A stretch of DNA of 64,000 nt from Theionarchaea archaeon (GTDB taxonomy: Archaea; Methanobacteriota_B; Thermococci; Methanofastidiosales; SZ-28-30): the NCBI GenBank assembly GCA_018992685.1, contig JACVGT010000025.1, forward strand, positions 1 to 64,000, in the 5' to 3' direction. The first letter of the stretch is position 1. Each line of letters begins with the position of its first letter. This document shows, piece by piece, positions 1-64,000 of this stretch. The position numbers and the translations under genes are program-made. The notes below the pieces were generated by a model. The model saw only the letters and a program-made list of their open reading frames with translations, was not told the origin of the DNA and did no database searches.

Positions 1-80
1 GCTTCTGTCACTGTGAGGTGTTCTTCCTCTGGCAGTTGGAGTAATTTCCATCGTTCTGTTACCACGTCCAATGGGATCAC
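1..80 (-). CDS. IS481-like transposase, N-terminal fragment (runs off left edge)
   Basis: Read on the minus strand from a GTG at 80, the frame stays open to the window edge. It gives about 26 residues that include VTERWKLLQLPEEEHLTVTE. This resembles the N-terminus of IS481-family transposases, a basic helix followed by the 'LTVTELC..FGISRKTGYKW' helix-turn-helix; here only the part before the HTH core is inside the window. A short tandem repeat lies just upstream (93-139), as expected near the end of an IS. The start codon is uncertain: an ATG in 'GACATGGG' lies upstream but in another frame. The identification rests on a short match and the context, so it is tentative. Confidence 0.3.
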   Translation of the reverse strand, partial: MIPLDVVTERWKLLQLPEEEHLTVTE

Positions 81-92
81 CTTCTGCCAAAG

Positions 93-139
93 TGTTACCC
101 ATGTCTCTACTTACTTTTGTTACCCATGTCCCTACTTAT
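93..139. repeat. two tandem copies of a 22-bp unit (period 25)
   Basis: TGTTACCCATGTCTCTACTT begins at 93 and TGTTACCCATGTCCCTACTT at 118. They differ at one of 20 positions shown. The pair sits directly upstream of the putative IS481-like reading frame at the left edge. TGTTAxCCATGTC-type doubled repeats are, as I recall, common at IS481 ends, so this is probably the terminal region of the element. Confidence 0.55.
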
Positions 140-224
140 TACACACCGGGACGAACAACGCAGATACGAAAAAGAGGGCAGAGAATGTCATGAAATAGAC
201 GGTGATACACGAGCACGTTGTCGT

Positions 225-275
225 TGATTGAACAGAAGAAAAAAGAGGAACAAGAAAGAAAGAGAAAAGAAAATG
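225..275 (-). terminator. U-rich termination region after the subtilase gene
   Basis: Immediately after the stop at 279 the minus-strand transcript would be very U-rich, with several runs of T interrupted by C over about 50 nt. That is the usual form of archaeal intrinsic terminators. No stem-loop is evident. Confidence 0.4.
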
Positions 276-278
276 ATT

Positions 279-3200
279 CTATTTTCCCAACATTTCGTTG
301 AGCTCGTCAATGGCTTCCTTATAGAATTGCATGGCCTTGAGGACGTTCCAGTTCCCGGCGACACAGTTAGAACCCTCTCCACAGAATTGCTGAGCGATTT
401 CCAGGAATTTCTGTGCTTCTTTCATCAGGTCTTCTACGGCAGAGGTATCCAATCCCTGTCCCTGAGCTTCAGCCAGGAGAGATTCTGCTTCCTCTTTGAG
501 ATTCAGTGTTTGCTCGATGTTGTACTTGGCCAAGGGGCACAGTGAAGGTGAAGGGTTCCGAGGAGTGGCAAATTGGTCTTCGCAGGTGCCTGAATCATCG
601 TAGGTGATGATCAGTTGTGGCTTGTAACACACGCCGAGGCTGCCCAGGTCTTGTCGGAAACCAGTATCCCAACTCATGATGCTATCTCCTGTGGTTGCAC
701 CATCCAGCCTGAAGGTCAACGTGCTGTTGGCACAGCCGGACTTGTTGAAGAGCCTGAGTTGGAAGGGGTCACTGATGGTCAAAGTGTATGCTGTATCGGG
801 ACCATCTTCGACGAGTTCAGTAGTAGTCCAGGTGGGAGTCAATGTCACGAGTATGGGGGCATTCATAATGTTATCTACGGTACCAGCGAGATAGAGGTCT
901 CCACTGAAATCAATGAGGTTACAGCTCCAGGTATCGACCTGACCAGCATCCAGTTGATCTGCCTGCTTGAAGATCACCACTTGTACACTCTGGATGTACG
1001 ATTTTGGGGGAAGATTGCTCAACTTGAATTGGAAAACTCCGTTTCTTATCCCAGCATAGCTGGTGTTGTGCCCTGTCCACATGTCGTCATCATCCAGAAC
1101 CACACCATAATCAGTCTCAGCCACGTAGCCTACGTGGTACTGGGGCGGAGTGTATATCATGGGTGTAGTAAAGGAATGCGGTCCTGAGCATCCAGTGTTT
1201 CCTGCCTGATCTGTGGAACACACCTCATAGTAGTAGGTAGTTCCCATTTGCAGTCCGTCGAATTCCACATAATGGTTAAGCACCAAGTTCGGGTCTGAGA
1301 TTGTATTTCCATAGGCTGTGGTCGCACCCCAGTTGACGACAGTAGTGCCGTTTTCATCTGTGTCCCACGTGATCTCAACACTCGATCCATTACAGGTATT
1401 AGCCAAGACATTGCTGATTACAGGAGGCACTCCATCAATTTGGGCAGTATCTGTCCTCACTCCTGCAGGATTGGCATCATTGTAGGTTACAGTGAGAGTG
1501 TCAGGATCTGATACTTCAAGTTGACCGTTTCCTGGATTTGCCGCACCTGGGAGGCACCCGAGCGTGCCCTGGAAAATGCCAGTGGCGCCGCCAGTTTCAG
1601 TCACAGTGACAGATTCACTATCTCCCGTGGCAGCACTGGACACGGTGACAGTAGCTGTACCTGTTCCCGCCAGATCTGCATCGGCAAGTGTGATTCCCAG
1701 TGTATCGGTAGTTCCATAGTAGTCCTGATCGAACTGCACTGTCCCCTGTGATTGAACAATGTTTCCCGAGACTGATAGAGCATACGGCTGCACATTCCAG
1801 CCAGGAGTCACCTGATCTGTCTGGAAGGCCACCACATAAATGGTGTATAACCCTGGGTCTGGATTATTGATGCGAACCTTCTGTACGGTGTCAGGATAAA
1901 TGAAGGCAGTATTGGGCACTGACCAGCCTCCGGAGAAGTTGCCACTGCCGCTCAAATAGTACGTAATTCCATTGGGGTGATCTACCTCAACGTACATGTA
2001 GTTGACCATCTGGAAGGCGGAACCTGCTGTTCCCGGGGGATCGGTGTAGACCGCAGTAACGTCCAGATATCCTCCAGGTCCAACCACAGCGGTGTAGGCC
2101 TTGAAGAATGGCCGTACAATAGCAGCGCCATCCAATCCAGCAGTGTTGTCATCCACCAGCAGTGACTGGGTATCTCCTGAGAAGTACAGTGCATTATCCA
2201 GCAGCACACGGCCCCATCCCTGACCATCACCGGGGATAGTTCCCCCTATGTTGTATCCGGTCATGGGCTGAGCACTGTTGATGATGACAGCCTTCATCAT
2301 AGCTGCTGAAGGAGTAAACGCACCTCCACCCTGGAATCCTGTTGACGAACCCACGGGAGTGTAGTATCCACTTGCAAAGTAATCCCGCACCAATGCACAG
2401 CATCCTGCAATTCCTGGGGCTGACATACTTGTTCCTTGAAAGCCCACCAATCCATCGTTGGGGGCTATGCCGTCTGTAACATTGTTGTTATCTCCTGAGA
2501 AAATAACTTGCCCCGGGGCACACACGTCAGGCTTTATCCTTCCCCAGCCACCGGTGGGTCCCCAACTGGAGAATGAAGCCACATCCTCCGAGTTGCCGCC
2601 ATATCCATCGTTTGTGGTTTCAGACGCTCCAATGCTCAGGCAGTCCTTAGCAGTGGCGGGTGGAGTAATTGTTGTAGTACCCGGTCCATCATTCCCATTT
2701 GAGAACACAACCAGGAAATTCTTGTTGGCCCACATCATCTCGTCAACGTCCCTGGAATAGGCGTCATATGCTCCATACGCGCCTCCTCCCCAGGAATTTG
2801 AGTGAATGTAGGCGCCATCAGCCATAGCCTGGGGAAATAATCCAACAGTCCCTGGATATGGGACACCATTCAACGTCCCTGCAGGTGTCGGATCATTGAG
2901 GTCTGGAGGTCCATATACATAAGGAGAATCAGACCGTCCCAGATCCTGGAATACCAGCTTACCCTGGAAAGCATTTCCCTCATAGAAATCATATCCTGCA
3001 GTCGGTGTTACACCCCATGTAGGCAACGCGCTACCAGTCACCCACTCACCTGCAATGGTACCAGATGTGTGTGTACCATGGCCTGCGGCGTAATTGGTCC
3101 CAATGGGATTCTCAATATCCCAGTCGTACACGTTGTACATGGGATCTGCGGCTCCTGGGTAGTATCCATCTCCAGGATTGTAATAGTTGTAAGGAGTAGC

Positions 3201-4139
3201 CACGGTATAGACTCCGGTTTGATACCAGTTGTAGTAAGATAGAACCTTCCTCTGAGCTGCATTATACGTGTGGGAGGGTAGTCCCTGTACAGAATCCCAG
3301 AACATCAAGTGGTCTGCATCAATACCTGTATCAGATATTGCAACAACCTGTCCTGAACCGGTGACACCGTTACTAAACACCTTCCTATTCCCGAGTTGAT
3401 ACGTCTGCACAATCCAGGTGTCGTTGTCATTCACAGGTGCCATCAAGTATCGTCTCTCCACAAAGTACACACCGTTCAGACCGGCAAGCTGGGTAACATT
3501 CTCTTTGTCCAGAGTTACATACATCCTTTCAGCAGTATAATTGTGAACATAGCCACCCATTGCTCTGATCTGTGGTATGTAATTCGCAGCGTTTTCTCCT
3601 CTGAAAAACGTGATCACAAATTCATTCTCAGGCTGAGGAAGCTGATTGAACTTTGGAATTGCATCCCCGTCGAAGGCCATTCCTTCTGATGTCGTCGTTG
3701 CACTGACAGCTTCGTGGATCTCAGGACTGATCTTATACTCAGGTTTCCATGGGCCAATCCAGTCGATTTCCTTCATTGAATTCAATGATGCCAAATGAGA
3801 ACTACTCAATCGGCACAGATAGGTACTGTATCCAAGATTCTCCTTGATGTTCCCCTGCGTCACAGCCAGGACAAACCGTGAAGCCTCATCTTTTCCCAGT
3901 TTGTCTTTGAAATGAACAAGGTAGTATCCACCGTCCACGGGCAATTGTTGGTTCCCTCTCAGATTATCAGCAAATCTGACATCAATAGAGGCAGAACGGA
4001 GGAGCACACTGTTCTTATTGACCTGTAACCCGACAGGTCGGGGTCCGCTGGCTTTGGCTTCATAGGTTATTCCTGAACCTACCAGCAGCAGAACAAGAGC
4101 TACAGCCATAACGAGCTTTGTCGACTTCTGCATATCCAT
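279..4139 (-). CDS. secreted subtilisin-like (S8) serine protease, multidomain
   Basis: A 1286-residue exported protease. Residues 1-30 form a signal peptide (hydrophobic run ending near AKA), followed by a prodomain-like region to about 230. The S8 catalytic domain spans about 250-660 with Asp270 (SDTGID), His354 (GHGTHTSG), oxyanion Asn483 (NGNDG) and Ser571 (GTSMSAPG), so the triad is complete. Downstream are beta-rich modules, including a fibronectin-III-like domain (starting PPVISNV, with TTYYYEV) and a second sandwich domain. The last ~80 residues are a helical, Glu/Ala-rich segment near CPLAKY. No C-terminal membrane anchor is visible. The SD GGAGG (4142-4146) is only 2 nt from the first ATG but 8 nt from the ATG at 4133, so Met3 is the likely start. 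It probably degrades extracellular protein. Confidence 0.93.
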   Translation of the reverse strand: MDMQKSTKLVMAVALVLLLVGSGITYEAKASGPRPVGLQVNKNSVLLRSASIDVRFADNLRGNQQLPVDGGYYLVHFKDKLGKDEASRFVLAVTQGNIKENLGYSTYLCRLSSSHLASLNSMKEIDWIGPWKPEYKISPEIHEAVSATTTSEGMAFDGDAIPKFNQLPQPENEFVITFFRGENAANYIPQIRAMGGYVHNYTAERMYVTLDKENVTQLAGLNGVYFVERRYLMAPVNDNDTWIVQTYQLGNRKVFSNGVTGSGQVVAISDTGIDADHLMFWDSVQGLPSHTYNAAQRKVLSYYNWYQTGVYTVATPYNYYNPGDGYYPGAADPMYNVYDWDIENPIGTNYAAGHGTHTSGTIAGEWVTGSALPTWGVTPTAGYDFYEGNAFQGKLVFQDLGRSDSPYVYGPPDLNDPTPAGTLNGVPYPGTVGLFPQAMADGAYIHSNSWGGGAYGAYDAYSRDVDEMMWANKNFLVVFSNGNDGPGTTTITPPATAKDCLSIGASETTNDGYGGNSEDVASFSSWGPTGGWGRIKPDVCAPGQVIFSGDNNNVTDGIAPNDGLVGFQGTSMSAPGIAGCCALVRDYFASGYYTPVGSSTGFQGGGAFTPSAAMMKAVIINSAQPMTGYNIGGTIPGDGQGWGRVLLDNALYFSGDTQSLLVDDNTAGLDGAAIVRPFFKAYTAVVGPGGYLDVTAVYTDPPGTAGSAFQMVNYMYVEVDHPNGITYYLSGSGNFSGGWSVPNTAFIYPDTVQKVRINNPDPGLYTIYVVAFQTDQVTPGWNVQPYALSVSGNIVQSQGTVQFDQDYYGTTDTLGITLADADLAGTGTATVTVSSAATGDSESVTVTETGGATGIFQGTLGCLPGAANPGNGQLEVSDPDTLTVTYNDANPAGVRTDTAQIDGVPPVISNVLANTCNGSSVEITWDTDENGTTVVNWGATTAYGNTISDPNLVLNHYVEFDGLQMGTTYYYEVCSTDQAGNTGCSGPHSFTTPMIYTPPQYHVGYVAETDYGVVLDDDDMWTGHNTSYAGIRNGVFQFKLSNLPPKSYIQSVQVVIFKQADQLDAGQVDTWSCNLIDFSGDLYLAGTVDNIMNAPILVTLTPTWTTTELVEDGPDTAYTLTISDPFQLRLFNKSGCANSTLTFRLDGATTGDSIMSWDTGFRQDLGSLGVCYKPQLIITYDDSGTCEDQFATPRNPSPSLCPLAKYNIEQTLNLKEEAESLLAEAQGQGLDTSAVEDLMKEAQKFLEIAQQFCGEGSNCVAGNWNVLKAMQFYKEAIDELNEMLGK

Positions 4140-4140
4140 T

Positions 4141-4146
4141 TCCTCC
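4141..4146 (-). promoter_or_regulatory. Shine-Dalgarno of the subtilase gene
   Basis: GGAGGA on the minus strand. Its spacing favours translation from the ATG at 4131-4133 (8 nt) over the upstream ATG at 4137-4139 (2 nt). Confidence 0.6.
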
Positions 4147-4298
4147 TTTCTCCTTTGAGAATTATATGTTGTATTTTGTAAACCTGCTTTTTAAATGTTT
4201 GGGTTTAGGCAGGATTTCAGAGGAATTTCCAAGAGAAATGACAGAATACATGCGTCGATTCTCCAGATTCTGACAATTGCGAGAATCCAGAACAGGTT

Positions 4299-5189
4299 TC
4301 AAATCAATCCGTCCAAGACGTGATGGAATTCTTCTTTCTGCCTCTCAAGATAGTGGATTCCTGAAAAATACTCCTTTTCGAGTCCCTGTCGAATCATAGA
4401 TTGCTGGAGAGCATTTTGGTAGTAGTCCTTTTTGTCTCTCAGCGTTGTGGCTTTGTGGATTTCCATCAAGGGGTAGGGATACCCCAGGCAGAAAAGGTAG
4501 CGAGAAAAGTAAGCCAATCTCTCGAACAGGGGAACTCCTCTCACGTCAATTCTGAAGGATGGTCCTCTCTCATGCAGTCTGGCAATGTATGTGTCTCCCA
4601 GAGGGTTCAGGGACCGACACATGTTCTTAGAGATTCTGTAGTACCAGGTGCCTGGAGACTCCAGAACTTCAGTGTCAGGAATGCCTCTCTGAAGCGTGTC
4701 CAGCCGTGTTTTCTTTGATATGCCCATGACAGTTGTGATCCCTTTCAAAGCATCTATCACCTGCTTGAACGAGGTGTGAGGGACATCCTGTAGTGCTCCA
4801 TCAAACAGAACACAATCACAAAAAGGGGCAACCTCTTTGAGGTGTTGAAGCTCGTAGTCAAACCGATGCGTGTCAATATCTTCCCCCGCGAGAAGGACTG
4901 CCTTGCTCCGGACCTTATGACGTACAATAAGGTGATGTTCGTCATACATGATATACCCTGCAGTCACCACTCCAATACTCTGAACAGTGTTGCTCCACAG
5001 AATTGCAGCTCCCCCATCCACTGCAGCTACGGTTCCCGGTTCTTCACTGGAGATGGGGGTGACGAAGTACGTCTGCCTGTGTGAGTACTGACCCTTGAGT
5101 TGGCGTACAACTTCTTCAAACATGTGTCCTAGTGGGGAGTCACATAGAAAAAGGTACGTATCTGGAAATGAGTTACCAGGACACGGCAA
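4299..5189 (-). CDS. NurA-like domain nuclease
   Basis: A 296-residue protein with NurA-type acidic motifs: VAAVDGG (Asp58) on a first strand and VLFDGALQ (Asp130) on a later strand, each following hydrophobic residues. NurA proteins are RNase H-fold 5'-3' nucleases that usually work with the HerA translocase in end resection; no herA is in this window. The annotated start is TTG at 5189 with no clear SD; an ATG at residue 23 (5123) is an alternative and would keep both motifs. It lies 14 nt downstream of the DUF599 membrane gene on the same strand and is probably cotranscribed. Family call is good; activity and partner are inferred. Confidence 0.65.
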   Translation of the reverse strand: MPCPGNSFPDTYLFLCDSPLGHMFEEVVRQLKGQYSHRQTYFVTPISSEEPGTVAAVDGGAAILWSNTVQSIGVVTAGYIMYDEHHLIVRHKVRSKAVLLAGEDIDTHRFDYELQHLKEVAPFCDCVLFDGALQDVPHTSFKQVIDALKGITTVMGISKKTRLDTLQRGIPDTEVLESPGTWYYRISKNMCRSLNPLGDTYIARLHERGPSFRIDVRGVPLFERLAYFSRYLFCLGYPYPLMEIHKATTLRDKKDYYQNALQQSMIRQGLEKEYFSGIHYLERQKEEFHHVLDGLI

Positions 5190-5203
5190 AACCCTGGCTG
5201 CAA

Positions 5204-5806
5204 TCAGAAATCCAGGAATCTAGCAATTCCCGCCGTTATAGCTATGGTGACTGCCACAAACACTGCGGGACTAAAGAACCAGAAAAATAGTGGGATACTG
5301 TAATACAGACACCGCATTCCCAGCGTGTGGTGGAGAAAGGCTTGATTTGTCTTCTTTGCCAGATACTCCACAGCCGGAATTCCTTCCAGTTCCTCAATCT
5401 TTGAAGGGGATGATTCTATCAGGATAGTAATTTCATTGGCTGTTCTTAAAGTGAACAGGAAATTGAAGAAGGCCAGAGCGATGATCCCGATTAGGGCATA
5501 CAGTTTGTAGTCATAGTAGTCCTGCGGGACAGGGAATGATCCCCGAGCATAGCTCACGGCAACACCAATAAAGATGAGAGTAGATGAAGCCAGGAATGTG
5601 GTAATAGTGGTCATATTCCTGATCTGCTGCACTGCTACCATCCCTCTCCCCCCTCGAAGCACGTTTTCAATCCAATACTCGCGGTATATATTCTGCCGGC
5701 CCTTCTGGGTCTTCTTAGGATAGTTCTTTGTGTACCAGAAATAGGCAAGGTTGTAGCCACTGAACATAGCAACAAACGCTAGGCCGGATACCGATTCCAC
5801 GTTCAT
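5204..5806 (-). CDS. DUF599-like membrane protein
   Basis: About 200 residues with four predicted membrane segments. The 'EYWIENVL...GRGMVAVQQIRNMTT..TFLASST' stretch matches the conserved N-terminal part of DUF599 proteins, whose function is unknown. The frame is open upstream to 5950, but a TATA-like CTATTTATGC (5827-5836) lies about 25 nt before the ATG at 5806 and no SD is present. I therefore chose this Met as a leaderless start; the upstream extension is hydrophilic and unlike the family. It is divergent from the GHMP gene at 5902 and upstream of the NurA-like gene. Confidence 0.7.
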   Translation of the reverse strand: MNVESVSGLAFVAMFSGYNLAYFWYTKNYPKKTQKGRQNIYREYWIENVLRGGRGMVAVQQIRNMTTITTFLASSTLIFIGVAVSYARGSFPVPQDYYDYKLYALIGIIALAFFNFLFTLRTANEITILIESSPSKIEELEGIPAVEYLAKKTNQAFLHHTLGMRCLYYSIPLFFWFFSPAVFVAVTIAITAGIARFLDF

Positions 5807-5826
5807 GAACGTGATATCGATTTGAT

Positions 5827-5836
5827 GCATAAATAG
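5827..5836 (-). promoter_or_regulatory. box A/TATA of the DUF599 gene
   Basis: Minus-strand CTATTTATGC, centred about 25 nt upstream of the ATG at 5806. It forms one half of a compact divergent promoter region with the element at 5878. Confidence 0.45.
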
Positions 5837-5877
5837 ATTGTGAGGACAAGATAAGGATGAGCCCCGTGGCAGAGAGC

Positions 5878-5885
5878 TTTTATAA
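5878..5885 (+). promoter_or_regulatory. box A/TATA of the GHMP gene
   Basis: TTTATAAT, centred 20-27 nt before the ATGs at 5902 and 5908. This spacing implies a leaderless mRNA and decides against the upstream ATG at 5857, which precedes the box. Confidence 0.55.
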
Positions 5886-5901
5886 TTATCGAGATGACAG
5901 T

Positions 5902-6837
5902 ATGAGTATGAAGGCCACAGCACGTGCGCATACTGTGCAGAACTTGACAAACCCGTTTCCGTTCTCCACGTTTGGGGCTCAGGTTCCTTTCTTGAGCAGT
6001 ATTTCAGTGTGTACAGCCCCTTTGGAGACGGTAGCCACCGTTGAATTTTGGGAAGAAAGAGAAAAAAGAGAAATCGCCTTTGAAGAGAGGACTGTGGACC
6101 AGCGAGTGGGGCGCGGAGTTGATGCAGTGATTTCTGAGGTCAGGAGATTATCTGGGATCGATTGTGAGTATGCCGTCTTGGGAAAAAGCAATCTCTCGAC
6201 GAGTGCGGTCCTTGATGAGCCTTCTTTCATTGCAGCTGTGACGGTGGCTTCGTCTGAAGCATGTGGCCTGGATTTGTGCCACAAAGAATTGTCACGGATT
6301 GCATCAAAGGGTTCTGAGTCTGCACCAGGGGCAGTTACAGGATGGGTTTCCAAATGGGAAGCAGGCCTGCAGGAGGAATTCTCTCATTCCGTTGTACTTG
6401 AGGAGGAGCTGGACATGGGCATGATTCGAGTGTTTGTGAACCCATTTGTGGATGATCTGGAGATAGTGAAATCTCCTCTTGTTGAAGCGCGGCTGAAAAT
6501 GGCTCATACCAGTGTGATTGAGATGGAGAGAGCAATCAGGAATCACGACATAGAGAAAATCGGGGAATTGGCGGAAAAAACCTCACTGCTACTCCATGCC
6601 ATAGCGGCAACAGCGAGGAACGAGGTCATGTGGTCACCTGGAGTCCTGAGCGTTGTCCATGAAGTGAGGGCATTGCGCGAGGAGGGGGTGAAAGCGTATT
6701 TCAATGTCGACTGGACTGGAGTCTACGTAAACTCATACCCCGAGGACATAACAAGGATTGCACAGAGGATCAGGGAGGCGGGCGTAGAATTATGTCCTCT
6801 GCATATTGGAGGAAATGCACAGTCATCCACGGATTGA
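5902..6837 (+). CDS. diphosphomevalonate/phosphomevalonate decarboxylase-like GHMP protein
   Basis: About 311 residues similar in layout to mevalonate diphosphate decarboxylases: N-terminal KATARAH (cf. 'ATAxAHPNIAL'), then LSSSISV, then a ligand-loop region SKGSESAPGAVTGW matching the family's GSGSACRS..GG..W, and a C-terminal AYFNVDW (cf. 'AYTxDAG'). Such enzymes make isopentenyl (di)phosphate precursors of archaeal lipids. The KYWGK element of canonical decarboxylases is missing, so the substrate (mevalonate 5-phosphate, 3,5-bisphosphate or diphosphate) cannot be assigned. The start is set by the TATA box at 5878-5885. No other isoprenoid gene is adjacent. Confidence 0.7.
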   Translation: MSMKATARAHTVQNLTNPFPFSTFGAQVPFLSSISVCTAPLETVATVEFWEEREKREIAFEERTVDQRVGRGVDAVISEVRRLSGIDCEYAVLGKSNLSTSAVLDEPSFIAAVTVASSEACGLDLCHKELSRIASKGSESAPGAVTGWVSKWEAGLQEEFSHSVVLEEELDMGMIRVFVNPFVDDLEIVKSPLVEARLKMAHTSVIEMERAIRNHDIEKIGELAEKTSLLLHAIAATARNEVMWSPGVLSVVHEVRALREEGVKAYFNVDWTGVYVNSYPEDITRIAQRIREAGVELCPLHIGGNAQSSTD

Positions 6838-6861
6838 ATATTCTTTGAGTGTAACCTACTA

Positions 6862-6870
6862 CTTAAAAAG
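6862..6870 (+). promoter_or_regulatory. box A of the PHP gene
   Basis: CTTAAAAAG, centred 24 nt before the ATG at 6890 with no SD. This fits a leaderless transcript. Confidence 0.5.
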
Positions 6871-6889
6871 GTAATAGCAAAGTACCATC

Positions 6890-7708
6890 ATGCTGGTGGA
6901 TTTACACACTCATACGACTTGCTCAGACGGGACTCTAAGCCCGGAAGCTCTCGTCCAGTATGCCAAAGAAAAGTCCCTGGAAGCTATTGCTGTCACTGAT
7001 CATGATACTACGGCTGGCAATGAAAGAGCAATCCAGGAAGGATTATCAGTGGGTGTAGAAGTCGTTCCAGGAGTGGAACTCTCTGCTGAATGTGACAGAG
7101 GAAGTCTGCACATCCTGGGGTTTTTTGTTGATTCTGAAAGCCCATCCATCACTGAAGCAACAGCTTTCCTCCAGGAAAAGAGGAGGGAAAGAAATATCTC
7201 AATCATTGAGATTCTCGAGGATATGGGGGTCTTCATCGAGAAAGATCCTTTCTTGCACAATGCGTATCTGGGAAGGCCCCACATTGCTAGAGCCCTCGTA
7301 GACGCTGGACACTGCGAGACCATTGATGAAAGTTTCGAGAAATTCTTGAAAAGAGGAGCCTCTGCCTACGTGGAGAGGAAAAAACTGTCCGAACAGAAGA
7401 CAATAACGTCTATTGCTGAAGCCGGGGGCATTCCAGTTCTTGCTCATCCTGTAACAGTTTCTGACCCCGAAGAGACTGTAGAACGGTTATGTGAACGAGG
7501 GCTTAAGGGAATCGAGATATATTACCCTACGCACACCGACAAAGATGTCGCTCGCTTCACATCGTTAGCAGAGCGTTATGGACTGTTCGTGACTGGAGGG
7601 TCTGACTTTCATGGGCTTCACAAACCCCATATCGGCCTGGGCTGTGTAAACGTCCCATATCGTGTGCTACAAGAAATGAAAGAACACTGGGCAACCTTCA
7701 CCTCATAA
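6890..7708 (+). CDS. PHP-domain phosphoesterase (YciV/RNase AM-like)
   Basis: A 272-residue single-domain PHP protein. Metal-binding motifs are visible in order: DLHTHTTCSDG near the N-terminus, VTDHDT at about 37-42, PGVELSAE, a LHILGFFVD strand, GRPHIARAL in the middle, LAHP, and a C-terminal GSDFHG. This is the pattern of PHP phosphoesterases that act on 3',5'-bisphosphates or as 5'-3' exoribonucleases (RNase AM/YciV). The gene is monocistronic behind its own box A. The fold is certain and the exact substrate is not. Confidence 0.85.
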   Translation: MLVDLHTHTTCSDGTLSPEALVQYAKEKSLEAIAVTDHDTTAGNERAIQEGLSVGVEVVPGVELSAECDRGSLHILGFFVDSESPSITEATAFLQEKRRERNISIIEILEDMGVFIEKDPFLHNAYLGRPHIARALVDAGHCETIDESFEKFLKRGASAYVERKKLSEQKTITSIAEAGGIPVLAHPVTVSDPEETVERLCERGLKGIEIYYPTHTDKDVARFTSLAERYGLFVTGGSDFHGLHKPHIGLGCVNVPYRVLQEMKEHWATFTS

Positions 7709-7763
7709 TCTTCCCCGGGGACAATCTGTGCTCCTGACGTATTGAGGTAACACGTCAAAGGAA

Positions 7764-8318
7764 TCATACATGAATCTTCTTCCAGCCAGCAGGCATTCTA
7801 CTCCCGGACTCCAGAACGTCCAGAGCTTTGGTGGCCTTTGACCTCACTGCAACGCTCTCATTATTCTTGAGGTTTCGTATGTTCTCGATTATTTCCTCCC
7901 GTCTTCTCTCACATCTCGATCCGAGGACGCTGAGGGTGACTATTGACCAGCTCCTGACAAAGACGCTCCTGTCCTGCAGGAGATGAAGCAATATGGACAC
8001 TACTTCATCAGTTTCTTCATGAGACAATTCAATATTCGCAAATATCATTGCCAGATGCCATCTCACCATGGGGACATTGTCATGTACCACAAGATGCATG
8101 AAAGTTCTAGTTAGTCCTTTCAACAATTCAGGGGCTATTCGAGAAATCTTCTCCAGAACATGAGTTGTTCTTCCACGCATTACATCATCAGGGTCATCCA
8201 GCCCTTGGGCAACCGTGGGCAGGAGATGCCGGGATTCCAGCACTTTTCTTGCCACTTCATCTGCTTTCCCATCTGAGCGCAGATCACCGCCGCGTAACTT
8301 CTCCAAGAGTTCATTCAT
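7764..8318 (-). CDS. HEAT-repeat-like protein
   Basis: About 184 residues, almost entirely helical, with repeating pairs such as GLDDPDDVMRGRTTHVLEKI, 'HDNVPMVRWHLAMIFANI', 'DRSVFVRSWSIVTLSVL' and 'NNESVAVRSKATKALDVL'. These are four HEAT/armadillo-type units, which usually form protein-binding solenoids. The frame is open to 8396, but an AGGGG sequence 8 nt upstream of the ATG at 8318 favours the shorter start. Function and partner are unknown. It is convergent with the PHP gene. Confidence 0.6.
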   Translation of the reverse strand: MNELLEKLRGGDLRSDGKADEVARKVLESRHLLPTVAQGLDDPDDVMRGRTTHVLEKISRIAPELLKGLTRTFMHLVVHDNVPMVRWHLAMIFANIELSHEETDEVVSILLHLLQDRSVFVRSWSIVTLSVLGSRCERRREEIIENIRNLKNNESVAVRSKATKALDVLESGSRMPAGWKKIHV

Positions 8319-8480
8319 TTGTTTGCCCCTGTTCTGGGTCAGCCTGTCAGCCACATCTCTGATTTCGACTAACAGCACACCACGACTGTGAGTCATTGAG
8401 TGAGTCTCAACTCTCTAATTCTCTTCTGTGACAAGAGACCTTGGAGGGTTTCAGCAGTTACGACTTTCGTGTCGCTGTAC

Positions 8481-10727
8481 CTACACGGGAGTGTATGTAT
8501 CCTCCACTGTGGAAACTCCCTGATCAAAGTCCTGAGAGACCTTGTGCACTCTGAATACCTTGGCTGTCCCACAGTCTTTCACCAGCTCAAAATAGTGCAG
8601 TCCCTCTCCATTGAAGAAGAACATCCTGGTGAGCATACATTCCAGATCTTCCTGTTTTATCAGAAACACTTGGTTGGGCATGTCTTCCCATGTTTTCAGG
8701 ACTTCAAAGTACTGTATGCTTTCGGGGGGCACAAAAATCACGCCAAATTCTCCATTCTCTCTTCTCAGGAAATTCATGACTCCATCCTTCAGGAACAGAG
8801 TTCCCATGGTTGGTACATAGCCTGCATTCTGGTCAATAATGTAACTGTGGTAGTTCTCACCCTCTTTTATGACAGAAAAAGCAATACTCTGGTCCCCATA
8901 AATATAGTCAGTGCCGACATAGAGCTTTCGAGCGCCCTGTATCCACATCGGGCTGTACAGTCGTCCTTCACCTTCTCCTGTCACATAATTCCATCTGCCA
9001 AAGTAAGACAGCCAGTAGAAGGTCAAAACTGTCCATTCACTGATGAGGAGATATGCATCATCCTCTACAAATCCGGACATTTCTCTTGTGACAGGACGGG
9101 TCTTTGTCTCAGGGAATTCTCTCAGTGCTCTGACTTCGGATGCATTGTCAAACCCGAATATCTCCTTTACTGCAATTTCCTCATCTGTTGTCTCCATCAC
9201 CTTTCCTAGCTTGACAAGCCTCCACCAGATATCATAATGTGATCCGTTCATCACTGTTTTCCGCTCAGCGATTGATTCGATCCAGTATCCTGAATCCCAT
9301 CCCGAGATTACCACGGCGTCTTCAGGAGTGTTGTCTCTGATCCAGGTCAGTGCTTCCCACAGATTGCCATCCATGACTGATTGCGCCTGACAGGCATCTG
9401 AAGCTCCCAGATAACAGGGGACAACACTTAGTGCACATACAAATCCTGCCGCCCACATTCCTCTGGTCGTGACACGTGTTCCGAGGATCTCAGGCAATCT
9501 TCCGAAGAAAATGCCACCTGCCAGAACGAGGGGTACAGCAAAGAGCATGAGATATCGTCCGCCCATCAGGAGCAGTGCACCGGTACCAACTAAATACAGC
9601 CCGAGATATCCCAGAGTGAACAAGGAGAATCGATCCCGTTTCCACAGGAGAAACACTATACCCAAGGGGGCAATAAGCAGAATTGCGCTGAGCAATTGAG
9701 TCGCACTGGAAAATGTGACATCGAATCTCTGCACGATAGAAACAGAAACATCAGGCATCATGATTCCGGACGTTCCAGATTGAGACTGACCCGAGACGGT
9801 ATTCAGTACCAGGATTGCTCTTTGAGTCACTTTTTCTGACTGTAGGGTGATCGCAGTTACTGCAACCTCAGCCAGACCCACTAGAGGAATCACAATTTTC
9901 TCCACGCGTGAAATTCCTGCCCTGGAAGAGAGTGCCCATCCTACTGCCAGGAGTCCAAGAATGCCTACTACTACATACTGTTCTTTATAAAGTGCAAAAG
10001 GAACAATAAATGAAAAAAGAGTGACCACAGCGGCCAGGATCATGTTCCTGTCAAAATTCCTCTTTGCAGCATCGATTAGAAACAGCAGGCAGAAGGCGCC
10101 CCACACCAGTATGAAGAGGTGCCAGTGACCTGTCCAGGTAAGTGAGAACAGAAATAGAGAAAATCCCAATAGAAAAGGGTAGATTACACTTTCTCTGGTC
10201 TTTTCGCTCTTGATGCTCTTGAAGAAGAAGTATGTAACAGCAAAAGAAAACATGACAATCCAAATATCAGTATCTGTGTAGCCAATGACGGTGCGGGAAG
10301 CTATCGACCCATTTACTGCCATGAACAATGCTGTAAACAGCCCACCCACCTCGTTTGTCAGGGTTCTACCTGCCAAGTACGCAAAGACGATAGCAAGTAT
10401 TACTGGGATGACATTTGCGTACACAGTCCACTGAAAGAGTGAAACATCAGAAACCGAGCGCACCACGAGATATGAGAATGCCAAATAATAGTGGAACAAC
10501 GGAGGATGCCTCACAGGTGCACCAGTGGGATACGCTGCCATGGCATCCCATTGAGGACGAGACCCTTCTTCAAGAATGGTGTCTGCCATCCTGTAGTGGT
10601 AGTAGGGATCAAAAGCCAAGAGATAGTCTCCTTCCTCCCTAATGTAATAGCTTCTGACATACAGGCCAAGGCCAATGACCGCAAGCAACGCAATAATAAT
10701 GATGAGAGTACGACGATTTAGAGGCAT
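8481..10727 (-). CDS. aglB: oligosaccharyltransferase AglB/STT3
   Basis: A 748-residue integral membrane enzyme that transfers a lipid-linked glycan to Asn in N-X-S/T sequons outside the cell. The first DxD-type loop AFDPYYHYR (Asp40), the second acidic loop GYTDTD (149-154) and TWTGHW (197-202) are visible. They are followed by about a dozen membrane segments to roughly 440 and a soluble C-terminal domain. The sequon-binding WWDYG motif appears as GWDSG (476-480), followed by YWI..IAERK, so Trp and Tyr positions are changed. Box A at 10751-10758 lies 25 nt before the ATG, suggesting a leaderless mRNA. The secreted proteins in this window are likely substrates. Confidence 0.92.
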   Translation of the reverse strand: MPLNRRTLIIIIALLAVIGLGLYVRSYYIREEGDYLLAFDPYYHYRMADTILEEGSRPQWDAMAAYPTGAPVRHPPLFHYYLAFSYLVVRSVSDVSLFQWTVYANVIPVILAIVFAYLAGRTLTNEVGGLFTALFMAVNGSIASRTVIGYTDTDIWIVMFSFAVTYFFFKSIKSEKTRESVIYPFLLGFSLFLFSLTWTGHWHLFILVWGAFCLLFLIDAAKRNFDRNMILAAVVTLFSFIVPFALYKEQYVVVGILGLLAVGWALSSRAGISRVEKIVIPLVGLAEVAVTAITLQSEKVTQRAILVLNTVSGQSQSGTSGIMMPDVSVSIVQRFDVTFSSATQLLSAILLIAPLGIVFLLWKRDRFSLFTLGYLGLYLVGTGALLLMGGRYLMLFAVPLVLAGGIFFGRLPEILGTRVTTRGMWAAGFVCALSVVPCYLGASDACQAQSVMDGNLWEALTWIRDNTPEDAVVISGWDSGYWIESIAERKTVMNGSHYDIWWRLVKLGKVMETTDEEIAVKEIFGFDNASEVRALREFPETKTRPVTREMSGFVEDDAYLLISEWTVLTFYWLSYFGRWNYVTGEGEGRLYSPMWIQGARKLYVGTDYIYGDQSIAFSVIKEGENYHSYIIDQNAGYVPTMGTLFLKDGVMNFLRRENGEFGVIFVPPESIQYFEVLKTWEDMPNQVFLIKQEDLECMLTRMFFFNGEGLHYFELVKDCGTAKVFRVHKVSQDFDQGVSTVEDTYTPV

Positions 10728-10750
10728 ATTGCTTTGTGGTTTCGTGCGCT

Positions 10751-10758
10751 TTTAAAGG
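10751..10758 (-). promoter_or_regulatory. box A of aglB
   Basis: Minus-strand CCTTTAAA, centred about 26 nt upstream of the ATG at 10727. No SD is present. Confidence 0.5.
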
Positions 10759-10918
10759 TTTGTGGCAATAACTCAGCCAGGAGGCTAGGAGAACGGGGCC
10801 TTTCAAAGGTTCAAAAGTGGCTGTGAACATATTCCAGCTTTAAAAGAATACTCTTCTCGCCTGCGTACTCAAATACCGGGTGAAAGGGCTTCATGATATC
10901 TGTGCTGGTCGGCCAAAA

Positions 10919-10928
10919 CCTTATAAAG
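10919..10928 (+). promoter_or_regulatory. box A upstream of the zinc-ribbon miniprotein pair
   Basis: CCTTATAAAG, centred 25 nt before the ATG at 10949 and about 160 nt before the ATG at 11083. Confidence 0.5.
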
Positions 10929-10948
10929 AATGAGCATTTCACACCTTC

Positions 10949-11086
10949 ATGCACCATGTTTTCTGCCGAAAGAGAATCAAACTCCCGGCCCTCAAAGTTG
11001 TGGGTGGATATCATCGTCCCTCTGTACAAGAGAGCAGGGAACCATGTACTGAAGCAGAATGTCCTAGGAGGGGGGGTCTACCATGA
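10949..11086 (+). CDS. possible small leaderless ORF coupled to zinc-ribbon gene
   Basis: A 45-codon frame (MHHVFCRKRIKLPALKVVGG...) that starts where a leaderless mRNA from the TATA box at 10919-10928 would begin. Its TGA overlaps the next ATG (ATGA at 11083-11086), an arrangement typical of translational coupling. It has three cysteines and no recognisable family. It could equally be an untranslated leader of the following gene. The ATG sits at the right distance from the promoter, but codon quality cannot be judged on so short a frame. Confidence 0.35.
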   Translation: MHHVFCRKRIKLPALKVVGGYHRPSVQESREPCTEAECPRRGGLP

Positions 11087-11250
11087 AAAAGAAGCTCAAG
11101 AACTGTGAAAACTGTGGACGGGAATTTGACATAAAGGAACAGAACAGAATAGTCCTGGAGGGGTGGCGTGATGAGAAGCACTTGTCCCGTCTCTACTTTT
11201 GCAGCAAGAGCTGTTTTGTAACGTTTCTGAAAACCAAGAAATTTGTGTGA
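11083..11250 (+). CDS. small zinc-ribbon protein
   Basis: A 55-residue basic protein with two Cys pairs: CENCGREF near residue 8 and CSKSC near residue 40 (CxxC...CxxxC), the layout of a single zinc ribbon of the MYM/TRASH type. An excellent SD (AGGAGGGGGG) lies 6-8 nt upstream of the ATG. It is short and lysine-rich, so RNA, DNA or protein binding is plausible but inferred. The region 10728-10918 upstream has no other gene. Confidence 0.7.
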   Translation: MKKKLKNCENCGREFDIKEQNRIVLEGWRDEKHLSRLYFCSKSCFVTFLKTKKFV

Positions 11251-11310
11251 ACCGTGCCTCTGATTTGTATTTGCTCTGATTTGTATTTGCTCTGAATATG
11301 TTACGTCCTT

Positions 11311-12045
11311 TCAGAGATTTCTGTCACAGAGATATCGATGGCTTCTTACGGCATCCTCATACGTATATACTTCGATAATCAGTCTCTTGTCCTTCAGTTC
11401 CTTCATGAAGTCCAGATTCGTATTCCCATCACCCAATGCCAGGTGACTGTCCCTGTCTCCGAAATTGTCATGGAGATGTACGGCAACCACGAATTCTTTC
11501 AGGTCCAGGAACTCTTCTACCGTTCGCGTGGTATTAGCGTGACCCACATCAAAGGTGATTCCCAGATACTCTGAGTCCACCGCTCTTACAAGATGTTCTA
11601 TCTCCTGAGGAGTCCTGCAGGACAGAATGGGGAACAAGGGCATGTTTTCAACTCCCAGTTTGACATTCTGGTCTTCTGCTGTTCTGGCCAGAATCTCCAG
11701 CGATTCTTTCTGGACGGCCTGCACCTTCTTCGGAAAATGCATACCCAAAGGCGAAAGATGTCCGGGATGAATGCACACGGTTTCTGCATCATACGTGACG
11801 GCCATTTCAATATTCTTAGAAATCTGGGACAGAGACTCAGACCGAATGGCTCTGTTCAATGACATGATATTCAGATCGGAAAAAGGAGCGTGGAAGCTGA
11901 TACTACATTCATAGGAGAAAAGAACCTCAAGGTTCGTGTGATTTCCCTCACAGACTACCTCAACATGAGAAAAGGTTGGTACCACAGAATCCAGAACCTC
12001 TTGAAGACTGCTCTGCAGCATACACAGAGACGAAACACCGATCAT
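11311..12045 (-). CDS. sugar phosphate isomerase/epimerase-like TIM barrel
   Basis: A 244-residue protein of the xylose-isomerase-like (AP endonuclease 2) superfamily. Metal-site motifs appear in order: ISFHAPFSD, CIHPGH, GVENMP (Glu), ITFDVGHAN (Asp/His), VHLHDN (His) and a final LIIEVY (Glu). Length is normal for the short TIM-barrel subgroup. The gene starts 6 nt after the stop of the envelope gene at 12052, so it is the third gene of an operon read from 14471. Its sugar substrate cannot be inferred; a role in glycan precursor metabolism is only a guess. Confidence 0.75.
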   Translation of the reverse strand: MIGVSSLCMLQSSLQEVLDSVVPTFSHVEVVCEGNHTNLEVLFSYECSISFHAPFSDLNIMSLNRAIRSESLSQISKNIEMAVTYDAETVCIHPGHLSPLGMHFPKKVQAVQKESLEILARTAEDQNVKLGVENMPLFPILSCRTPQEIEHLVRAVDSEYLGITFDVGHANTTRTVEEFLDLKEFVVAVHLHDNFGDRDSHLALGDGNTNLDFMKELKDKRLIIEVYTYEDAVRSHRYLCDRNL

Positions 12046-12051
12046 GAATCC

Positions 12052-12780
12052 TCAGTCCATGGTTCTCTTAAATAGGTATGCAATAATTATTCCCAGAATC
12101 ACCAGAAAGCCCTGAGTTGCTGATTCTTTTCGGGAGGGATCTTCAGACGGTGTATCATTCACACTGTATGAGCTGGTGAACGTCTTTCCATATTCGTCTT
12201 CATATGCCACTGCGAAGGACGGTTTCTTCTCCATTGTGAATTCAGCTGTATCGCCTGGAGAGAGCACAGGCAGTGTTTCCCCTTCTACTGAAATATTGAA
12301 TATCCTGGTGATTCCCGAGTTCCTGATTTGAACTACCAGGGAGGAACCCTCAACGACATGGGTGACAGTCACTTCAGGTTCAGTTCGCCTCACTCTCACT
12401 GTCACTTCTTGCTCAAGGAAGTAGGGAACGCATCCCTCTTCACAGGCACCCACACCTCCGCCCAGCGTAATGAGGATGGGATACTCCCCTGCTTCCGTCT
12501 CCCGTGAAACCTGGAAGGTTACCTCTCCAATATCTGTCTCACCTGGATAGATTTTTTGCGAAAGAGCACATTCAGACTTCACGGGAATGAAGAAAGCTGG
12601 TGTCTGCTCAAGGCGCACGACGCTGTTCCACAGGACTTCTGCAGAATTAGGATTGTGAACAAGAACTCGCACCACCACAACCTTGTTGGGTTCTGCAGTG
12701 GCCACCTCTATGGAAATTTCAGGATTGGCCTCCTGCATGACAAGGACTAAAACAAGAAGAAGAATAGGCAGTACCCTCAT
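12052..12780 (-). CDS. secreted CARDB-like protein with C-terminal anchor
   Basis: A 242-residue protein with an N-terminal signal (VLPILLLVLVLVMQEANP), two beta-sandwich regions rich in T/V/E and a C-terminal membrane helix (GFLVILGIIIAYLF) followed by basic residues. The pattern is that of archaeal COG1361/CARDB-type cell-surface proteins exposed outside and anchored at the C-terminus. The start overlaps the stop of the upstream gene by 4 nt (12777-12780), so the two are translationally coupled and may form one surface complex. Confidence 0.65.
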   Translation of the reverse strand: MRVLPILLLVLVLVMQEANPEISIEVATAEPNKVVVVRVLVHNPNSAEVLWNSVVRLEQTPAFFIPVKSECALSQKIYPGETDIGEVTFQVSRETEAGEYPILITLGGGVGACEEGCVPYFLEQEVTVRVRRTEPEVTVTHVVEGSSLVVQIRNSGITRIFNISVEGETLPVLSPGDTAEFTMEKKPSFAVAYEDEYGKTFTSSYSVNDTPSEDPSRKESATQGFLVILGIIIAYLFKRTMD

Positions 12781-14471
12781 CTGGGACGCCTCATAAAGAT
12801 ATACACCACAAGGCCGCCAATGATCACCATGAGAAAGATATCAAGCCATGTCAGTCCTCCCCCCCCTGTTTCTCTGCTGATAATGCGTGGAAGGGTGCCG
12901 GTACCTGATTCTCCTCCTTCATCTTCTGACAGTATTTTCTTGATGAGAGCAGCCATTCGAAGTTCTTCCAGTTCTTCGTACAGCCCTCTGGCAAGCTTCA
13001 ACAGGGCGTACGCTTCTTCCACTTTTCCTTCCTGCAGAAGGTTCATTGCCTCATCAAAATACTGGGAAGCCTTGATCAACTTGATATATCTGTTGGTCTC
13101 CGTGACCATGGCATCAAAATTGCCACTAAGGTACATCTCCTTGGCCTGCTGGAACATGGTAATAGCAGTCTCAAAATCCCCACTCTTGTAAGCACCTTCT
13201 CCCTGGTCAAAGTAATTCTTGGCTGTATCCTCCATTTTGACCAGGAGTTGTTCCTGCAGTTTCTGTTCATCACCGTAGTGGTCTATGTAGTATAGGGTAA
13301 TGGCTATAACATAACTCCCCAGAGGGGGCAGTGAGGTAAAGTATCCTTGAATATCCACGGTCCGTGATTCTTCTGCCACCATTTTGTCTGCTACATAGTA
13401 CTGGGGAAGCAGTCCATCAATCGTAAACTTCTCCGGCTCTACCACGATCTTCACATTGGATATTTCTGTGGGCCCATGGTTTGTTACCTGCGCTCGTATG
13501 AGGACGGGAATACTGTAGGGGACACAGTTGTTAACGTAGCAGCTGCCCAGCTGGAGGACAAAGGTTTCTGCCTCGAATTCTGCACATTCAAAGAGCCCGG
13601 GTGTGGTTCGGGGCGTACCTGTGGTCACTGTGGTGGTGTCTGTAGCAGAGTCACTGCATTCTCTGGATGTGGATCGTGCTGTGATAATCGTAGTATCGAT
13701 AACACCCTCCTGGGCTGAGGATGGAACCTTTAAAGCAAGGATGACAGGGAAGCATTCACCGGGAGCCAGTAAATCTGTGGAAGCGACCACCCTCGTTTCA
13801 GTGGTGTCCAGGACCTTGTTGTTATTCTGATCCCAGTAGACAGTCACCTCCCAATCTTCGCTGGACTCTGTCTCGATGGTGAAGGTATCCTGCTCTGTTC
13901 CAAGGTTACAGATGCGGTGCGGGTACGTGAACGTTGTTCCGGGTTTTGCTTTTCCCGTGCTGTCAGGGATGACACACACATTGCAGGGATTTGCAAACCA
14001 GGCTTTCAATGAGACATTTGAGGGTTCTCTGAGCACTTCGAACGTGATGAACTCTGTGAGTTCAAAGGGGATAGCGTCAGGGCAGGCTTTGACTTCTCCT
14101 TTCAGAGTGATGGGAACGACGTATCTCCCTTCAGGGGCATCCTGCTTGAACCGGATGATGAACTCAAACTGGCGTGCTTCTCCAACCTCGTGGAGAGAGA
14201 ATTTATCTGACTGCCATTGGAGGAAGGTGATATACTCCAGCCCCCGGGCACTGGGATGGGACAGATCGAGGTAGACCGTACCTTCGCAGACAGTGGTGCC
14301 CCCTTGTGTTCTTTCGACATTGACAGTAAAACTCACGGTGTCTCCAGGATGAACGATCATGTGGGCAGGGGATACCGTCATTGAGGGCTTCTTTGGTTGT
14401 TCTTGTTGGTATGACGGCATGCTCCATGAAAGCATGAGTATGAGGAAGATGATGCAAATTCTGTATTTCAT
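12777..14471 (-). CDS. secreted multidomain envelope protein (CARDB/NEW3-like, helical C-terminus, TM anchor)
   Basis: A 564-residue exported protein. It has a signal peptide over residues 1-20, then repeated beta-sandwich modules (PGDTVSFTVNV, APGECFPVILALKVPS, 'TNHGPTEISNVKI'), which are NEW3/CARDB-like. From about 430 to 525 there is a helical TPR-like stretch (YFDQGEGAYKSGDFETAI), then a Gly-rich linker and a C-terminal membrane helix ending in RRPR. The helices may bind partners outside the membrane. It is the first gene of a three-gene operon with a box A at 14493-14503. Confidence 0.7.
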   Translation of the reverse strand: MKYRICIIFLILMLSWSMPSYQQEQPKKPSMTVSPAHMIVHPGDTVSFTVNVERTQGGTTVCEGTVYLDLSHPSARGLEYITFLQWQSDKFSLHEVGEARQFEFIIRFKQDAPEGRYVVPITLKGEVKACPDAIPFELTEFITFEVLREPSNVSLKAWFANPCNVCVIPDSTGKAKPGTTFTYPHRICNLGTEQDTFTIETESSEDWEVTVYWDQNNNKVLDTTETRVVASTDLLAPGECFPVILALKVPSSAQEGVIDTTIITARSTSRECSDSATDTTTVTTGTPRTTPGLFECAEFEAETFVLQLGSCYVNNCVPYSIPVLIRAQVTNHGPTEISNVKIVVEPEKFTIDGLLPQYYVADKMVAEESRTVDIQGYFTSLPPLGSYVIAITLYYIDHYGDEQKLQEQLLVKMEDTAKNYFDQGEGAYKSGDFETAITMFQQAKEMYLSGNFDAMVTETNRYIKLIKASQYFDEAMNLLQEGKVEEAYALLKLARGLYEELEELRMAALIKKILSEDEGGESGTGTLPRIISRETGGGGLTWLDIFLMVIIGGLVVYIFMRRPR

Positions 14472-14492
14472 GATTTTGTTTAGGGGGTTCTA

Positions 14493-14503
14493 GTTTTTAA
14501 GGT
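14493..14503 (-). promoter_or_regulatory. box A of the envelope operon
   Basis: Minus-strand AACCTTAAAAA, about 26 nt upstream of the ATG at 14471. Confidence 0.5.
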
Positions 14504-14677
14504 TTTCTCATTGAAAGGCAGAGCATCCCCATTCTGGCCGTGACCCGAGTTCTGGCAAAGTTTTCGGGTGGTGAGAGACTGCGTTGATGACACCAGGATA
14601 TATGAAGATGCATAATGTAATGTACATTGCGGAGTAGGTTCACAGGGCTGGTAACAGCCTCAGGAGTACCAGATAAT

Positions 14678-15463
14678 CTACAGGTTCAGCAGAGTAGCCA
14701 GTGTTTTTCCCAGAATCTGCTGGGAATCCTCGTATGATAGTTCCAGTTCACGGAAGGCTGTCAAAGCGTCTACCAGCTGATAATGAGGATAGTTAGAACC
14801 GAAAACAACTCGATCTGCACCCATTTGCTCAACTAACCACTTTACCTGTGGTGTGTAGGGACTCCTCCTAAACATAGGAACAAGAGTGCTCAGTTCAAAA
14901 TAGATATTCTCAATGCCTGATTTCCTTTTTTCTACATATGCGTAACAATCAAGAAACTGGAATCCTCCTGTGTGGGCCAGCAGGAAGTCTGTTTCAGGGT
15001 GGCTGCTCACCAGGTGATACAGGCTCTCAGATTCTCTGGAGTTGTACGGAAAGGAGGAATGAATCAGTATAGGCATACTCAAATCTGCAGCTTTCTTGGC
15101 CAGAAGGTGCAGCGCATCACAATCACAATGAAAATCCTGCAAGACAGGATGAAGCTTGATACCTCTTAATCCCAGACTGTGGCACCTTTCAAGTTCTTGG
15201 AGTGCCTTCGTGCCTTGGGCAGGATGTACTGAACAGAACCCCACCAACCTCTCGGGCATCTCACTGATAGCAGCAGCAACGGCAGAATTACTGTCTTCTG
15301 TGAGGGCCATTCCTTCCTGAGAGGTAACTGCAAAGACAACTGCCATGTCAACTGCTGCAATGTCCATTTGTAACGAGAGATCATCAAGGACATCTTTATC
15401 AAGAGAGCCGTTTGAGCCAGCCAGGTGAACGTGGGCATCAAAAACATCAGGGAGAGTGTTCAT
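14678..15463 (-). CDS. amidohydrolase-family metal-dependent hydrolase
   Basis: A 261-residue TIM-barrel protein of the amidohydrolase-2 (COG2159) type: DAHVHL (HxH, residues 9-14), GFCSVHP, GLRGIKLHP, ILIHSS (His), LLAHTGG (His) and a C-terminal VVFGSNYPHY, where the usual Asp of 'GSDYP' is Asn. The remaining metal ligands are present. The last change could lower or alter activity. The family includes decarboxylases and hydrolases of cyclic or aromatic acids, so the substrate is unknown. Box A at 15482-15492 fits a leaderless start. Confidence 0.75.
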   Translation of the reverse strand: MNTLPDVFDAHVHLAGSNGSLDKDVLDDLSLQMDIAAVDMAVVFAVTSQEGMALTEDSNSAVAAAISEMPERLVGFCSVHPAQGTKALQELERCHSLGLRGIKLHPVLQDFHCDCDALHLLAKKAADLSMPILIHSSFPYNSRESESLYHLVSSHPETDFLLAHTGGFQFLDCYAYVEKRKSGIENIYFELSTLVPMFRRSPYTPQVKWLVEQMGADRVVFGSNYPHYQLVDALTAFRELELSYEDSQQILGKTLATLLNL

Positions 15464-15481
15464 GGTTGTACTTGGTGGAAC

Positions 15482-15492
15482 AATTTAAAAGG
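15482..15492 (-). promoter_or_regulatory. box A of the amidohydrolase gene
   Basis: Minus-strand CCTTTTAAATT, centred 24 nt before the ATG at 15463. Confidence 0.5.
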
Positions 15493-15704
15493 TTCTGCTT
15501 CCCCTGGTGAGCTGGTACCTGGGTCGAATGGTAGCCCTTCCAGAGGGGGGTGAAGTGTCTTCTCGAACAGTTTCAAGAGAAGATTCAGGTAATGCGCAGT
15601 AGAATGAATTGTTTTCTGAAACCATATTACCCTGACGGGAGGCACTTCCTGTGAAACCGAAAAGCTTATAACGCAACATCACGAAGAGCTAACGGGTGAA
15701 AGAT

Positions 15705-16076
15705 ATGTATCAGCCGGAAGAGATCAGGGACTGTGTCAAAGGAGTGGATGGGACATTCCTTATGGTGAATGGTGCACCTACTTTTTCAGACATTGATTGT
15801 GATGTAAACTACGTATACAATACTCTCCACTATTTGAGAATGTACCTGGATGAGAACTTCAGAGCCTCACGAATCTATGTTATTGGTCACAACAGTGATG
15901 CTGTATTCTATCTGGAAGGCGAATATACCATGGGTGTAAGGATTCTGAAAGGCACCAATATCCACCTGTTGCATCGCACCGTTGAAAAAATGTTTAATCA
16001 TTTGAAATTTAAATCCAGGAATGAGTCATCAAGAGAAAATAATGATCAGAGAATGAAATTCTTCCTTGCCGGTTAA
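15705..16076 (+). CDS. small alpha/beta protein, possibly Roadblock/LC7-like
   Basis: About 123 residues. It has an N-terminal helix, then alternating strands (GTFLMVNG, RIYVIGH, 'DAVFYLEG', YTMGVRIL) and a final helix before a basic tail. The order resembles Roadblock/LC7 domains, which regulate small GTPases, but no diagnostic motif is visible. The ATG at 15705 is preceded by GGGTGA (15694-15699) at a good SD distance; a GTG at 15696 lies inside that site. A TATA-like CTTATAAC lies at about 15665-15672. Function unknown. Confidence 0.6.
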   Translation: MYQPEEIRDCVKGVDGTFLMVNGAPTFSDIDCDVNYVYNTLHYLRMYLDENFRASRIYVIGHNSDAVFYLEGEYTMGVRILKGTNIHLLHRTVEKMFNHLKFKSRNESSRENNDQRMKFFLAG

Positions 16077-16086
16077 CCTTAATGCT

Positions 16087-16124
16087 AATCTTTCCTCCTT
16101 TCTTTTTCTTTTTTGGCTGTTTTT
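16087..16124 (+). terminator. T-rich termination region
   Basis: Several runs of five to six T follow the stop at 16076 on the plus strand, consistent with an archaeal oligo-T terminator. The same bases encode the out-of-frame C-terminus of the convergent SAM hydrolase gene. Confidence 0.4.
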
Positions 16125-16901
16125 ACTTGATGAGGACAACATCTGCCTTTTTTCTAACATCTAGAAATGCTGCTGCATTCCCTTGATTTTGTGAAAGAGT
16201 TGCCATACCATCAGCATCTTCGTAGAGAAGGAGCTCCCGGGATGTACGTTTCCAAAAGTCTTGACATGACGAATGCTGATTATTTCTCCTCCAATCTCTA
16301 CAGTTATTCTCTCTTTTGAAGGCACCATTCTACCAGGTATGTTGGTCTGGAGGTTACCAAATCGATCAACACGCAGCACCGTCCCCCTGATCTCTGCTTC
16401 TCCCTCTTCAGGAGAGGGTAATCGCACTACATAAAGATCATCATACATGAGAGGGCGTCCCAGCTCAGAAAGAGAAATTCCCTTTGCCAGGTATCCCGCA
16501 GCAGGTGCAAACACATCTCTCCCGTGAAAACTGGACGATACAGGATGTAGCATGTAGTGTTCGTTCTCAAGAGCAACTGCCTTTGTGAACTTGAGCCTGT
16601 CTATAGCTTCTATCAGGATCCCATTGTCAGGTCCCACCAGAAAGTCACCTCGTTCTGTCTCTACAGCAATTCCTCGCCTTTCAGTCCCAACTCCAGGGTC
16701 TACAACCGCCACATGCACGCCTACGGGAGAATACTCAACAAAATTCCTGAGCATAAGTGCTCCTTCCTCAATATCAAACGTTGATCCATTATGGCAAATA
16801 TCAACAATATCCACGCCAGGACACACTGAGAGCAGAACAGCCTTACATACTCCAACATATTCCTGATTCAATCCAAAGTCGGAGAGAAGACTTATAAACA
16901 T
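16123..16901 (-). CDS. SAM hydroxide adenosyltransferase (DUF62/SAM hydrolase), frameshifted near the 3' end
   Basis: The family converts S-adenosylmethionine plus water to adenosine and methionine. Visible motifs are LLSDFGLNQEYVG at the N-terminus, VDPGVGTERR (the family Asp and Arg), GPDNGIL and FHGRDVFAPAAG (His). The continuous frame ends at 16161 with an atypical tail (STKMLMVWQLF...). A -1 change near 16234-16241 (CCCGGGAGCTCC) restores a family-like end, LLLYEDADGMATLSQNQGNA, closing at 16123. The gene therefore carries a real frameshift or a sequencing error. The catalytic residues precede the break. Start is ATG at 16901. Confidence 0.8.
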
Positions 16902-16944
16902 ACACCAGTAAACCCACTTTACCTAATAAAGTTGAGGGTTGCTC

Positions 16945-17448
16945 ATGGAGATAAAGTCAGATTCGGAAGTATTTGAGGAAATCACAGAAGAGTACAACCG
17001 AGACCCTGAAGGCAACTGGAGAGTGACAGCATTCAGGGATGAGAAAGGCCGCTACGATCTGTATGTGGTCAAAGGTAAGAAATTCTGGCAGGTCAAGACC
17101 GAGTTCATAACACCCCACAGGTATATTGGAGTGGGAGGACGAACCACCACAAGGGAGCAGGAACCCCAATTCACCTTCGGGCTGCGTCCGTTGCCCAGAA
17201 GATACGTCAGAAAATTAGTGGAAAATGCTCAGAACGGGGAAATCTCAGAGCATCTGCTTACTAAGATCATGAAAATACCTCCCGCACCTGCCACCGAGTT
17301 CTCAGAAAAAGATCGGGTCCTCCAGGGACCAGTAACCTTCTGTCCTCTGAATGGAATTTCCCGTTCCCAGAGAGTTCTCAACACAAAACTAGCCTGCGAA
17401 CTGGACAGGTTGCTCTTCAGAGAACAGGTGGGCAGCATGTATCGTTAG
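16945..17448 (+). CDS. conserved-looking hypothetical protein
   Basis: A 167-residue soluble protein with a mixed alpha/beta look: an acidic helix at the start (SEVFEEITEEYN), strands around DLYVVKGKKFWQVKTEF and a more basic second half. I recognise no family motif. The ATG at 16945 has a GAGGG SD at 16934-16938; a TTG 6 nt upstream is less likely. It is divergent from the SAM hydrolase and overlaps the 3' end of the convergent membrane gene by 4 nt. Confidence 0.6.
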   Translation: MEIKSDSEVFEEITEEYNRDPEGNWRVTAFRDEKGRYDLYVVKGKKFWQVKTEFITPHRYIGVGGRTTTREQEPQFTFGLRPLPRRYVRKLVENAQNGEISEHLLTKIMKIPPAPATEFSEKDRVLQGPVTFCPLNGISRSQRVLNTKLACELDRLLFREQVGSMYR

Positions 17449-17720
17449 AACATGGCAACGATTGAAGGGAGAAGCTGAACCAAGAGATACAGCACGAAGA
17501 TTATGATTAGGATCTCCAATACTTTTCTTGTAAAATCAAATCCTGCCCTCAGCAGTACCAGAATAATGAGGATTCCAAGTTCGTCTACTGCATCCGGAGG
17601 GACAAACCCTGCAGTGAACTCGGATACCATGTCAGCTAGGAGCTCGCAGATATCCATGACCATTTTCACGATCTGGAGGATGAATTCCGTTGTACCAAGC
17701 AAGAGCATACTAATCACCAT
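17445..17720 (-). CDS. small membrane protein with two to three TM segments
   Basis: A 91-residue protein. It has hydrophobic segments near residues 3-20 (LLLGTTEFILQIVKMV), 48-60 (LGILIILVLLRAG) and 68-90 (VLEILIIIFVLYLLVQLLP), separated by an acidic loop. No family is recognised. Box A GTATATAAAG (17746-17755, minus-strand CTTTATATAC) supports independent expression. It is convergent with the gene at 16945. Confidence 0.55.
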   Translation of the reverse strand: MVISMLLLGTTEFILQIVKMVMDICELLADMVSEFTAGFVPPDAVDELGILIILVLLRAGFDFTRKVLEILIIIFVLYLLVQLLPSIVAMF

Positions 17721-17745
17721 GATTAAGTAATATTGGTAATCGATA

Positions 17746-17755
17746 GTATATAAAG
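17746..17755 (-). promoter_or_regulatory. box A of the small membrane protein gene
   Basis: Minus-strand CTTTATATAC, centred about 30 nt upstream of the ATG at 17720. Confidence 0.45.
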
Positions 17756-18107
17756 CTTTCGGTTACAAGCCCGAGGAAGAGATACCAGGGAATCTTTGGG
17801 TGAAAGTTAGACTTCTTGAAAGAGATATCTGAGCAACAAAGGTGTTCAAGCCTGTATCAGTATGGTATTGAGGCAGGAAAGACATGCTATTGTTGTATTC
17901 TTTAGGAACCAGTTAAAACCCGATATATGTTCAGCATACGTGAGCAAAAGATGACAAGGTGACATATTGTAATGGTTCTAGCTCCAATATGATGATTTGC
18001 TAACACATTGGATAAGAGAGACAGATTCCAAGAAGACCGATATACATATAAGCCTGGAAGCCACATGAAACAATTGAAGCTCAATAACGAGAAGAGATGT
18101 GACCTGC
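17756..18107. other. intergenic region, no supported gene
   Basis: About 350 bases with frequent stops in all frames. A TATA-like ATACATATAAG at about 18040-18050 could serve the hypothetical gene at 18108. A short frame from the ATG at 18065 is an overlapping shadow of that gene. Confidence 0.4.
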
Positions 18108-18398
18108 ATGAGTTCTATGGAGATCTTGATTCCCAGTGTGCGTCTGCCAGTAACAGAAGAAATCCTCTACGACAACGTGAAAGATACCTACAGAAATGTG
18201 AAGGGGATACTGGCTCTCAAGCAGCAGTTCTATTTTTCTGTCCTCAATGCCTTCAAAGCAGTGGCTGGTTCCACGGATGAATCGATGCTGAGAATTCTTG
18301 TTGACCACTCTGATCTCAGGAATGAATTGATGGAGAGGCTTTCTCTTGCTGGAGTGACTCGATATGTACAATGCAATCTACTTGAAGAATCCTGCTGA
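18108..18398 (+). CDS. hypothetical helical protein, 5' part of a probably interrupted gene
   Basis: A 96-residue frame from ATG 18108 (or GTG 18099). It is helix-rich, with segments such as VRLPVTEEILYDNVKDTY and VDHSDLRNELMERLSLAG, and ends in an unconvincing tail (RYVQCNLLEESC). The next frame begins at 18364, overlaps by 35 nt and continues with plausible protein sequence. A single one-base change near 18360 would fuse the two. No family recognised. Confidence 0.45.
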   Translation: MSSMEILIPSVRLPVTEEILYDNVKDTYRNVKGILALKQQFYFSVLNAFKAVAGSTDESMLRILVDHSDLRNELMERLSLAGVTRYVQCNLLEESC

Positions 18399-18609
18399 GA
18401 ATCCTGTAAGAATCTTGCGAATTGAAAAAGAGGGCAGTGCAGCTCCTGGGTTATTCTCTGTGGGAAAGAAAGATTCATGGTTCATGAAGGAATGGCAAGA
18501 GGTTCTGGTGTATCTTGATCTGCGGTATTTTCAGAAAAGGCTTGATGCGCTACTTGAGTTTTTTGACATTCCCAAGATTGGATTTGAGAAAGCCGTGTCA
18601 TCTCTCTAG
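18364..18609 (+). CDS. hypothetical protein, 3' part of the interrupted gene
   Basis: An 81-residue frame with strands NPVRILRIEKEG and helices WFMKEWQEVL and YFQKRLDALLEFFDI. It has no SD and no separate promoter, and it overlaps the upstream frame, so it is best read as the displaced second half of one gene of about 165 codons. Translational coupling of two short genes is the alternative. Confidence 0.4.
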   Translation: MYNAIYLKNPAENPVRILRIEKEGSAAPGLFSVGKKDSWFMKEWQEVLVYLDLRYFQKRLDALLEFFDIPKIGFEKAVSSL

Positions 18610-19090
18610 CTCCTACAACGGTCCAGAGTCATTTTGGAGGGTTGGTAGTCATTTTTTGCTGTCTCCATTTCTTTTTTTACTCTTACAAGGGATTGGTCAA
18701 GGCACAGACTCTAAGAGAGAATGTGTTGTCATCTTGACTGTTCCGTGTGAATGCTGTCCTCATACAAAGAATAACGCAGGAATCTCCCAGTGCCAATTAC
18801 GTATCTGATCTTCAATAGAACAGTGAATGAGCTGTTTTCAGATTACTGGGACGTCAAATTCAAAGACTACAGGAGGAGGTGAACCGTTTTTGCGCTCTGA
18901 TAGTGAGAGAATTCGTTCTTTTGAAGTAGATAGTCAACCTTTATATGAACCAGAATATACAACACTAAATCACATTCTGAACAGGAAGTCATACTGAACC
19001 GCCCGCTCATCCAGTTGTGAAATCACAAGAGGAGCAGACAGCACTGAAACATTCAAGCTGTCGAGGTACTACTACAAGCCAGCAATTCCT
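18610..19090. other. intergenic region with terminator and promoter
   Basis: About 480 bases without a convincing gene. It contains T-rich stretches at 18650-18681 (a possible plus-strand terminator) and a TATA-like CCTTTATATG at 18939-18948 that could drive the gene at 19091. The frame of that gene is open back to 18998 but offers no ATG, GTG or TTG there. Confidence 0.45.
18939..18948 (+). promoter_or_regulatory. box A/TATA upstream of the UBL-GcvH-like gene
   Basis: CCTTTATATG, about 145 nt before the GTG at 19091. The distance implies a long leader, or an unrecognised upstream start. Confidence 0.4.
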
Positions 19091-19936
19091 GTGAGTGACA
19101 GAGCTGCTCCTGAGGTGGAGAAGGAAATAATGCGTGATGTCGAAATTCTCCTGAAAGAGGGTAACCCTCTAAACCCCTCGTGCCCTGGAAGCTGGCGCCT
19201 CTCTCTGCCAGCAGACATCGAAGTGAAACGAATACTGGCAATTCTAATCCCTGAGCTACAATTGCCCACACACAGGGCAGATGGAAGTCCCATACCGTAT
19301 AGACTCCGCCACGTGAAAACTGACAGAACGCTCTCTCAGGTCGAAACCCTTGATCTGGCAGGAGTTACAGAAGGAGACGTGTGTTTGCTCTTCACTGAGC
19401 CAGGCTACAGAGTGTCCGACCGTACAACCAGATCCGCTGCGGGATCGCAAGAACGAAAGTCACGCCCTCAACCCAGACCGCTCACTCACAGAGATTTGCC
19501 CGTGAAGACACCTGAGAATCTCACGTTGTATGTTCCTTCCAACCTTCTGTACAGCAGCTATCACCTCTGGATTGATGTCTCCTCTGAACGTGTAGGAATC
19601 ACCCGCCATCTAACCCAAAAGATGTCTGTAATTCTGTCTGTGGATCTACCAGATCCAGGGAGGGAAATCCTTCCGGGTCAGGCGGCTTCCACCATATGGT
19701 TTCTGGATGAATCCATGCATGAAGGTGAAGTATCTCTGCCTTCTCCAATCCACGGGATTATTAGAGGTATCAACACTGATCTCACTGGGGGCTTCCCCGA
19801 GGAGTCGAAATTTGAGCGTATACAGGAAGATCCATATCGCGGGGGATGGTTATTCACAATGCAGATCTCGAAGCCCGTTGAGCTGAAGGTGTTAATGGAT
19901 GCTGCAACCTATCAGAAATTCCTCAACAAAGCATGA
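19091..19936 (+). CDS. ubiquitin-like domain fused to a GcvH-like domain lacking the lipoyl lysine
   Basis: A 281-residue protein. Residues about 15-103 look like a ubiquitin-fold of the YukD/EsaB type: WRLSLPADIEVKRIL, PYRLRH, LSQVETLDLAGVTEGDVCLL. After a basic linker (105-140), residues about 143-278 follow glycine-cleavage H protein order: VGITRHLTQKMSVILSVDLPDPG, then a hammerhead SPIHGIIRGIN, EDPYRGGWLF and ELKVLMDAATYQKFL. In GcvH the loop is ESxKA with a lipoylated Lys; here it is DESMHEGE and no Lys occurs from about 180 to 239, so lipoylation there is not possible. GTG start without a clear SD. Function unknown; a scaffold or sensor role is inference. Confidence 0.7.
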   Translation: MSDRAAPEVEKEIMRDVEILLKEGNPLNPSCPGSWRLSLPADIEVKRILAILIPELQLPTHRADGSPIPYRLRHVKTDRTLSQVETLDLAGVTEGDVCLLFTEPGYRVSDRTTRSAAGSQERKSRPQPRPLTHRDLPVKTPENLTLYVPSNLLYSSYHLWIDVSSERVGITRHLTQKMSVILSVDLPDPGREILPGQAASTIWFLDESMHEGEVSLPSPIHGIIRGINTDLTGGFPEESKFERIQEDPYRGGWLFTMQISKPVELKVLMDAATYQKFLNKA

Positions 19937-19963
19937 CAGGATGAAGTCCAGGGTTGCCAGACA

Positions 19964-19973
19964 ACCTTTAAAG
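19964..19973 (+). promoter_or_regulatory. box A of the DUF167 gene
   Basis: ACCTTTAAAG, centred 26 nt before the ATG at 19995. It decides that start over the open frame upstream. Confidence 0.55.
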
Positions 19974-19994
19974 GAATTCCTTCTACCATTGAGT

Positions 19995-20300
19995 ATGGAT
20001 GTTCAAGCTGCTCTGTCCAAGAGTGACACCGGAACCATCCTCAGAGTTCATGCAGTCCCCGGTTCCCGAACCTATGAGATAAAATATGATGAATGGAGGA
20101 AAGAGCTGAGAATCAAAGTGATGGCCCAGCCGGAGAAGGGAATGGCCAACCAGGACATTGTGTCATTCTTATCACAATATTTCAGTAATCCAGTAATTAT
20201 CGCAGGGAGTACCAGCCGATCAAAGAAAATCAGAGTTGACAATTCCCTAGAAGAGACGGTGACAATCCTGGGAGAAGTGATTCATGAACCAGAAAGATAG
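19995..20300 (+). CDS. DUF167/YggU-family protein
   Basis: A 101-residue protein with the DUF167 signature VHAVPGSR followed by LRIKVMAQPEKGMANQ (the family 'PGS(S/R)...V.APPxxGKAN') and a strand-rich end (KKIRVDN, EETVTILGE). YggU-type proteins are small, widely conserved and uncharacterised. The upstream open frame from 19899 overlaps the preceding gene and lacks family similarity; the promoter at 19964 supports the ATG at 19995 as a leaderless start. It overlaps the Toprim gene by 17 nt. Confidence 0.8.
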   Translation: MDVQAALSKSDTGTILRVHAVPGSRTYEIKYDEWRKELRIKVMAQPEKGMANQDIVSFLSQYFSNPVIIAGSTSRSKKIRVDNSLEETVTILGEVIHEPER

Positions 20301-20655
20301 AGTTCTTGCGCTGATTGAGTCACTGAAAAGGGAATCAGAGGCAGTTATACTGGTGGAAGGTGAGAGAGATTGCCAGGCGTTACGGAAGCTGGGAGTGGAA
20401 CACCCTGTGGAAAAGACCAGCGGGAGAAGGATATTCGATAATCTTTCGTTCTTGAAAGGAAAGAATGTGATACTCTTACTCGATTTCGATCGTACTGGCT
20501 GCAGACTTTTCCGGATTCTTCGGACAGAACTGGAAGTCATGGGGTATAAGCCAAACCTGTTCTACTGGCAGCAGCTTCGGGAAGTTCTGAGAGGCGAGAT
20601 AACTCAGATTGAGGAACTGTCTAGATTTGCTGATGATTTCCGGGAGACTATGTAA
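20284..20655 (+). CDS. small Toprim-domain protein
   Basis: A 123-residue protein with the Toprim pattern: VILVEGERDCQALRKLG (catalytic Glu), then KNVILLLDFDRTGCRL (DxD) and a helical end. Single-domain archaeal Toprims of this size resemble RNase M5/primase-type Toprims; nucleic-acid cleavage or binding is expected but unproven. It is translationally overlapped with the DUF167 gene and convergent with the corrinoid protein gene, overlapping it by 8 nt. Confidence 0.8.
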   Translation: MNQKDRVLALIESLKRESEAVILVEGERDCQALRKLGVEHPVEKTSGRRIFDNLSFLKGKNVILLLDFDRTGCRLFRILRTELEVMGYKPNLFYWQQLREVLRGEITQIEELSRFADDFRETM

Positions 20656-21286
20656 TTCCCAGGAGCAATTTTGCCTTTTCTACGGCATCTCTGGCATCTT
20701 CGCCGTACGCATCTGCTCCAATCTTATCAGAAAATTCCTGGGTGAGAGGAGCTCCCCCCACCATGATCTTCACCTGGGTTCTGAGCCCTTTCTTCTGGAT
20801 TGCTCTAATAATGGTCTCCATTTCCTGCATAGTGATTGTCAGCAGGGCAGACATTCCTACGATGTCAGGGTGGCATTCTTCAATCTTCTGGACAAAGGTA
20901 TCGGCCGACACGTCAACCCCCAGATCGATGACTTCAAATCCAGCCCCTTCCATGAGCATCCCCACCAGATTCTTCCCAATGTCATGAATGTCTCCCTTGA
21001 CTGTTCCTATCATGAAGGTTCCTCTGGGCTCGACTCCATGCTCTGATAACAGCGGTTTGAGAATTTCAAGACTGGTATGCATGGCCCGCGCAGAAATGAG
21101 GACTTCTGGGACAGATATCTCCATAGTCCTGAACTTTGTTCCAACCACATCCATCCCCTTGATCAGCCCCTCATTGACAATATCAAGAGGAGCAATTCCG
21201 GAAGAAAGCGCCTTTTCAGTAAGGTGCTTGACCTGGGGTGCATTCCCCTCAATGAGTGCTTCTGCGATCCTGTCCAGTTCGCTCAT
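20648..21286 (-). CDS. corrinoid (B12-binding) methyltransferase protein
   Basis: About 212 residues with the two domains of MtaC/MtbC-type corrinoid proteins. A helical cap covers about 1-85 (IVNEGLIKGMDVVGTKF, the family 'L..GM..VG..F'). The Rossmann B12 domain has GDIHDIGKNLV (cobalt-ligand His), VIDLGVDV and VKIMVGGAPL. The frame is open to 21445, but box A at 21308-21318 sits 27 nt before the ATG at 21286, which is also where family homology begins. No substrate-specific methyltransferase or methylcobamide:CoM methyltransferase lies next to it, so the methyl donor is unknown. Confidence 0.88.
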   Translation of the reverse strand: MSELDRIAEALIEGNAPQVKHLTEKALSSGIAPLDIVNEGLIKGMDVVGTKFRTMEISVPEVLISARAMHTSLEILKPLLSEHGVEPRGTFMIGTVKGDIHDIGKNLVGMLMEGAGFEVIDLGVDVSADTFVQKIEECHPDIVGMSALLTITMQEMETIIRAIQKKGLRTQVKIMVGGAPLTQEFSDKIGADAYGEDARDAVEKAKLLLGIT

Positions 21287-21307
21287 GAGGCTCGATACCT
21301 TCCTTAC

Positions 21308-21318
21308 CTTATAATGGT
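21308..21318 (-). promoter_or_regulatory. box A of the corrinoid protein gene
   Basis: Minus-strand CCATTATAAGG, centred 27 nt before the ATG at 21286. Confidence 0.5.
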
Positions 21319-21417
21319 TGTGCACAGGAAATGACTGTGTGATTCGTGAGAGCACGTGGATTCTGCAATGCAGGGTCCAAAGCATGATATGCCTGTTGAA
21401 TCGTAGCGTCACCGGTC

Positions 21418-21900
21418 CTATGAGCCCGCAGCATCCAGCCCACACAGGAATCGTTTCAGGGCTGCAGAGTCCTCAAGGAGATCATTATCCCTAATGTTCA
21501 GTGTCAGTCCCTCTTCCTGAAGGATGATCTGCAATTCTTCAATAAAAATTCCTGGCTCCGCAGCATGTCGTCCTCTCTTGTGAGTTCTCTGCGCTCCACA
21601 CGAAGGGGAACCTCCAATGGATATCAATCCTACGACAGTGAAGTCACGGTACATCCTCACGATGGTCACAACGTCTTTGGCAAGATTTCTGCAGGAGACC
21701 CTGTATTCTGGGGTATCGTAGTCCTCTTTGTTACAGGGAAGCCTTGAAAGTCCATACCTCAATTCCGGGCATGGCAGCTGGACGATGCTCATATCGTCAT
21801 CTATGAGTGCAGTGATAATGTCACGGGATATCTTCTTCGTCCCTCGGGCCCGGGTCAGGGGGTCCAGCAGACAGTGGCATACTAGGACACACTTATTCAT
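21418..21900 (-). CDS. TudS-like (DUF523-related) putative desulfidase
   Basis: A 160-residue protein with the cysteine pattern of TudS/DUF523 relatives: VLVCHCLLDP near the N-terminus, QLPCPELRYG and GGSPSCGAQRT. In TudS, cysteines hold an Fe-S cluster that removes sulfur from thio-nucleobases. The short form with 'HCLL' resembles the CD3072-type subgroup. It starts 8 nt inside the end of ilvE, so it is cotranscribed with it. Desulfidase activity is inferred from the family. Confidence 0.7.
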   Translation of the reverse strand: MNKCVLVCHCLLDPLTRARGTKKISRDIITALIDDDMSIVQLPCPELRYGLSRLPCNKEDYDTPEYRVSCRNLAKDVVTIVRMYRDFTVVGLISIGGSPSCGAQRTHKRGRHAAEPGIFIEELQIILQEEGLTLNIRDNDLLEDSAALKRFLCGLDAAGS

Positions 21901-22822
21901 AGATGGGAGTCAGCCAGTCCTTGTACTTCTCGTTCTTTCCTCTCACGATGTCAAAATACGTCTTCTGTATCTTGCTGGTTATGGGCATATCCTGGTTCTT
22001 CACCTCTCTGTGGTCCACTTTTGTCACGGGGGCCAGCTGCACACCAGTTCCACAAAAGAATATTTCATCACAAACGTACAGTTCTGACCTGTGAATGGGC
22101 CGTACCTCTACAGGGATACCCAGATCTCCAGCCACCTGCATCACAGTCCGTCTGGTTATTCCTTCCAGAATGTCAGCATACACGGGCGTCGTAATAATGG
22201 TACCCTTCCTCACAATAAAGAGGTTCATGGCCGAACCTTCTGACACATGCCCATCTTCCGTCAAGAAAACTGCATCATTGAACCCTGAAAGCGTAGCTTC
22301 AGACTTTGAAAGACAGGAGTTCACGTATGTACCCGAGATTTTTCCCCGCGCAGGAATACACACATCAGGAATCCTTCTCCAGGTGCTCGTGCACACGTGA
22401 AGACCTCCAGACAAGGGTAAGTATTCACCGAATCCCAGTGCAAACATGAGGAATGAACTCGGTACCGTGGTAATGTCCATGCCCACGACCTTGGGTCCCG
22501 TACTCTTGAAAGCCAGGGGCCGGATATAAACGTCGCACCTGAACTCATTCTTCCGCAGGAGTTCTTTGGTAATGTCTATGAGCTCATCCACTGAGTATTT
22601 CAGGTCAATGAAGATGATTCTCACTGAGTCGCGCAGTCTTTCAAAATGATTTCTAATTCTGAATACGTACAACTGTTGCTCCTCTTCATTCCAGTAGCCT
22701 CGGAGGCCTGCAAAAACAGCAGTTCCGTAATGTAATGCATGGGTAGATACAGGCACCTTGGCCTCTTCCCATGGGACAAACGTGTCCTCCAGAAAGCAGA
22801 ATTTTGGCAAGCTGATTTCCAT
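21893..22822 (-). CDS. ilvE: branched-chain amino acid aminotransferase
   Basis: About 309 residues, class IV PLP aminotransferase making Leu, Ile and Val from their 2-oxo acids. Visible motifs: HALHYGTAVFAGLRGY, IRPLAFKS, the PLP lysine in ARGKISGTYVNSCLSKSEA, the family 'FLTEDGHVSEGSAMNLFI', and GITRRTVMQVAGDLGI. TATA at 22853-22862 overlaps the first ATG of the open frame (22855), so the ATG at 22822 (Met12), preceded by GGTGAG, is the start. It is followed without a gap by the TudS-like gene. Confidence 0.92.
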   Translation of the reverse strand: MEISLPKFCFLEDTFVPWEEAKVPVSTHALHYGTAVFAGLRGYWNEEEQQLYVFRIRNHFERLRDSVRIIFIDLKYSVDELIDITKELLRKNEFRCDVYIRPLAFKSTGPKVVGMDITTVPSSFLMFALGFGEYLPLSGGLHVCTSTWRRIPDVCIPARGKISGTYVNSCLSKSEATLSGFNDAVFLTEDGHVSEGSAMNLFIVRKGTIITTPVYADILEGITRRTVMQVAGDLGIPVEVRPIHRSELYVCDEIFFCGTGVQLAPVTKVDHREVKNQDMPITSKIQKTYFDIVRGKNEKYKDWLTPIYE

Positions 22823-22852
22823 TCTCTCACCAGTCTCCGTTTTGGGATGCCA

Positions 22853-22862
22853 CATATAAAGC
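22853..22862 (-). promoter_or_regulatory. TATA box of ilvE
   Basis: Minus-strand GCTTTATATG region, 31-40 nt upstream of the ATG at 22822. It excludes the in-frame ATG at 22855 as a start. Confidence 0.5.
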
Positions 22863-22890
22863 TAATGGACAGGATAGAGCGGGACAGTAA

Positions 22891-22900
22891 TGTTTAAATG
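22891..22900 (+). promoter_or_regulatory. box A of lipoprotein 1
   Basis: TGTTTAAATG, centred about 41 nt upstream of the ATG at 22937. A GAGGA SD (22926-22930) is present, so this mRNA has a short leader. Confidence 0.45.
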
Positions 22901-22936
22901 ATGGGTTCATATTGAGGAAGAACGTGAGGAATCCAC

Positions 22937-23824
22937 ATGGAAATGAGATCCAACCTGATAAGAGCAACAGTGCTGCTCTTGTTCTTGACGACCGCCTGTA
23001 TCGGCCAGAAGGACTTGACCGTGGATGAATGGAAGCAGCAGGTAGTCCTTGTAACCCCTCCCTTGGGTCAGGACCCCATGAGCATGATCACAGGAATCGA
23101 CAATGTTGGGATACTCCCAGTCGGAACACATTTCGAGGTGAACGTTGATTATTCAGGGACTGCGCAGGGCGTCAGCGTGGACGCTCACATGACAATTAGT
23201 ATTACTGTTATGAGGCGGGAGGTTTCACGCTCTGAACTACTGACTGTTCTTGATGTGGGAATTGATGCTCATTTTGAAAGCCAGAACGAGGCTGTCGATG
23301 TGGTGATTGAAGGCACTGAATGGCTGGATGAAGACGGCGTTCCTATTCGAATCGAAGAGGAAGTGGCCATGAACGTGGGTGGGTTCGATGTTCCCATGGT
23401 TTTCATTTTAAATCGGACAGGAGAAGACATGTGTGGAGATCGAGAATGCTGGGTTTTCATGGGAACCCAGACCATCAACCTCCCGGGACTGGGAGAAAGT
23501 CGAGTCGTGGGATATGTGGACAAGGGGAATGGGGTTGTCGTGAGAGCCATGACCAGCATCGGAGGAGAGGAAGTAGACACGGGATTCATGGAGCCCCCTG
23601 TGGCAATTGGCGGACTTACTTGGGAGCTGGGGTCACAGGAGTCAGTAAAAACTGATATGGGCAACATCAAGTGTCAGGCCATCTACCTTTCTGATGACAG
23701 TGAGAAGGTGGGAACAGTATGGGTGAACAAGGATATGGCGATACCTCTGCAAATTGTCCGATCGTACAAGTCATCATATCTGGACCTTAGTGTGACAATG
23801 ACCCTGGTTACATACCAGGTGTAA
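22937..23824 (+). CDS. lipoprotein, tandem paralogue 1
   Basis: A 295-residue exported protein with an N-terminal hydrophobic stretch ending in the lipobox TTAC and then IGQKDLTVDEWKQQ. The rest is beta-rich: GTHFEV, EGTEWLDEDG, ECWVFMGTQ, 'VGTVWVNKDMAIPLQIV'. It is clearly related to the next two genes, sharing CIGQ...TVD(E/D)WK, WELG.(Q/E)E, KCQ(A/V)IY and VGT(V/I)W..KD.  It is the most diverged of the three. No known family recognised; probably cell-surface and lipid-anchored. Confidence 0.75.
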   Translation: MEMRSNLIRATVLLLFLTTACIGQKDLTVDEWKQQVVLVTPPLGQDPMSMITGIDNVGILPVGTHFEVNVDYSGTAQGVSVDAHMTISITVMRREVSRSELLTVLDVGIDAHFESQNEAVDVVIEGTEWLDEDGVPIRIEEEVAMNVGGFDVPMVFILNRTGEDMCGDRECWVFMGTQTINLPGLGESRVVGYVDKGNGVVVRAMTSIGGEEVDTGFMEPPVAIGGLTWELGSQESVKTDMGNIKCQAIYLSDDSEKVGTVWVNKDMAIPLQIVRSYKSSYLDLSVTMTLVTYQV

Positions 23825-23927
23825 AAGGAGTTCTCGTTTCATGTGTCATACAGTTGTTTCTGGTGGATTATTCGACAGTTGAAAGTATCTAGACGTTGAA
23901 GCTCCGTTTTTTTAATGTTCTGGGGAA

Positions 23928-23938
23928 AACCTTAAATT
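23928..23938 (+). promoter_or_regulatory. box A of lipoprotein 2
   Basis: AACCTTAAATT, centred about 39 nt before the ATG at 23972, the same spacing as for the third paralogue. Confidence 0.5.
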
Positions 23939-23971
23939 CCTCTGTTCACTGAAAAGAAGAAGGTGTGCTGC

Positions 23972-24865
23972 ATGAAGAAAAACTATTATTTGATTGTCAC
24001 CATTACCATGTTGCTGCTTTGTTTGTGCATAGGGCAAGAGGAAGAATGGACCGTGGACGACTGGAAGGATCACTTGATGTTTGTCAGCCCAAGTGGAACC
24101 CAAGGAGGCATTCCAGGCTTCGTGCCCACTTCCAGTACCGTCATGACGCTCCCTGTGGGAACCCACATGGTGTTTGATGTTGTATCTGAGGGCACGGTGG
24201 GGGAACTCGAAATGCCCACACGGATGGTTTTAGGGTTGAGGTATCTGGGCACAGAACGTGTCAACGAAAAGGAATGTGCTGCACTGCAGATTACCATGAA
24301 CATGGAGATAGAGATGTACGGAGAATCAATGGCCATGGCTAGCGAAGGAAAAGAATGGATAGGCGAAGATGGTGCGCCAGTGAAAATGGATTTTCGGGCC
24401 ACGGGGAATTTGGCAGGAATAGAAATTCCCATTTCTCTTACTGGGGGTTTGACGGAAGAAACACAGTATCAGGGGCATGAGTGTTGGGTTTTCACGGTAA
24501 CTCAGAAAGTGGAGATGGCAGGTCCTTCTACTGAGATGGAGATGATCATGTACATGGACAAGGAGAGCAGGGCGCTTGTGCGCATTGTGGCCAAAATGGG
24601 AGAAATCGAACAGGATTCGGGGTACATGGAACCAGTTTTTTCGATTGGACCCTCAACATGGGAGTTGGGACCAGAGGAAACAGTAACAACACCTCTTGGA
24701 ACCTATAAGTGTCAGGTCATCTACGTCGTGGAGGAAGGGAAAACGGTGGGCACCATATGGGCTACCAAGGATGTGAGAGCTCCTGTCAAGTACATTTACA
24801 CCTTTGAGAATGGGGATTCCAACCTTGAAGTGACCATGGTTCTCATTGAGTACAGTTCAGGGTGA
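23972..24865 (+). CDS. lipoprotein, tandem paralogue 2
   Basis: A 297-residue protein with a signal sequence ending LLCLC, then IGQEEEWTVDDWKDHLMFV. The start is the ATG at 23972 with SD AGAAGGTG six nt upstream; the GTG at 23963 lies inside the SD. The body is a repeated beta-sheet pattern rich in Met, Glu and Thr, with EGKEWIGEDGAP, HECWVFTVTQ, SGYMEPVFSIGPSTWELG and VGTIWATKDVRAPVKYI. It is much closer to paralogue 3 than to paralogue 1. Position -1 of the lipobox is Leu, which is unusual. Confidence 0.75.
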   Translation: MKKNYYLIVTITMLLLCLCIGQEEEWTVDDWKDHLMFVSPSGTQGGIPGFVPTSSTVMTLPVGTHMVFDVVSEGTVGELEMPTRMVLGLRYLGTERVNEKECAALQITMNMEIEMYGESMAMASEGKEWIGEDGAPVKMDFRATGNLAGIEIPISLTGGLTEETQYQGHECWVFTVTQKVEMAGPSTEMEMIMYMDKESRALVRIVAKMGEIEQDSGYMEPVFSIGPSTWELGPEETVTTPLGTYKCQVIYVVEEGKTVGTIWATKDVRAPVKYIYTFENGDSNLEVTMVLIEYSSG

Positions 24866-24893
24866 TTTTTGGCGTTTCTATTTTTTTCTCGTG
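24866..24893 (+). terminator. T-rich terminator after lipoprotein 2
   Basis: Runs of five and seven T begin directly after the stop codon. Confidence 0.45.
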
Positions 24894-25080
24894 TAATGCG
24901 TTTGACATACTCCTGATGATCTATTCCAGAGCGTAGATAGCTCACAGATTAGCACGGATTGAGGGGAGAGAGAAGGGTGGACAATGAATGACTCTGACAA
25001 GAAATCAGCAATGAGGAGGGTTCTGAACACGGCTGTGTGACACCAGGACGCTGTCATTAACATTACTGGGGTTTGGGGGA

Positions 25081-25090
25081 AACCTTTAAA
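25081..25090 (+). promoter_or_regulatory. box A of lipoprotein 3
   Basis: AACCTTTAAA, centred about 40 nt before the ATG at 25126. SD AGAGGTG lies 7 nt before the ATG. Confidence 0.5.
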
Positions 25091-25125
25091 TGCGTGTCTC
25101 CTCTTCAAGGGAAGAGGTGTGCTAA

Positions 25126-26016
25126 ATGAAAAGGAATTGCTGTTTGATTTTCATCATTGCTATAGTCCTTCTTTCTTCATGTATTGGGCAAGAGAAGGAA
25201 TGGACTGTGGATGATTGGAAAGACCATCTCATGTTTGTCGACTTTAGCTCAGCCCAGGGAAGTGTTCCAGGTTTCGTTTCTACCTCAGGCAACGTGAAAA
25301 ATCTCCCTATCGGAACTCATATGGCGTTCGACATCTCATCCGATGCAACGGGTCTCCCTGATGTTCCCATGAGCATGGTCCTGGGATTGACATATCTAGG
25401 GACAGAACTGGTGAATGGGAAGGAGTGCATTCTATTGGACGTCTCCACGAAAGTGGAAATGGAGATTTCTGGAGAGTCAATGACAGTGACGGGCAGAGGA
25501 AAGGAATGGCTTGGTGTTGACGGTTCGCCGATGAAAGTGGAAGCAGAAGGCAGCGGAAATATGTCAGGGATGGTAATTCCAATGACTCTCACAGGGGGTC
25601 TCACAGAGGAGACCGTATATGAGGGACACGATTGCTGGGTCTTCACTGTGACTGAAGAAGTGGAGATGATGGGCGCTTCTACTGAAATGGAGATGATCAT
25701 ATATATCGACAAGGTTAGTCGAGCTCAAGTACGAATGATAATGAAAGCGGAAGAAATCGAACAGGATTCGGGGTACATTGAACCAGTTTATTCAACTGGA
25801 CCCTCTACGTGGGAGTTGGGACCAAGAGAAACCATAACGACCCCTCTGGGAACCTATGAGTGTCAAGTCATCTATGTTTTGGAAGAAGGGAAAACTGTGG
25901 GCACCATATGGGCTACCAAGGATATGAGAGCTCCTGTCAAGTACGTTTACACGAATGAAACCGAAGAATTCAAGTTCGAAATGATCTTAGTTTTAATCGA
26001 ATACAGCTCTGGATGA
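25126..26016 (+). CDS. lipoprotein, tandem paralogue 3
   Basis: A 296-residue protein with a canonical lipobox (LSSC) followed by IGQEKEWTVDDWKDHLMFV. It is collinear with paralogue 2 over its whole length: GKEWLGVDGSP, DCWVFTVTEEVE, SGYIEPVYSTGPSTWELG, VGTIWATKDMRAPVKY. Several stretches of more than 20 nt are identical to paralogue 2, implying recent duplication or gene conversion. The promoter, SD and leader length are also conserved, so each copy is its own transcription unit. Function unknown. Confidence 0.75.
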   Translation: MKRNCCLIFIIAIVLLSSCIGQEKEWTVDDWKDHLMFVDFSSAQGSVPGFVSTSGNVKNLPIGTHMAFDISSDATGLPDVPMSMVLGLTYLGTELVNGKECILLDVSTKVEMEISGESMTVTGRGKEWLGVDGSPMKVEAEGSGNMSGMVIPMTLTGGLTEETVYEGHDCWVFTVTEEVEMMGASTEMEMIIYIDKVSRAQVRMIMKAEEIEQDSGYIEPVYSTGPSTWELGPRETITTPLGTYECQVIYVLEEGKTVGTIWATKDMRAPVKYVYTNETEEFKFEMILVLIEYSSG

Positions 26017-26060
26017 TTCTTTTTACTCTTTTCTTCCCCCTTTTTGTATTTTTATAAGTT
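26017..26060 (+). terminator. T-rich terminator after lipoprotein 3
   Basis: Repeated runs of four to five T over about 40 nt follow the stop. Confidence 0.45.
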
Positions 26061-26238
26061 CAGGAGGTATGACTGGGAATTACGTTTGATGCAAATAATC
26101 TGATAAGTCCAGCCAGTATGAGATACATTTCGAACCTATATAGAATGCAGTAGATATTCGAGTATGAATCGAAAGCAATTGTACAATCCTTGGGGACCTG
26201 CTGATTGCATCAGGTTGGAGCTAAGAATTCTCTTTTCT

Positions 26239-26418
26239 TTATGAGTATCGGCAGGAGCGGTCCTGACCCAATTGCAGATCCTTCATAATCTCCTCAGTTT
26301 TCCCCTGTTGTGTGAAGCATTTCACAATTTGAGCAAAGGTCGTCAAACTCCTGTGTTCCTCTGCAATAAGCTGGAGCACTGACTTACCGTCTCTAGTCTC
26401 TAAAAGATGCCCATATCG
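26239..26418 (-). pseudogene. start-less fragment, possibly of a small winged-helix-type protein
   Basis: An open frame of 59 codons with no start codon upstream. It reads like a helical protein (GKSVLQLIAEEHRSLTTFAQ, then VKCFTQQGKTEEIMKDL). It overlaps the 3' end of the small membrane gene at 26393-26530. It may be the remaining 3' part of a transcription-factor-like gene or a chance frame. Confidence 0.22.
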
Positions 26419-26530
26419 CTATGAAACCAACGGCTGCTAAACAGAGACCAGCCAAGATATTTGTCCGGGGACCGATCCCCATGGCGAGCAGAAGGAAGAA
26501 TATCCCAAAGAGAAGACCCTTCCAATTCAT
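26393..26530 (-). CDS. 45-residue membrane protein
   Basis: It starts at the ATG at 26530 because a near-perfect SD (AGGAGGTGA) lies just upstream; the frame is open to 26581 but the extension is hydrophilic. The sequence is MNWKGLLFGIFFLLLAMG, a GPRTN turn, then NILAGLCLAAVGFIAIW and a short charged end, that is, a two-helix hairpin. It is probably the last gene of the operon that begins at 28357. No family recognised. Confidence 0.6.
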   Translation of the reverse strand: MNWKGLLFGIFFLLLAMGIGPRTNILAGLCLAAVGFIAIWASFRD

Positions 26531-26549
26531 TTTTTCACCTCCTATTGAA

Positions 26550-26681
26550 TTATTTTCTTTTGAACGAATATCGATCAACAATCTGTTCTATGTTCACAAA
26601 CATGCTCGAAATTGTACTTTCCAACATATTGTCCACGATTCTCGCAATAGACCCGACATCAATTGTAAGAGTGACAGTCAT
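26550..26681 (-). CDS. possible 43-residue protein
   Basis: ATG at 26681 with GGAAGGGA upstream. The sequence is beta/helical (MTVTLTIDVGSIARIVDNML...VDRYSFKRK). It overlaps the tiny zinc-ribbon frame at 26659-26727 by 23 nt. Either one of the two frames is not translated or a frameshift has split a single zinc-ribbon-plus-helix protein. The longer frame from a GTG at 26735 is the alternative start. Confidence 0.35.
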   Translation of the reverse strand: MTVTLTIDVGSIARIVDNMLESTISSMFVNIEQIVDRYSFKRK

Positions 26682-26727
26682 GAGAATATCCCTTCCTGTT
26701 TCCACAATATGGACAATATCGCCCCAT
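26659..26727 (-). CDS. possible 22-residue zinc-binding miniprotein
   Basis: ATG at 26727 with SD AGGTGA 5 nt upstream. The peptide is MGRYCPYCGNRKGYSHDCHS plus two residues, with CxxC and HxCH ligands typical of a zinc ribbon start. It ends at a TGA; the same frame continues for another 27 codons with CRVYCENRG and HVCEHRTDC to a second TGA. It could be a truncated zinc-finger gene. Confidence 0.3.
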   Translation of the reverse strand: MGRYCPYCGNRKGYSHDCHSYN

Positions 26728-26776
26728 TGAATCACCTCATTCTGAATCTATCTCTCCTTATTCCACTTGTGGGCCA

Positions 26777-28357
26777 CTATGATGTGAAATGGTTCTCGAA
26801 GGCAGAGGTAAATTCCTCAAAGTGCTTGTCTTTAATCCATCCCGACCTCTTAAGATCCTGTAAGGACTTTAGGTATTTGTCTTTTGCATCACCTCGGTCA
26901 AGTATGTTGCATAGGGCACATTTGGTGCACATTTGCTCTTTCAGTGCATGATCTTCTTCAATACGGTCTTCGATTCTTTTCTTGAGGATTTTCCCGAACT
27001 GCTTTGTTCTTGGTTCGATTGGCAGCGTTACTCCTCCGAAGACCCCTTTGAGTTTATCGGCTGTCTTTTTCTCTCCACGAATAATCACTGGTGGACACAC
27101 CAAGTACCTGCTTTTGTTGTCAGCCTGATAATTTGCTACGTACATGGGAAGATAAAGAAAAGATCTCTCTTCCAGAAGCTCGTCAATATCGAATACTTCC
27201 ACGCCTACTTCGTCAATTGCACTAATGAAAGTGTTTTTTCTCTGTATTAACTTATTCACCTTTTCTTCAAGGTTTTCTGTCTTTTTTTCAATCTCTTTTT
27301 TCTTTTTCTCAAGCTCTTTAATCTCATCATCCCGTTTCTTTTCCAGAGAGTGTATTCTGTCAAATTCTGACTCAATCAGGTTTAGATAGTGCGTTTTTGT
27401 ATTCCGGATCTCATCATCGTACTCTCTCCTGGTCTTACCGAGCTGATTCTCTGACTCTTTTCGGGCATGACGTATGCTATCTCTTTCCCTTGCATGGGTC
27501 TCACCAAGTCTGTTGTACATGTCCTCTTCTCGTCTCCATCTCGAAACTTCAGCTTGTAAGTTTGAAATGAGCGGGCTGAACCGTAGTTCTAGAGACTGGA
27601 TTTCGGAATTCATTTGAGATCGATGGTTAGAAACTGCTGATTCTACTTCTGGAGTGATTTCTCTGATCTTCTCATTAAAATATCTAAGAATTTCTGATTG
27701 TTTCTCCGTCAAGTTTTCCTTCCACTCAAAGGTCGCAGAAAACGCTGTGTTCTTTATACTCAAAAGAGATTCAACGTCTCTCAGGGACTTTCTCTTTAGA
27801 TCCAGCAGCAGATCTAGGTTTTTCTCAGCTTGCTCCACTGACAGATGAGATGAAATCTTAGAGATCTCTGGAAGCTCAGCTGTTTTGTCCACGAACCGCA
27901 AATAGTCGACAAGGTCTTTTAACAAATCTTCATGTGTCAAACACCCTGTTAGCGTTGTAACCACCGTACCGGCGAAATCTCTTAAGGAATCTTCATGGGA
28001 CTTCAGAAGTGCAATGTATTCCTCACATCGTGCGTGGGACGGTTTGTGCTCTTCAAGACCTCTAATAATACCGGGGATATCTGGCGTTGTCTTATACTCA
28101 AAAGTCTGCTCGAAGATTCCCAACATATCAAGAATCACGTATTTGTTCTCTTCAGGTCTTTTCATGACAAAAAGAGGCCAAAAAACTTTTGATACGAAGG
28201 AAATGCTCTCGGCAGTCTTTTTCTTCAAAAATCCACCGCCTTTTTCTCTCTCTGCTTCAACCAGAGAAAGGACCAAGCATAATTCGAGGTCATCTGCAGC
28301 AACGGTTTCCTGACCATCATTCTCAAGCCTCATGGCAAAAGGCAAAATCAATACCAT
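26777..28357 (-). CDS. large coiled-coil protein of unknown function
   Basis: A 526-residue soluble protein. Residues 1-175 are mixed helical. About 180-385 form a long charged coiled coil (RRYDDEIRN, LEKKRDDEIKELEKKKKEIE, TENLEEKVNKLIQRK). The C-terminal third has a beta-containing domain (FLYLPMYVANYQADNKSRYLVCPPVII) and a CTKCALC cysteine cluster near residue 475. Strong SD GAGGAGGGG precedes the ATG at 28357; a TATA-like TTCTTATAAT lies at about 28414-28424. It is first in an operon with the small zinc-ribbon and membrane frames downstream. Shape suggests a tether or clamp, but no family is recognised. Confidence 0.65.
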   Translation of the reverse strand: MVLILPFAMRLENDGQETVAADDLELCLVLSLVEAEREKGGGFLKKKTAESISFVSKVFWPLFVMKRPEENKYVILDMLGIFEQTFEYKTTPDIPGIIRGLEEHKPSHARCEEYIALLKSHEDSLRDFAGTVVTTLTGCLTHEDLLKDLVDYLRFVDKTAELPEISKISSHLSVEQAEKNLDLLLDLKRKSLRDVESLLSIKNTAFSATFEWKENLTEKQSEILRYFNEKIREITPEVESAVSNHRSQMNSEIQSLELRFSPLISNLQAEVSRWRREEDMYNRLGETHARERDSIRHARKESENQLGKTRREYDDEIRNTKTHYLNLIESEFDRIHSLEKKRDDEIKELEKKKKEIEKKTENLEEKVNKLIQRKNTFISAIDEVGVEVFDIDELLEERSFLYLPMYVANYQADNKSRYLVCPPVIIRGEKKTADKLKGVFGGVTLPIEPRTKQFGKILKKRIEDRIEEDHALKEQMCTKCALCNILDRGDAKDKYLKSLQDLKRSGWIKDKHFEEFTSAFENHFTS

Positions 28358-28628
28358 TTTAGACCCCTCCTCTTACACCACTGGAGTTTATTTCCCTGAG
28401 AATATTTTTCTTTCTGAATTATAAGAATTTTTCCTCTTCAACATGGGCTATGAATGTGATTTTTCCCCGGTTCTGAAATCCGAAAATCATTACTAAAGTC
28501 AGGAAAACACAGGAAACGAAGACGAAAGTTTTGAATTCAATGCATTTGAAGGGTAACGTCATGAATCTTTGCAGGAATAACATTCGTGCTTATAAGAGAT
28601 TATTATTCCGGAGTCACGAGACCAGGAA
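28358..28628. other. intergenic region
   Basis: About 270 bases holding the promoter and SD of the coiled-coil gene at its left side and the 3' end of dtdA at its right. No supported gene. Confidence 0.4.
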
Positions 28629-29423
28629 TTACCTCAAGAGTTTCTTTGCCTTGATGATTGGTTTTCCGAATTCTTCCAGCATGGTGGCTACTGAACTTCT
28701 ATCAGGTGTTCCCTTCCAATCCAGAATGAAAGCATCACACCCTCCATTTTTTTCAAGCGCTTTCCTGACATTTTCTTCAGTCACCTGAACATACTTGGCC
28801 AAAACATGACCAACGGCATACTCTCTGTGTAGGGCAACCAACGTGTGTTTCTGGCAGTAGTGCCCGCCCCCAATGCCCACAGCTTGTGGAAACCTGTAAT
28901 CTGGATAGGCGAGAGCTTTCATCAGAGCGACTGCTACCGCTTCTCCTGCCTTCTTGCTAACCCATTGGTCAGGTCCAGATCCAATCTCGATGAACATGGT
29001 GGGAAGTTCAGTGAGAGGCCCATGATGTGTTGCTTCCATGGACACTTCGAATTCCAGGTTCAAGGTATCTTTCTGATTCTTGAGTTCCTGAAGGCCCAGT
29101 TTCTGGGCTATGGGATTTGAGACACAGATTTCACCCGCAGATCCTCCAAAATCTGCAGCTCCGAAATTTCCAGGAGTGTGTACGGTTAATGAGGGAACTC
29201 CCGCCTCTGAAGAATGTCGGGAAGCGAATACAATAAAATTCACATTTTTGAATTCTTTCTCGGGGAATTCTGCATACACAGAGTCTTTCTCTATGAAGAC
29301 CAAGAGAGAGTCCCGGTAAGCATAGTGTGATTTACCAACCTTTTCAAAGTCGAACAATTCCAGTACATGGTGAGCGATATTCATTCCTGCCAGGTCCTGG
29401 GTGGATGCCAAGATGAGATTCAT
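28629..29423 (-). CDS. dtdA: D-aminoacyl-tRNA deacylase (GEK1/DtdA type)
   Basis: A 264-residue enzyme that hydrolyses D-amino acids from tRNAs, the archaeal/plant proofreading type. Family motifs: LILASTQDLAGMNIA at the N-terminus, FVIFASRHSSEAGVPSLTVH with NFG, the FEVSMEATHHGP segment, FIEIGSGPDQW and GIGGGHYCQKHT. Histidines in these motifs bind zinc. Length is normal. Box A at 29443-29452 lies 24 nt upstream, fitting a leaderless mRNA. Confidence 0.92.
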   Translation of the reverse strand: MNLILASTQDLAGMNIAHHVLELFDFEKVGKSHYAYRDSLLVFIEKDSVYAEFPEKEFKNVNFIVFASRHSSEAGVPSLTVHTPGNFGAADFGGSAGEICVSNPIAQKLGLQELKNQKDTLNLEFEVSMEATHHGPLTELPTMFIEIGSGPDQWVSKKAGEAVAVALMKALAYPDYRFPQAVGIGGGHYCQKHTLVALHREYAVGHVLAKYVQVTEENVRKALEKNGGCDAFILDWKGTPDRSSVATMLEEFGKPIIKAKKLLR

Positions 29424-29442
29424 CGGACAGAGTAGACACCAG

Positions 29443-29452
29443 GATTTAAAGC
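29443..29452 (-). promoter_or_regulatory. box A of dtdA
   Basis: GCTTTAAATC on the minus strand, centred 24 nt before the ATG. The TTTAAA core is palindromic, so it could also support plus-strand transcription. Confidence 0.5.
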
Positions 29453-29476
29453 TTTCACCCTTGACCTCTCGGATTC

Positions 29477-29593
29477 TTGGGTATTGAGCATGGAGTTGAG
29501 GAAGAACAGCTCCTTTTTCGTGGTCTAGAGACTGCCTATCCGAATTCCATCTCTAACGACCATCAGATGCTGAAGGCTTTGGGTGTGAGATAG
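29477..29593 (+). CDS. possible 38-residue ORF between dtdA and mutM
   Basis: A TTG-initiated frame with protein-like composition (GIEHGVEEEQLLFRGLETAY, then helix QMLKALGVR). The TTG lies about 29 nt from the palindromic box A at 29443-29452. There is no family match; it may be a chance frame or the 3' end of an ancient gene. Confidence 0.2.
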   Translation: MGIEHGVEEEQLLFRGLETAYPNSISNDHQMLKALGVR

Positions 29594-29596
29594 CCA

Positions 29597-29606
29597 ACCT
29601 TAAAAA
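29597..29606 (+). promoter_or_regulatory. box A of mutM
   Basis: CCTTAAAAAG, centred 25 nt upstream of the ATG at 29627. Confidence 0.5.
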
Positions 29607-29626
29607 GATTCAGGCAAAACGGGCAC

Positions 29627-30430
29627 ATGCCAGAACTTCCAGACTTGGAGGTACTCAAAGAACGATTGGAACCCTTGATTGGAGACACAATCTCAGACGT
29701 TGAGATATTATTTCCTCTGACCTTTCGTGTTCTGGTAGAAGGTACTCCTCAAAGCCTACTACCGCACCAGACTATTAAGAAAGTCACCCGAAGAGGAAAG
29801 GTTTTGATATTCGAGCTTGATACCCTGTTTCTTGTTCTGAACCTGATGCTCACAGGGAGGTTACAGCTGACGAGAGCTCCAGACAAATCCCGATATCCCG
29901 TGGTCGTTCTTCATTTTGCATCAGGGGCTGCCCTCAAAATCATGGACTACAAGAAGATGGGCAAAATCTACCTAACCGATACTTTAAAGAAGGTGCCTCA
30001 GTACACAAAGCTCGGGGTAGAACCTCTAGAAGGAAAATTCAGTGTGGAAGTTCTCTCGCGAATTCTCAGTGATTCACGGCCTGTTAAAGTAGTCTTAACC
30101 GATCAGAACAAGATTGCAGGAATTGGAAATGCATATGTGGATGAAATACTCTTTCGCGCCAGAATGAACCCTAAGAGAAAGGCAAACTCGGTGAATCCCG
30201 AGGAAATCATATATCTGTATGATTCTATCATAACAGTCTTGAACAATGGAATTGAGAAGGTCAGAGAGGGTCTTGATGACATGTCAGAGGAAGTCCGGGA
30301 TTTCCTCCTCGTCCACGGGAAGAAAGGCCAGAAGTGCCCAGTCTGCGGCGAAGTGATCAGGGAAATCGAAGTCTCCAAGAGAGTCACACATGTCTGTCCT
30401 CGCTGCCAGAAGGCTACTCTTCCCTGGTAG
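29627..30430 (+). CDS. mutM: formamidopyrimidine-DNA glycosylase (Fpg/MutM family)
   Basis: A 267-residue base-excision repair enzyme. MPELPDLE gives the catalytic N-terminal Pro and Glu. The helix-two-turn-helix region contains DQNKIAGIGNAYVDEILFRA, and the C-terminal zinc finger is CPVCGEVI...HVCPRCQ. All essential features of bacterial Fpg/Nei are present. This family is common in bacteria and uncommon in archaea, so horizontal acquisition is likely, although its promoter is a typical local box A. Confidence 0.92.
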   Translation: MPELPDLEVLKERLEPLIGDTISDVEILFPLTFRVLVEGTPQSLLPHQTIKKVTRRGKVLIFELDTLFLVLNLMLTGRLQLTRAPDKSRYPVVVLHFASGAALKIMDYKKMGKIYLTDTLKKVPQYTKLGVEPLEGKFSVEVLSRILSDSRPVKVVLTDQNKIAGIGNAYVDEILFRARMNPKRKANSVNPEEIIYLYDSIITVLNNGIEKVREGLDDMSEEVRDFLLVHGKKGQKCPVCGEVIREIEVSKRVTHVCPRCQKATLPW

Positions 30431-30507
30431 GGGTCTCTGGTTTTTGCCCAGGTACCTGGAGTTGACGTTATTCCAAGGTCAAGAAACAAAGAAAAATGAA
30501 AAGGGTG

Positions 30508-31824
30508 TTATATTTTCTTCAGAGCCTTTTCAAAGATATCCATTGCGAAATCCGCCTGTTCTGCTTCAACTACCAAAGGAGGCACAAATCGAATGGCACT
30601 CTTTCCGCATGGCAGGAGTAGCAATCCATTTCTCCAGGCTTCAAAGATGATTTTTTCCACTTCTTTCTTTGCGTGTTCCTTCGTCTTCCTGTCTTTCACC
30701 AGTTCACATGCGATCATTAACCCTTTGCCCCTTACGTCTCCAATGAGAGAATGGTTTTCGTACATCTCCTTCAGTCGTTTCAGCATGCCAGCTCCCACTT
30801 TGGCCGCATTGTCCACGAGTTTACTGGTCAGCAGATCAATGGTGGCCAAGGATGCAGCACAGGACACAGGATTTCCTCCAAAGGTTGAAGCATGGGCACC
30901 GGGAGGCCAGGACATGATTTCAGAAGAGGCAACACAGGCACCCAGAGGCAACCCACTGGCAATTCCTTTTGCCATGCATATCACATCCGGGACAACGCCC
31001 CAATGTTCAATGGCAAACATTTTTCCTGTCCTGCCAAACCCTGATTGAACTTCGTCATCCACCAGCAGAATATTGTGTTCATCACATATCTTTTTTATTT
31101 TAGGAAGGAACTCCGGAGGGGGAACCACATACCCGCCTTCTCCCTGGATGGGTTCAGCAAAGATCGCTGCAACATCGGTAGGAGGAATGACTTTCTCCAG
31201 GTAGTGCTCAATGTGTGCAACACATTCAAAGGCACAGCTCCCATATTCTTTATTGAAAGCACAACGATAACAGTACGCGTAGGGCACATGAGTCACCTCA
31301 GGTACAAGGGGAGCGAACCGTTCCTTCTGGATAGCTTTTGAAGCTGTCAATGAAAGGGCACCCATGGTTCTCCCGTGGAATGCTCCGAGGAAAGCAATCA
31401 TCTTGACCCGTCGTGTGTACCATCGGGCTACTTTGAGCCCACACTCAACAGCCTCTGCCCCTGAGTTTCCAAAGAATACTCTCTTATCAAAGTCTCCTGG
31501 AGTGATCTGTGCCAGCTTCTGAGCCAGATCTACCTGCTCTGTATAATAGAAATCTGTTCCCGACAAATGGATTAACTTTTCTGCCTGCTTCTTTATAGCT
31601 TCCACAACCTTGGGATGAGAGTGACCGGTTGCACAGACAGCAATGCCTGCTGCAAAATCAAAGAATGTGTTCCCATCCACATCCTCGATAATCATCCCGC
31701 GCCCCTGTTTGGCAACTAGAGGGTAGGATCGAGTGTAGCTCGTGGATATGTACTTTTCATCCTTCTTGAGGATTTCTTCTGCTTTTGGTCCCGGAAGGGT
31801 AGTCCTAATCTGTGGCTTCTCCAT
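30508..31824 (-). CDS. class III PLP aminotransferase (ornithine/GABA aminotransferase or amino acid racemase family)
   Basis: About 438 residues, fold-type I. Motifs: LDFAAGIAV-like FFDFAAGIAVCATGHSHP, FFGNSGAEAVE, GAFHGRTMG, FAEPIQGEGGYVVPP, LVDDEVQSGFGRTGKMFA, the PLP lysine in VICMAKGIASG, and STFGGNPVSCAA. The overall sequence (GPKAEEILKKDEKYISTSY) resembles archaeal ornithine aminotransferases and broad-substrate amino acid racemases of Thermococcales. The start is ATG 31824 (SD GGTGAT); the ATG at 31872 falls upstream of the TATA. It is divergent from an Lrp-type regulator that may control it. Confidence 0.85.
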   Translation of the reverse strand: MEKPQIRTTLPGPKAEEILKKDEKYISTSYTRSYPLVAKQGRGMIIEDVDGNTFFDFAAGIAVCATGHSHPKVVEAIKKQAEKLIHLSGTDFYYTEQVDLAQKLAQITPGDFDKRVFFGNSGAEAVECGLKVARWYTRRVKMIAFLGAFHGRTMGALSLTASKAIQKERFAPLVPEVTHVPYAYCYRCAFNKEYGSCAFECVAHIEHYLEKVIPPTDVAAIFAEPIQGEGGYVVPPPEFLPKIKKICDEHNILLVDDEVQSGFGRTGKMFAIEHWGVVPDVICMAKGIASGLPLGACVASSEIMSWPPGAHASTFGGNPVSCAASLATIDLLTSKLVDNAAKVGAGMLKRLKEMYENHSLIGDVRGKGLMIACELVKDRKTKEHAKKEVEKIIFEAWRNGLLLLPCGKSAIRFVPPLVVEAEQADFAMDIFEKALKKI

Positions 31825-31853
31825 CAATATCACCGTGTGAAATTCAAGCCTCT

Positions 31854-31865
31854 GCCTTATAAATG
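31854..31865 (-). promoter_or_regulatory. TATA box of the class III aminotransferase
   Basis: Minus-strand ACATTTATAAGG, about 35 nt upstream of the ATG at 31824. It faces the Lrp gene promoter at 31873. Confidence 0.5.
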
Positions 31866-31872
31866 TTACCAT

Positions 31873-31882
31873 ACCTTTATTA
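31873..31882 (+). promoter_or_regulatory. TATA-like element of the Lrp gene
   Basis: ACCTTTATTA, about 70 nt before the ATG at 31951. Confidence 0.35.
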
Positions 31883-31950
31883 GGGGAAAAGAATATACTG
31901 AACTACTCAGGCGATTTAGCCACTTCGCTTGAATTTGTCAGGTGGTCATT

Positions 31951-32394
31951 ATGGACGAACTGGATAGAGATATACTGCGGGAACTGAGAGAAGACGGGAG
32001 AATATCCTTTCGAGACGTGGCTCTGAAAACAAACGTGTCATCCCAGACTGTCAGTGACCGCATCCAGAAACTGATGGATAAGGGAGTGATCAAAGGATTC
32101 ACCGTGGTGATAGATCAGGGTGCTGCGGGATATCCCATCACCTTCACCGTTGAACTGGATGTAGATGTTCGTAACATGAAGCAGATTTTGGACAGCCTCT
32201 GTGAATATCCGGAGCTGCATCAGATCAGTGTCATCACAGGGGACCACGACATCCTGGCTCTGGGTGTGGCTCGGGATATTTCACACCTCTATGAGATTAT
32301 TGAGGAAAAGATCAGCAATATTGAAGGGGTCAAGGCAACGAAGACATCCATATCGTTGAAAACGGTAAAAGAAGTTCCGAAATGTTTTGGCTAG
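31951..32394 (+). CDS. Lrp/AsnC-family transcriptional regulator
   Basis: About 147 residues. N-terminal HTH: LDRDILRELREDGRISFRDV, then TNVSSQTVSDRIQKLMDKG. C-terminal RAM effector domain: FTVELDVDVRNMKQILD, ISVITGDHDILALGVARD and a final IKTSISLKTVKEVP-like strand. The ATG at 31951 has AGGTGG upstream; the GTG at 31942 overlaps that SD. It is divergent from the aminotransferase/racemase, the usual layout for a local amino-acid-responsive regulator and its target. Confidence 0.88.
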   Translation: MDELDRDILRELREDGRISFRDVALKTNVSSQTVSDRIQKLMDKGVIKGFTVVIDQGAAGYPITFTVELDVDVRNMKQILDSLCEYPELHQISVITGDHDILALGVARDISHLYEIIEEKISNIEGVKATKTSISLKTVKEVPKCFG

Positions 32395-32570
32395 GATGCA
32401 CAATCGATTCAGTGGGATGAGTTCCAACCACTCGCGCTTTCTGAGCTTCTGCAGCAGTACTTCTTCTTGTTCGCAGACCTTGAATCCTTCTATCGATGTC
32501 GCCTTGCCCACTCATTCTACTCAGGTCAAAAGGATTCAGCGGACGGGAATCCCTCAAGGAGGTTCTGAGG
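32395..32570 (-). pseudogene. possible remnant of a small gene, split across two frames
   Basis: On the minus strand one frame reads RPLNPFDLSRMSGQGDIDRR and, one base over, another reads IEGFKVCEQEEVLLQKLRK then REWLELIPLNRLCILAKTF. Each half looks more like protein than the alternative frames. A single frameshift near 32495 would join them into a charged helical protein, which then runs into the antisense of the Lrp gene without its own stop. This is a weak call. Confidence 0.22.
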
Positions 32571-33311
32571 CTAGGCTGTGGCTGCATACATGACCATGGC
32601 AGAGAGAGTACCTGCAACAGTGGCCCACAAATTGGTCTGGTTGTTTCCCCACCAGCTAATCTTGGTTTCGCAGGTCGCGCCGAGGACAGAATCCACGTTG
32701 GCTCCAATGAACCCTGCTGCACTGATGGCCAGAAACAGTGTCAGTCCAGCAAATCCACCACTGTGCATTCTCAGAATCCAGGCCAGTCCTCCAATGACAG
32801 CAGCAATCCCCAGTTCTGCAGCTTCTCCTAAGGGAGTGATTCCTCCTTCTGCACCTGCAACTACTGTCTCAAAGGTTGTAATAAGAACAGGGGGTCTCTT
32901 GGAGAGTCTTCCGATTTCCCCTCCTGCTGTATCTGCCGTGGCGCTCGCCATAGCGCCAAGAAATCCCGCAAGAAAAAATCCGCCACCATAGATACCTTCG
33001 AGAATTGCGCATATCATGGCAGCCAGCCCGTTTCCAAATACATTTCCATAGCCTCTGGCTCCCTTTTTGGCTTCTGCGACACCTCGTTTCTTCTTTTGCT
33101 CATATTTGTACTGGGTGGCAGCTCCTGCCAGAACGAAAAACGTCAGTGAAATGACAAAGTATTCCCAGCCCGCAAATATCCATACGATGAACCCAATCAG
33201 GAATCCTGACCATAACCCTGAACCACGGACAACTTTCGCTTTGAAGGCCAGAGCTCCTATGGAAATCAAAATGACCACTGGGATTACTATTTCGTTGATT
33301 GACGAGATCAT
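32571..33311 (-). CDS. DUF92 family membrane protein
   Basis: A 246-residue polytopic protein with the DUF92/TIGR00297 pattern: GSGLWSGFLIGFIVW, RGYGNVFGNGLAAMICA, ATADTAGGEIGRLSKRPP, GGITPLGEAAELGIA and a late GFIGANVDSVLGA. The plant member VTE6 is a phytyl-phosphate kinase, so a prenyl-phosphate kinase role is possible. Box A (CCTTAAATAC, 33338-33347) lies about 30 nt upstream. Confidence 0.85.
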   Translation of the reverse strand: MISSINEIVIPVVILISIGALAFKAKVVRGSGLWSGFLIGFIVWIFAGWEYFVISLTFFVLAGAATQYKYEQKKKRGVAEAKKGARGYGNVFGNGLAAMICAILEGIYGGGFFLAGFLGAMASATADTAGGEIGRLSKRPPVLITTFETVVAGAEGGITPLGEAAELGIAAVIGGLAWILRMHSGGFAGLTLFLAISAAGFIGANVDSVLGATCETKISWWGNNQTNLWATVAGTLSAMVMYAATA

Positions 33312-33337
33312 TTTATCACGTTTGATATTTTGAAGGG

Positions 33338-33347
33338 GTATTTAAGG
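33338..33347 (-). promoter_or_regulatory. box A of the DUF92 gene
   Basis: Minus-strand CCTTAAATAC, about 30 nt upstream of the ATG at 33311. Confidence 0.45.
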
Positions 33348-33358
33348 GTTTGTGTAGG

Positions 33359-33814
33359 TTATGGGGGCGGTTGCTTCGACGCGTACAGGTAGACAGCTTC
33401 TGTATAGCCGGGGGTGGTCATGGCAGGTGGATTCACGGTTCTCACCTGGGCAATAGCCCTGGCAGGCGGAATTCCCTGGTGTATGAGATAACAGGAAAGC
33501 ATGGCCCCCGTTCGGTCATTCCCGGCGTAACAGTGGACAAAGGCTGGTGCCGTAAGCAAAGTGGCTGCTTCGAGGAACCGGGGTACAGCATCTACGAACT
33601 GTCTCTTTGATTCTGGGGTCGTCAGAGCAATATCGGGGAGGTACAGTGGAATATGTTCTATGGAGGAGGCAGTGATCTCCCGGGAGTTGACCTGCTCATC
33701 CAGGGATATGATGGTGCGTATTCCCGCAGTGTACAACTCAGGAAGGTTCCAGGGCCTTCGTACGGGTCCGCACCGTCCTCCTAGTGAGGGGGTAATCCAG
33801 TAAATGTGGTTCAC
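33359..33814 (-). CDS. dual-specificity/tyrosine protein phosphatase-like protein
   Basis: A 151-residue protein with the Cx5R signature HCYAGNDRTGAM (Cys95, Arg101), preceded by the expected acid-containing region (LPDIALTTPE) and an N-terminal LYTAGIRTIISLDE strand-helix. This is the compact dual-specificity phosphatase fold. Phosphoprotein or small-molecule substrates are both possible. The start is 8 nt after the stop of the M20 peptidase gene, so the two are cotranscribed. Confidence 0.85.
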   Translation of the reverse strand: MNHIYWITPSLGGRCGPVRRPWNLPELYTAGIRTIISLDEQVNSREITASSIEHIPLYLPDIALTTPESKRQFVDAVPRFLEAATLLTAPAFVHCYAGNDRTGAMLSCYLIHQGIPPARAIAQVRTVNPPAMTTPGYTEAVYLYASKQPPP

Positions 33815-33822
33815 ATGATCAC

Positions 33823-35112
33823 CTACATTCTCTTGATAATTTCTTCAATGACAGTAATTCCTTCCTCATAGTCTGCTAATGAAATACTCTCATTGGGACT
33901 GTGTGCCCGGGATTCTGCATCTCCCACGCCAATAGAGACCGTGGGGATGCCCAGGACATCAGTGAACAGCCACATGGGGCCTGAACCGGACATGGTAGGA
34001 TAGATGACAGGTGGCCTCTTATGGACTGCCTCCATGGATTGCTCCGTAACAGAAACAATTCGTGCAGTAACAGGAGTCTTGGCTGGCCAGAGAGGGCCCA
34101 GCAATTCAGTCTTGATGTCTGTGAACCCGTGCTTTTCAAGATGATGATTCAGTAATTGGAATATTCTGTGTGGATCTTGGTTGGGAACAAGCCTGAAATC
34201 GATCTTTGCCATGGCTTCTGCAGGGAGAACAGTCTTGCTTCCGTCCCCTGTGTAGCCGGAATTAATTCCACATATATTGCAGGTGGGACCATAGAGGAGG
34301 TGGAAGACTGCTTCTTCGTCTGACATATTCTTGAGGAAATGGTCAATGCCCAGGATAGTCTTGGTCTTGTCACCATCATAGGGGATGGAGTTCACCTTGC
34401 CGAGTTCTTCTTCGGCGGGGGCCTCAATGTCCTGGTAGAAGTCTTCTATCAGGATGTGCTCCTGGGAATCTTTCAACGTGGTTAGAGCTCTGATAAGTCT
34501 CCATGCAGGATTTTCCACAATGACGGCAGAGGCTGAATGGAGATCTCTCTTGGGTCCATACGCACGAAGTTCAACGTAACACAAGCCTTTTGCTCCCAGG
34601 TACATGGTGGGTCTTCCTGCTTCGTCTTTATATCCTGCTTCCCAGATGCAGGCATCTGCCTTGAGGAGGGACGTGTGAGTTTCAACGAATTTCCCCAGAG
34701 AAGGACTGCCGATTTCTTCCTCTCCTTCTATGATGAATTTAATGGTAATAGGTAGTGTGGCAAAGCGTTCTACTGCGGCCAGACGGGCCATGATGTTTCC
34801 CTTGTTATCTGCAACTCCTCTGGCGTAGAGCCGATTGCCTCTGACACTCGGTTCAAAGGGTGGGGTGACCCACTGATCAAGGGGGTCAGGGGGCTGGACA
34901 TCATAATGGTCATAAAAGAGCAGGGTCTTTTCAGATTCGCCTTTTTTTTCACCGAATACTACGGGATGACCTTCTGTAGGGATGACCCGGGCTTGAAATC
35001 CTGCTTCTTGCAGGAATTCCTTGACGTGTTCTGCACAGTCCTGGATTCCTTGATGATGGGCAGAGATACTGGGGATCTTGAGGAGCTCTTCCAAGGCTTC
35101 AACGTTGGTCAT
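33823..35112 (-). CDS. M20-family metallopeptidase (dipeptidase-like)
   Basis: About 429 residues. Two-zinc site motifs: LLFYDHYDVQPPD (His, then Asp), RGVADNKGNIMA (bridging Asp), IIEGEEEIGSPSLG (Glu pair) and a C-terminal RAHSPNES (His). A dimerisation domain covers about 185-315 (KGLCYVELRAYGPKRDLHSA). Family members hydrolyse dipeptides or deacylate amino acids. The open frame extends to 35265, but the TATA-like GGCTATAATAAAGC (35131-35143) lies just upstream of the ATG at 35112, which is also where homology starts. Confidence 0.9.
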   Translation of the reverse strand: MTNVEALEELLKIPSISAHHQGIQDCAEHVKEFLQEAGFQARVIPTEGHPVVFGEKKGESEKTLLFYDHYDVQPPDPLDQWVTPPFEPSVRGNRLYARGVADNKGNIMARLAAVERFATLPITIKFIIEGEEEIGSPSLGKFVETHTSLLKADACIWEAGYKDEAGRPTMYLGAKGLCYVELRAYGPKRDLHSASAVIVENPAWRLIRALTTLKDSQEHILIEDFYQDIEAPAEEELGKVNSIPYDGDKTKTILGIDHFLKNMSDEEAVFHLLYGPTCNICGINSGYTGDGSKTVLPAEAMAKIDFRLVPNQDPHRIFQLLNHHLEKHGFTDIKTELLGPLWPAKTPVTARIVSVTEQSMEAVHKRPPVIYPTMSGSGPMWLFTDVLGIPTVSIGVGDAESRAHSPNESISLADYEEGITVIEEIIKRM

Positions 35113-35130
35113 GCGGGAGTGTTGTAAATG

Positions 35131-35143
35131 GCTATAATAAAGC
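35131..35143 (-). promoter_or_regulatory. TATA box of the M20 peptidase gene
   Basis: Minus-strand GCTTTATTATAGC, centred about 25 nt upstream of the ATG at 35112. Confidence 0.5.
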
Positions 35144-35268
35144 TTTGTTCTGAACCTTCTGATCTTTCGAAGGACTTGACCTGGAAATCCGGGATGCAAC
35201 ATCTCGGTGAGGTGAATCTCATATGACCAGGGGTTAATCAGCAGTTGAAAGATTTCTTGCCACAAGTA

Positions 35269-35283
35269 CCTTTATATTTATAT
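35269..35283 (+). promoter_or_regulatory. TATA box of the SDR gene
   Basis: CCTTTATATTTATAT, about 35 nt before the ATG at 35312. An AGAGGTG SD follows at 35298-35304. Confidence 0.5.
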
Positions 35284-35311
35284 GAGGACACAGGAATAGA
35301 GGTGTGGAGGA

Positions 35312-36088
35312 ATGGCAGTGAAATCCGGAAACGGTAGGGTGGCCATAATAACAGGGTCATCCAGTGGCCTGGGAGAGGCTTTCGCCAGGAATCTAGCTCT
35401 GCAAGGATACAACCTGGTCCTTGTAGCAAGAAGGGAAGAACGATTATTTGCCTTGAGTACTGAGCTCCAGACTGACTATCTCGTTAAGGCGGAGATTGTG
35501 GTTGCAGATTTGACCAGAGAGAGTGACATAGCGAGGGTGGAAGCCAGAATCTCTGATTTGGAACAGGTAGATATGCTCATAAACAATGCAGGGTTTGCAA
35601 CCACAGGGACATTTGCAGAGACAGATCTTGACGGGCAGCTTAAAATGATAGCACTTCACATTGTCGCGCCTACCAGGCTTATCCATGCTGCCCTGCCCAA
35701 GATGGAAAAGGGAGGGTCAATCATAAATGTTGCTTCTATCGGCGCTTTTGTCAAAGTGCCAGAAAATGTCACCTACTGTGCAACGAAGGCCTACCTTGCG
35801 GCCTTCTCAGAGACCCTGCAGCTCGAGCTGAAAGAGAAAGGAATCCGCGTTCAGGCATTATGTCCAGGGTTCACTATGACAGAATTCCATGAAAGAATTG
35901 AAGGATTCGATCGTTCGGTGATTCCACAATTCCTGTGGATGACGCCTGGAGATGTTGCCAAGGAATCGTTGGAGGCATTGGAGAGGGGATCAGTCCTGTG
36001 TATCCCAGGTTTCAGGAACCGCATTATTCTTCTTCTGTCACGTGTCGGCATTCTTTCATTTCTCCTGAGAATGTTTCGCCCTCAGTAG
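35312..36088 (+). CDS. short-chain dehydrogenase/reductase
   Basis: A 258-residue Rossmann oxidoreductase. The nucleotide-binding loop is AIITGSSSGLGEAFARNLA with an ARREER motif after strand 2 (NADP preference). The catalytic centre is NNAGFATTG, INVASIGAF (Ser) and YCATKAYL (Tyr-x3-Lys). A C-terminal hydrophobic stretch (IILLLSRVGILSFLLRMF) suggests membrane association, as in DltE/Sdr-type acyl or polyprenol reductases. Substrate unknown. Confidence 0.9.
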   Translation: MAVKSGNGRVAIITGSSSGLGEAFARNLALQGYNLVLVARREERLFALSTELQTDYLVKAEIVVADLTRESDIARVEARISDLEQVDMLINNAGFATTGTFAETDLDGQLKMIALHIVAPTRLIHAALPKMEKGGSIINVASIGAFVKVPENVTYCATKAYLAAFSETLQLELKEKGIRVQALCPGFTMTEFHERIEGFDRSVIPQFLWMTPGDVAKESLEALERGSVLCIPGFRNRIILLLSRVGILSFLLRMFRPQ

Positions 36089-36191
36089 AGGAACTCCTCA
36101 GTGCATGGACGGTCAGAAGCCTGATTGACTCGTTCTTCCCGTTCCTTTTCTCACGAACTCAGTAACGTCCCATCTGGTATTCGTACACATC

Positions 36192-37388
36192 TCACTGAAT
36201 TCCCACTAGGCCCAGAAGTCTCTCCACACCCAGAGCAATCCCTTCAACCTCAATGCCACCCTCTCCCTTGGCACTATCGCCCACCAAGTATAACCCCTCT
36301 ATGGGCGTCATCTGATCAAGGTCCTGACCTGATGCAGCATGGTTTACAGGGTTGTTCCTCCGGTAGGTCTGAACATTCAAAATCTCGTATCTTCCATCAA
36401 ACAATTTCTCAAGCTCAGAAAGTCCTTTCTCCTTCTCCTTCTTGAACTCACGTGATGAACTCCTCTGGTGGGCCATCACCAGATGGTACCCCTCAGGGGC
36501 CAGAGAAGGGTCAACATTCGTCACCTGGTTAATGCCTCCAATGTAGTCCAGTGCCGGCGTAAACATGACTCCAGAATGATCTATCAGCGGTTCCTTTGAA
36601 GCCAGAGAGTACTTGATACCTTCAGAAGGGGTCATGGCATCGATCCTCTTCTGGTAGTCCCCGGGGAATCTGACCAGTCGTGACGTGGCCTTAGCACCAA
36701 TATCTGATACCACCTTAGAGTCCGTGTGCTCTTTTCCGTCCTCATCTACAACGCCGTACACCTTGTCATCTGCCACAATTTCGGTCACCCTTTTGTGTAC
36801 AATGGCATTCCCTCGTCTTCTTATGGCCGTCTTCAGTGCTCGTATGACACCTGAACATCCTCCCATGGGTACACCAGGACCTCGATACTTGAACATGGAC
36901 TTGACAATAGAAAACATCTCCCTGCACGGGACCTGTGACGGTTCCAGACTCAAAGACCAGATACAAAAAGACCTGAATCCCCTCAGGATTATTTCGTTTT
37001 TCGTTCTGTGCTCAAGAAACTCCTGAAATGATCTTTTATCTCCCTTCCTGTACCTCATTTCCAGCAGTGTAGTATACAACCAGGTTTTTTCAGCCAGCTT
37101 CAGCTGGTTCAGTACCTGTCCAAACCTCATCTCCTTATCATAGAAAAACGTTGCCAGAGGATTTGAATCCACAATCGTGCAGGGTGCTCCTGCTCTTTTC
37201 AGTAACTGAGCAAGAGGGCCTTTGGAACCGTGAGGGACCATGTGTAGAGCACCAGTTGTCAGCTGGAATCCCCTGAATGGAATATTACGAAACCGACCAC
37301 CGACCTGGGATGTCCTCTCGAAAAGCGTCACCTTGGGACACAGAGCTGCCACTAGCAACCCTCCAATCCCGCCTCCAATGACGATCAT
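36192..37388 (-). CDS. FAD-dependent oxidoreductase, phytoene desaturase (CrtI)-like
   Basis: A 398-residue protein beginning directly with the FAD-binding glycine motif MIVIGGGIGGLLVAAL, then FERTSQVGGRF. Mid-protein PMGGCSGVIRALKTAI and a C-terminal GLYLVGDSAKGEGGIEVEGIA complete the CrtI/CrtN amine-oxidase-like pattern. Such archaeal enzymes act on isoprenoid or polyprenyl substrates (desaturation, isomerisation or saturation). The box A at 37408-37420 is 25 nt before the ATG, so the mRNA is leaderless and the protein has almost no residues before the dinucleotide fold. Confidence 0.85.
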   Translation of the reverse strand: MIVIGGGIGGLLVAALCPKVTLFERTSQVGGRFRNIPFRGFQLTTGALHMVPHGSKGPLAQLLKRAGAPCTIVDSNPLATFFYDKEMRFGQVLNQLKLAEKTWLYTTLLEMRYRKGDKRSFQEFLEHRTKNEIILRGFRSFCIWSLSLEPSQVPCREMFSIVKSMFKYRGPGVPMGGCSGVIRALKTAIRRRGNAIVHKRVTEIVADDKVYGVVDEDGKEHTDSKVVSDIGAKATSRLVRFPGDYQKRIDAMTPSEGIKYSLASKEPLIDHSGVMFTPALDYIGGINQVTNVDPSLAPEGYHLVMAHQRSSSREFKKEKEKGLSELEKLFDGRYEILNVQTYRRNNPVNHAASGQDLDQMTPIEGLYLVGDSAKGEGGIEVEGIALGVERLLGLVGIQ

Positions 37389-37407
37389 GTACTATTACGG
37401 ACTGATA

Positions 37408-37420
37408 GGAATAAAAAGGT
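37408..37420 (-). promoter_or_regulatory. box A of the CrtI-like gene
   Basis: Minus-strand ACCTTTTTATTCC, centred 25 nt before the ATG at 37388. Confidence 0.45.
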
Positions 37421-37791
37421 TACTATATTCAATCATAGATAGAGAAAACATTCTTTCAAATCCAGACTGAGTTCTTGTCAATTTATATCTTTTCGGTACG
37501 TGGGAGAGCTTCATTTAGCGAATGTTTTCATCCTAACGTAACTCATTTACCCTGAGAACCTGGTCGTTGATTGCTCGTGATCATATTATCTCTCAAGATC
37601 AGGATACCATCAGTGTGGATTGTAACGCACTATCACTCCAGCAGAGGTCGAGAAGTTCTCAGTTCAAGGTGATACTCTTTGGCGAGCAGCTCCTGGAATA
37701 TTCCTTCTTGTTCAGGAGAACCTGATAGTCTCTTCCAGGAGGGTTGTCTTCCTGCATCAACGTTTAAATATGTCAATGACTCAGTACTCCT
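37421..37791. other. intergenic region with leuC promoter and possible gene remnant
   Basis: No full gene. A minus-strand frame ending at 37633 and open back into the leuC promoter reads like protein (RQPSWKRLSGSPEQEGIFQE, then LLAKEYHLELRTSRPLLE) but has no proper start and overlaps the box A at 37761. It may be a decayed gene. Confidence 0.35.
37761..37770 (+). promoter_or_regulatory. box A of the leuCD-type operon
   Basis: CGTTTAAATA, centred 26 nt before the ATG at 37792, with no SD. Confidence 0.5.
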
Positions 37792-39042
37792 ATGAGCAAA
37801 ACCATGGCTGAGAAGATACTGGGAAGAGCCAGTAACCAGGACGTTACGTCAGGTGATATCATAGACGGTACGGTGGATCTGGCCATGTCTCATGAGAATA
37901 CTGCTGCCATCTCTGGCAAGTTCAAGTCCATAGGTGTTTCCAGAGTGTGGGACCCTGAAAAGATTGTGGTCCCCATTGATCATTGTGCACCCGCAGCAAA
38001 CGAGGATTATGCCAAGAATCACAAGATTATCAGAGAATTTGTCAAGGAACAGAATATTACCAATTTCTATGATATAAAAGCAGGAGTCTGTCACCAGGTT
38101 CTCCCTGAAAAAGGACATGTGAAACCAGGCATGCTAATTGTAGGTTCAGATTCTCATACGCCCACATACGGGGCATTTGGTGCCTTTGCCACTGGGATAG
38201 GGAGGACAGAGATGGCTGCTGTCTATGCCACAGGGAAGATCTGGTTGAGAGTCCCTGAAAGCTTTAAGATAGTCATAGAGGGGAAGGTTCCAGACAAGGT
38301 ATCGGCAAAGGATGTGATCCTTCATATCATTGGAAACCTGCGAGCAGATGGTGCAAACTACAAAGCTGTGGAATTTGTGGGAAATACGGTGGATACCATG
38401 ACAGTGGGTGAGAGAATGGTCCTGTGCAACATGTCTGCCGAAATGGGAGCCAAAGCAGGGATGGTTCCTTTCGATGATACTACCAGGACCTATCTGGACG
38501 AGAGAACAGACAGAATGTATACCGTGGTGAACCCTGATCCAGATGCGGCCTACGAGCAAGTGGTCAACATTACAGTATCCAACCTGGAACCACAGGTGGC
38601 CTGCCCCCATGCTGTTGACAATGTGAGACCCATCTCTGAAGTGGAAGGGACTCCCATCAACCAGGCAGTCCTTGGTACCTGCACGAATGGCAGAGTGGAG
38701 GACCTGGCAGAAGCTGCATCTCTCCTCAAGGGCAAGAAAATTGCTGACACCGTGAGGCTGATTGTAATTCCTGCTTCCACAGACGTCTACGAGGAAGCCG
38801 TACAGAACGGCACAATCCTGGACTTAATCAGGGCAGGTGCAGTTATCTGCAATCCGAATTGTGGCCCTTGCCTCGGCGCTCACCAGGGCGCCCTCGCTCC
38901 GGGCGAGGTATGCATCTCCTCGTCCAACCGCAACTTCAGAGGGAGAATGGGCTGTAAAGATGCTGAAATCTATCTTGCTTCTCCTGCCACTGTAGCAGCG
39001 TCTTCCCTCACTGGCAGAATTACTGATCCCCGAGGTGTATGA
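37792..39042 (+). CDS. leuC: 3-isopropylmalate dehydratase/homoaconitase-type large subunit
   Basis: A 416-residue aconitase-family large subunit. [4Fe-4S] ligands lie in GTCTNGRVEDL and CNPNCGPCLGAHQG. Other motifs: MSHENTA, PIDHCAPAANE, GSDSHTPTYGAFGAFATGIG. The enzyme isomerises 2- and 3-isopropylmalate (Leu synthesis) or homologous citrates. No leuA or leuB is adjacent, so isopropylmalate, homocitrate and citramalate routes are all possible. Stop and next ATG are adjacent (TGAATG), so it is coupled to the small subunit. Confidence 0.92.
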   Translation: MSKTMAEKILGRASNQDVTSGDIIDGTVDLAMSHENTAAISGKFKSIGVSRVWDPEKIVVPIDHCAPAANEDYAKNHKIIREFVKEQNITNFYDIKAGVCHQVLPEKGHVKPGMLIVGSDSHTPTYGAFGAFATGIGRTEMAAVYATGKIWLRVPESFKIVIEGKVPDKVSAKDVILHIIGNLRADGANYKAVEFVGNTVDTMTVGERMVLCNMSAEMGAKAGMVPFDDTTRTYLDERTDRMYTVVNPDPDAAYEQVVNITVSNLEPQVACPHAVDNVRPISEVEGTPINQAVLGTCTNGRVEDLAEAASLLKGKKIADTVRLIVIPASTDVYEEAVQNGTILDLIRAGAVICNPNCGPCLGAHQGALAPGEVCISSSNRNFRGRMGCKDAEIYLASPATVAASSLTGRITDPRGV

Positions 39043-39543
39043 ATGAAAATGAAAGGCAGAGTATTCAAGTACGGAGATGATATCAATACTGATGTCATCT
39101 TTCCCGGGAAGTACACCTATACCATAACAGACCCCAAAGAAATGGCAGAACATGCCCTGGAAGACCTGGATCCTACATTTGTCCAGAAAGTAAAGAAGGG
39201 AGATTGTATCGTCGCAGGAAAGTACTTTGGATGCGGATCTTCGCGAGAACAGGCTGTGACCTGCGTGAAGGAGGCTGGAATTTCAGTAGTTATTGCAGAA
39301 TCATTTGCCCGGATCTACTACCGGAACTGCATCAACTCGGGGTTGCCCCCTCTGATACTGGAAGACACATCCTGCATCAGTGACGGAGATGAGCTGGAAA
39401 TAGATGTAGAAATGGGAACTGTTACAGATGTAACGACAGGAGCAGAATTTACTGTCAATCCGCTCCCACCCTTCATCATGAAGATCATTCAAGATGGTGG
39501 GCTAATCCCGCATCTCAAGAAGGAGCTCCACCATGGACGCTGA
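39043..39543 (+). CDS. leuD: 3-isopropylmalate dehydratase/homoaconitase-type small subunit
   Basis: A 166-residue swivelling subunit: GDDINTDVIFPGKYTYT, IVAGKYFGCGSSREQA and IAESFARIYYRNCINSGLP are all family signatures. The substrate loop after 'GKY' reads YTYT, where LeuD-type proteins often have YLRT, so substrate preference may differ. GAGGTG in the end of the upstream gene serves as SD. Overlaps the methyltransferase gene by 11 nt. Confidence 0.92.
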   Translation: MKMKGRVFKYGDDINTDVIFPGKYTYTITDPKEMAEHALEDLDPTFVQKVKKGDCIVAGKYFGCGSSREQAVTCVKEAGISVVIAESFARIYYRNCINSGLPPLILEDTSCISDGDELEIDVEMGTVTDVTTGAEFTVNPLPPFIMKIIQDGGLIPHLKKELHHGR

Positions 39544-40309
39544 AGGGTTCTATGACGAGAGGGCCCCCTTTTACGATGGGGAGTATAAGACTCCCTTTTT
39601 TGATCTCTACCGGGCCATCACCTGGGACAATATCAGCAGGTTTCTTCCATCGAAGGGTGTCATACTGGATGCAGGAGGAGGAACGGGTGAATGGGCTCTT
39701 CCCCTGGCTGAGGCAGGATATGACGTTGTCCTGATCGACATTTCACGGGGAATGCTGAGACAGGCCAGGAGAAAGCTGGAAGAAAGGAATATCAAGAATG
39801 TCACTGTGGAAAGGGTGGATATGACTGACATGGGGTGTTTTCAGGATAACACGTTTGACATGGTTCTGGCACAGGGTGATCCCCTTTCCTACTGTGGAAA
39901 TGCGGAACATGCTGCGGCTGAGATTTACAGAGTGTTAAAAGAGGGACGACATTGCGTGGCATCAGTAGACTGTATGTACGGATTTGTTTTGCGATTGATT
40001 ACATTGAAACAGTGGGATATCCTGCAGAGGCTGTTTGAAACAGAACGTGCTGCCTTTCAGACAGGGTTTGAGATTCGCTACTTCACTCCACAATCCCTTA
40101 ACCACCTATTTGAAGGGGCAGGATTTGAGGTGGTGCGCATTCTCGGTAAACCCGTCTTCCTTTCTCTAGTTCCCCGGGAGAGAGCGCATGACCTGCTGCG
40201 AGACAAGAAGGTGTTTGACAGAGTTCTTGAACTGGAACTGCAGTTCTGTGATGATCCAAACCTGGTGGGGTTTGCTGGGCATCTGGAGATTGTCGGAAAA
40301 AAAGTGTGA
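39533..40309 (+). CDS. SAM-dependent methyltransferase, class I
   Basis: A 258-residue protein. Motif I is VILDAGGGTGEWALPLA, followed by an acidic end of strand 2 (VVLIDISRGML), VERVDMTDM, and motif IV region FDMVLAQGDPLSY with IYRVLKEG after it. This is the ubiE/SmtA-like Rossmann methyltransferase layout. It is translationally overlapped with leuD, so it may act on a product of that pathway, but this is only inferred from position. Confidence 0.85.
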   Translation: MDAEGFYDERAPFYDGEYKTPFFDLYRAITWDNISRFLPSKGVILDAGGGTGEWALPLAEAGYDVVLIDISRGMLRQARRKLEERNIKNVTVERVDMTDMGCFQDNTFDMVLAQGDPLSYCGNAEHAAAEIYRVLKEGRHCVASVDCMYGFVLRLITLKQWDILQRLFETERAAFQTGFEIRYFTPQSLNHLFEGAGFEVVRILGKPVFLSLVPRERAHDLLRDKKVFDRVLELELQFCDDPNLVGFAGHLEIVGKKV

Positions 40310-40320
40310 GAAGATGAGAA

Positions 40321-40683
40321 TTACTTCTTGAGTGTGTATCGTTCCTTTTGGTTGAAGAAGGTCATGTCTTTGAATCCTTTCTTGATTCTTGCCCTGTGCA
40401 GAACGCCCTTGGGTATGTAATACGTGTCTCCCCTTGAGAAGATATGGGTTTCACCACCAATGGTAAGTTCTATTTCCCCGTCAAGGATAACACCCCATTG
40501 AGCTTCATGAGAATGTTCGGGAACGGCAACATCCTCGGAAAATTCCATGAAAATGATCTGACTGGCTTCACCCTGGACCAGATATGAATGGAGACCTTCA
40601 ATCGGGATATCTGCTTCTGGCAGTTCTGTAATCATGTCGGGAAAGAAGTCTTCCTTCGTGGTATCGGCAGAGTTATTTTTCAT
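40321..40683 (-). CDS. small cupin-domain protein
   Basis: A 120-residue single cupin. Motif 1 is PEHSHEAQWGVILDGEIEL (two His and a possible Gln in place of the second Glu-type ligand), and motif 2 is FSRGDTYYIPKGVLHRARI (His). Metal-dependent binding or isomerase activity is possible; many such proteins have no known role. Box A (40702-40712) lies 25 nt upstream. Convergent with the methyltransferase gene. Confidence 0.8.
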   Translation of the reverse strand: MKNNSADTTKEDFFPDMITELPEADIPIEGLHSYLVQGEASQIIFMEFSEDVAVPEHSHEAQWGVILDGEIELTIGGETHIFSRGDTYYIPKGVLHRARIKKGFKDMTFFNQKERYTLKK

Positions 40684-40701
40684 GGGGGGAAGTTTTTGGT
40701 A

Positions 40702-40712
40702 GTCTTATTAAC
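40702..40712 (-). promoter_or_regulatory. box A of the cupin gene
   Basis: Minus-strand GTTAATAAGAC, centred about 25 nt before the ATG at 40683. Confidence 0.4.
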
Positions 40713-40797
40713 GTTTTGGTGAGGTATGGGTAATGAACCAAAAACCATTTAAGTCGTGAGATACAACTAGAATTAACTGGCAGAAAGCAGGTGGAAT

Positions 40798-40929
40798 ATG
40801 GCTGAGGCTGAAGAACCTGAGCCTCCTGATACGGCTGCAGGATGGCTGTCTCAGGAGGGATACAGAACTGCATGGCTCAACCTGATGATAGAAGAGTTGA
40901 AGCTAGAATGTTACGAGGGATTGCTGTGA
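40798..40929 (+). CDS. possible 43-residue ORF ahead of the DUF6512 gene
   Basis: ATG with SD AGGTGGA 3-4 nt upstream and a box A-like ACCATTTAAG at 40744-40753. The peptide is acidic then amphipathic (AEAEEPEPPDTAAGWLSQEG, ending LNLMIEELKLECYEGLL). It overlaps the N-terminal part of the DUF6512 frame in another phase. It could be a coupled leader ORF or a small protein; its translation signals are better than those of DUF6512. Confidence 0.35.
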   Translation: MAEAEEPEPPDTAAGWLSQEGYRTAWLNLMIEELKLECYEGLL

Positions 40930-41450
40930 AGGCTGGACAGTGGGAAGTCCTGGGCATTCTGTTCATCATTGTGGTGGGATCATGTCTGCATTTCCTCTTT
41001 GAGCTCTCAGGATCTCTTCCTGTGGTGGGGATGGTTGGGGCTGTGAACGAGAGCGTGTGGGAGCACCTGAAGATTGGATTCTGGCCTGCAGTGTTTTTTG
41101 CGTTGATTGAATATTCCTTCCTGAAGTCAAAGGCGAATTTCTGGATGGCAAAAGCCACATCCGCATATGTCATACCTGTCACCATAATCGTCCTGTTCTA
41201 CGTGTATACGACCATACTGGGGTACAATACGCTGGCTCTTGATATCACGGTGTTTATTGTAGCTGTCATAGTGGGCCAGGCTGCCAGCTACCGAGTGTTG
41301 ACGTACAGAGACCTCTCTGCACAGTTGAAATGGGCTGGCATCGCTGCACTGCTGGTCCTGGCTGCGCTGTTCATGGTTTTCACATTTTATCCGCCGCATG
41401 TTGGACTGTTCCAAGATCCAGTGACAGGCGGGTACGGCATCGTATCATAA
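40872..41450 (+). CDS. DUF6512-like membrane protein
   Basis: About 190 residues with five to six membrane helices. The first helix, GILFIIVVGSCLHFLFELS, is followed by VGAVNESVWEHLKIGFWPAVFF, a motif typical of DUF6512. Later helices are around VIPVTIIVLFYVYTTILG and ALLVLAALFMVFTFYP. Function unknown. The frame is open from 40842; family length and position of the first helix favour the ATG at 40872 or 40908. Confidence 0.7.
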   Translation: MAQPDDRRVEARMLRGIAVKAGQWEVLGILFIIVVGSCLHFLFELSGSLPVVGMVGAVNESVWEHLKIGFWPAVFFALIEYSFLKSKANFWMAKATSAYVIPVTIIVLFYVYTTILGYNTLALDITVFIVAVIVGQAASYRVLTYRDLSAQLKWAGIAALLVLAALFMVFTFYPPHVGLFQDPVTGGYGIVS

Positions 41451-41471
41451 GTGAGGTAGGCATCCAGCAGA

Positions 41472-43301
41472 TCATGACAAAGAGAGAAGGTATAAGACTC
41501 CACTGGGAGTTACCACCAAAAGATACCCTTCTGAACTGGTCACTGAAAGGGAGATCTTGTCAGGAAAAATCTCTAGCTCATTCTGCGCCATGAAATACCA
41601 CGTGATAAAGCCAGTTTCTGCACTTAAACAGTATATGTATCCATCGTCTGCCGATACACAGATGTTCTCTTTATATTCATGAAAAGACGTCACCGTGGTC
41701 CCTCTCACCTCACGAATCCACAGCTCTTCGCCTGTCTCTACATCGAGGGCCTGGATTATGCCTGCTTCTCTGATGAGGAACACTCTCTGTTCACTCAGGA
41801 TCATCCTGGAGATGGGATAGTCATTTCTCTCTAGAGTATGTTCCCACGTTCTCACACCATCTGTATGCACCATGAGGACTGATTGGATTCCGGATTCGTC
41901 CTTGAGTACCAGGACGATCCTGTCCCCAAGAATGCTCATGGACTCGACAGGTTGTGAGGGCTGGAAAAGATCGGTTTCTGCCATCTGTTCCAGCGCTACT
42001 TTGGTGAGTGTCCCTTCCTCATTGAAGAAGTACAGGGTACCCTGGGAGTAAAAGGGATGCTGGACTGTGTGCAGAGGTCTCCCCCAGAGTGGTTCCACTG
42101 TGGCAATATCCAGGACGATGTAGTGGGGTTGAGATAGGTCCTGCAGGTAGGCAAAGAGTATCGTGTCATTGTACACTGTTTCATTCCAGGTATCAGATGC
42201 TATCTCCCAGAGAACATCACCATGTTCCTTTTCCAGGCAGACAATGCCCCCCGTGAGGGCAATCACCTTGTCGTCCACGAGCGTTACCGGAATATAGTCA
42301 GTAACAGGTGGTATCTTGTACGCCCACCGTATGTCCCCGGTATCTGTGTCAATACTGTAGATATGAGAATCAGGAGCGCCAACGTACAGGGTGTTATCGG
42401 AGACAGCAATCTTCTGGTCTTGAACAGGCAGATATGGCTGCTGTACAACCTCAAAGGGGATGGTATACAATTGAGCTCTTGATTGGGCGTCAATACATTC
42501 GATTCTGTCAGCAAAGGGAAGGAATACTTTCTGATTATAGTAGACAGGCGTGCATACGGGAATTTCTGGAAGGGTCAGCAACCACTGGAGATGGGTCTTT
42601 CCGAGGAGTTCTTCTGCGGGAGGGGGGGTATTGGCCGAAGGAAAGTCAAGGCTGATTCCTTTTTCTTGGGTGGAGACAGGAACTCGAGCAGGATAACATC
42701 CCCAGGTCGCTACTTTCTGGTATGGCGCCCACTGGTCCCTGTCCAGCGTAGTGAGGATTTTGAACAGGGTACTGGGGATCATTCCATTGTACTGGACGTA
42801 GTTGGAGCCTTCATAGCTGACATTCCACGGAATGAAGCAGTAGTAGCTTGATTCGGATTCTGCTCGTACAGTCCTCCCATTGAGAAGCGTTATTTCAAGT
42901 GTAAAGTGGAGGCCGGAGTCACGGCGCGAATAGGCGTTGTATGATTTCTGATAACCAACTTTGTAGAGGTCTGCAAAGCTTTCTGATACTTCTCTGATTA
43001 ATTCCGGATCTACATGGTCTCCAGTACTGGCAAAGTAATCATCGCCAATTTTCTGTATTCTGTAGAAGTTGTAGGCAAGGACAGAACTTGTCGTGTTGTC
43101 AGGATTTCCCGTGTTGTTCGAAATGATATCGGAAGTCGCTACAGCAGTATAGGTGATGTCAATGGCTGCTATGGACTGAACAGGAGAGGATACTGTGAAA
43201 GAGTCAGATTCATGAGGAAGGTACCACTGGACAGCCATGATGCCTCCTATCACGATTATTATCAGTAACAGGGAACCACTCTTTCTGAGGGTAGACGTCA
43301 C
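41472..43301 (-). CDS. membrane-anchored PQQ-like beta-propeller protein
   Basis: A 609-residue protein with one N-terminal membrane helix (LLLIIIVIGGIMAVQWYL) as signal anchor, an alpha/beta N-terminal domain to about 200 and a C-terminal beta-propeller of PQQ-like repeats (TLYVGAPDSHIYSIDTDTG-DIRWAYK; ALDVETGEELWIREV; SADDGYIYCLSAETG). The layout matches BamB-like, PQQ-binding-like proteins. A box A at 43321-43330 lies 25 nt before the GTG at 43301, so it is probably leaderless. Its codons 98-150 (42850-43007) have a second, detached copy at 46271-46428. Confidence 0.8.
   Translation of the reverse strand: MTSTLRKSGSLLLIIIVIGGIMAVQWYLPHESDSFTVSSPVQSIAAIDITYTAVATSDIISNNTGNPDNTTSSVLAYNFYRIQKIGDDYFASTGDHVDPELIREVSESFADLYKVGYQKSYNAYSRRDSGLHFTLEITLLNGRTVRAESESSYYCFIPWNVSYEGSNYVQYNGMIPSTLFKILTTLDRDQWAPYQKVATWGCYPARVPVSTQEKGISLDFPSANTPPPAEELLGKTHLQWLLTLPEIPVCTPVYYNQKVFLPFADRIECIDAQSRAQLYTIPFEVVQQPYLPVQDQKIAVSDNTLYVGAPDSHIYSIDTDTGDIRWAYKIPPVTDYIPVTLVDDKVIALTGGIVCLEKEHGDVLWEIASDTWNETVYNDTILFAYLQDLSQPHYIVLDIATVEPLWGRPLHTVQHPFYSQGTLYFFNEEGTLTKVALEQMAETDLFQPSQPVESMSILGDRIVLVLKDESGIQSVLMVHTDGVRTWEHTLERNDYPISRMILSEQRVFLIREAGIIQALDVETGEELWIREVRGTTVTSFHEYKENICVSADDGYIYCLSAETGFITWYFMAQNELEIFPDKISLSVTSSEGYLLVVTPSGVLYLLSLS
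42850..43007. repeat. 158-bp direct repeat, copy 1 (inside the propeller gene)
   Basis: 155 of 158 positions match the segment at 46271-46428 in the same orientation. The three differences read in the gene frame are Pro CCG/CCA and Tyr TAC/TAT (synonymous) and Arg AGG/Gly GGG. Confidence 0.9.
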
Positions 43302-43320
43302 ATGTGATTCTTGGAATACC

Positions 43321-43330
43321 CCTTTTTAAG
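43321..43330 (-). promoter_or_regulatory. box A of the propeller gene
   Basis: Minus-strand CTTAAAAAGG, centred about 25 nt before the GTG at 43301. Confidence 0.45.
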
Positions 43331-43347
43331 AATTCCTGCAAAAGGCG

Positions 43348-43566
43348 TTGCCGTGGAGAGATCTCGTAAGAATCGTGCAGAGCCCTATGGTTTTTTCAGG
43401 AGACGAGAGATGTGATGGAATCCCATTCTCACTCTTCATTTGTTGGGTATCGGACGGGGGATTTCTCACTAGGCCGGAGGCATTCTTGCTGGACCGGATC
43501 CCTCTTGTGCCAGTTCCGAAAGATCTACAGTTTTTTGCCAATGTGATTGCCTGGATAGATGATTAA
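43348..43566 (+). pseudogene. C-terminal remnant of a DUF4350-like protein
   Basis: A 72-codon frame from a TTG. Its last 45 residues (SDGGFLTRPEAFLLDRIPLV and DLQFFANVIAWIDD) resemble the end of DUF4350/GldG-type domains, 'GDSDFLT...DNxxFALNVVNWL'. The first 25 residues do not fit, and another frame upstream also reads like protein, so this is probably the tail of a decayed gene between the propeller and beta-lactamase genes. Confidence 0.3.
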
Positions 43567-43607
43567 GGTGTAAAGAAATCCCAGTCACCATCCACTTCTC
43601 AGCCAAA

Positions 43608-43618
43608 TCCTTATAACC
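43608..43618 (+). promoter_or_regulatory. box A of the beta-lactamase-like gene
   Basis: TCCTTATAACC, centred 25 nt before the ATG at 43638. Confidence 0.5.
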
Positions 43619-43637
43619 TTTGTGATGTGATCCAGAC

Positions 43638-44816
43638 ATGAGGAAGATGACTAAACCAACAGGCGATTCACTAAAGAATAAAGATAATTCCAGAAAACTC
43701 AACATTCGAAAGGAAAAATCCCACAAGGACCCACATTCAATGAGAAATCCTCTGAATCCTTTCTGGGTACTTGTTCTTGCTGCAACCTGTGCTCTTGCAG
43801 GCTGTATGTCACAGGATGTGGGAATAGAAGAGAATACCGCCATGGTAGACTACGTTGTTGATGAGGACTGGAGAGTCGCATCACCTGAAGCTCTGGGGCT
43901 GGACGGAACTCAGCTGGCACTACTCATTGACTCTCTGGAAGGGCTCCCCATATCAAGCATCCTCATTGTGAAGGATGGGTATCTTATTGTGGAGGAATAT
44001 TCCAATGGGTATGATAGATCCTGCCAGCATTTTATTGAATCGTGCACCCAGGGTATCATGTCGGCTCTCATAGGAATTGCTCGTGATAAGGGGTACATTG
44101 ATAGCGTTGACCAGAAGATAGTGGATTTCTTCCCTGAACTTGAAAGTGACAGTGAGTGGAAAAAGGACATTACCGTTGAACACCTTTTAACCATGAGTTC
44201 GGGATTGGATCAGGGAGCTTGGCATCCTGGGCGCCCAATATTTGCACTGGCTCCTGACTGGATAGCCCATATTCTCTCCGGGGGGGCTGTGACAAAACCC
44301 GGAACTTCCTTTGATTATTATCCAGGCAATGCCCATATTCTGTCTGCTCTCCTGCAGAGAGCAACTAAGGAAGATACACGCTCTTTTGCTCTAAGATACT
44401 TATTCGAGCCTTTGGGCATCTCAGAAAAGGATATCGAATGGGAAAAAGATCCTCAAGGTGTCTTCTCAGGCAGTTGGGGGCTGTACATGAGACCGAGGGA
44501 CATGGCAAAGGTTGGTTTTCTATATCTTGAAAAAGGAGCATGGAACGGAGCCCAGATAATCCCAGAAGCGTGGATAGAGAAATCAGTAACTCCCTCCTTC
44601 AAGGGAATATCTATTGGAGGCCTTGCTGCAGACTATGGCTATCTCTGGTGGATAGAGGAAAAGGACTCCGCACCAGGATACTTTGCACTGGGAACCAAAG
44701 GACAGTGCATCTATGTCAATTCAGAATTGAACCTCGTCATTGTGATTACCGGGAGTTTTCTGGACACCACTGCACCTTTAAAGATGATAAATGACGTGGT
44801 CTTGATATTGAAGTGA
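43638..44816 (+). CDS. beta-lactamase-fold (class C/serine hydrolase) lipoprotein with altered SxxK
   Basis: A 392-residue protein. A basic N-region of about 40 residues leads to a hydrophobic stretch and lipobox LAGC, so it is exported and lipid-anchored; an internal ATG at 43740 would give a normal short signal. The serine-hydrolase domain follows: at the nucleophile motif the family reads SxxK, here SCTQG, so the general-base Lys is Gln (CAG). YYPGN (Tyr-x-x-Asn) and a C-terminal GTKGQCIYV are present. It may be a binding protein rather than an enzyme. Box A position supports the ATG at 43638. Confidence 0.8.
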   Translation: MRKMTKPTGDSLKNKDNSRKLNIRKEKSHKDPHSMRNPLNPFWVLVLAATCALAGCMSQDVGIEENTAMVDYVVDEDWRVASPEALGLDGTQLALLIDSLEGLPISSILIVKDGYLIVEEYSNGYDRSCQHFIESCTQGIMSALIGIARDKGYIDSVDQKIVDFFPELESDSEWKKDITVEHLLTMSSGLDQGAWHPGRPIFALAPDWIAHILSGGAVTKPGTSFDYYPGNAHILSALLQRATKEDTRSFALRYLFEPLGISEKDIEWEKDPQGVFSGSWGLYMRPRDMAKVGFLYLEKGAWNGAQIIPEAWIEKSVTPSFKGISIGGLAADYGYLWWIEEKDSAPGYFALGTKGQCIYVNSELNLVIVITGSFLDTTAPLKMINDVVLILK

Positions 44817-44904
44817 TAATGAATGATCAGTTCGGAGACAATCGAATTCAGTTTTTTGGTTCAACATCAAGTGGGGGTTTTGAATGAACTGTGTTAATTC
44901 CTAA

Positions 44905-45057
44905 ATGCATCAGATCTCTTCAGGAATAGAGAGAGGGCCGCAAGGGTACGGCCACCCGGGAGGAATGGGTGGCCACCCGGGAGGAATGGGTGACCCATTC
45001 AGAAGTCCCAATCCATCAAGGTTGCCTGCACCAATAGTATATCTAGAAATAAGATAA
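44905..45057 (+). CDS. possible 50-residue Gly/Pro-rich small protein
   Basis: A plus-strand frame containing two GGHPGGM repeats encoded by the 21-bp tandem repeat at 44940-44981 and ending PAPIVYLEIR. No SD is seen. The antisense strand also has an open frame (PPIPPGW repeats, 44910-45092), so the coding strand is uncertain. Confidence 0.25.
   Translation: MHQISSGIERGPQGYGHPGGMGGHPGGMGDPFRSPNPSRLPAPIVYLEIR
44940..44981. repeat. 21-bp tandem repeat, two perfect units
   Basis: Unit GGCCACCCGGGAGGAATGGG plus T, at 44940-44960 and 44961-44981. It is GC-rich in an otherwise AT-rich boundary, and in-frame on either strand. Confidence 0.8.
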
Positions 45058-45082
45058 ATTATTGACAGTTCAAAAGACGAAT

Positions 45083-45565
45083 TTACTTCCAATTTGCAGA
45101 TGCTTCTACGATGTGTTCAGCAATCTTTTCAATAGATGAAAATAGCATCTGATCAGGAAGTTTGCTATCCCCTAGGTATATATGGTTTCCCCTTATTTCT
45201 ATGTGGGGTGCCTTTGCTCTTCTCAGCATATCAGCTAATTCACTATCTTGATTTAGTCTCTCAGCAAACTCTCCTCCTTGCCATTCATAGTCTATAATCT
45301 TTTCGGAAAATAGACCAATTAAGAAAATAATGCCTCCTAAAAACCCAGATATAAAAGAAGATTCAAATAAGAAAAATAAAAATAAGGCTATTCCTAAGCC
45401 AAATATAACTATTTCTGTTCTTTTAACTTTAACTGGTGCACCATAAGATTCAATTTGAGAAACTAGTAGAATATTTACTATGAAGTCAAAATGATATTTT
45501 GAATAAAATCTTAGTTCATCCCTACGAATATTGGATGATCCATATGAAGATTCAAAGGGACTCAT
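45083..45565 (-). CDS. hypothetical protein with two membrane helices
   Basis: A 160-residue protein. A soluble N-terminal part (FYSKYHFDFIVNILLVSQIE) is followed by a helical hairpin (VIFGLGIALFLFFLFESSF and LGGIIFLIGLFS) and a cytosolic-looking acidic C-terminal domain. AT-rich codon use contrasts with genes left of 44.8 kb, marking the start of the accessory island. No family recognised. Confidence 0.5.
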   Translation of the reverse strand: MSPFESSYGSSNIRRDELRFYSKYHFDFIVNILLVSQIESYGAPVKVKRTEIVIFGLGIALFLFFLFESSFISGFLGGIIFLIGLFSEKIIDYEWQGGEFAERLNQDSELADMLRRAKAPHIEIRGNHIYLGDSKLPDQMLFSSIEKIAEHIVEASANWK

Positions 45566-45668
45566 GGTATCGCTCCTAGTTTTTTATCATCTTGCTCGCG
45601 GTGTTATTCATCAATGCAACGAAAGGTTTCTATTACTCTAAGGCCTTCTTGTTTTAGTAAGTGGATTA

Positions 45669-46241
45669 TTATACGCATTCAATCGTGGCGTATCCACTTT
45701 CGGTTACCTTGATTGAGTGGATGTAACTGTTTTTTAGCTTGAGGATTCCCAGCTCTCTTCTCCAATATGCGATCCTCCTAGGACCAGGTAAAGATATCTC
45801 TAAATCAACCTGGGTAGGCTTAGTGAACCCAACGTATAACCCCAAATTTCTTAATAATTCGACAAATTTCGTAAGGCTTTTATCTAATTGTTGTTCTATT
45901 ATGTGCCCTTGGTGTTGTGAAATAATAAGAATACTATAGTACAATTTCAATGCACCGAGAACATCATCAAAACATGAATGAAGCTTTAATGTATTATGGT
46001 TCTCCTTTTCATCTGAATACTCTATAATACAGGTATCTCTCTTACCAACTCGAGAATCCTCAGGATTCCGGAAATAGTTACACTTACAGATTGCAGCATA
46101 TGGTATAAATATATCACTCAAGAGCCATCGAGGAATATATACGCCTTCATGTGTAAGATAGACTTTTCTATTTAGAAGCCATGTACGAACCTTATACCAT
46201 TCGATAGTTTCTTCTTTCAAATCCCAACTCATAATAATCAT
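45669..46241 (-). CDS. hypothetical soluble protein
   Basis: A 190-residue mixed alpha/beta protein, with a helical N-terminus (LKEETIEWYKVRTWLLNRK), strands (VYLTHEGVYIPRWLL, DTCIIEYSD) and an amphipathic central helix. A final ESGYATIECV strand closes it. An N-terminal second Met (MSWDLK) is possible. AT-rich. No recognised family. It lies upstream of the membrane gene at 45083 on the same strand, with about 100 nt between. Confidence 0.5.
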   Translation of the reverse strand: MIIMSWDLKEETIEWYKVRTWLLNRKVYLTHEGVYIPRWLLSDIFIPYAAICKCNYFRNPEDSRVGKRDTCIIEYSDEKENHNTLKLHSCFDDVLGALKLYYSILIISQHQGHIIEQQLDKSLTKFVELLRNLGLYVGFTKPTQVDLEISLPGPRRIAYWRRELGILKLKNSYIHSIKVTESGYATIECV

Positions 46242-46270
46242 ATACCCCTACATTACTTATATCTTTTTCC

Positions 46271-46428
46271 GATTCGGATTCTGCTCGTACAGTCCCCCCA
46301 TTGAGAAGCGTTATTTCAAGTGTAAAGTGGAGGCCGGAGTCACGGCGCGAATAGGCGTTGTATGATTTCTGATAACCAACTTTATAGAGGTCTGCAAAGC
46401 TTTCTGATACTTCTCTGATTAATTCTGG
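46271..46428. repeat. 158-bp direct repeat, copy 2 (detached)
   Basis: Nearly identical (155/158) to positions 42850-43007 inside the propeller gene, same orientation, 3,421 bp away. No other part of the propeller gene is present here. It lies between the hypothetical gene at 45669 and the radical SAM gene. Confidence 0.9.
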
Positions 46429-46511
46429 TATTCTTGATCGTGAAGTTTCCTGTCAATTGCTTTTCTAGTTTTTCTTTAAATGTCTTGACAAAATCGCAAA
46501 ATCGAAGTGAA

Positions 46512-47555
46512 TTACAATTGAAAACCTAGGATATTAGTTGGGAAAAGGAAGTTTGCTACATAAACATTTAGAGCATAACCACATGTACATCCGGGGCATT
46601 TTTTCACGAACATCTGCTGAGCCCTTCTCTTGTATTCATCGGACCGAAGGATATTTCTCAATTTGGTTTTTCTGAGATTACCTATCGGATTCAAAACCCA
46701 ACATCCCGAATAAACTTCTCCTCTTGAGCTGAGATATACTGATAGGTAACCATGGGCGCACAGAAATTCTTTAGGAGTACCTTTACAATATGCTCTGACA
46801 TATTCCAGGGCATTGCTGTCTTCGCTGATGATCCAAGGAGTTTCTTTTTTCATCGTTTCAATATGGTCTAATGTCTTATCAACAACTTGTTTATTATCGA
46901 TTGACAATGCTGACATCTCAACTCCCCGAAATTCATATGGATTCTTATCGAGTAAATTTATTCTAAATGATATACCCAGATCCCTGCACACCTCTAGGAG
47001 CATAGGAACCTCTTCAATACTGTACTTGGTTAATGTTGTTGAAATCCTTACATTTATTTTCTTTTTAAGAGTTTTCGCTAACAGGGTTATGGCTTTAATG
47101 CCCAACAGTGAAGCATCATAGGCATACGGAATTCCTCTAATGATGTTGTTTGTTTTTCCTATACCATCAACTGAAATTGATATGTCTGTAATGCCGCTTT
47201 TAACAAGTTCTTCAGCTCTATTACATAGCAAGAGACCATTAGTTTGGATTGCTACCTCTTTGAATCCAAGATTCCGTGCTTCCTTTATCAAAAGGGTGGC
47301 GTCTTCCCTCAAAAGAGGTTCACCACCAGTAAATTTAATAACTCGTATCCCCACATCTCTCATTTGATTCATGATATTCTGAAGTTCCTCAGTACTCAAT
47401 TCATTTGTGTGTTTTGTTTTCCATGTATTGCATGTGATGCAATGACCATTACAATTTTCAGTGATTTTTATTTTTGCAGCATACGGGTGAATGGGAATTA
47501 CTCCTAGCAGTTTATTGAAGTATTGGCTAAAGTAGAGCAATGACCTAACAACCAT
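46512..47555 (-). CDS. radical SAM protein with SPASM-like C-terminus
   Basis: A 347-residue protein. The SAM cluster motif is CNGHCITC (CxxxCxxC) with FTGGEPLL, SISVDGIG and VRISTTLTKYSIEE downstream, as in the MoaA/PqqE branch. The C-terminal part carries cysteines in LCAHGYLSVYLSSRG, YSGCWVL and KKCPGCTCGYALN, consistent with a SPASM or twitch auxiliary cluster. Such enzymes often modify peptides or act in cofactor synthesis. TATA at 47577-47586 lies 27 nt before the ATG. It sits within the AT-rich island, so recent acquisition is likely. Confidence 0.85.
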   Translation of the reverse strand: MVVRSLLYFSQYFNKLLGVIPIHPYAAKIKITENCNGHCITCNTWKTKHTNELSTEELQNIMNQMRDVGIRVIKFTGGEPLLREDATLLIKEARNLGFKEVAIQTNGLLLCNRAEELVKSGITDISISVDGIGKTNNIIRGIPYAYDASLLGIKAITLLAKTLKKKINVRISTTLTKYSIEEVPMLLEVCRDLGISFRINLLDKNPYEFRGVEMSALSIDNKQVVDKTLDHIETMKKETPWIISEDSNALEYVRAYCKGTPKEFLCAHGYLSVYLSSRGEVYSGCWVLNPIGNLRKTKLRNILRSDEYKRRAQQMFVKKCPGCTCGYALNVYVANFLFPTNILGFQL

Positions 47556-47576
47556 CGTTGTATAATGAATTCTATA

Positions 47577-47586
47577 CCTATATACT
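47577..47586 (-). promoter_or_regulatory. TATA box of the radical SAM gene
   Basis: Minus-strand AAGTATATAG, centred about 27 nt before the ATG at 47555. Confidence 0.5.
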
Positions 47587-48036
47587 TTTCCATGTTCGCA
47601 AATATTAGCAAGGATTACAGAATCGTAAGACTCTAGGAAATTCTAGTAAAACAATTCATTTTCATGATTTCCTGCCAAAATCTTTCGAAAATGTCACTAT
47701 TTTCAAAAAAGGTAAAAGGAAATATCTCTGGCAATTTATGTACACAGGATAACGAGTGAAATAAGTAGGATTACATCTCCGGAGACTATCAATAGTCTCG
47801 TGAGCCTTTGCTTCTATAGGTAGAGCATTGAACCTAGTCGGAAATAGTGCTGACCATTCACCTTGGCAAAATAGCTGAGGAGTACTAAAATATCAATATT
47901 GTTTTCTTCTTGATTATCAATATTGCCAATCCAGCGAAGAATATTTAAAACTAGAAGATCAGTTTCCTTTTAAGTAAAGAGTGCTTAGATAGAAGTACAA
48001 GTTGCCGCAGGAGATGATAGACTGCAGAAAAAAGCT
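47587..48036. other. AT-rich intergenic region upstream of the radical SAM gene
   Basis: No gene of normal size. It contains a 31-codon frame (47664-47759), a hairpin GAGACTAT-CA-ATAGTCTC at 47782-47799 and two direct copies of TATCAATATTG near 47889 and 47925. Confidence 0.4.
47664..47759 (+). CDS. possible 31-residue peptide next to the radical SAM gene
   Basis: ATG frame beginning MISCQNLSKMSLFSKK and ending GNLCTQDNE, divergent from the radical SAM gene about 110 nt away. It has two cysteines and Ser/Lys-rich content. There is no SD. It is listed only because radical SAM/SPASM enzymes often modify short peptides encoded nearby. Confidence 0.15.
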   Translation: MISCQNLSKMSLFSKKVKGNISGNLCTQDNE

Positions 48037-48348
48037 TTGTATAAAACAGGGTCTATTCTCATAGGGATAATACTGGTGGTGGGAATGATTCTGGATACGT
48101 ACGTAGAAAGAAGCATTTCTAGCCTAGATCTAGATTCATTGCATGACTTAGAAACTTGGTCTAAATTTTTTATCCAGAAAGGGGAAGGTCCATCGGATCA
48201 ATATGAGTTAATTGCAGAAACTTACGCTGATATCATCAGAGATGGGATTCAATTCCTTACTCCTTCCTGGATCACAACATTCCTGACCATTACAGGCGTC
48301 TTCCTTCTAGCGTGGTTCAGTTATAAGGTTGGTGTTTTGAGTAAATGA
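48037..48348 (+). CDS. hypothetical two-helix membrane protein
   Basis: A 103-residue protein from a TTG: membrane helix GSILIGIILVVGMILDTYV, an acidic extracytoplasmic or cytoplasmic loop of about 45 residues, then a second helix TTFLTITGVFLLAWFSY. The frame is open upstream to 47989 without a better start; GGAGATG (48010-48016) is 20 nt before the TTG. No family recognised. Confidence 0.45.
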   Translation: MYKTGSILIGIILVVGMILDTYVERSISSLDLDSLHDLETWSKFFIQKGEGPSDQYELIAETYADIIRDGIQFLTPSWITTFLTITGVFLLAWFSYKVGVLSK

Positions 48349-48366
48349 GAGAAGATCTTTTCTTTC

Positions 48367-48522
48367 ATGCAGAAGAAGAAGGTGGAGTTTTTTCTGCTGA
48401 GAATGGTGGCGAGTTTCAGATCGTTTAGGACGATAATGGAAATGGCAAAAATCGCCTTACAGCCAAAACTGGCAAATAGATATATCGACGATGTTATCAC
48501 GGCATTAGATGCTTCCATCTGA
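48367..48522 (+). CDS. possible 51-residue basic/helical protein
   Basis: ATG frame starting MQKKKVEFFLLRMVASFRS and ending IDDVITALDASI. It is helical and amphipathic, directly after the membrane gene on the same strand. No clear SD. No family recognised. Confidence 0.3.
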   Translation: MQKKKVEFFLLRMVASFRSFRTIMEMAKIALQPKLANRYIDDVITALDASI

Positions 48523-48885
48523 AGTAGTAGGGAATTCTATGCATCTTCAAGCCTATGCTGTCAACCCAGAACAATCTCTCGCTTAAGATACAGCGCAACC
48601 TTCTAATTCAGTGAGGTCACAGTCAAAGATGATGCTATGACCCAGAGAATTGTCGTAGGGACCGGAGAATCCTTGGACATCATGGATCATCATGATTTAT
48701 GGCGATTGCTCAAGGAAGCTTTCAGGACACCTGTTGTCTGCAGTGAATGTTAGATCGTGGTACAGGTGTGTAACATTACCTCCTTGGAGACTCCCCAGGA
48801 TCTGGTGAATCTCCTATCTTCTCTGGATAAGACATGGAACCTGATTAGACATCACATCGGTCAGTAGATGGCTCAAAAATTGTAA

Positions 48886-48898
48886 TGGCACGGTGCCA
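48886..48898. promoter_or_regulatory. palindromic site 1 (TGGCACGGTGCCA)
   Basis: Perfect 13-bp palindrome around a central G. One of three related sites upstream of the recombinase gene; a candidate operator or recombination site. Confidence 0.6.
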
Positions 48899-48916
48899 CA
48901 AATTGGCCTTTTGAGA

Positions 48917-48929
48917 TGGCACCGTGCTG
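48917..48929. promoter_or_regulatory. palindromic site 2 (TGGCACCGTGCTG)
   Basis: The left half is identical to sites 1 and 3; the right half is degenerate in the last two bases. Its centre is 31 bp from site 1, close to three helical turns. Confidence 0.5.
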
Positions 48930-48989
48930 CTCATTGAGTGATTTTACATCAAAATGAGCCCAGATTCAAGGAAAATGTAGTGAAGAAGA

Positions 48990-49002
48990 TGGCACTGTGC
49001 CA
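48990..49002. promoter_or_regulatory. palindromic site 3 (TGGCACTGTGCCA)
   Basis: Perfect palindrome around a central T, 73 bp (about seven helical turns) from site 2 and about 30 bp upstream of the recombinase TATA element. Confidence 0.6.
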
Positions 49003-49032
49003 ATCAAACCTCCTTGGATAACTGAATTCAAA

Positions 49033-49041
49033 AGTTTTAAC
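49033..49041 (+). promoter_or_regulatory. TATA-like element of the recombinase gene
   Basis: AGTTTTAAC, centred about 27 nt before the TTG at 49064. Confidence 0.35.
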
Positions 49042-49063
49042 AATTCCAAGTATCGTGTAAGCC

Positions 49064-50425
49064 TTGGCAGCAATCAAATTACTGAAAGTGAGAATGAAAA
49101 AAGGAAAAGTTGTTAGGGATCAAAACAAGTTAACTCAAGCCGAGGGAGCGCTTCTGAAGTTGGTGTTAAGAGCCCACCAAAACATTTATAAAGGGCAGGT
49201 GGTTCCAGGGTGTATGTTGTATGACTTTGACCGCCGCCTTGAAAGCATGAAAAAAAAGATAAGGGGGCTTGAGGAAAAAGAGAATGCTGAGATCATCTTG
49301 AAGTTTCTCAATCAGCTCTTTGCAGAAGGGTTGTCAAAGCCCAGGGTCTTGAAGTATGCCACTCATCTCAAAGTGATATCAGAGAAAATGGGCAAGAACT
49401 TCTCAGAGATAGAAAAGGATGATCTAATTTGGTATTTATCAGAGTTGGAACAATCTGACTATTCTGCTCAAACAAAAAGAGACTACAAGGTGGTTCTCAA
49501 ACGATTCTTTCCATACATTGGGAAAGGGGAGCTGGTATCGGATATAAAGACGACTTTAAGAGGAAATAAGAAGACACTGCCAGAGGAGCTACTAACAAAG
49601 AAGGATGTGGAAACATTGATTGAGGCTGCAAAACATCCTCGAGATAAGGCTCTCATCGGCATTCTGTATGAGGGAGGATTGAGGATAGGAGAACTGACAA
49701 GTCTCAAGATTAAGAATGTGCAATTTGATGAACATGGTGCTGTCTTAAAGGTTCGGGGTAAAACGGGGGAACGACGGGTAAGAGTTGTGTTGTTTGCTTC
49801 TTCACTGGCAAAATGGATGGAAATGCATCCTGAGGGCGACAACAAGGAAGCACCCCTCTGGGTTAATCTGTCGAATAATTACAGGAAAAAGGGAATAACA
49901 TATGAAGGGTTATACCAGAAGCTCAAGAGGATTGCCAAGAAGGCAGGGATAAAGAAGAAGTTGAATTTTCACAATTTCAGGCATTCCAGGGCCACCCACC
50001 TGGCTCAGCAATTGACAGAGGCCCAGATGAACGTGTACTTTGGGTGGGTCCAGGGAAGTGATATGCCAGCTACATATGTGCACTTGAGTGGGAGAGATGT
50101 TGATGACAGGATCCTAGAGATCCATGGAGTGAAACCCAAAGACAACGACAAGGATGACCAGTTAAAACCTCAGGTGTGCCCCCGGTGCAAGTACATCAAT
50201 TCACCTGTTAGCCGATATTGTGGAAGGTGTGGGACAGTCCTTGATGAGAAGGAACGATTGAGAATGGAGATGGAGAGCAGGGGATTAACGAAGGGCTTCC
50301 CAGATATAGGTGTTGAGGATGCTGGGGTATTGGAGGGGATGAAGAAGTTCAGAGATGTGCTGGAATTGCTTGAGAAGCATCCGGATCTGTTCAAGAAAAT
50401 GAGAACACTGCTGGAAGGGACGTGA
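49064..50425 (+). CDS. tyrosine recombinase/integrase with C-terminal zinc ribbon
   Basis: A 453-residue Xer/integrase-family protein. An N-terminal helical extension is followed by a SAM-like core-binding domain (about 75-165) and the catalytic domain: Arg207 (YEGGLRIGEL), Lys233 (GKTGERR), His303-x-x-Arg306 (HNFRHSRA), Trp328 in the His/Trp position and the nucleophile Tyr338 (TYVHLS). All active-site residues are present. After it comes a zinc ribbon CPRCKYINSPVSRYCGRCG (372-390) and a helical tail. This build is common among archaeal integrative elements. TTG start set by the TATA-like element at 49033. Confidence 0.9.
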   Translation: MAAIKLLKVRMKKGKVVRDQNKLTQAEGALLKLVLRAHQNIYKGQVVPGCMLYDFDRRLESMKKKIRGLEEKENAEIILKFLNQLFAEGLSKPRVLKYATHLKVISEKMGKNFSEIEKDDLIWYLSELEQSDYSAQTKRDYKVVLKRFFPYIGKGELVSDIKTTLRGNKKTLPEELLTKKDVETLIEAAKHPRDKALIGILYEGGLRIGELTSLKIKNVQFDEHGAVLKVRGKTGERRVRVVLFASSLAKWMEMHPEGDNKEAPLWVNLSNNYRKKGITYEGLYQKLKRIAKKAGIKKKLNFHNFRHSRATHLAQQLTEAQMNVYFGWVQGSDMPATYVHLSGRDVDDRILEIHGVKPKDNDKDDQLKPQVCPRCKYINSPVSRYCGRCGTVLDEKERLRMEMESRGLTKGFPDIGVEDAGVLEGMKKFRDVLELLEKHPDLFKKMRTLLEGT

Positions 50426-50511
50426 TATAATTTGGGCTATTTCCCCCCATCTTTATTAGTGAGAGGAGAATCATAGAACTAGACCACATATCTTTCGTAT
50501 TGTATGAGCAG

Positions 50512-50521
50512 CCTTTATATA
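50512..50521 (+). promoter_or_regulatory. TATA box of the 84-kDa membrane protein gene
   Basis: CCTTTATATA, centred 27 nt before the ATG at 50543. It lies inside the open frame that begins at 50504 and so excludes that start. Confidence 0.55.
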
Positions 50522-50542
50522 CTTAGATTTCAATCTCCAAAT

Positions 50543-52786
50543 ATGTTATATAGTGCCATACTCTTCGCGGTGTTTTTATTCTTCGTCTCTATATGCGTTA
50601 GATTGTTCATGAAGGTTAAAAAGTGGAAGTTGATTTTAATTGATATCATTTGTTTCGCAATAATCGCTTCTACTACTGCTTACTACATTTTCCCAAAAGA
50701 CACAAAGTCTGAGGATATCTACGTTTTCCTGAATGTATATTTCGATGACCGCGGGGAAAACGACTATGATGAGAATGGAAAGGTACAACAAGTTTTCCTT
50801 CTTTATCAAGAAGACCACACAAGGGTCCTGATGTATTGCTGTTGCGTTCATCACCCCCAAGACATCGATTTTCGGCTGCTTCTTGAATATTGGAATCCCT
50901 ATTCACTAAGCATGGATTTCCCGCAGAACGAAACTCTCAAATTTTTTATAATCCCTTTAGATAATTATAGTGACCGAGACCTTCTTTTTCGATCTGAAGA
51001 TGATCTAGAAAAGGAATTTCCTGATTTCCAGATGACCCGCGATCCTAATAAAGAAACGGGATATTTTAGTATGTCATCTGTTGAAGATAAGATCATGGAA
51101 AGAAATTTCTGGATTTGCTTTGATGTTGAGCCATTAGAATTTGGAACGCAGGCATATGTCCATGTCAAATTTAATAGTTGGTTGCCTGCTGACTTAATTT
51201 CACTGTGGGTCGATGAAAAACATGATATAGTTCTCAGTTTTCCTCCGGGAAAACCATCCACTGACCATGTGAACTTTGATGTCTATGGAAAATTTCAGGA
51301 ATGTACGATCAAAGTCAGAGAGACTAAACGATTCAATGAAGCTTGGTTCGTAGCAGTATTCGCAACTTTGATTACTATGACATCCTATTATCCCAGTATT
51401 AATAGAGAGAACGGCCAAACTGGAGAAATGCATGAAAGAGGACACCTAAATCCCGAAATATCCCCTTTCTTGATTTCTCTTATCTCTGCAATATTTGTGT
51501 TCATTATTTCTTCAAGAGATAATTTTGTCGATAATAGCGACAATACTCGATATATGCTTAGTGCTCTTGTGCAAAGCGAAGCAGCAATCATTGCTATTTT
51601 TGTGACGATAGGGCTCGTCGGGGTGCAACTGGCAGGAGTTTATTCTCCTGCATTAGCGAAAGCTTTCAGAACAAGCAATGGGCTCAAAGGACTCGTTTTT
51701 CTGTATATTTTTTCGATATCCTTAGGGCTTTATATTCTTGGAGCGCATGATTCAACTCCGGCAATCTACATCAGACTTTGTTTTTCTCTTGGAGTTTTCT
51801 GTTTTGTAGCTTTTGCTCTTTATGCATTTGACGCGATTGAAATGACCGAACCTACCCGATTCATCGAGAAACAGTGCCAAAAGATTAATGGATGTAATAT
51901 TTTCCAGAAAGATGATCCTATTCAATCCATTTTCGATATTATAGGAGCGCTGATACGGAAATATGATGAAAGAACGGCAATATACGGATTAGACAAAATG
52001 GGAGAAGGAATTGAACTTATGTTGAAAAATGAGAAGTTCGAGAAAAAGGAGGAAATCGAAGTCTCAAATAAGATCCGCTTTGCATTCAAGGATATCGGTA
52101 TATTGGCATTTCATCAAGGAAATGAGAATGTGGTACTCGAGGTTTTAGAACGTCTCGAGAGTATAGGCAATATAGCAATAGAAAATGATCTTGAAATAGT
52201 GGCTCGGAAATCTGCAGAATCTCTTGGGTCGATTGGAGAGACCATTGTCACCAAGCAGTTCTTAGAAGAGAGAATGGATGACAGCCTAGTAGCCTACAAT
52301 ATCCAGGAAACTGAGAAAATTGCTTTGTCTGCTTTGGAGAAGGGATACAAAGCAGCAACTGTTGCGACGAGAAAGCTTGGAATAATTGGAGAAATTGCTA
52401 TCAAGAGAGGATTTGGGAATGTAACACATGATATAATCGAGTCATTGGAAGAAATCACGAAGAGTGCTGGAAAAAGGAAAGGGAAGACAAATAAGAGTGG
52501 GATAGTGATATCAAATATTGAGCTGGATAGAACCATAGGAGGTGCAGTCGAATACATTAATAGTATTGCGAAGAATGCTGTTGAATTAAAATACGAGGAT
52601 ATAAGCGAGCACGCAATTCACTCTCTTGAGGCAGTAATTGACTGCGTTCTCATGATTGATCATAGCTACACAGCCAAACAAGTTAGAGAACAAATAGAGA
52701 AAACAAAGCACGCAGTACAAAAGGAGAAAAACAGAAGTTTATCATTAGACTTGGAAGAGATCCTTAGAAAGCTTGATTCTGCTTGA
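50543..52786 (+). CDS. large membrane protein with C-terminal helical solenoid
   Basis: About 747 residues. Two N-terminal membrane helices (SAILFAVFLFFVSICVRLF; LILIDIICFAIIASTTAYYIF) lead to a beta-rich domain of about 220 residues. A second membrane block at about 265-430 has four or five helices (SEAAIIAIFVTIGLVGVQLA, VFLYIFSISLGLYILG). The C-terminal 300 residues are repeated helical pairs (LERLESIGNIAIENDLEIV, RKLGIIGEIAIKRGFGNVT), HEAT-like. No known family recognised. Possibly a sensor or defence-type membrane protein of the island; this is inference. Confidence 0.55.
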   Translation: MLYSAILFAVFLFFVSICVRLFMKVKKWKLILIDIICFAIIASTTAYYIFPKDTKSEDIYVFLNVYFDDRGENDYDENGKVQQVFLLYQEDHTRVLMYCCCVHHPQDIDFRLLLEYWNPYSLSMDFPQNETLKFFIIPLDNYSDRDLLFRSEDDLEKEFPDFQMTRDPNKETGYFSMSSVEDKIMERNFWICFDVEPLEFGTQAYVHVKFNSWLPADLISLWVDEKHDIVLSFPPGKPSTDHVNFDVYGKFQECTIKVRETKRFNEAWFVAVFATLITMTSYYPSINRENGQTGEMHERGHLNPEISPFLISLISAIFVFIISSRDNFVDNSDNTRYMLSALVQSEAAIIAIFVTIGLVGVQLAGVYSPALAKAFRTSNGLKGLVFLYIFSISLGLYILGAHDSTPAIYIRLCFSLGVFCFVAFALYAFDAIEMTEPTRFIEKQCQKINGCNIFQKDDPIQSIFDIIGALIRKYDERTAIYGLDKMGEGIELMLKNEKFEKKEEIEVSNKIRFAFKDIGILAFHQGNENVVLEVLERLESIGNIAIENDLEIVARKSAESLGSIGETIVTKQFLEERMDDSLVAYNIQETEKIALSALEKGYKAATVATRKLGIIGEIAIKRGFGNVTHDIIESLEEITKSAGKRKGKTNKSGIVISNIELDRTIGGAVEYINSIAKNAVELKYEDISEHAIHSLEAVIDCVLMIDHSYTAKQVREQIEKTKHAVQKEKNRSLSLDLEEILRKLDSA

Positions 52787-53018
52787 GAAGTACTCAAGAC
52801 TGTCAGATTTCTATCAATCTATCGATAGAGAGTAGCTGAACAGAGACTACTCAACACGGGCTGATAGAGAAAAATGCCATGGAGCACTGGATCAATGTCC
52901 TTATTCTCTTAATTCTGCTACTCATGCTTTATGATCTCACATTCGAAAGTTGTGCTGACTCATCAAGACAAGAAAAACGGAAAAATAAAAAAGGTGGCAG
53001 CATATGCTGCCTGCAAAA
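52787..53018. other. intergenic region
   Basis: About 230 bases with no supported gene. The left end of the 0.5-kb direct repeat begins at 52981. Confidence 0.35.
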
Positions 53019-53498
53019 TCACTGCTCAGGATCTGCCCCTAGTTCCATTATGGCCAGAGCCATACTCCTGACCACAATGTCACCGCTCATTGCGATCTTC
53101 TGGAGCCACTCCTTGTTCTCCTCGTCTGCCTCGTCAGTATCATCACTGCATTCCCACAAAGATTCATGAGCCCGGACATCCTTGACCAGACGCCTGTACA
53201 ACTGTGCTTCAGAGAGGATTTTCCTGAATTGTTTCACCAGCCAGATAAAGGTCTGATTCTTATTCCCTGTGCTGAAGTGGCTCATGATCTTGCGGAACTC
53301 CTTTTCCGTGTCTTTATCCACCACAAAACTGAGACGTTGTGTACGCATGGTATCCCATCCATAATTGAATATTGCAGCCATTGGTCTCACATGACGGCAC
53401 CGATGGAGTCAATGAGCATGTGCCAGAAGACACCGTTCTGGACGAAGATGGCAAACTGGACAATGAAGGGAGCATCAGGGTTTAAATTCAATTTCTCA
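52981..53498. repeat. 0.5-kb direct repeat, copy 1
   Basis: Highly similar to 54988-55521 in the same orientation. It carries a ribbon-helix-helix gene and the last about 35 codons of the membrane gene that precedes it. It breaks off inside that gene at 53498. Confidence 0.9.
53019..53348 (-). CDS. ribbon-helix-helix-like DNA-binding protein, copy 1
   Basis: About 109 residues. MRTQRLSFVVDKDTEKEFRK is a beta strand plus helix, then STGNKNQTFIWLVKQFRKIL is the second helix, together the MetJ/Arc ribbon-helix-helix layout. A charged C-terminal half ends VVRSMALAIMELGADPEQ. The start at 53348 is the same Met as in copy 2; the open frame upstream enters the truncated membrane gene. This copy appears intact, unlike the one at 55094. 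Confidence 0.6.
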   Translation of the reverse strand: MRTQRLSFVVDKDTEKEFRKIMSHFSTGNKNQTFIWLVKQFRKILSEAQLYRRLVKDVRAHESLWECSDDTDEADEENKEWLQKIAMSGDIVVRSMALAIMELGADPEQ

Positions 53499-53500
53499 GG
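53387..53500 (-). pseudogene. truncated 3' end of a membrane protein gene
   Basis: Encodes EKLNLNPDAPFIVQFAIFVQ then NGVFWHMLIDSIGAVM and a stop, nearly identical to the C-terminus of the 140-residue protein at 55412-55834. The remaining 105 codons are missing, and the sequence to the right belongs to another gene. It shows that a longer unit was copied and cut. Confidence 0.85.
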
Positions 53501-53523
53501 ATTATTGCGTGATTGTCCTATTG

Positions 53524-53904
53524 TTATGATTCCCAAAATGGGCAATACTGCCTGCTGATTGGCTTTCTGTGCAGTTTTCGCTTGATTTGTATTTTATATT
53601 TTTTCTTTTCAGTCATTCTTTCTTTCATTTGTCCTAAGGATATTAGAATAATTATAACTCCACCTACTGCAAGCGAACAATAGAAAAAGTTTATATCTGA
53701 CCCTGGAAGAGGTTTCCTAAAAATGCCGTAATAAGAAACTGAAAAACCTGCATAAATTCCACATATACAAAGAAAGAAATAATACATATCCAGAACTATC
53801 TCGTTAATTGATATCAATTTTCCCTTTGTAAAGAGAATTATGAATTTGATAAACACCAATACTAAGAGAAGGATTATTAGAATCAATGTGGGATTATGAG
53901 GCAT
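53524..53904 (-). CDS. hypothetical three-helix membrane protein
   Basis: A 126-residue protein: helices at about 5-25 (LILIILLLVLVFIKFIILF), 38-60 and 73-92 (SLAVGGVIIILISLG), then a basic tail (KYKIQIKRKLHRKP). It overlaps the upstream gene by 11 nt and is the third gene of a compact operon read from 54573. No family recognised. Confidence 0.5.
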   Translation of the reverse strand: MPHNPTLILIILLLVLVFIKFIILFTKGKLISINEIVLDMYYFFLCICGIYAGFSVSYYGIFRKPLPGSDINFFYCSLAVGGVIIILISLGQMKERMTEKKKYKIQIKRKLHRKPISRQYCPFWES

Positions 53905-54325
53905 TTGATTGTTCCCTCCTTTCGATGATGTGGAAATTGGAATTATTAACCAGATTTGAATATCTGAGTAATATCTTCAAATTTTCTAGTAGGATATTAT
54001 CTACATACTCTAGTTCAAGCTGTATTCCCATCCCAAACTCATTATACCATTTTTTATACTCTAGAAAAGCTCCTTTGATCTTTTCACACGTTCTATCTAG
54101 ACTCTCTTCATCAAACCTTATCCTGGTTTGCTCATTCAAACAGTATTCGACATCCTTTATCAAATCTTCAATCAGAGGATACACTCTATTGATATGAGAT
54201 CCAATCTTCTGCCTCATTTCAATTTTTCTTTGATGCCTAAATCTGATCTCTTCAACGGAGATTTCGATTATCAGATTTCGTAGAGCTGATAATAGTACTT
54301 TTAAGACTTCGATTACAGCATTCAT
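53894..54325 (-). CDS. hypothetical helical protein
   Basis: A 143-residue, mostly helical protein with an amphipathic N-terminal helix (VIEVLKVLLSALRNLIIEIS), a basic segment (RFRHQRKIEMRQKIGSHI) and further helices. Membrane-peripheral association is possible. It overlaps neighbours on both sides (4 nt and 11 nt), so the three genes are translated together. Confidence 0.5.
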   Translation of the reverse strand: MNAVIEVLKVLLSALRNLIIEISVEEIRFRHQRKIEMRQKIGSHINRVYPLIEDLIKDVEYCLNEQTRIRFDEESLDRTCEKIKGAFLEYKKWYNEFGMGIQLELEYVDNILLENLKILLRYSNLVNNSNFHIIERREQSNAS

Positions 54326-54573
54326 TTCAGACCACCTAATGCCTTTCTCTCTATTAGGAAATTGAGAACGCGAGAATAATCTCTGGGGAGTTTCATTTTA
54401 GAATATCCTATGAGATGATAATCTATTGAAATTTCCCGAGTTTTGAAGGTTCTTGTCTTGCTTTCTATTAGAAATCTTATGATTGACAGTATATCCCCTT
54501 CATCATTATTATCGTCCTCCCTCTTCATCAAATATGTTCTCTTCAGAGGTTTTGCATTAAATCCCGGATCCAT
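54322..54573 (-). CDS. small protein, possible winged helix
   Basis: An 83-residue charged protein. ILSIIRFLIESKTRTFKTRE, SIDYHLIGYSK and RDYSRVLNFLIERKALGG suggest three helices with a short wing, as in small winged-helix regulators. First gene of a three-gene operon; box A at 54594-54603 lies about 25 nt upstream. The first 15 residues might be non-conserved, with Met16 as an alternative start. Confidence 0.45.
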   Translation of the reverse strand: MDPGFNAKPLKRTYLMKREDDNNDEGDILSIIRFLIESKTRTFKTREISIDYHLIGYSKMKLPRDYSRVLNFLIERKALGGLK

Positions 54574-54593
54574 GAGTAGAAGTTGGTTCAGCT

Positions 54594-54603
54594 GCTTTTA
54601 AGC
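54594..54603 (-). promoter_or_regulatory. box A of the three-gene operon
   Basis: Minus-strand GCTTAAAAGC, centred about 26 nt before the ATG at 54573. Confidence 0.45.
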
Positions 54604-54987
54604 TTTTGCCGAAAGGATTATAGACTGTCAAAAATAGATATAAAAGCATATAATGGTATATAATTGCGTAGAGTGTTACATAACTAATTAGACAAATATG
54701 AGTAACATGAGTTTTTCCTAGTCCTGGTTCACTTCCACATTAATTGACATATAGCATTTTAAATTCCTTGAATGGGAAGAAGATTTAAGAATATGGCATA
54801 CAGAAACTCCATTGCTCCAGTACACGAACCTGAGAATTTAGTATTACTTCAATTGGTTATTCACCTTCCAAGTAATCCAAAAAATGGAACACCAAGCATT
54901 TTCATCATGAAATCGTGTTTATCAAGTTCGAATATTCGAGAATTTTATTGAACATACCATGTTCTCAAAAGAAGATATTCTAAATCA
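54604..54987. other. AT-rich intergenic region
   Basis: About 380 bases, very AT-rich, with several TATA-like stretches. One short plus-strand frame (54793-54951) is listed separately. Confidence 0.35.
54793..54951 (+). CDS. possible 52-residue ORF
   Basis: ATG frame (MAYRNSIAPVHEPENLVLLQ, then LVIHLPSN) with a TATA-like CATTTTAAAT about 34 nt upstream. Sits alone in the spacer between the operon and repeat copy 2. No family recognised. Confidence 0.25.
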   Translation: MAYRNSIAPVHEPENLVLLQLVIHLPSNPKNGTPSIFIMKSCLSSSNIREFY

Positions 54988-55521
54988 AAAAATAAAAAAG
55001 GTGGCAGCATATGCTGCCTGCAAAATCACTGCTCAGGATCTGCCCCTAGTTCCATTATGGCCAGAGCCATACTCCTGACCACAATGTCACCGCTCATTGC
55101 GATCTTCTGGAGCCACTCCTTGTTCTCCTCGTATCCTGGTCATCTGACTCTGCCTCTTCAGTGTCATCAGTGCATTCCCACAGAGCTTCATGGGCCTGGA
55201 CATCCTTGACCAGACGCCTGTACAACTGTGCTTCAGAGAGGATTCTCCTGAATTGTTTTACCAGCCAGATAAAGGTCTGATTCTTGTTTCCTGTGCTGAA
55301 GTGGCTCATGATCTTGCGGAACTCCTTTTCCGTGTCTTTGTCCACCACAAAACTGAGACGTTGTGTGCGCATGGTATCCCATCCATGAGTTGTATGTTGT
55401 AATCATTGGTCTCACATGACGGCACCGATGGAGTCAATGAGCATGTGCCAGAAGACACCGTTCTGGACGAAGATTGCGAACTGGACAATGAAAGGCGCAT
55501 CAGGGTTCAAGTTCAATTTCT
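54988..55521. repeat. 0.5-kb direct repeat, copy 2
   Basis: Matches 52981-53498 with scattered substitutions and one insertion of 17 bases at about 55136-55152. It lies at the 3' end of the SGLVRDA/S-layer-like operon, which is therefore probably the parental locus. Confidence 0.9.
55094..55372 (-). CDS. ribbon-helix-helix-like protein, copy 2, C-terminus frameshifted
   Basis: The first about 75 residues match copy 1 (MRTQRLSFVVDKDTEKEFRK...LYRRLVKDVQAHEALWEC). A 17-base insertion relative to copy 1 shifts the frame, so the protein ends DDQDTRRTRSGSRRSQ. The original C-terminal codons for EENKEWLQKIAMSGDIVVRS and MALAIMELGADPEQ remain intact in another frame down to about 55024. The DNA-binding half is intact. 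Last gene of the operon read from 57326. Confidence 0.65.
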   Translation of the reverse strand: MRTQRLSFVVDKDTEKEFRKIMSHFSTGNKNQTFIWLVKQFRRILSEAQLYRRLVKDVQAHEALWECTDDTEEAESDDQDTRRTRSGSRRSQ

Positions 55522-55834
55522 CGTAGACCACGGGGATAATGACGAAAGCAACGACAGCAGAGAGGATCACCTCAGGGATGCTGACGGCTGGGTTTAGAGT
55601 TCCAGATCTGAACTGCATGATGGCTGAACTGAGTAGGACACCCACAAAGGCTCCAAGATACATGAGGACCTGGCGCAGCACAGTGAGGTAAGGGAGATCA
55701 TCAAGTTCAGGTGCATCCAGTTCTTCAGTCTCCTGGTATGCAGCTGCCATGGTGCCATTATGCAGAGAGCCACCGTTGTTATTCTCCCATGCTTTTCTCA
55801 CCCGTTCATTGAGATCAAAGTACTGCTTCATCAT
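55412..55834 (-). CDS. hypothetical membrane protein with two to three helices
   Basis: A 140-residue protein with an acidic soluble N-terminus (QETEELDAPELDDLPYL), then helices VLMYLGAFVGVLLSSAIM, PEVILSAVVAFVIIPVVY and IVQFAIFVQNGVFWHMLI. It overlaps the upstream S-layer-like gene by 4 nt. Its last 35 codons are duplicated at 53387-53500. No family recognised. Confidence 0.6.
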   Translation of the reverse strand: MMKQYFDLNERVRKAWENNNGGSLHNGTMAAAYQETEELDAPELDDLPYLTVLRQVLMYLGAFVGVLLSSAIMQFRSGTLNPAVSIPEVILSAVVAFVIIPVVYEKLNLNPDAPFIVQFAIFVQNGVFWHMLIDSIGAVM

Positions 55835-56649
55835 AGAGATTCCTCCACAGTAATCTCTGACTCCTGAATTAAACCGTCCTCATTGAGATCCTTCCAGCGC
55901 AGTAACACCATTCGGCAGTCTTCATAGTCTTTCCAGGTATCAGGGTTGGCCACAAAGATGGATCCAGCTAGTGTCCCCTGCCACCCGTAGCCCCAGACCA
56001 TCAGGATGTTCCGCCCTCTGTATTCTCTTAAGTAGACAATGCAGATGTCTTCTGCAGGGTATTTCTCCAGATCCAGGTAGATGGACTTTGACTCAGCATT
56101 GATCTTGAAGGACTCGTTGATGTTGTACTCATAGGTTATTCTCAGTAGCTTTCCCAGTTCAACAGCCAATTCGTTTACTGCAGGTCCTCCCACAACAATG
56201 AGGTTCCCCGTGTCATGTTCCTCGTCAGTCAGCAGCATGTCAGTTCGACTTTCCGGGTTCTGCTGGCACCCACCCCAAGCCAATGCATACGAGATATTGG
56301 CTGCACCCAGGACATCGGGAGTTTCAGCCTTTTCTCCCACGATCAGGTAAGAATTCTTGCGGAAGAGTGTGGCCAGCGTGTGAAAGGTTTCTCTCAAGTG
56401 GTCAGTATTGTCAACATCGATAATGTCAGGTTCGTAATCAGTCTCAGGTTCATCCTCTTCAGCACTGTAGACTGCAGGTGCCGGAATAGGTGATTGCTGT
56501 AACTCAGAAAACAAGGTAGCAGGATCTACGGTCACCGTGATGTGACCAGGTACACCAGGATCTCCCACAGCTACCAACACAACAACTGAATTGACCCCGG
56601 ACATGACCACTACAAGAACCAGGACTAGAGAAATCATTCTGTCATCCAT
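55831..56649 (-). CDS. exported S-layer-related protein
   Basis: A 272-residue protein with an N-terminal signal/anchor (MISLVLVLVVVMSGVNSVVVLVA). It contains YLIVGEKAETPDVLGAANIS and NLIVVGGPAVNELAVELGKL, followed by NILMVWGYGWQGTLAGSIFV and a D-x-N-x-D-G loop (WKDLNEDGLIQESE). This resembles the C-terminal domain of archaeal S-layer proteins ('LIVVGGPxxN', 'GYDWxGT.AA'). It is encoded between the heptad-repeat protein and the membrane protein, so all three probably act at the cell surface. Confidence 0.65.
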   Translation of the reverse strand: MDDRMISLVLVLVVVMSGVNSVVVLVAVGDPGVPGHITVTVDPATLFSELQQSPIPAPAVYSAEEDEPETDYEPDIIDVDNTDHLRETFHTLATLFRKNSYLIVGEKAETPDVLGAANISYALAWGGCQQNPESRTDMLLTDEEHDTGNLIVVGGPAVNELAVELGKLLRITYEYNINESFKINAESKSIYLDLEKYPAEDICIVYLREYRGRNILMVWGYGWQGTLAGSIFVANPDTWKDYEDCRMVLLRWKDLNEDGLIQESEITVEESL

Positions 56650-56669
56650 GTACTATCACCCCAGAAGAA

Positions 56670-57326
56670 TTAAGGGACTAGCCCCGAATCGCGCACCAGT
56701 CCGGAGGCATCTCTGACAAGGCCTGAAGCATCTCGTACGAGACCAGAAGCCTGGCCTGCCAGTAGTATAACGTCTTCAGTCTCTGCGTAGGCTACCTGGT
56801 TCTCCAGTTGTCCCGCTCTCTTTTCGATCTCATCTGCTCTCTTGATTTGCGATTCAATTTTCTCTGTAGAATTACCTCTCACCAGTCCTGAGGCATTGCG
56901 TACCAGACTGGATGCATCCCTCACGAGACCGGAGGCATCTTTTACCAGACTGGATACGTCCTGTACCAATGCTGAGGGATCTGCAGTCTCTGCCAACGTA
57001 ATAACACGTCTCACATACCGTGAAAATTGGACAGTCCCTTTTGATAGATTCTGGACAGTCTCAGTCAATCTCCGGTAAGAACAAGCAGTCTCATCATCTG
57101 TGACCAGTCTGGATGAATCTCTCACGAGACCTGAGGCATCCCTCACTAATCCAGAGGCATCCCGAACCAATCCAGAGGCATTCCTTACAAGCCCAGATGC
57201 GGAAGGTCTTACCTTTCCGCAGTCCAGAGCGGCAGTACTTTCACGTACTGCTTCATCGAGCTCCAGGATAGCATTATCTGTATCCTGGACAGTCCTAATT
57301 TCAATTACGACTATATCCGTTCGCAT
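56670..57326 (-). CDS. SGLVRDA heptad-repeat protein
   Basis: A 218-residue protein with three clusters of a seven-residue repeat (A/S)SGLVR(D/N): about residues 43-75, 122-150 and 193-216, each unit encoded by 21 bp. The heptad spacing with Leu-Val at fixed positions suggests a coiled coil or amphipathic beta-helix. Between clusters lie ordinary helices (LTETVQNLSKGTVQFSRYVR; IESQIKRADEIEKRAGQLE). No signal peptide. SD-like GGAAGG precedes the ATG. First gene of a four-gene operon (57326 to 55094). No known family recognised. Confidence 0.65.
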   Translation of the reverse strand: MRTDIVVIEIRTVQDTDNAILELDEAVRESTAALDCGKVRPSASGLVRNASGLVRDASGLVRDASGLVRDSSRLVTDDETACSYRRLTETVQNLSKGTVQFSRYVRRVITLAETADPSALVQDVSSLVKDASGLVRDASSLVRNASGLVRGNSTEKIESQIKRADEIEKRAGQLENQVAYAETEDVILLAGQASGLVRDASGLVRDASGLVRDSGLVP

Positions 57327-57477
57327 TTTAATACCTTCCTTTTTTTTCTCAAAGGAAAGTCCTTCACCCTCTAGATTTTCGGAATGGTTATCGTTCCGTC
57401 AAAAAATATACCCTATATAAATGTTTCGGCCATTTAAAAGCTTTAAAACAGAAATGCAATCTGTCAGTGTAACGATT
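57327..57477. other. intergenic region
   Basis: About 150 bases. It carries the SD and probable promoter of the heptad-repeat operon (minus-strand TTTATATAGG near 57413-57422). No gene. Confidence 0.4.
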
Positions 57478-57714
57478 TCAGAATGATGACGGAAGAAGTG
57501 GACAGTATTCGATAAGAAAAATAGCAAGAATACCCACTTCTACAGAGATGGTAAGATTTGCTTCACTTTCGAGAATTTCTTGAATTTTTCGCAAAAGTAG
57601 AATTTTCTTCTTTTTCTGCAGGTTGCTCTGTCCAGAATTCCTGTGAAACAGCATCATCAAGTACTCTTGAAGTGATTTGAGTACCAATATCTTTATATGA
57701 AAAGAAGAAAACAA
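57478..57714 (-). CDS. possible small protein with C-terminal hydrophobic segment
   Basis: A 78-codon frame. From Met20 (57657) it reads MMLFHRNSGQSNLQKKKKIL, a helix of Leu, Lys and Glu, and a hydrophobic end (VGILAIFLIEYCPLLP). A TATA-like TTCATATAAAG at about 57690-57700 fits that internal start. A longer overlapping frame (57563-57799) shares the region in another phase. Weakly supported. Confidence 0.35.
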   Translation of the reverse strand: MFSSFHIKILVLKSLQEYLMMLFHRNSGQSNLQKKKKILLLRKIQEILESEANLTISVEVGILAIFLIEYCPLLPSSF

Positions 57715-57824
57715 TATACACCCGATTCAGAAGAGATTTAAAATGGAATTTTCCCCTATTTTCTTCTACATTATTGCCACATTTTTTAGAGTTGCACAAT
57801 CGTACAATTTCTATGGTTATTCAT

Positions 57825-59462
57825 CTAAAAAAAGTCGTTCAAACTCAATTGTTTCTCTTTATGTATTCTGAGGTCCCGCCTTGTAGGAATAGCTGATGGA
57901 ATACATAAGAAGTAAATCTCTCTTCTTCTTTTTGCATTTCCAGTGTATACTAACCAATTCATTAACGTTCTAGTATTTTCTGGAATTGAAGAATCACCAT
58001 ACACTCTCAGACCCGCTCGTTTTCTTTCTTCTTGAATCAGATGCTGTATTTTCTTAGGATTCAAACCTTTGTCCTCAGAGAGATTATCATAAATAGTTCT
58101 GTATAACTTCACCGTTTTCAGTGCCTGTTCATGAAAGATCTTTTTCTTTGTGAATTCATCGGAATCTGCGAATATGCTCCCCAAGTCGGTAATCCTCACA
58201 TAACTCATAAAAGGAGATTCTGTGAATCCTAACGTATCCGAACATTTCCGTTCATGGTGAATATTTTCTTTATGTAGAGTGTTCTTTAGAGTATCAATTG
58301 TCGTCAATCCCCCATGATAAGCTACTGCTTCAACAAATCTGACAATTGGGAGCGCGTCTGCATTAGGTACATAAGGCATCTTCGTTGGAGAGACACCTTC
58401 AGTTTCTTTAGGTTTCACTCTCAATCCAAAATCGAATGCTGTTTCTTTTTCAGCAAAATCTTTGTAAATATCCGGACCGATTCTTCTACTTCTGAATTTC
58501 AGGGGAAATCCATATCTTGACGTTCCTGTAGAATCATCCTTCTTCAGGACATTAATTTGAGAAAGTTTCTCAAGAGCGTCTTTTATCCATTCACTATTTA
58601 GATCATTTCCTGAAATTGTCAAAGGTTTCAAACTCCTTATTCTTTCCATTAGTTCTTCACGAGATAAATACAAGAATTCTTCTTTCCTATATTCTCCTCT
58701 TTCAACTAAGGACTCCAAACAGGGAATGATCATTTCCAGTATAAATTTCATTGTATATTCTACAGCTGGTGGTTTTTGTGAAACAAAATACGTTTTCTTA
58801 CCAAGTAGTAATATTCTCTCTGAATAAAAGTTTCGCTGTTGGCTAATAAGAGGACAAAGAATCTCACCCCTTACATGATTGATGTAAAGACCATCCTTGT
58901 TCCGTTTATCTTTAGTACAAAAATACCATAGGCTGAAATCATGAGGAGAATTTTTGAGAAAATCTAACTGCTGATAGTTTCTTTCTAGGAATTCAATTAC
59001 ACTGCCATAATCGTGTTCACTCACAATCAGCCAGACTTCGTGTCTATCGAATTCTTTCATTTCCTGGAAATATTTTTTCAAGTCACTTAGTCTATTTAGC
59101 ATATTTGCTTCGAAATCAGCAGAATTTCTGTTTGGTAATGACGACTTTATCTCTATGAGAATCCCCTTTCTTCTTGAACCGTATGCAAAAGTAAGATCCG
59201 GGGTTTTTGGATCTTCATCTTCATTCATAGGATTGATTTTAATACTTTCCCCTAAGAAAGAAATTTCATCATCCATAGAACTAAGTTTAGGTATTTCTTC
59301 TGCTAACATTTCTGAAATCATAACACAGTACTCATAATCTGTACATTTCTTTCTTATTTCATTTTCTCTTTTTTTTATTACTTTTTGTAACTCTCCCTCA
59401 TCAAGTTCATTTTCTCTTCCTTTTTGATCCTCATCATCATTTGTTTTCATTAAATCACTCAT
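57825..59462 (-). CDS. PD-(D/E)XK-like nuclease-domain protein of unknown system
   Basis: A 545-residue protein. After an acidic N-terminus and a helix (CVMISEMLAEEIPKL), it shows PDLTFAYGSRR (Asp89) and ILIEIKSS (Glu104-x-Lys106), the PD...ExK metal-binding core of restriction-endonuclease-like folds. A signature helix (NMLNRLSDLKKYFQEMKEF) follows. The C-terminal half contains winged-helix-like stretches (RFVEAVAYHGGLTTIDTLKN) and a basic end. It overlaps the upstream unknown gene by 8 nt, forming a two-gene unit. Nuclease identity is inferred from motifs only; a defence role is a hypothesis. Confidence 0.6.
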   Translation of the reverse strand: MSDLMKTNDDEDQKGRENELDEGELQKVIKKRENEIRKKCTDYEYCVMISEMLAEEIPKLSSMDDEISFLGESIKINPMNEDEDPKTPDLTFAYGSRRKGILIEIKSSLPNRNSADFEANMLNRLSDLKKYFQEMKEFDRHEVWLIVSEHDYGSVIEFLERNYQQLDFLKNSPHDFSLWYFCTKDKRNKDGLYINHVRGEILCPLISQQRNFYSERILLLGKKTYFVSQKPPAVEYTMKFILEMIIPCLESLVERGEYRKEEFLYLSREELMERIRSLKPLTISGNDLNSEWIKDALEKLSQINVLKKDDSTGTSRYGFPLKFRSRRIGPDIYKDFAEKETAFDFGLRVKPKETEGVSPTKMPYVPNADALPIVRFVEAVAYHGGLTTIDTLKNTLHKENIHHERKCSDTLGFTESPFMSYVRITDLGSIFADSDEFTKKKIFHEQALKTVKLYRTIYDNLSEDKGLNPKKIQHLIQEERKRAGLRVYGDSSIPENTRTLMNWLVYTGNAKRRREIYFLCIPSAIPTRRDLRIHKEKQLSLNDFF

Positions 59463-60573
59463 CGAGAAGAGATATTTCGGCTACTCCTATTGCCATTTGG
59501 ATTTCTTCAACGATGTCAGAAAGAGATGAAGGGGAACATCTTGTTTGAGGGACAATTGCGATTTTGTTGTTTAAAGCATTGATAGAAAAAGTTGAGTAGT
59601 CTTTGAAATCAACCACATTAGCTGAAAAATATGGATTTGAAGACTGATTGATGGTATAAGATAAGAATTTCATTTTCTCAAGAACGAAGGTCAATCTCTC
59701 TAACTGTGACTCATTTAAATCATTCTTGAATTTCAATACAATGGGAGATAATTCAATTTGCTTTTTTTGATTGTTGTAACGTCTTTCTCTGTTAAGATAA
59801 GACTTGTTTGTCTTTGCAAATGTCTCGATACAATTCCTCAAAACGTCGGCCCAGAAATAATCCAGCGCTCCGGAATACAGAGTAAATGATTTGTCTTTTC
59901 TCTTATATCTAAATCTCATAATTGTCTCTCCTCCCTTCCCAGAACAATCTATGATTATCCTATTAATGACTTTCCCGTAAAGCTCATTTTCTATTCCTTT
60001 TCTGAATTCAGAATAATTCTTATCGGCAGATTTGCCCCTCAATTGAACTGATGAATATTGCGATTTATTTTTCAACGGGTCGTAAATTACACTTTGAACT
60101 TCAGTAACATAGATTTCGCCATAAATTTCTTTGAGTCTGTCAATCATCTCAATAATACCTTTGTTGTCCAAATGAACTCTATACAAATAAGGATATGAAT
60201 ATTCTATCCATTTCAGAAGAGTTACAGACAAGGAATTCTTCAGGATTTCATCACTTAGAAACATATAAAAGTTTTTCTTGATTCTTACTACCAATGAAAT
60301 AGATGCTACTTCCTTTTCGGTGTTCACGACTATGAGTGAATAAATGTCATTCGAAATTTTGCTAGACGCTATTCTAAATGTTTTTCTATTTGAAATATTC
60401 TGCCAGTTTTCTATGTCGTATTTCGAAAAGCAGAAAAAGAATTTCAATCCCGTTCTGGTATTGTTGACAAAGTTTTCATTGAAAAACGATTTCAATTCAT
60501 CAAAATTAGCTATATTCTCAATTTCATTCTGGAATTCTCTTATCAAGGAGCCTGGTGTTGCAGGTACTAACAT
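59455..60573 (-). CDS. unknown protein paired with the nuclease-like gene
   Basis: A 372-residue alpha/beta protein with AT-rich codon use. It has many short strands (YSLIVVNTEKEVASISLVVR, GEIYVTEVQSVIYD) and a basic patch (RFRYKRKDKSF). No catalytic signature recognised. The ATG at 60573 has an SD GAGGTGAG (60580-60587) about 6 nt upstream. It is first gene of the unit and translationally coupled to the PD-(D/E)XK-like protein. It could be a specificity or sensor subunit. Confidence 0.5.
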   Translation of the reverse strand: MLVPATPGSLIREFQNEIENIANFDELKSFFNENFVNNTRTGLKFFFCFSKYDIENWQNISNRKTFRIASSKISNDIYSLIVVNTEKEVASISLVVRIKKNFYMFLSDEILKNSLSVTLLKWIEYSYPYLYRVHLDNKGIIEMIDRLKEIYGEIYVTEVQSVIYDPLKNKSQYSSVQLRGKSADKNYSEFRKGIENELYGKVINRIIIDCSGKGGETIMRFRYKRKDKSFTLYSGALDYFWADVLRNCIETFAKTNKSYLNRERRYNNQKKQIELSPIVLKFKNDLNESQLERLTFVLEKMKFLSYTINQSSNPYFSANVVDFKDYSTFSINALNNKIAIVPQTRCSPSSLSDIVEEIQMAIGVAEISLLDE

Positions 60574-60587
60574 TCTATTCTCACCTC

Positions 60588-61057
60588 TTTATGTAATGAA
60601 GATGTCTCTATTATTAAGCTTTTTGGAATTCTTTCATCCATACTATCAGCTTCATGGATATCCCTCCGAGAATCATGCCCTCTTTTGGTCTTTTTTCTTT
60701 ATAACCTTATCTACTACTAACTCCTATCACGATATCACCTCCTTTCTTTGCTCCTATGACCAGTACAACCACCACTGTTTCCTGGTGAAGAGCTCCCGTG
60801 AATGCCACGCACTGAATGTGGTGAGCTGCCTCCCTGCCACCTGTCGCGTTGTTGAAATGGAGAATCACTTATTGATATTCGTTAATACGGTGTCCGTAGC
60901 TGTCCTGCAGAAGTTGATGATCCTGATGATGAGCATGAAGACCTCAGGACTACTGGATGACTTGAGGTATGCATCAGTGTTGGAAGTGGCTCACCAACCT
61001 GTACGATTGGGATCTCCTGCAGAAGAGGATAGGAACAATAGAAAAGAACGTACTGAT
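60588..61057. other. mosaic region with short competing frames
   Basis: About 470 bases between the nuclease unit and the transposase fragment. A minus-strand GTG frame (60707-60868; HFNNATGGREAAHHIQCVAF...) and plus-strand frames each read partly like protein, but none is supported by start signals. Best read as scrambled remnants around an IS scar. Confidence 0.35.
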
Positions 61058-61364
61058 TGAAATACAGGAACCTGACTTCATGGATCCTCCTCCATAACGT
61101 GGTGTAATCTGCAGATGTCAATCCTTCTATATACTGCGACAACTTTTCTAAAATGCCTTCTAACTGTCTATAGGGTACATTGAATACTGTTTTCATCAGG
61201 ACAGTATATGCTATGAATGACTGGGGAAATGCAAAAGGGCTACCTCGTTTATTCACATTCATCGTTTGGAGTTCTTCATTCCAATGTTCAATAAAATCCA
61301 TTGTTAAGTAAAATTCTCCTCTTCTTACCAGTTTCTTGTTATATTCTTTCCAATTTCTGGTCAT
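61058..61364 (-). pseudogene. truncated transposase (IS5/ISH-like), 5' part only
   Basis: The first about 100 codons (MTRNWKEYNKKLVRRGEFYL, FIEHWNEELQTMN, KRGSPFAFPQSFIAY, VPYRQLEGILEKLSQYIEGL, SADYTTLWRRIHE) match the N-terminal domain of a common archaeal/bacterial DDE transposase that continues to 'DASGIK'. After RRIHEV the sequence becomes unrelated and Ser-rich (open to 60882). No catalytic Asp is left, so the element is dead. Confidence 0.75.
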
Positions 61365-61464
61365 GAAACCGTCTGGTTTCCCTATGGTTCAAATCTTTCC
61401 ATTGGTTTATACTTCAAATGAGGCATTTGAATGGTAAATTGTACAACACAGCAGATTTGTCGAG

Positions 61465-61902
61465 TCACTGTAATTGAAGAGTTTTCAATTCAATCTTGGT
61501 TCCTTTTTTCCATAAATCCTTTCTCATAGCAATTGCAACTTCCATGAAAGTAGATTCGGAGGGTTGATTTATGAATTGCTTGAACTTTCTTAGGACGTCG
61601 TCGGAAGCATAGAGAACAGAGTTGTAATAGAATTCCGTCAACCTCACCATGGCATATTCTTTGATTTCTTCTTCATTTTTCAGATGCGGTATTTTGGGGT
61701 CTTCGATATGAAAGTGACTTACATTTTCCGGTTTCAGAACACAACGCATGAACACAAGGGTAGAACGATACTTATTCTCGTTGAGATTTTGAATTCTCAA
61801 TTCAGTTTCTCTCTTTTGACTCCAAAGATGTTGAAGGTAACTCCCAGCAATACCTCCAATTCCCAACAAGCCGAAAACCGAGATTATTGTTTGAATGTCC
61901 AT
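61465..61902 (-). CDS. hypothetical single-TM protein with helical cytosolic domain
   Basis: A 145-residue protein. The N-terminal membrane helix (TIISVFGLLGIGGIAGSYLQ) is followed by a basic helix with EKRETEL-like pattern (LWSQKRETELRIQNLNENKY) and a helical domain ending in ELKTLQLQ. This build, one TM plus a 'KRETEL' helix, is frequent in prokaryotic mobile and defence islands, but I cannot name a family. A TATA-like ACTTAAATATTC at about 61924-61935 lies 25 nt upstream. Confidence 0.55.
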   Translation of the reverse strand: MDIQTIISVFGLLGIGGIAGSYLQHLWSQKRETELRIQNLNENKYRSTLVFMRCVLKPENVSHFHIEDPKIPHLKNEEEIKEYAMVRLTEFYYNSVLYASDDVLRKFKQFINQPSESTFMEVAIAMRKDLWKKGTKIELKTLQLQ

Positions 61903-62378
61903 GAGCTATAGTTGAGGCAGCGAATATTTAAGTCTTCTAGTTGTTCCTCCTCTAGTTGTCTACAAGGCTGCTATCCTCCTCCGAATAATGAGGACCTTTT
62001 CGAGGAAGACCGCGTGCATCCATTTCCTCTTACCACAGGATTATTGTTCCCTCTACCATATTTCACGTTCTTGGTTTCATATTTTTTCAAGTTCTTCAAG
62101 GTGCTCTTTTAGTCATTTTTTCCATGAATATATCCCGAAAATATGAACGGTCATAAATGCCCATAATTACACTGTTTTCAACTCTTATTCTCCACTTTGT
62201 GAAGGTCATTCTTTTCCGGTAACAGCCATGTGGATTTTTGTCATGAAACTATGGACAGAATTCTTGAATACTAGTGTGACGTTCGGCGGATAATTATTTT
62301 CTTGAATACAAATGCTCAATATATTCCGAGTACGTGAGATTTCTTTCCAAATTTAGAACGTAGACATTCAACCGTAAA
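61903..62378. other. AT-rich intergenic region
   Basis: About 475 bases. It holds the promoter of the gene at 61902 on its left and nothing else recognisable; the plus-strand frame 61912-62112 is Cys/Pro/Phe-rich and unconvincing. Confidence 0.4.
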
Positions 62379-62389
62379 CCTTATAAATT
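62379..62389 (+). promoter_or_regulatory. box A/TATA of the PKD/RHS gene
   Basis: CCTTATAAATT, centred about 33 nt before the ATG at 62417 and 111 nt before the ATG at 62495. Confidence 0.5.
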
Positions 62390-62494
62390 GCTCAACGAAT
62401 TGGAGTTGGCCTGTGCATGTATTCCATGGGGGATGCTTTGCATAAGAACTGGGAGACATACGTGCGAAAAGAACAAATGAAGGAGATGACGAAG

Positions 62495-64000
62495 ATGAGA
62501 GACAAAATCTTAATATTGGGGTTAAGTGCTGCTCTTCTTATGAGTTTATTTTGTTATGTTCAGGAGATAGCAGCAGGGTATGATGGTTTGAGTGAGAGAA
62601 TTCCTGTTGTGGGAGATGATGTTGCAGGCTCTCTCAGTAATGTGCCACCTGTGGTGGAAGTTGTACCTGATGTATCCAGTGGGAAGGCACCCTTGCGCGT
62701 GCAATTTGAGGGAGATGTGTATGATGAGGACGGGGAGATTACTAGTCTGGAATGGGACTTTGAAGGAGACGGGGCCTTTGAGGTTACGAGTGATCTGAAG
62801 AGTATTGAGAGACCTCAGAAGTTGCAGGCGGCACGGGAAGGATTACAGAAGGAGCATGTATATGATAATCCAGGAATCTACCATGCGGTCGTCAGGGTGA
62901 CGGATGATAAAGAGGAGAGTACTACAGCATCTGTGACCATACAGGTGTATTCGGATAGACCATGGCTGGATATTACGCCATCCAACAAGGATGGATTTTT
63001 GTATCAGGCACAGGCTGGATATGAGGCCTTCTTTGGGGAAAATGTGGGTAAAGAGATAAAATTTGAGTTGAATAACGCATATATTACGTACCGAATGGTG
63101 AATCAGTCTTTTGGTGCTGTCAATACCGCAAAGGGTGAACCTGAAGGGAACAGAATCTGGTACAGGAATGTCTTCCCCGGAGTTGATATACGATATACGG
63201 TGCATGAGGATTTGTTACTGGAAGAATTTGTGGTATACCAGCCCGTGGGTATAACGGTGATTGAGCAGGAATTTGTAACGCATGGAGTGGACTATAAGAT
63301 GGAGGAAGATGGGTCCATTGGGTTCTACAATGGGGAAGATCTGGTATTTTCTATCCCGAAACCGGTGATGTATGAGTTTAATAACCCGGAAAGGAAGTGT
63401 TACGGGTTACATTATGAAGTTGTGGAGAAAGGTAATTTGTACATACTGAGGAAGGTTATTGATAATTTAGAATGGTTAAAGTCTGCCAAATATCCCGTGG
63501 TCATTGATTCGTCCACGCAGGGCGAGATAGCTGATCCCTGGGAACAGCAGGGGTTAACACCGTACGGGCAGTACTTCCAGAACATGAATGAATATGTTGA
63601 TCCCTTGACTGGGCATCTTAATATAAGACAGACAGATTATTCTCTATCTGGGAGAGGGCTGGATTTATCCATATCCAGGGTCTACTCCACGGTGGTGGCT
63701 TACAAGGAAGATGAAGAGGAGAGTGGCTCTGGGGAGTATGTACCCATTGCTACCTATAAAGAAGCACCCACGGATCTGGGATATGGATGGTCTCTGGATT
63801 TTCCCTGGCTGGAATTTAACGAGGATGACCAGGAACCTGGCCACTACTTACATTTACCCAAAGGGGTCCAGATCAAGACCAATTTTGTTGATGGAGTATG
63901 GATTGATGAGACACACCACTTTGTTATGTACATTAATGGAGATTATTCCTATACCAAATACAGAGATGATGGTGTGAGAGAAGACTATGATAGTCAGGGG
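62495..64000 (+). CDS. secreted PKD/RHS (YD-repeat)-type giant protein, 5' part
   Basis: The frame is open to the right edge (528 codons from ATG 62417; 502 from ATG 62495). I chose 62495 because AAGGAG lies 9 nt upstream and it gives a normal signal peptide (MRDKILILGLSAALLMSLFC). A PKD domain follows: PPVVEVVPDVSSGKAPLRVQ, EITSLEWDFEGDG, HVYDNPGIYHAVVRVTDD. Further on, YVDPLTGHLNIRQTDYSLSG, GLDLSISRVYST and LGYGWSLDFPWLEF are the typical N-terminal module of RHS/teneurin-like proteins that precedes YD repeats. The repeats and any C-terminal toxin lie outside the window. Confidence 0.85.
   Translation, partial: MRDKILILGLSAALLMSLFCYVQEIAAGYDGLSERIPVVGDDVAGSLSNVPPVVEVVPDVSSGKAPLRVQFEGDVYDEDGEITSLEWDFEGDGAFEVTSDLKSIERPQKLQAAREGLQKEHVYDNPGIYHAVVRVTDDKEESTTASVTIQVYSDRPWLDITPSNKDGFLYQAQAGYEAFFGENVGKEIKFELNNAYITYRMVNQSFGAVNTAKGEPEGNRIWYRNVFPGVDIRYTVHEDLLLEEFVVYQPVGITVIEQEFVTHGVDYKMEEDGSIGFYNGEDLVFSIPKPVMYEFNNPERKCYGLHYEVVEKGNLYILRKVIDNLEWLKSAKYPVVIDSSTQGEIADPWEQQGLTPYGQYFQNMNEYVDPLTGHLNIRQTDYSLSGRGLDLSISRVYSTVVAYKEDEEESGSGEYVPIATYKEAPTDLGYGWSLDFPWLEFNEDDQEPGHYLHLPKGVQIKTNFVDGVWIDETHHFVMYINGDYSYTKYRDDGVREDYDSQG

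Follow-up and report, generated by a model that had tools for sequence, protein, structure and literature searches.

A two-gene module of archaeal mobile and defense islands, with a nuclease-like protein that ends in a predicted sliding-clamp-binding motif

Introduction

What kind of system might be formed by two overlapping genes that lie in an AT-rich archaeal island and resemble nothing that has been named? The window considered here, a stretch of 64,000 nucleotides from a Theionarchaea archaeon (GenBank assembly GCA_018992685.1, contig JACVGT010000025.1), harbors such a pair, referred to as genes A and B. A previous sequence-only reading of this DNA had regarded the pair as a candidate defense system, in which B is a restriction-like nuclease. 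The pair is described below together with its relatives, which are found in archaea and on plasmids of Arthrobacter.

The gene pair and its island

The features of the window to which the text refers are as follows.

59455..60573, minus strand: gene A (P0002), first of the pair, an open reading frame of 372 aa that belongs to an undescribed family
57825..59462, minus strand: gene B (P0001), second of the pair, 545 aa, PD-(D/E)XK nuclease-like
60578..60588, minus strand: Shine-Dalgarno (SD)-like sequence AGAGGTGAG, directly 5' of the gene A ATG
59145..59201, minus strand: codons of B residues 88-106 (PDLTFAYGSRRKGILIEIK), with the candidate active site D89, E104, and K106
57939..58205, minus strand: AAA_assoc_C (PF09821) winged-helix-type domain, B residues 420-508 (E 5.2e-7)
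57828..57851, minus strand: QLSLNDFF at the B C-terminus, a predicted sliding-clamp (PCNA) binding motif of the form Q-x-x-L-x-x-F-F
60882..61364, minus strand: truncated DDE transposase (DDE_Tnp_1_5, 1.6e-15), island context outside the module
49064..50425, plus strand: phage-type integrase whose C-terminus carries a zinc ribbon; island context

The two genes overlap in the window by 8 nt (ATGAGTGA), and through this overlap B is translationally coupled to A. The pair has a GC content of 34.1%, against 45.0% for the window. In these respects the sequence-only reading was accurate, as it was in placing two AT-rich open reading frames in an island beside a dead transposase. The same holds for the SD-like sequence that it saw: this is found before A, no well-spaced SD precedes B, and the start of B falls inside the 3' end of A, so that transcription of the two genes as one coupled transcript is likely.

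The surrounding DNA has several features of its own. The phage-type integrase possibly drives the AT-richer island that extends over 45-62 kb of the window. A block of around 520 bp is found twice, at 52981-53497 and 54988-55522, where 145 nt are 100% identical and stretches of 253 nt and 133 nt are 92% identical; it carries two copies of a small gene on the minus strand (53019-53390 and 55094-55372). A 218-aa open reading frame at 56670-57326, also on the minus strand, consists mostly of the 7-residue repeat (N/D)ASGLVR and lies within a run of 21-nt repeats.

Searches of known families

The two genes are an undescribed pair and form a real family. Neither window protein was matched in PADLOC-DB 2.0.0 at E values up to 10, and the same library left unmatched the paralog from the same genome, the Thermococcales-like members (G084), and the Arthrobacter members. 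NCBIfam returned zero matches for the window A and B, and PHROGs returned matches at chance level only. The only Pfam match to either window protein is PF09821 in B (30.7 bits versus a cutoff of 27.6), which fits the winged-helix-like segments that the sequence-only reading had placed after the nuclease motif. This domain is also present in the paralogous B (36.4 bits, 9.3e-9), and it was not found in the haloarchaeal, Arthrobacter, and other B types that were scanned. When homologues of every type were scanned against Pfam, PF09821 was the only family to exceed its cutoff, and gene A matched no Pfam family in the window protein or in the homologues scanned. The G084 B has sub-threshold Pfam matches to PDDEXK_4 and BsuBI_PstI_RE. 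Searches of PDB sequences with two-row and 12-row profiles gave chance matches only, and a literature search, with subscription journals and preprints outside its coverage, found no paper describing the pair. The view that it corresponds to no named system is thus upheld.

Relatives and distribution

A second A+B pair is found on contig C1 of the same genome (L004:396-3009). The gene order is kept, the two genes overlap by 32 nt, and identity to the window proteins is 33% for A and 29% for B. Among the 115 genomes of the window phylum, one other is positive, the Thermococcales-like G084, in which A is followed by a B that is interrupted by the contig end and that contains the motif TPDIVF...LLIIEYK. 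A divergent gene adjoins this Thermococcales-like pair (L029:2213-3010), and by eye its product is like DUF3800 proteins.

More distant members came to light through plasmids. A weak gene A match (E 0.03) pointed to a plasmid of Arthrobacter on which the genes are ordered as in the window. Plasmid searches from Arthrobacter then gave members in Haloarcula marismortui pNG100, Halosegnis, Natrinema, and Halosimplex, and on another plasmid of Arthrobacter. Profile searches added an archaeon with 1.0 Mb (G231) and then two further genomes (G767 and G730). An earlier, pattern-seeded scan of genome contigs with A and B profiles had found none; the later profile search of genomes found many, with the pair present in 48 of the 391 haloarchaeal (Halobacteria) genomes sampled. 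Around 12% of the sampled haloarchaeal genomes therefore carry the pair, yet no model for it exists in the family libraries searched. More copies of types II and III are located on named haloarchaeal plasmids, and many copies across the family are plasmid-borne. The cultured haloarchaeon Halorubrum lacusprofundi harbors a pair with an intact catalytic triad and a QTRLGDY tail on its plasmid pHLAC01. Bacterial members are confined to the two Arthrobacter plasmids. Scans of viral contigs and of a phage collection with the A and B profiles found no relatives. Two sets of candidates were rejected: a match in G288 (E 2e-4), at a locus lacking an A-like gene plus B, and short matches in Thermococcales-like genomes (E 0.002-0.08), which, G084 excepted, vanished with a better profile.

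Linkage of the pair and the nature of gene A

Together, the C1 paralog, the Thermococcales-like genome, the haloarchaeal genomes and plasmids, and the two Arthrobacter plasmids provide 58 distinct A proteins. A B-type open reading frame lies directly downstream of A in all 58, with a gap of -32 to +6 nt, so the neighborhood survey bears out the expected co-occurrence of the two genes. Membership of the B set rested solely on location behind A, so the C-terminal motif described below played no part in its selection. Pairwise identities among A proteins track those among B proteins closely (r = 0.97, and 0.87 in pairs of less than 50% identity). A and B co-evolve and probably constitute one two-protein module. 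At one locus (L078:2596-3108) a type II B is broken after 171 residues and adjoins an intact A.

Within A, all 58 homologues share the invariant D322, and P342 is conserved in 95%. Structures were predicted with AlphaFold2 from single sequences, no alignment being used; the models are of too low a quality to count as evidence, and no conclusion is drawn from their structural matches. In the resulting model of A (pLDDT 38), residues 278-362 have the secondary structure order b-a-b4-a, and residues 272-371 align with the NRD of RnlA at a Z of around 6, one of many matches with Z of 5-9. A TBP-like fold of A found no support in a profile comparison with archaeal TBPs.

The catalytic motif of B

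The active-site motif of the PD-(D/E)XK superfamily, D...(D/E)-x-K, is present in P0001 as P88-D89...E104-I-K106 (PDLTF...ILIEIK), where the sequence-only reading had placed it, and in the C1 paralog, which retains D89, E104, and K106 along with the entire ILIEIKSSLPN stretch (PDLAFLCEDDFAILIEIK). The motif and the gene order go beyond chance, since these three residues are kept in a paralog of 29% identity and the order recurs in 58 of 58 loci. From the motif and its conservation, we infer that the window B belongs to the PD-(D/E)XK-type nucleases. The AlphaFold2 single-sequence model of B is poor (pLDDT 35), and Foldseek found nothing significant with it.

Across the family, the full D/E/K triad is found in 27 of 56 B proteins and is broken in the other 29. 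A triad of the D...(E/D)xK type is kept by the window B, the C1 paralog, G084, G231, the Halosegnis type, type II (VPNFDFLLWNLDGSVIFGEAKSSIP), and type III (EPNADAIFCNPDRNLALIVECKTSLS). In the majority of type I haloarchaeal B proteins, as in some others, either E and K or the complete set of three has been lost; the Arthrobacter proteins have GEIA. These losses are clade-specific and not random: the three residues disappear clade by clade and do not vary freely. With the triad broken in 29 of 56 proteins, a nuclease function cannot hold for B throughout the family. The term nuclease appears to fit about half of the family, the window protein included, and the remainder look like pseudo-nucleases. 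The restriction-like nuclease proposed in the sequence-only reading is therefore not fully supported across the family.

This pattern bears on a toxin-antitoxin or abortive infection system, in which B would be a DNA-cutting toxin of host replication forks and A an inhibitor released upon infection. Two tightly coupled, overlapping genes in an island would suit such an arrangement, and the RnlA toxin NRD is listed among the many matches to the low-confidence model of A residues 270-370. However, that match is non-specific and comes from a model with a pLDDT of 38, A exceeds the typical size of an antitoxin and is conserved as much as B, and triad-dead forms of B are retained alongside A, as would not be expected of a toxin. 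A toxin-antitoxin role is therefore quite improbable.

The C-terminal tail of B

The most informative feature of the pair is one that the sequence-only reading missed, namely the sliding-clamp-type motif at the C-terminus of B. The P0001 tail, QLSLNDFF, is by sequence a canonical PCNA-interacting peptide (PIP), and the endings of other B proteins include QSSLDDF, QTSLGQF, QPTIGEF, QTQLSEF, QSQLDEF, QTRLGDY, QSSLGDFG, and similar motifs. Of 56 B proteins, 39 have the PIP-box pattern Q-x-x-h-x-x-aromatic within their last 30 residues, whereas among 535 other proteins encoded in these regions the count is 14; the regular expression was composed after the sequences had been viewed, yet it is the textbook PIP consensus. 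In 2000 shuffles of the B tails, the pattern appeared on average in 1.6 and at most in 7. With clustering at 40% identity it dominates 13 of 19 B clusters, and at 30% identity it dominates 8 of 12.

Both Arthrobacter B proteins have a QLSLF or QPSLF tail in place of the PIP motif. Tails of this type bind the beta clamp of bacteria. With PIP in the archaea and a beta-clamp motif in the sole bacterial members, the tail appears, from these sequences, to match whichever clamp the host domain uses, as has been described for NucS/EndoMS (PMC8228993). Neither motif is present in 15 B proteins. For 7 of them, the partner A has a related xDFF/xDYF ending, a tail that is found in 14 of 56 A proteins and in 1 of 535 background proteins. 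Several other motif-less B proteins keep xxxL-x-D-F without the Q (e.g., EASLDDF and KTLSDF). The C1 paralog B has no clamp motif at its C-terminus; it stops around 25 residues before the end of P0001 would be reached, immediately before a DDE transposase gene.

On the strength of these motifs, the B tail is predicted to bind the sliding clamp. Since B usually ends in such a clamp-docking tag, the pair probably acts on DNA during replication, and it is most likely directed against viruses or other invading DNA. We give an even chance to the explanation that A and B constitute a replication-clamp-tethered two-protein nuclease module of mobile and defense islands that acts on foreign replicating DNA. 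In such a module, A and B would form one complex, and the C-terminal tail of B would dock on the sliding clamp, PCNA in archaea and the beta clamp in Arthrobacter. A would be the obligate partner, probably recognizing a state of DNA or protein that licenses B. The tethered complex would sample DNA under replication, with A sensing something foreign or abnormal, for instance the fork of a virus or plasmid, an unusual structure, or unmodified DNA, whereupon B would cut or block the replicating DNA. Those clades in which the triad has decayed and clamp docking is kept might employ the pair as a competitor for the clamp, as a roadblock, or as a recruiter of another nuclease. A bolder version, to which we assign slightly less than an even chance, is that of an undescribed immune system, spread among archaea and bacteria, whose two-protein nuclease complex rides on the clamp of its host and so patrols replication forks. 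This system would have taken on a beta-clamp motif in place of the PCNA one on crossing between domains, would attack or block virus and plasmid DNA under replication, and in some clades would serve as a non-cutting roadblock. If the clamp reading is true, the replication clamp would serve to recruit this nuclease module, itself carried in mobile and defense islands, and recruitment of this kind would offer a general route to replicating invader DNA without a recognition sequence.

A clamp-bound nuclease may also bring to mind an accessory module for DNA repair or fork maintenance, spread horizontally, that deals with host mismatches, flaps, or stalled forks in the manner of NucS. The PCNA-docked PD-(D/E)XK nucleases known so far are indeed repair enzymes (NucS), and replication or repair genes adjoin the pair in places, an example being the ATP-dependent DNA ligase next to the Arthrobacter J3.37 copy. 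Nevertheless, the patchy distribution seen both in haloarchaea and in the window phylum, where the other 114 genomes are negative except one, is unlike that of a housekeeping function, as are the plasmid and island locations and the restriction-type neighbors, and the triad has been lost across whole clades. A repair function appears somewhat unlikely on this evidence.

Genomic neighborhoods

The genes around the pair were assigned to Pfam and PADLOC families for 138 neighbors at 42 haloarchaeal and other loci; these raw tallies include 3 McrBC, 5 phage integrase, 2 resolvase, 2 Mrr (Mrr_cat), 4 IetA, 2 mads_2, 2 TFIIB, and 2 Cdc6 genes, together with 2 each of Eco57I, PglX, and type IIG. In Arthrobacter J3.37, the pair is followed by a methyltransferase and a helicase. 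On these uncontrolled counts, the setting of the family is one of defense and mobile islands, and a defensive role is suggested. The earlier defense interpretation thus gains restriction- and mobile-element-rich neighbors elsewhere in the family, while defense itself stays a deduction; overall, that reading was right in what it observed and is partly supported in how it interpreted it.

Two further observations concern the neighbors. Pentapeptide-repeat proteins recur as neighbors at L050/L053, L131 (by its annotation), and other haloarchaeal loci, and they account for 4 of the 138. At three loci (L102, L105, and L106), type III pairs are convergent to a conserved pair of AAA_5 and McrC-like genes, and the two pairs possibly make up one combined four-gene defense cassette.

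The abundance of plasmid copies, several of them beside ParA/ParB or Cdc6/Orc genes, would also be expected of a mobile-element factor that hijacks or occupies the host clamp for replication of the element, control of its copy number, or exclusion of rival plasmids. Against this, chromosomal copies exist, including two in one genome, and the neighbors vary from locus to locus with no single element backbone. We consider such a factor unlikely; a plasmid that excludes its rivals by cutting their forks would in any case be a form of the clamp-tethered module favored above.

The DDE transposase gene by the C1 copy, the transposase fragment by the window copy, and an ISH3-type transposase near the Halorubrum lacusprofundi copy could hint at a transposon accessory protein that, like TnsE, targets insertion to replication forks via the clamp. 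The window and C1 transposases, however, come from separate Pfam families, and the 25 commonest Pfam families assigned to the 138 neighbors at the 42 loci include no transposase. The pair has largely been seen already to recur without a transposase in the same element. Such an accessory role is highly improbable.

Comparison with known systems

The low-confidence model of A resembles RnlA (RNase LS) in that its residues 272-371 align with the NRD, but many unrelated folds outscore the NRD, sequence and profile searches lend no support, and nothing in A was matched to the HEPN or DBD region. With restriction endonucleases and the type IV systems McrBC and Mrr, the pair has in common PD-(D/E)XK chemistry (as judged for B by its motif), coupled genes, and residence in the same islands. 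It differs from them as a pair without a methylase or GTPase, with a clamp-type tail, and with no PADLOC restriction match.

The archaeal PIP-box clients of PCNA include the RFC large subunit, FEN1, and the polymerases. As in B, a Q-x-x-L-x-x-F/Y-(F) tail is located at or near their C-terminus. These clients, however, are encoded by housekeeping replication and repair genes, whereas the A+B pair is accessory and mobile.

NucS/EndoMS, which occurs in Archaea and Actinobacteria, is a clamp-associated mismatch endonuclease of the PD-(D/E)XK type whose tail carries a PIP or beta-clamp motif (PMC8228993). The likeness to B extends to the PD-(D/E)XK motif, to a C-terminal tail that in B is of the PIP type in archaea and of the beta-clamp type in Actinobacteria, and to the presence of both in the two host groups. 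In B, however, the nuclease motif is N-terminal and is followed by a long C-terminal part of winged-helix type; moreover, B always occurs with its partner A, is patchily distributed on plasmids and islands, and has often lost its triad. Membership of B in the NucS/EndoMS family was rejected, although the C-terminal clamp motif is shared, as the NucS profile left P0001 unmatched at E values up to 10 and likewise did not match the other B members. In its supposed mode of working, NucS/EndoMS is nonetheless the closest analogue of the pair, to which it is unrelated by profile.
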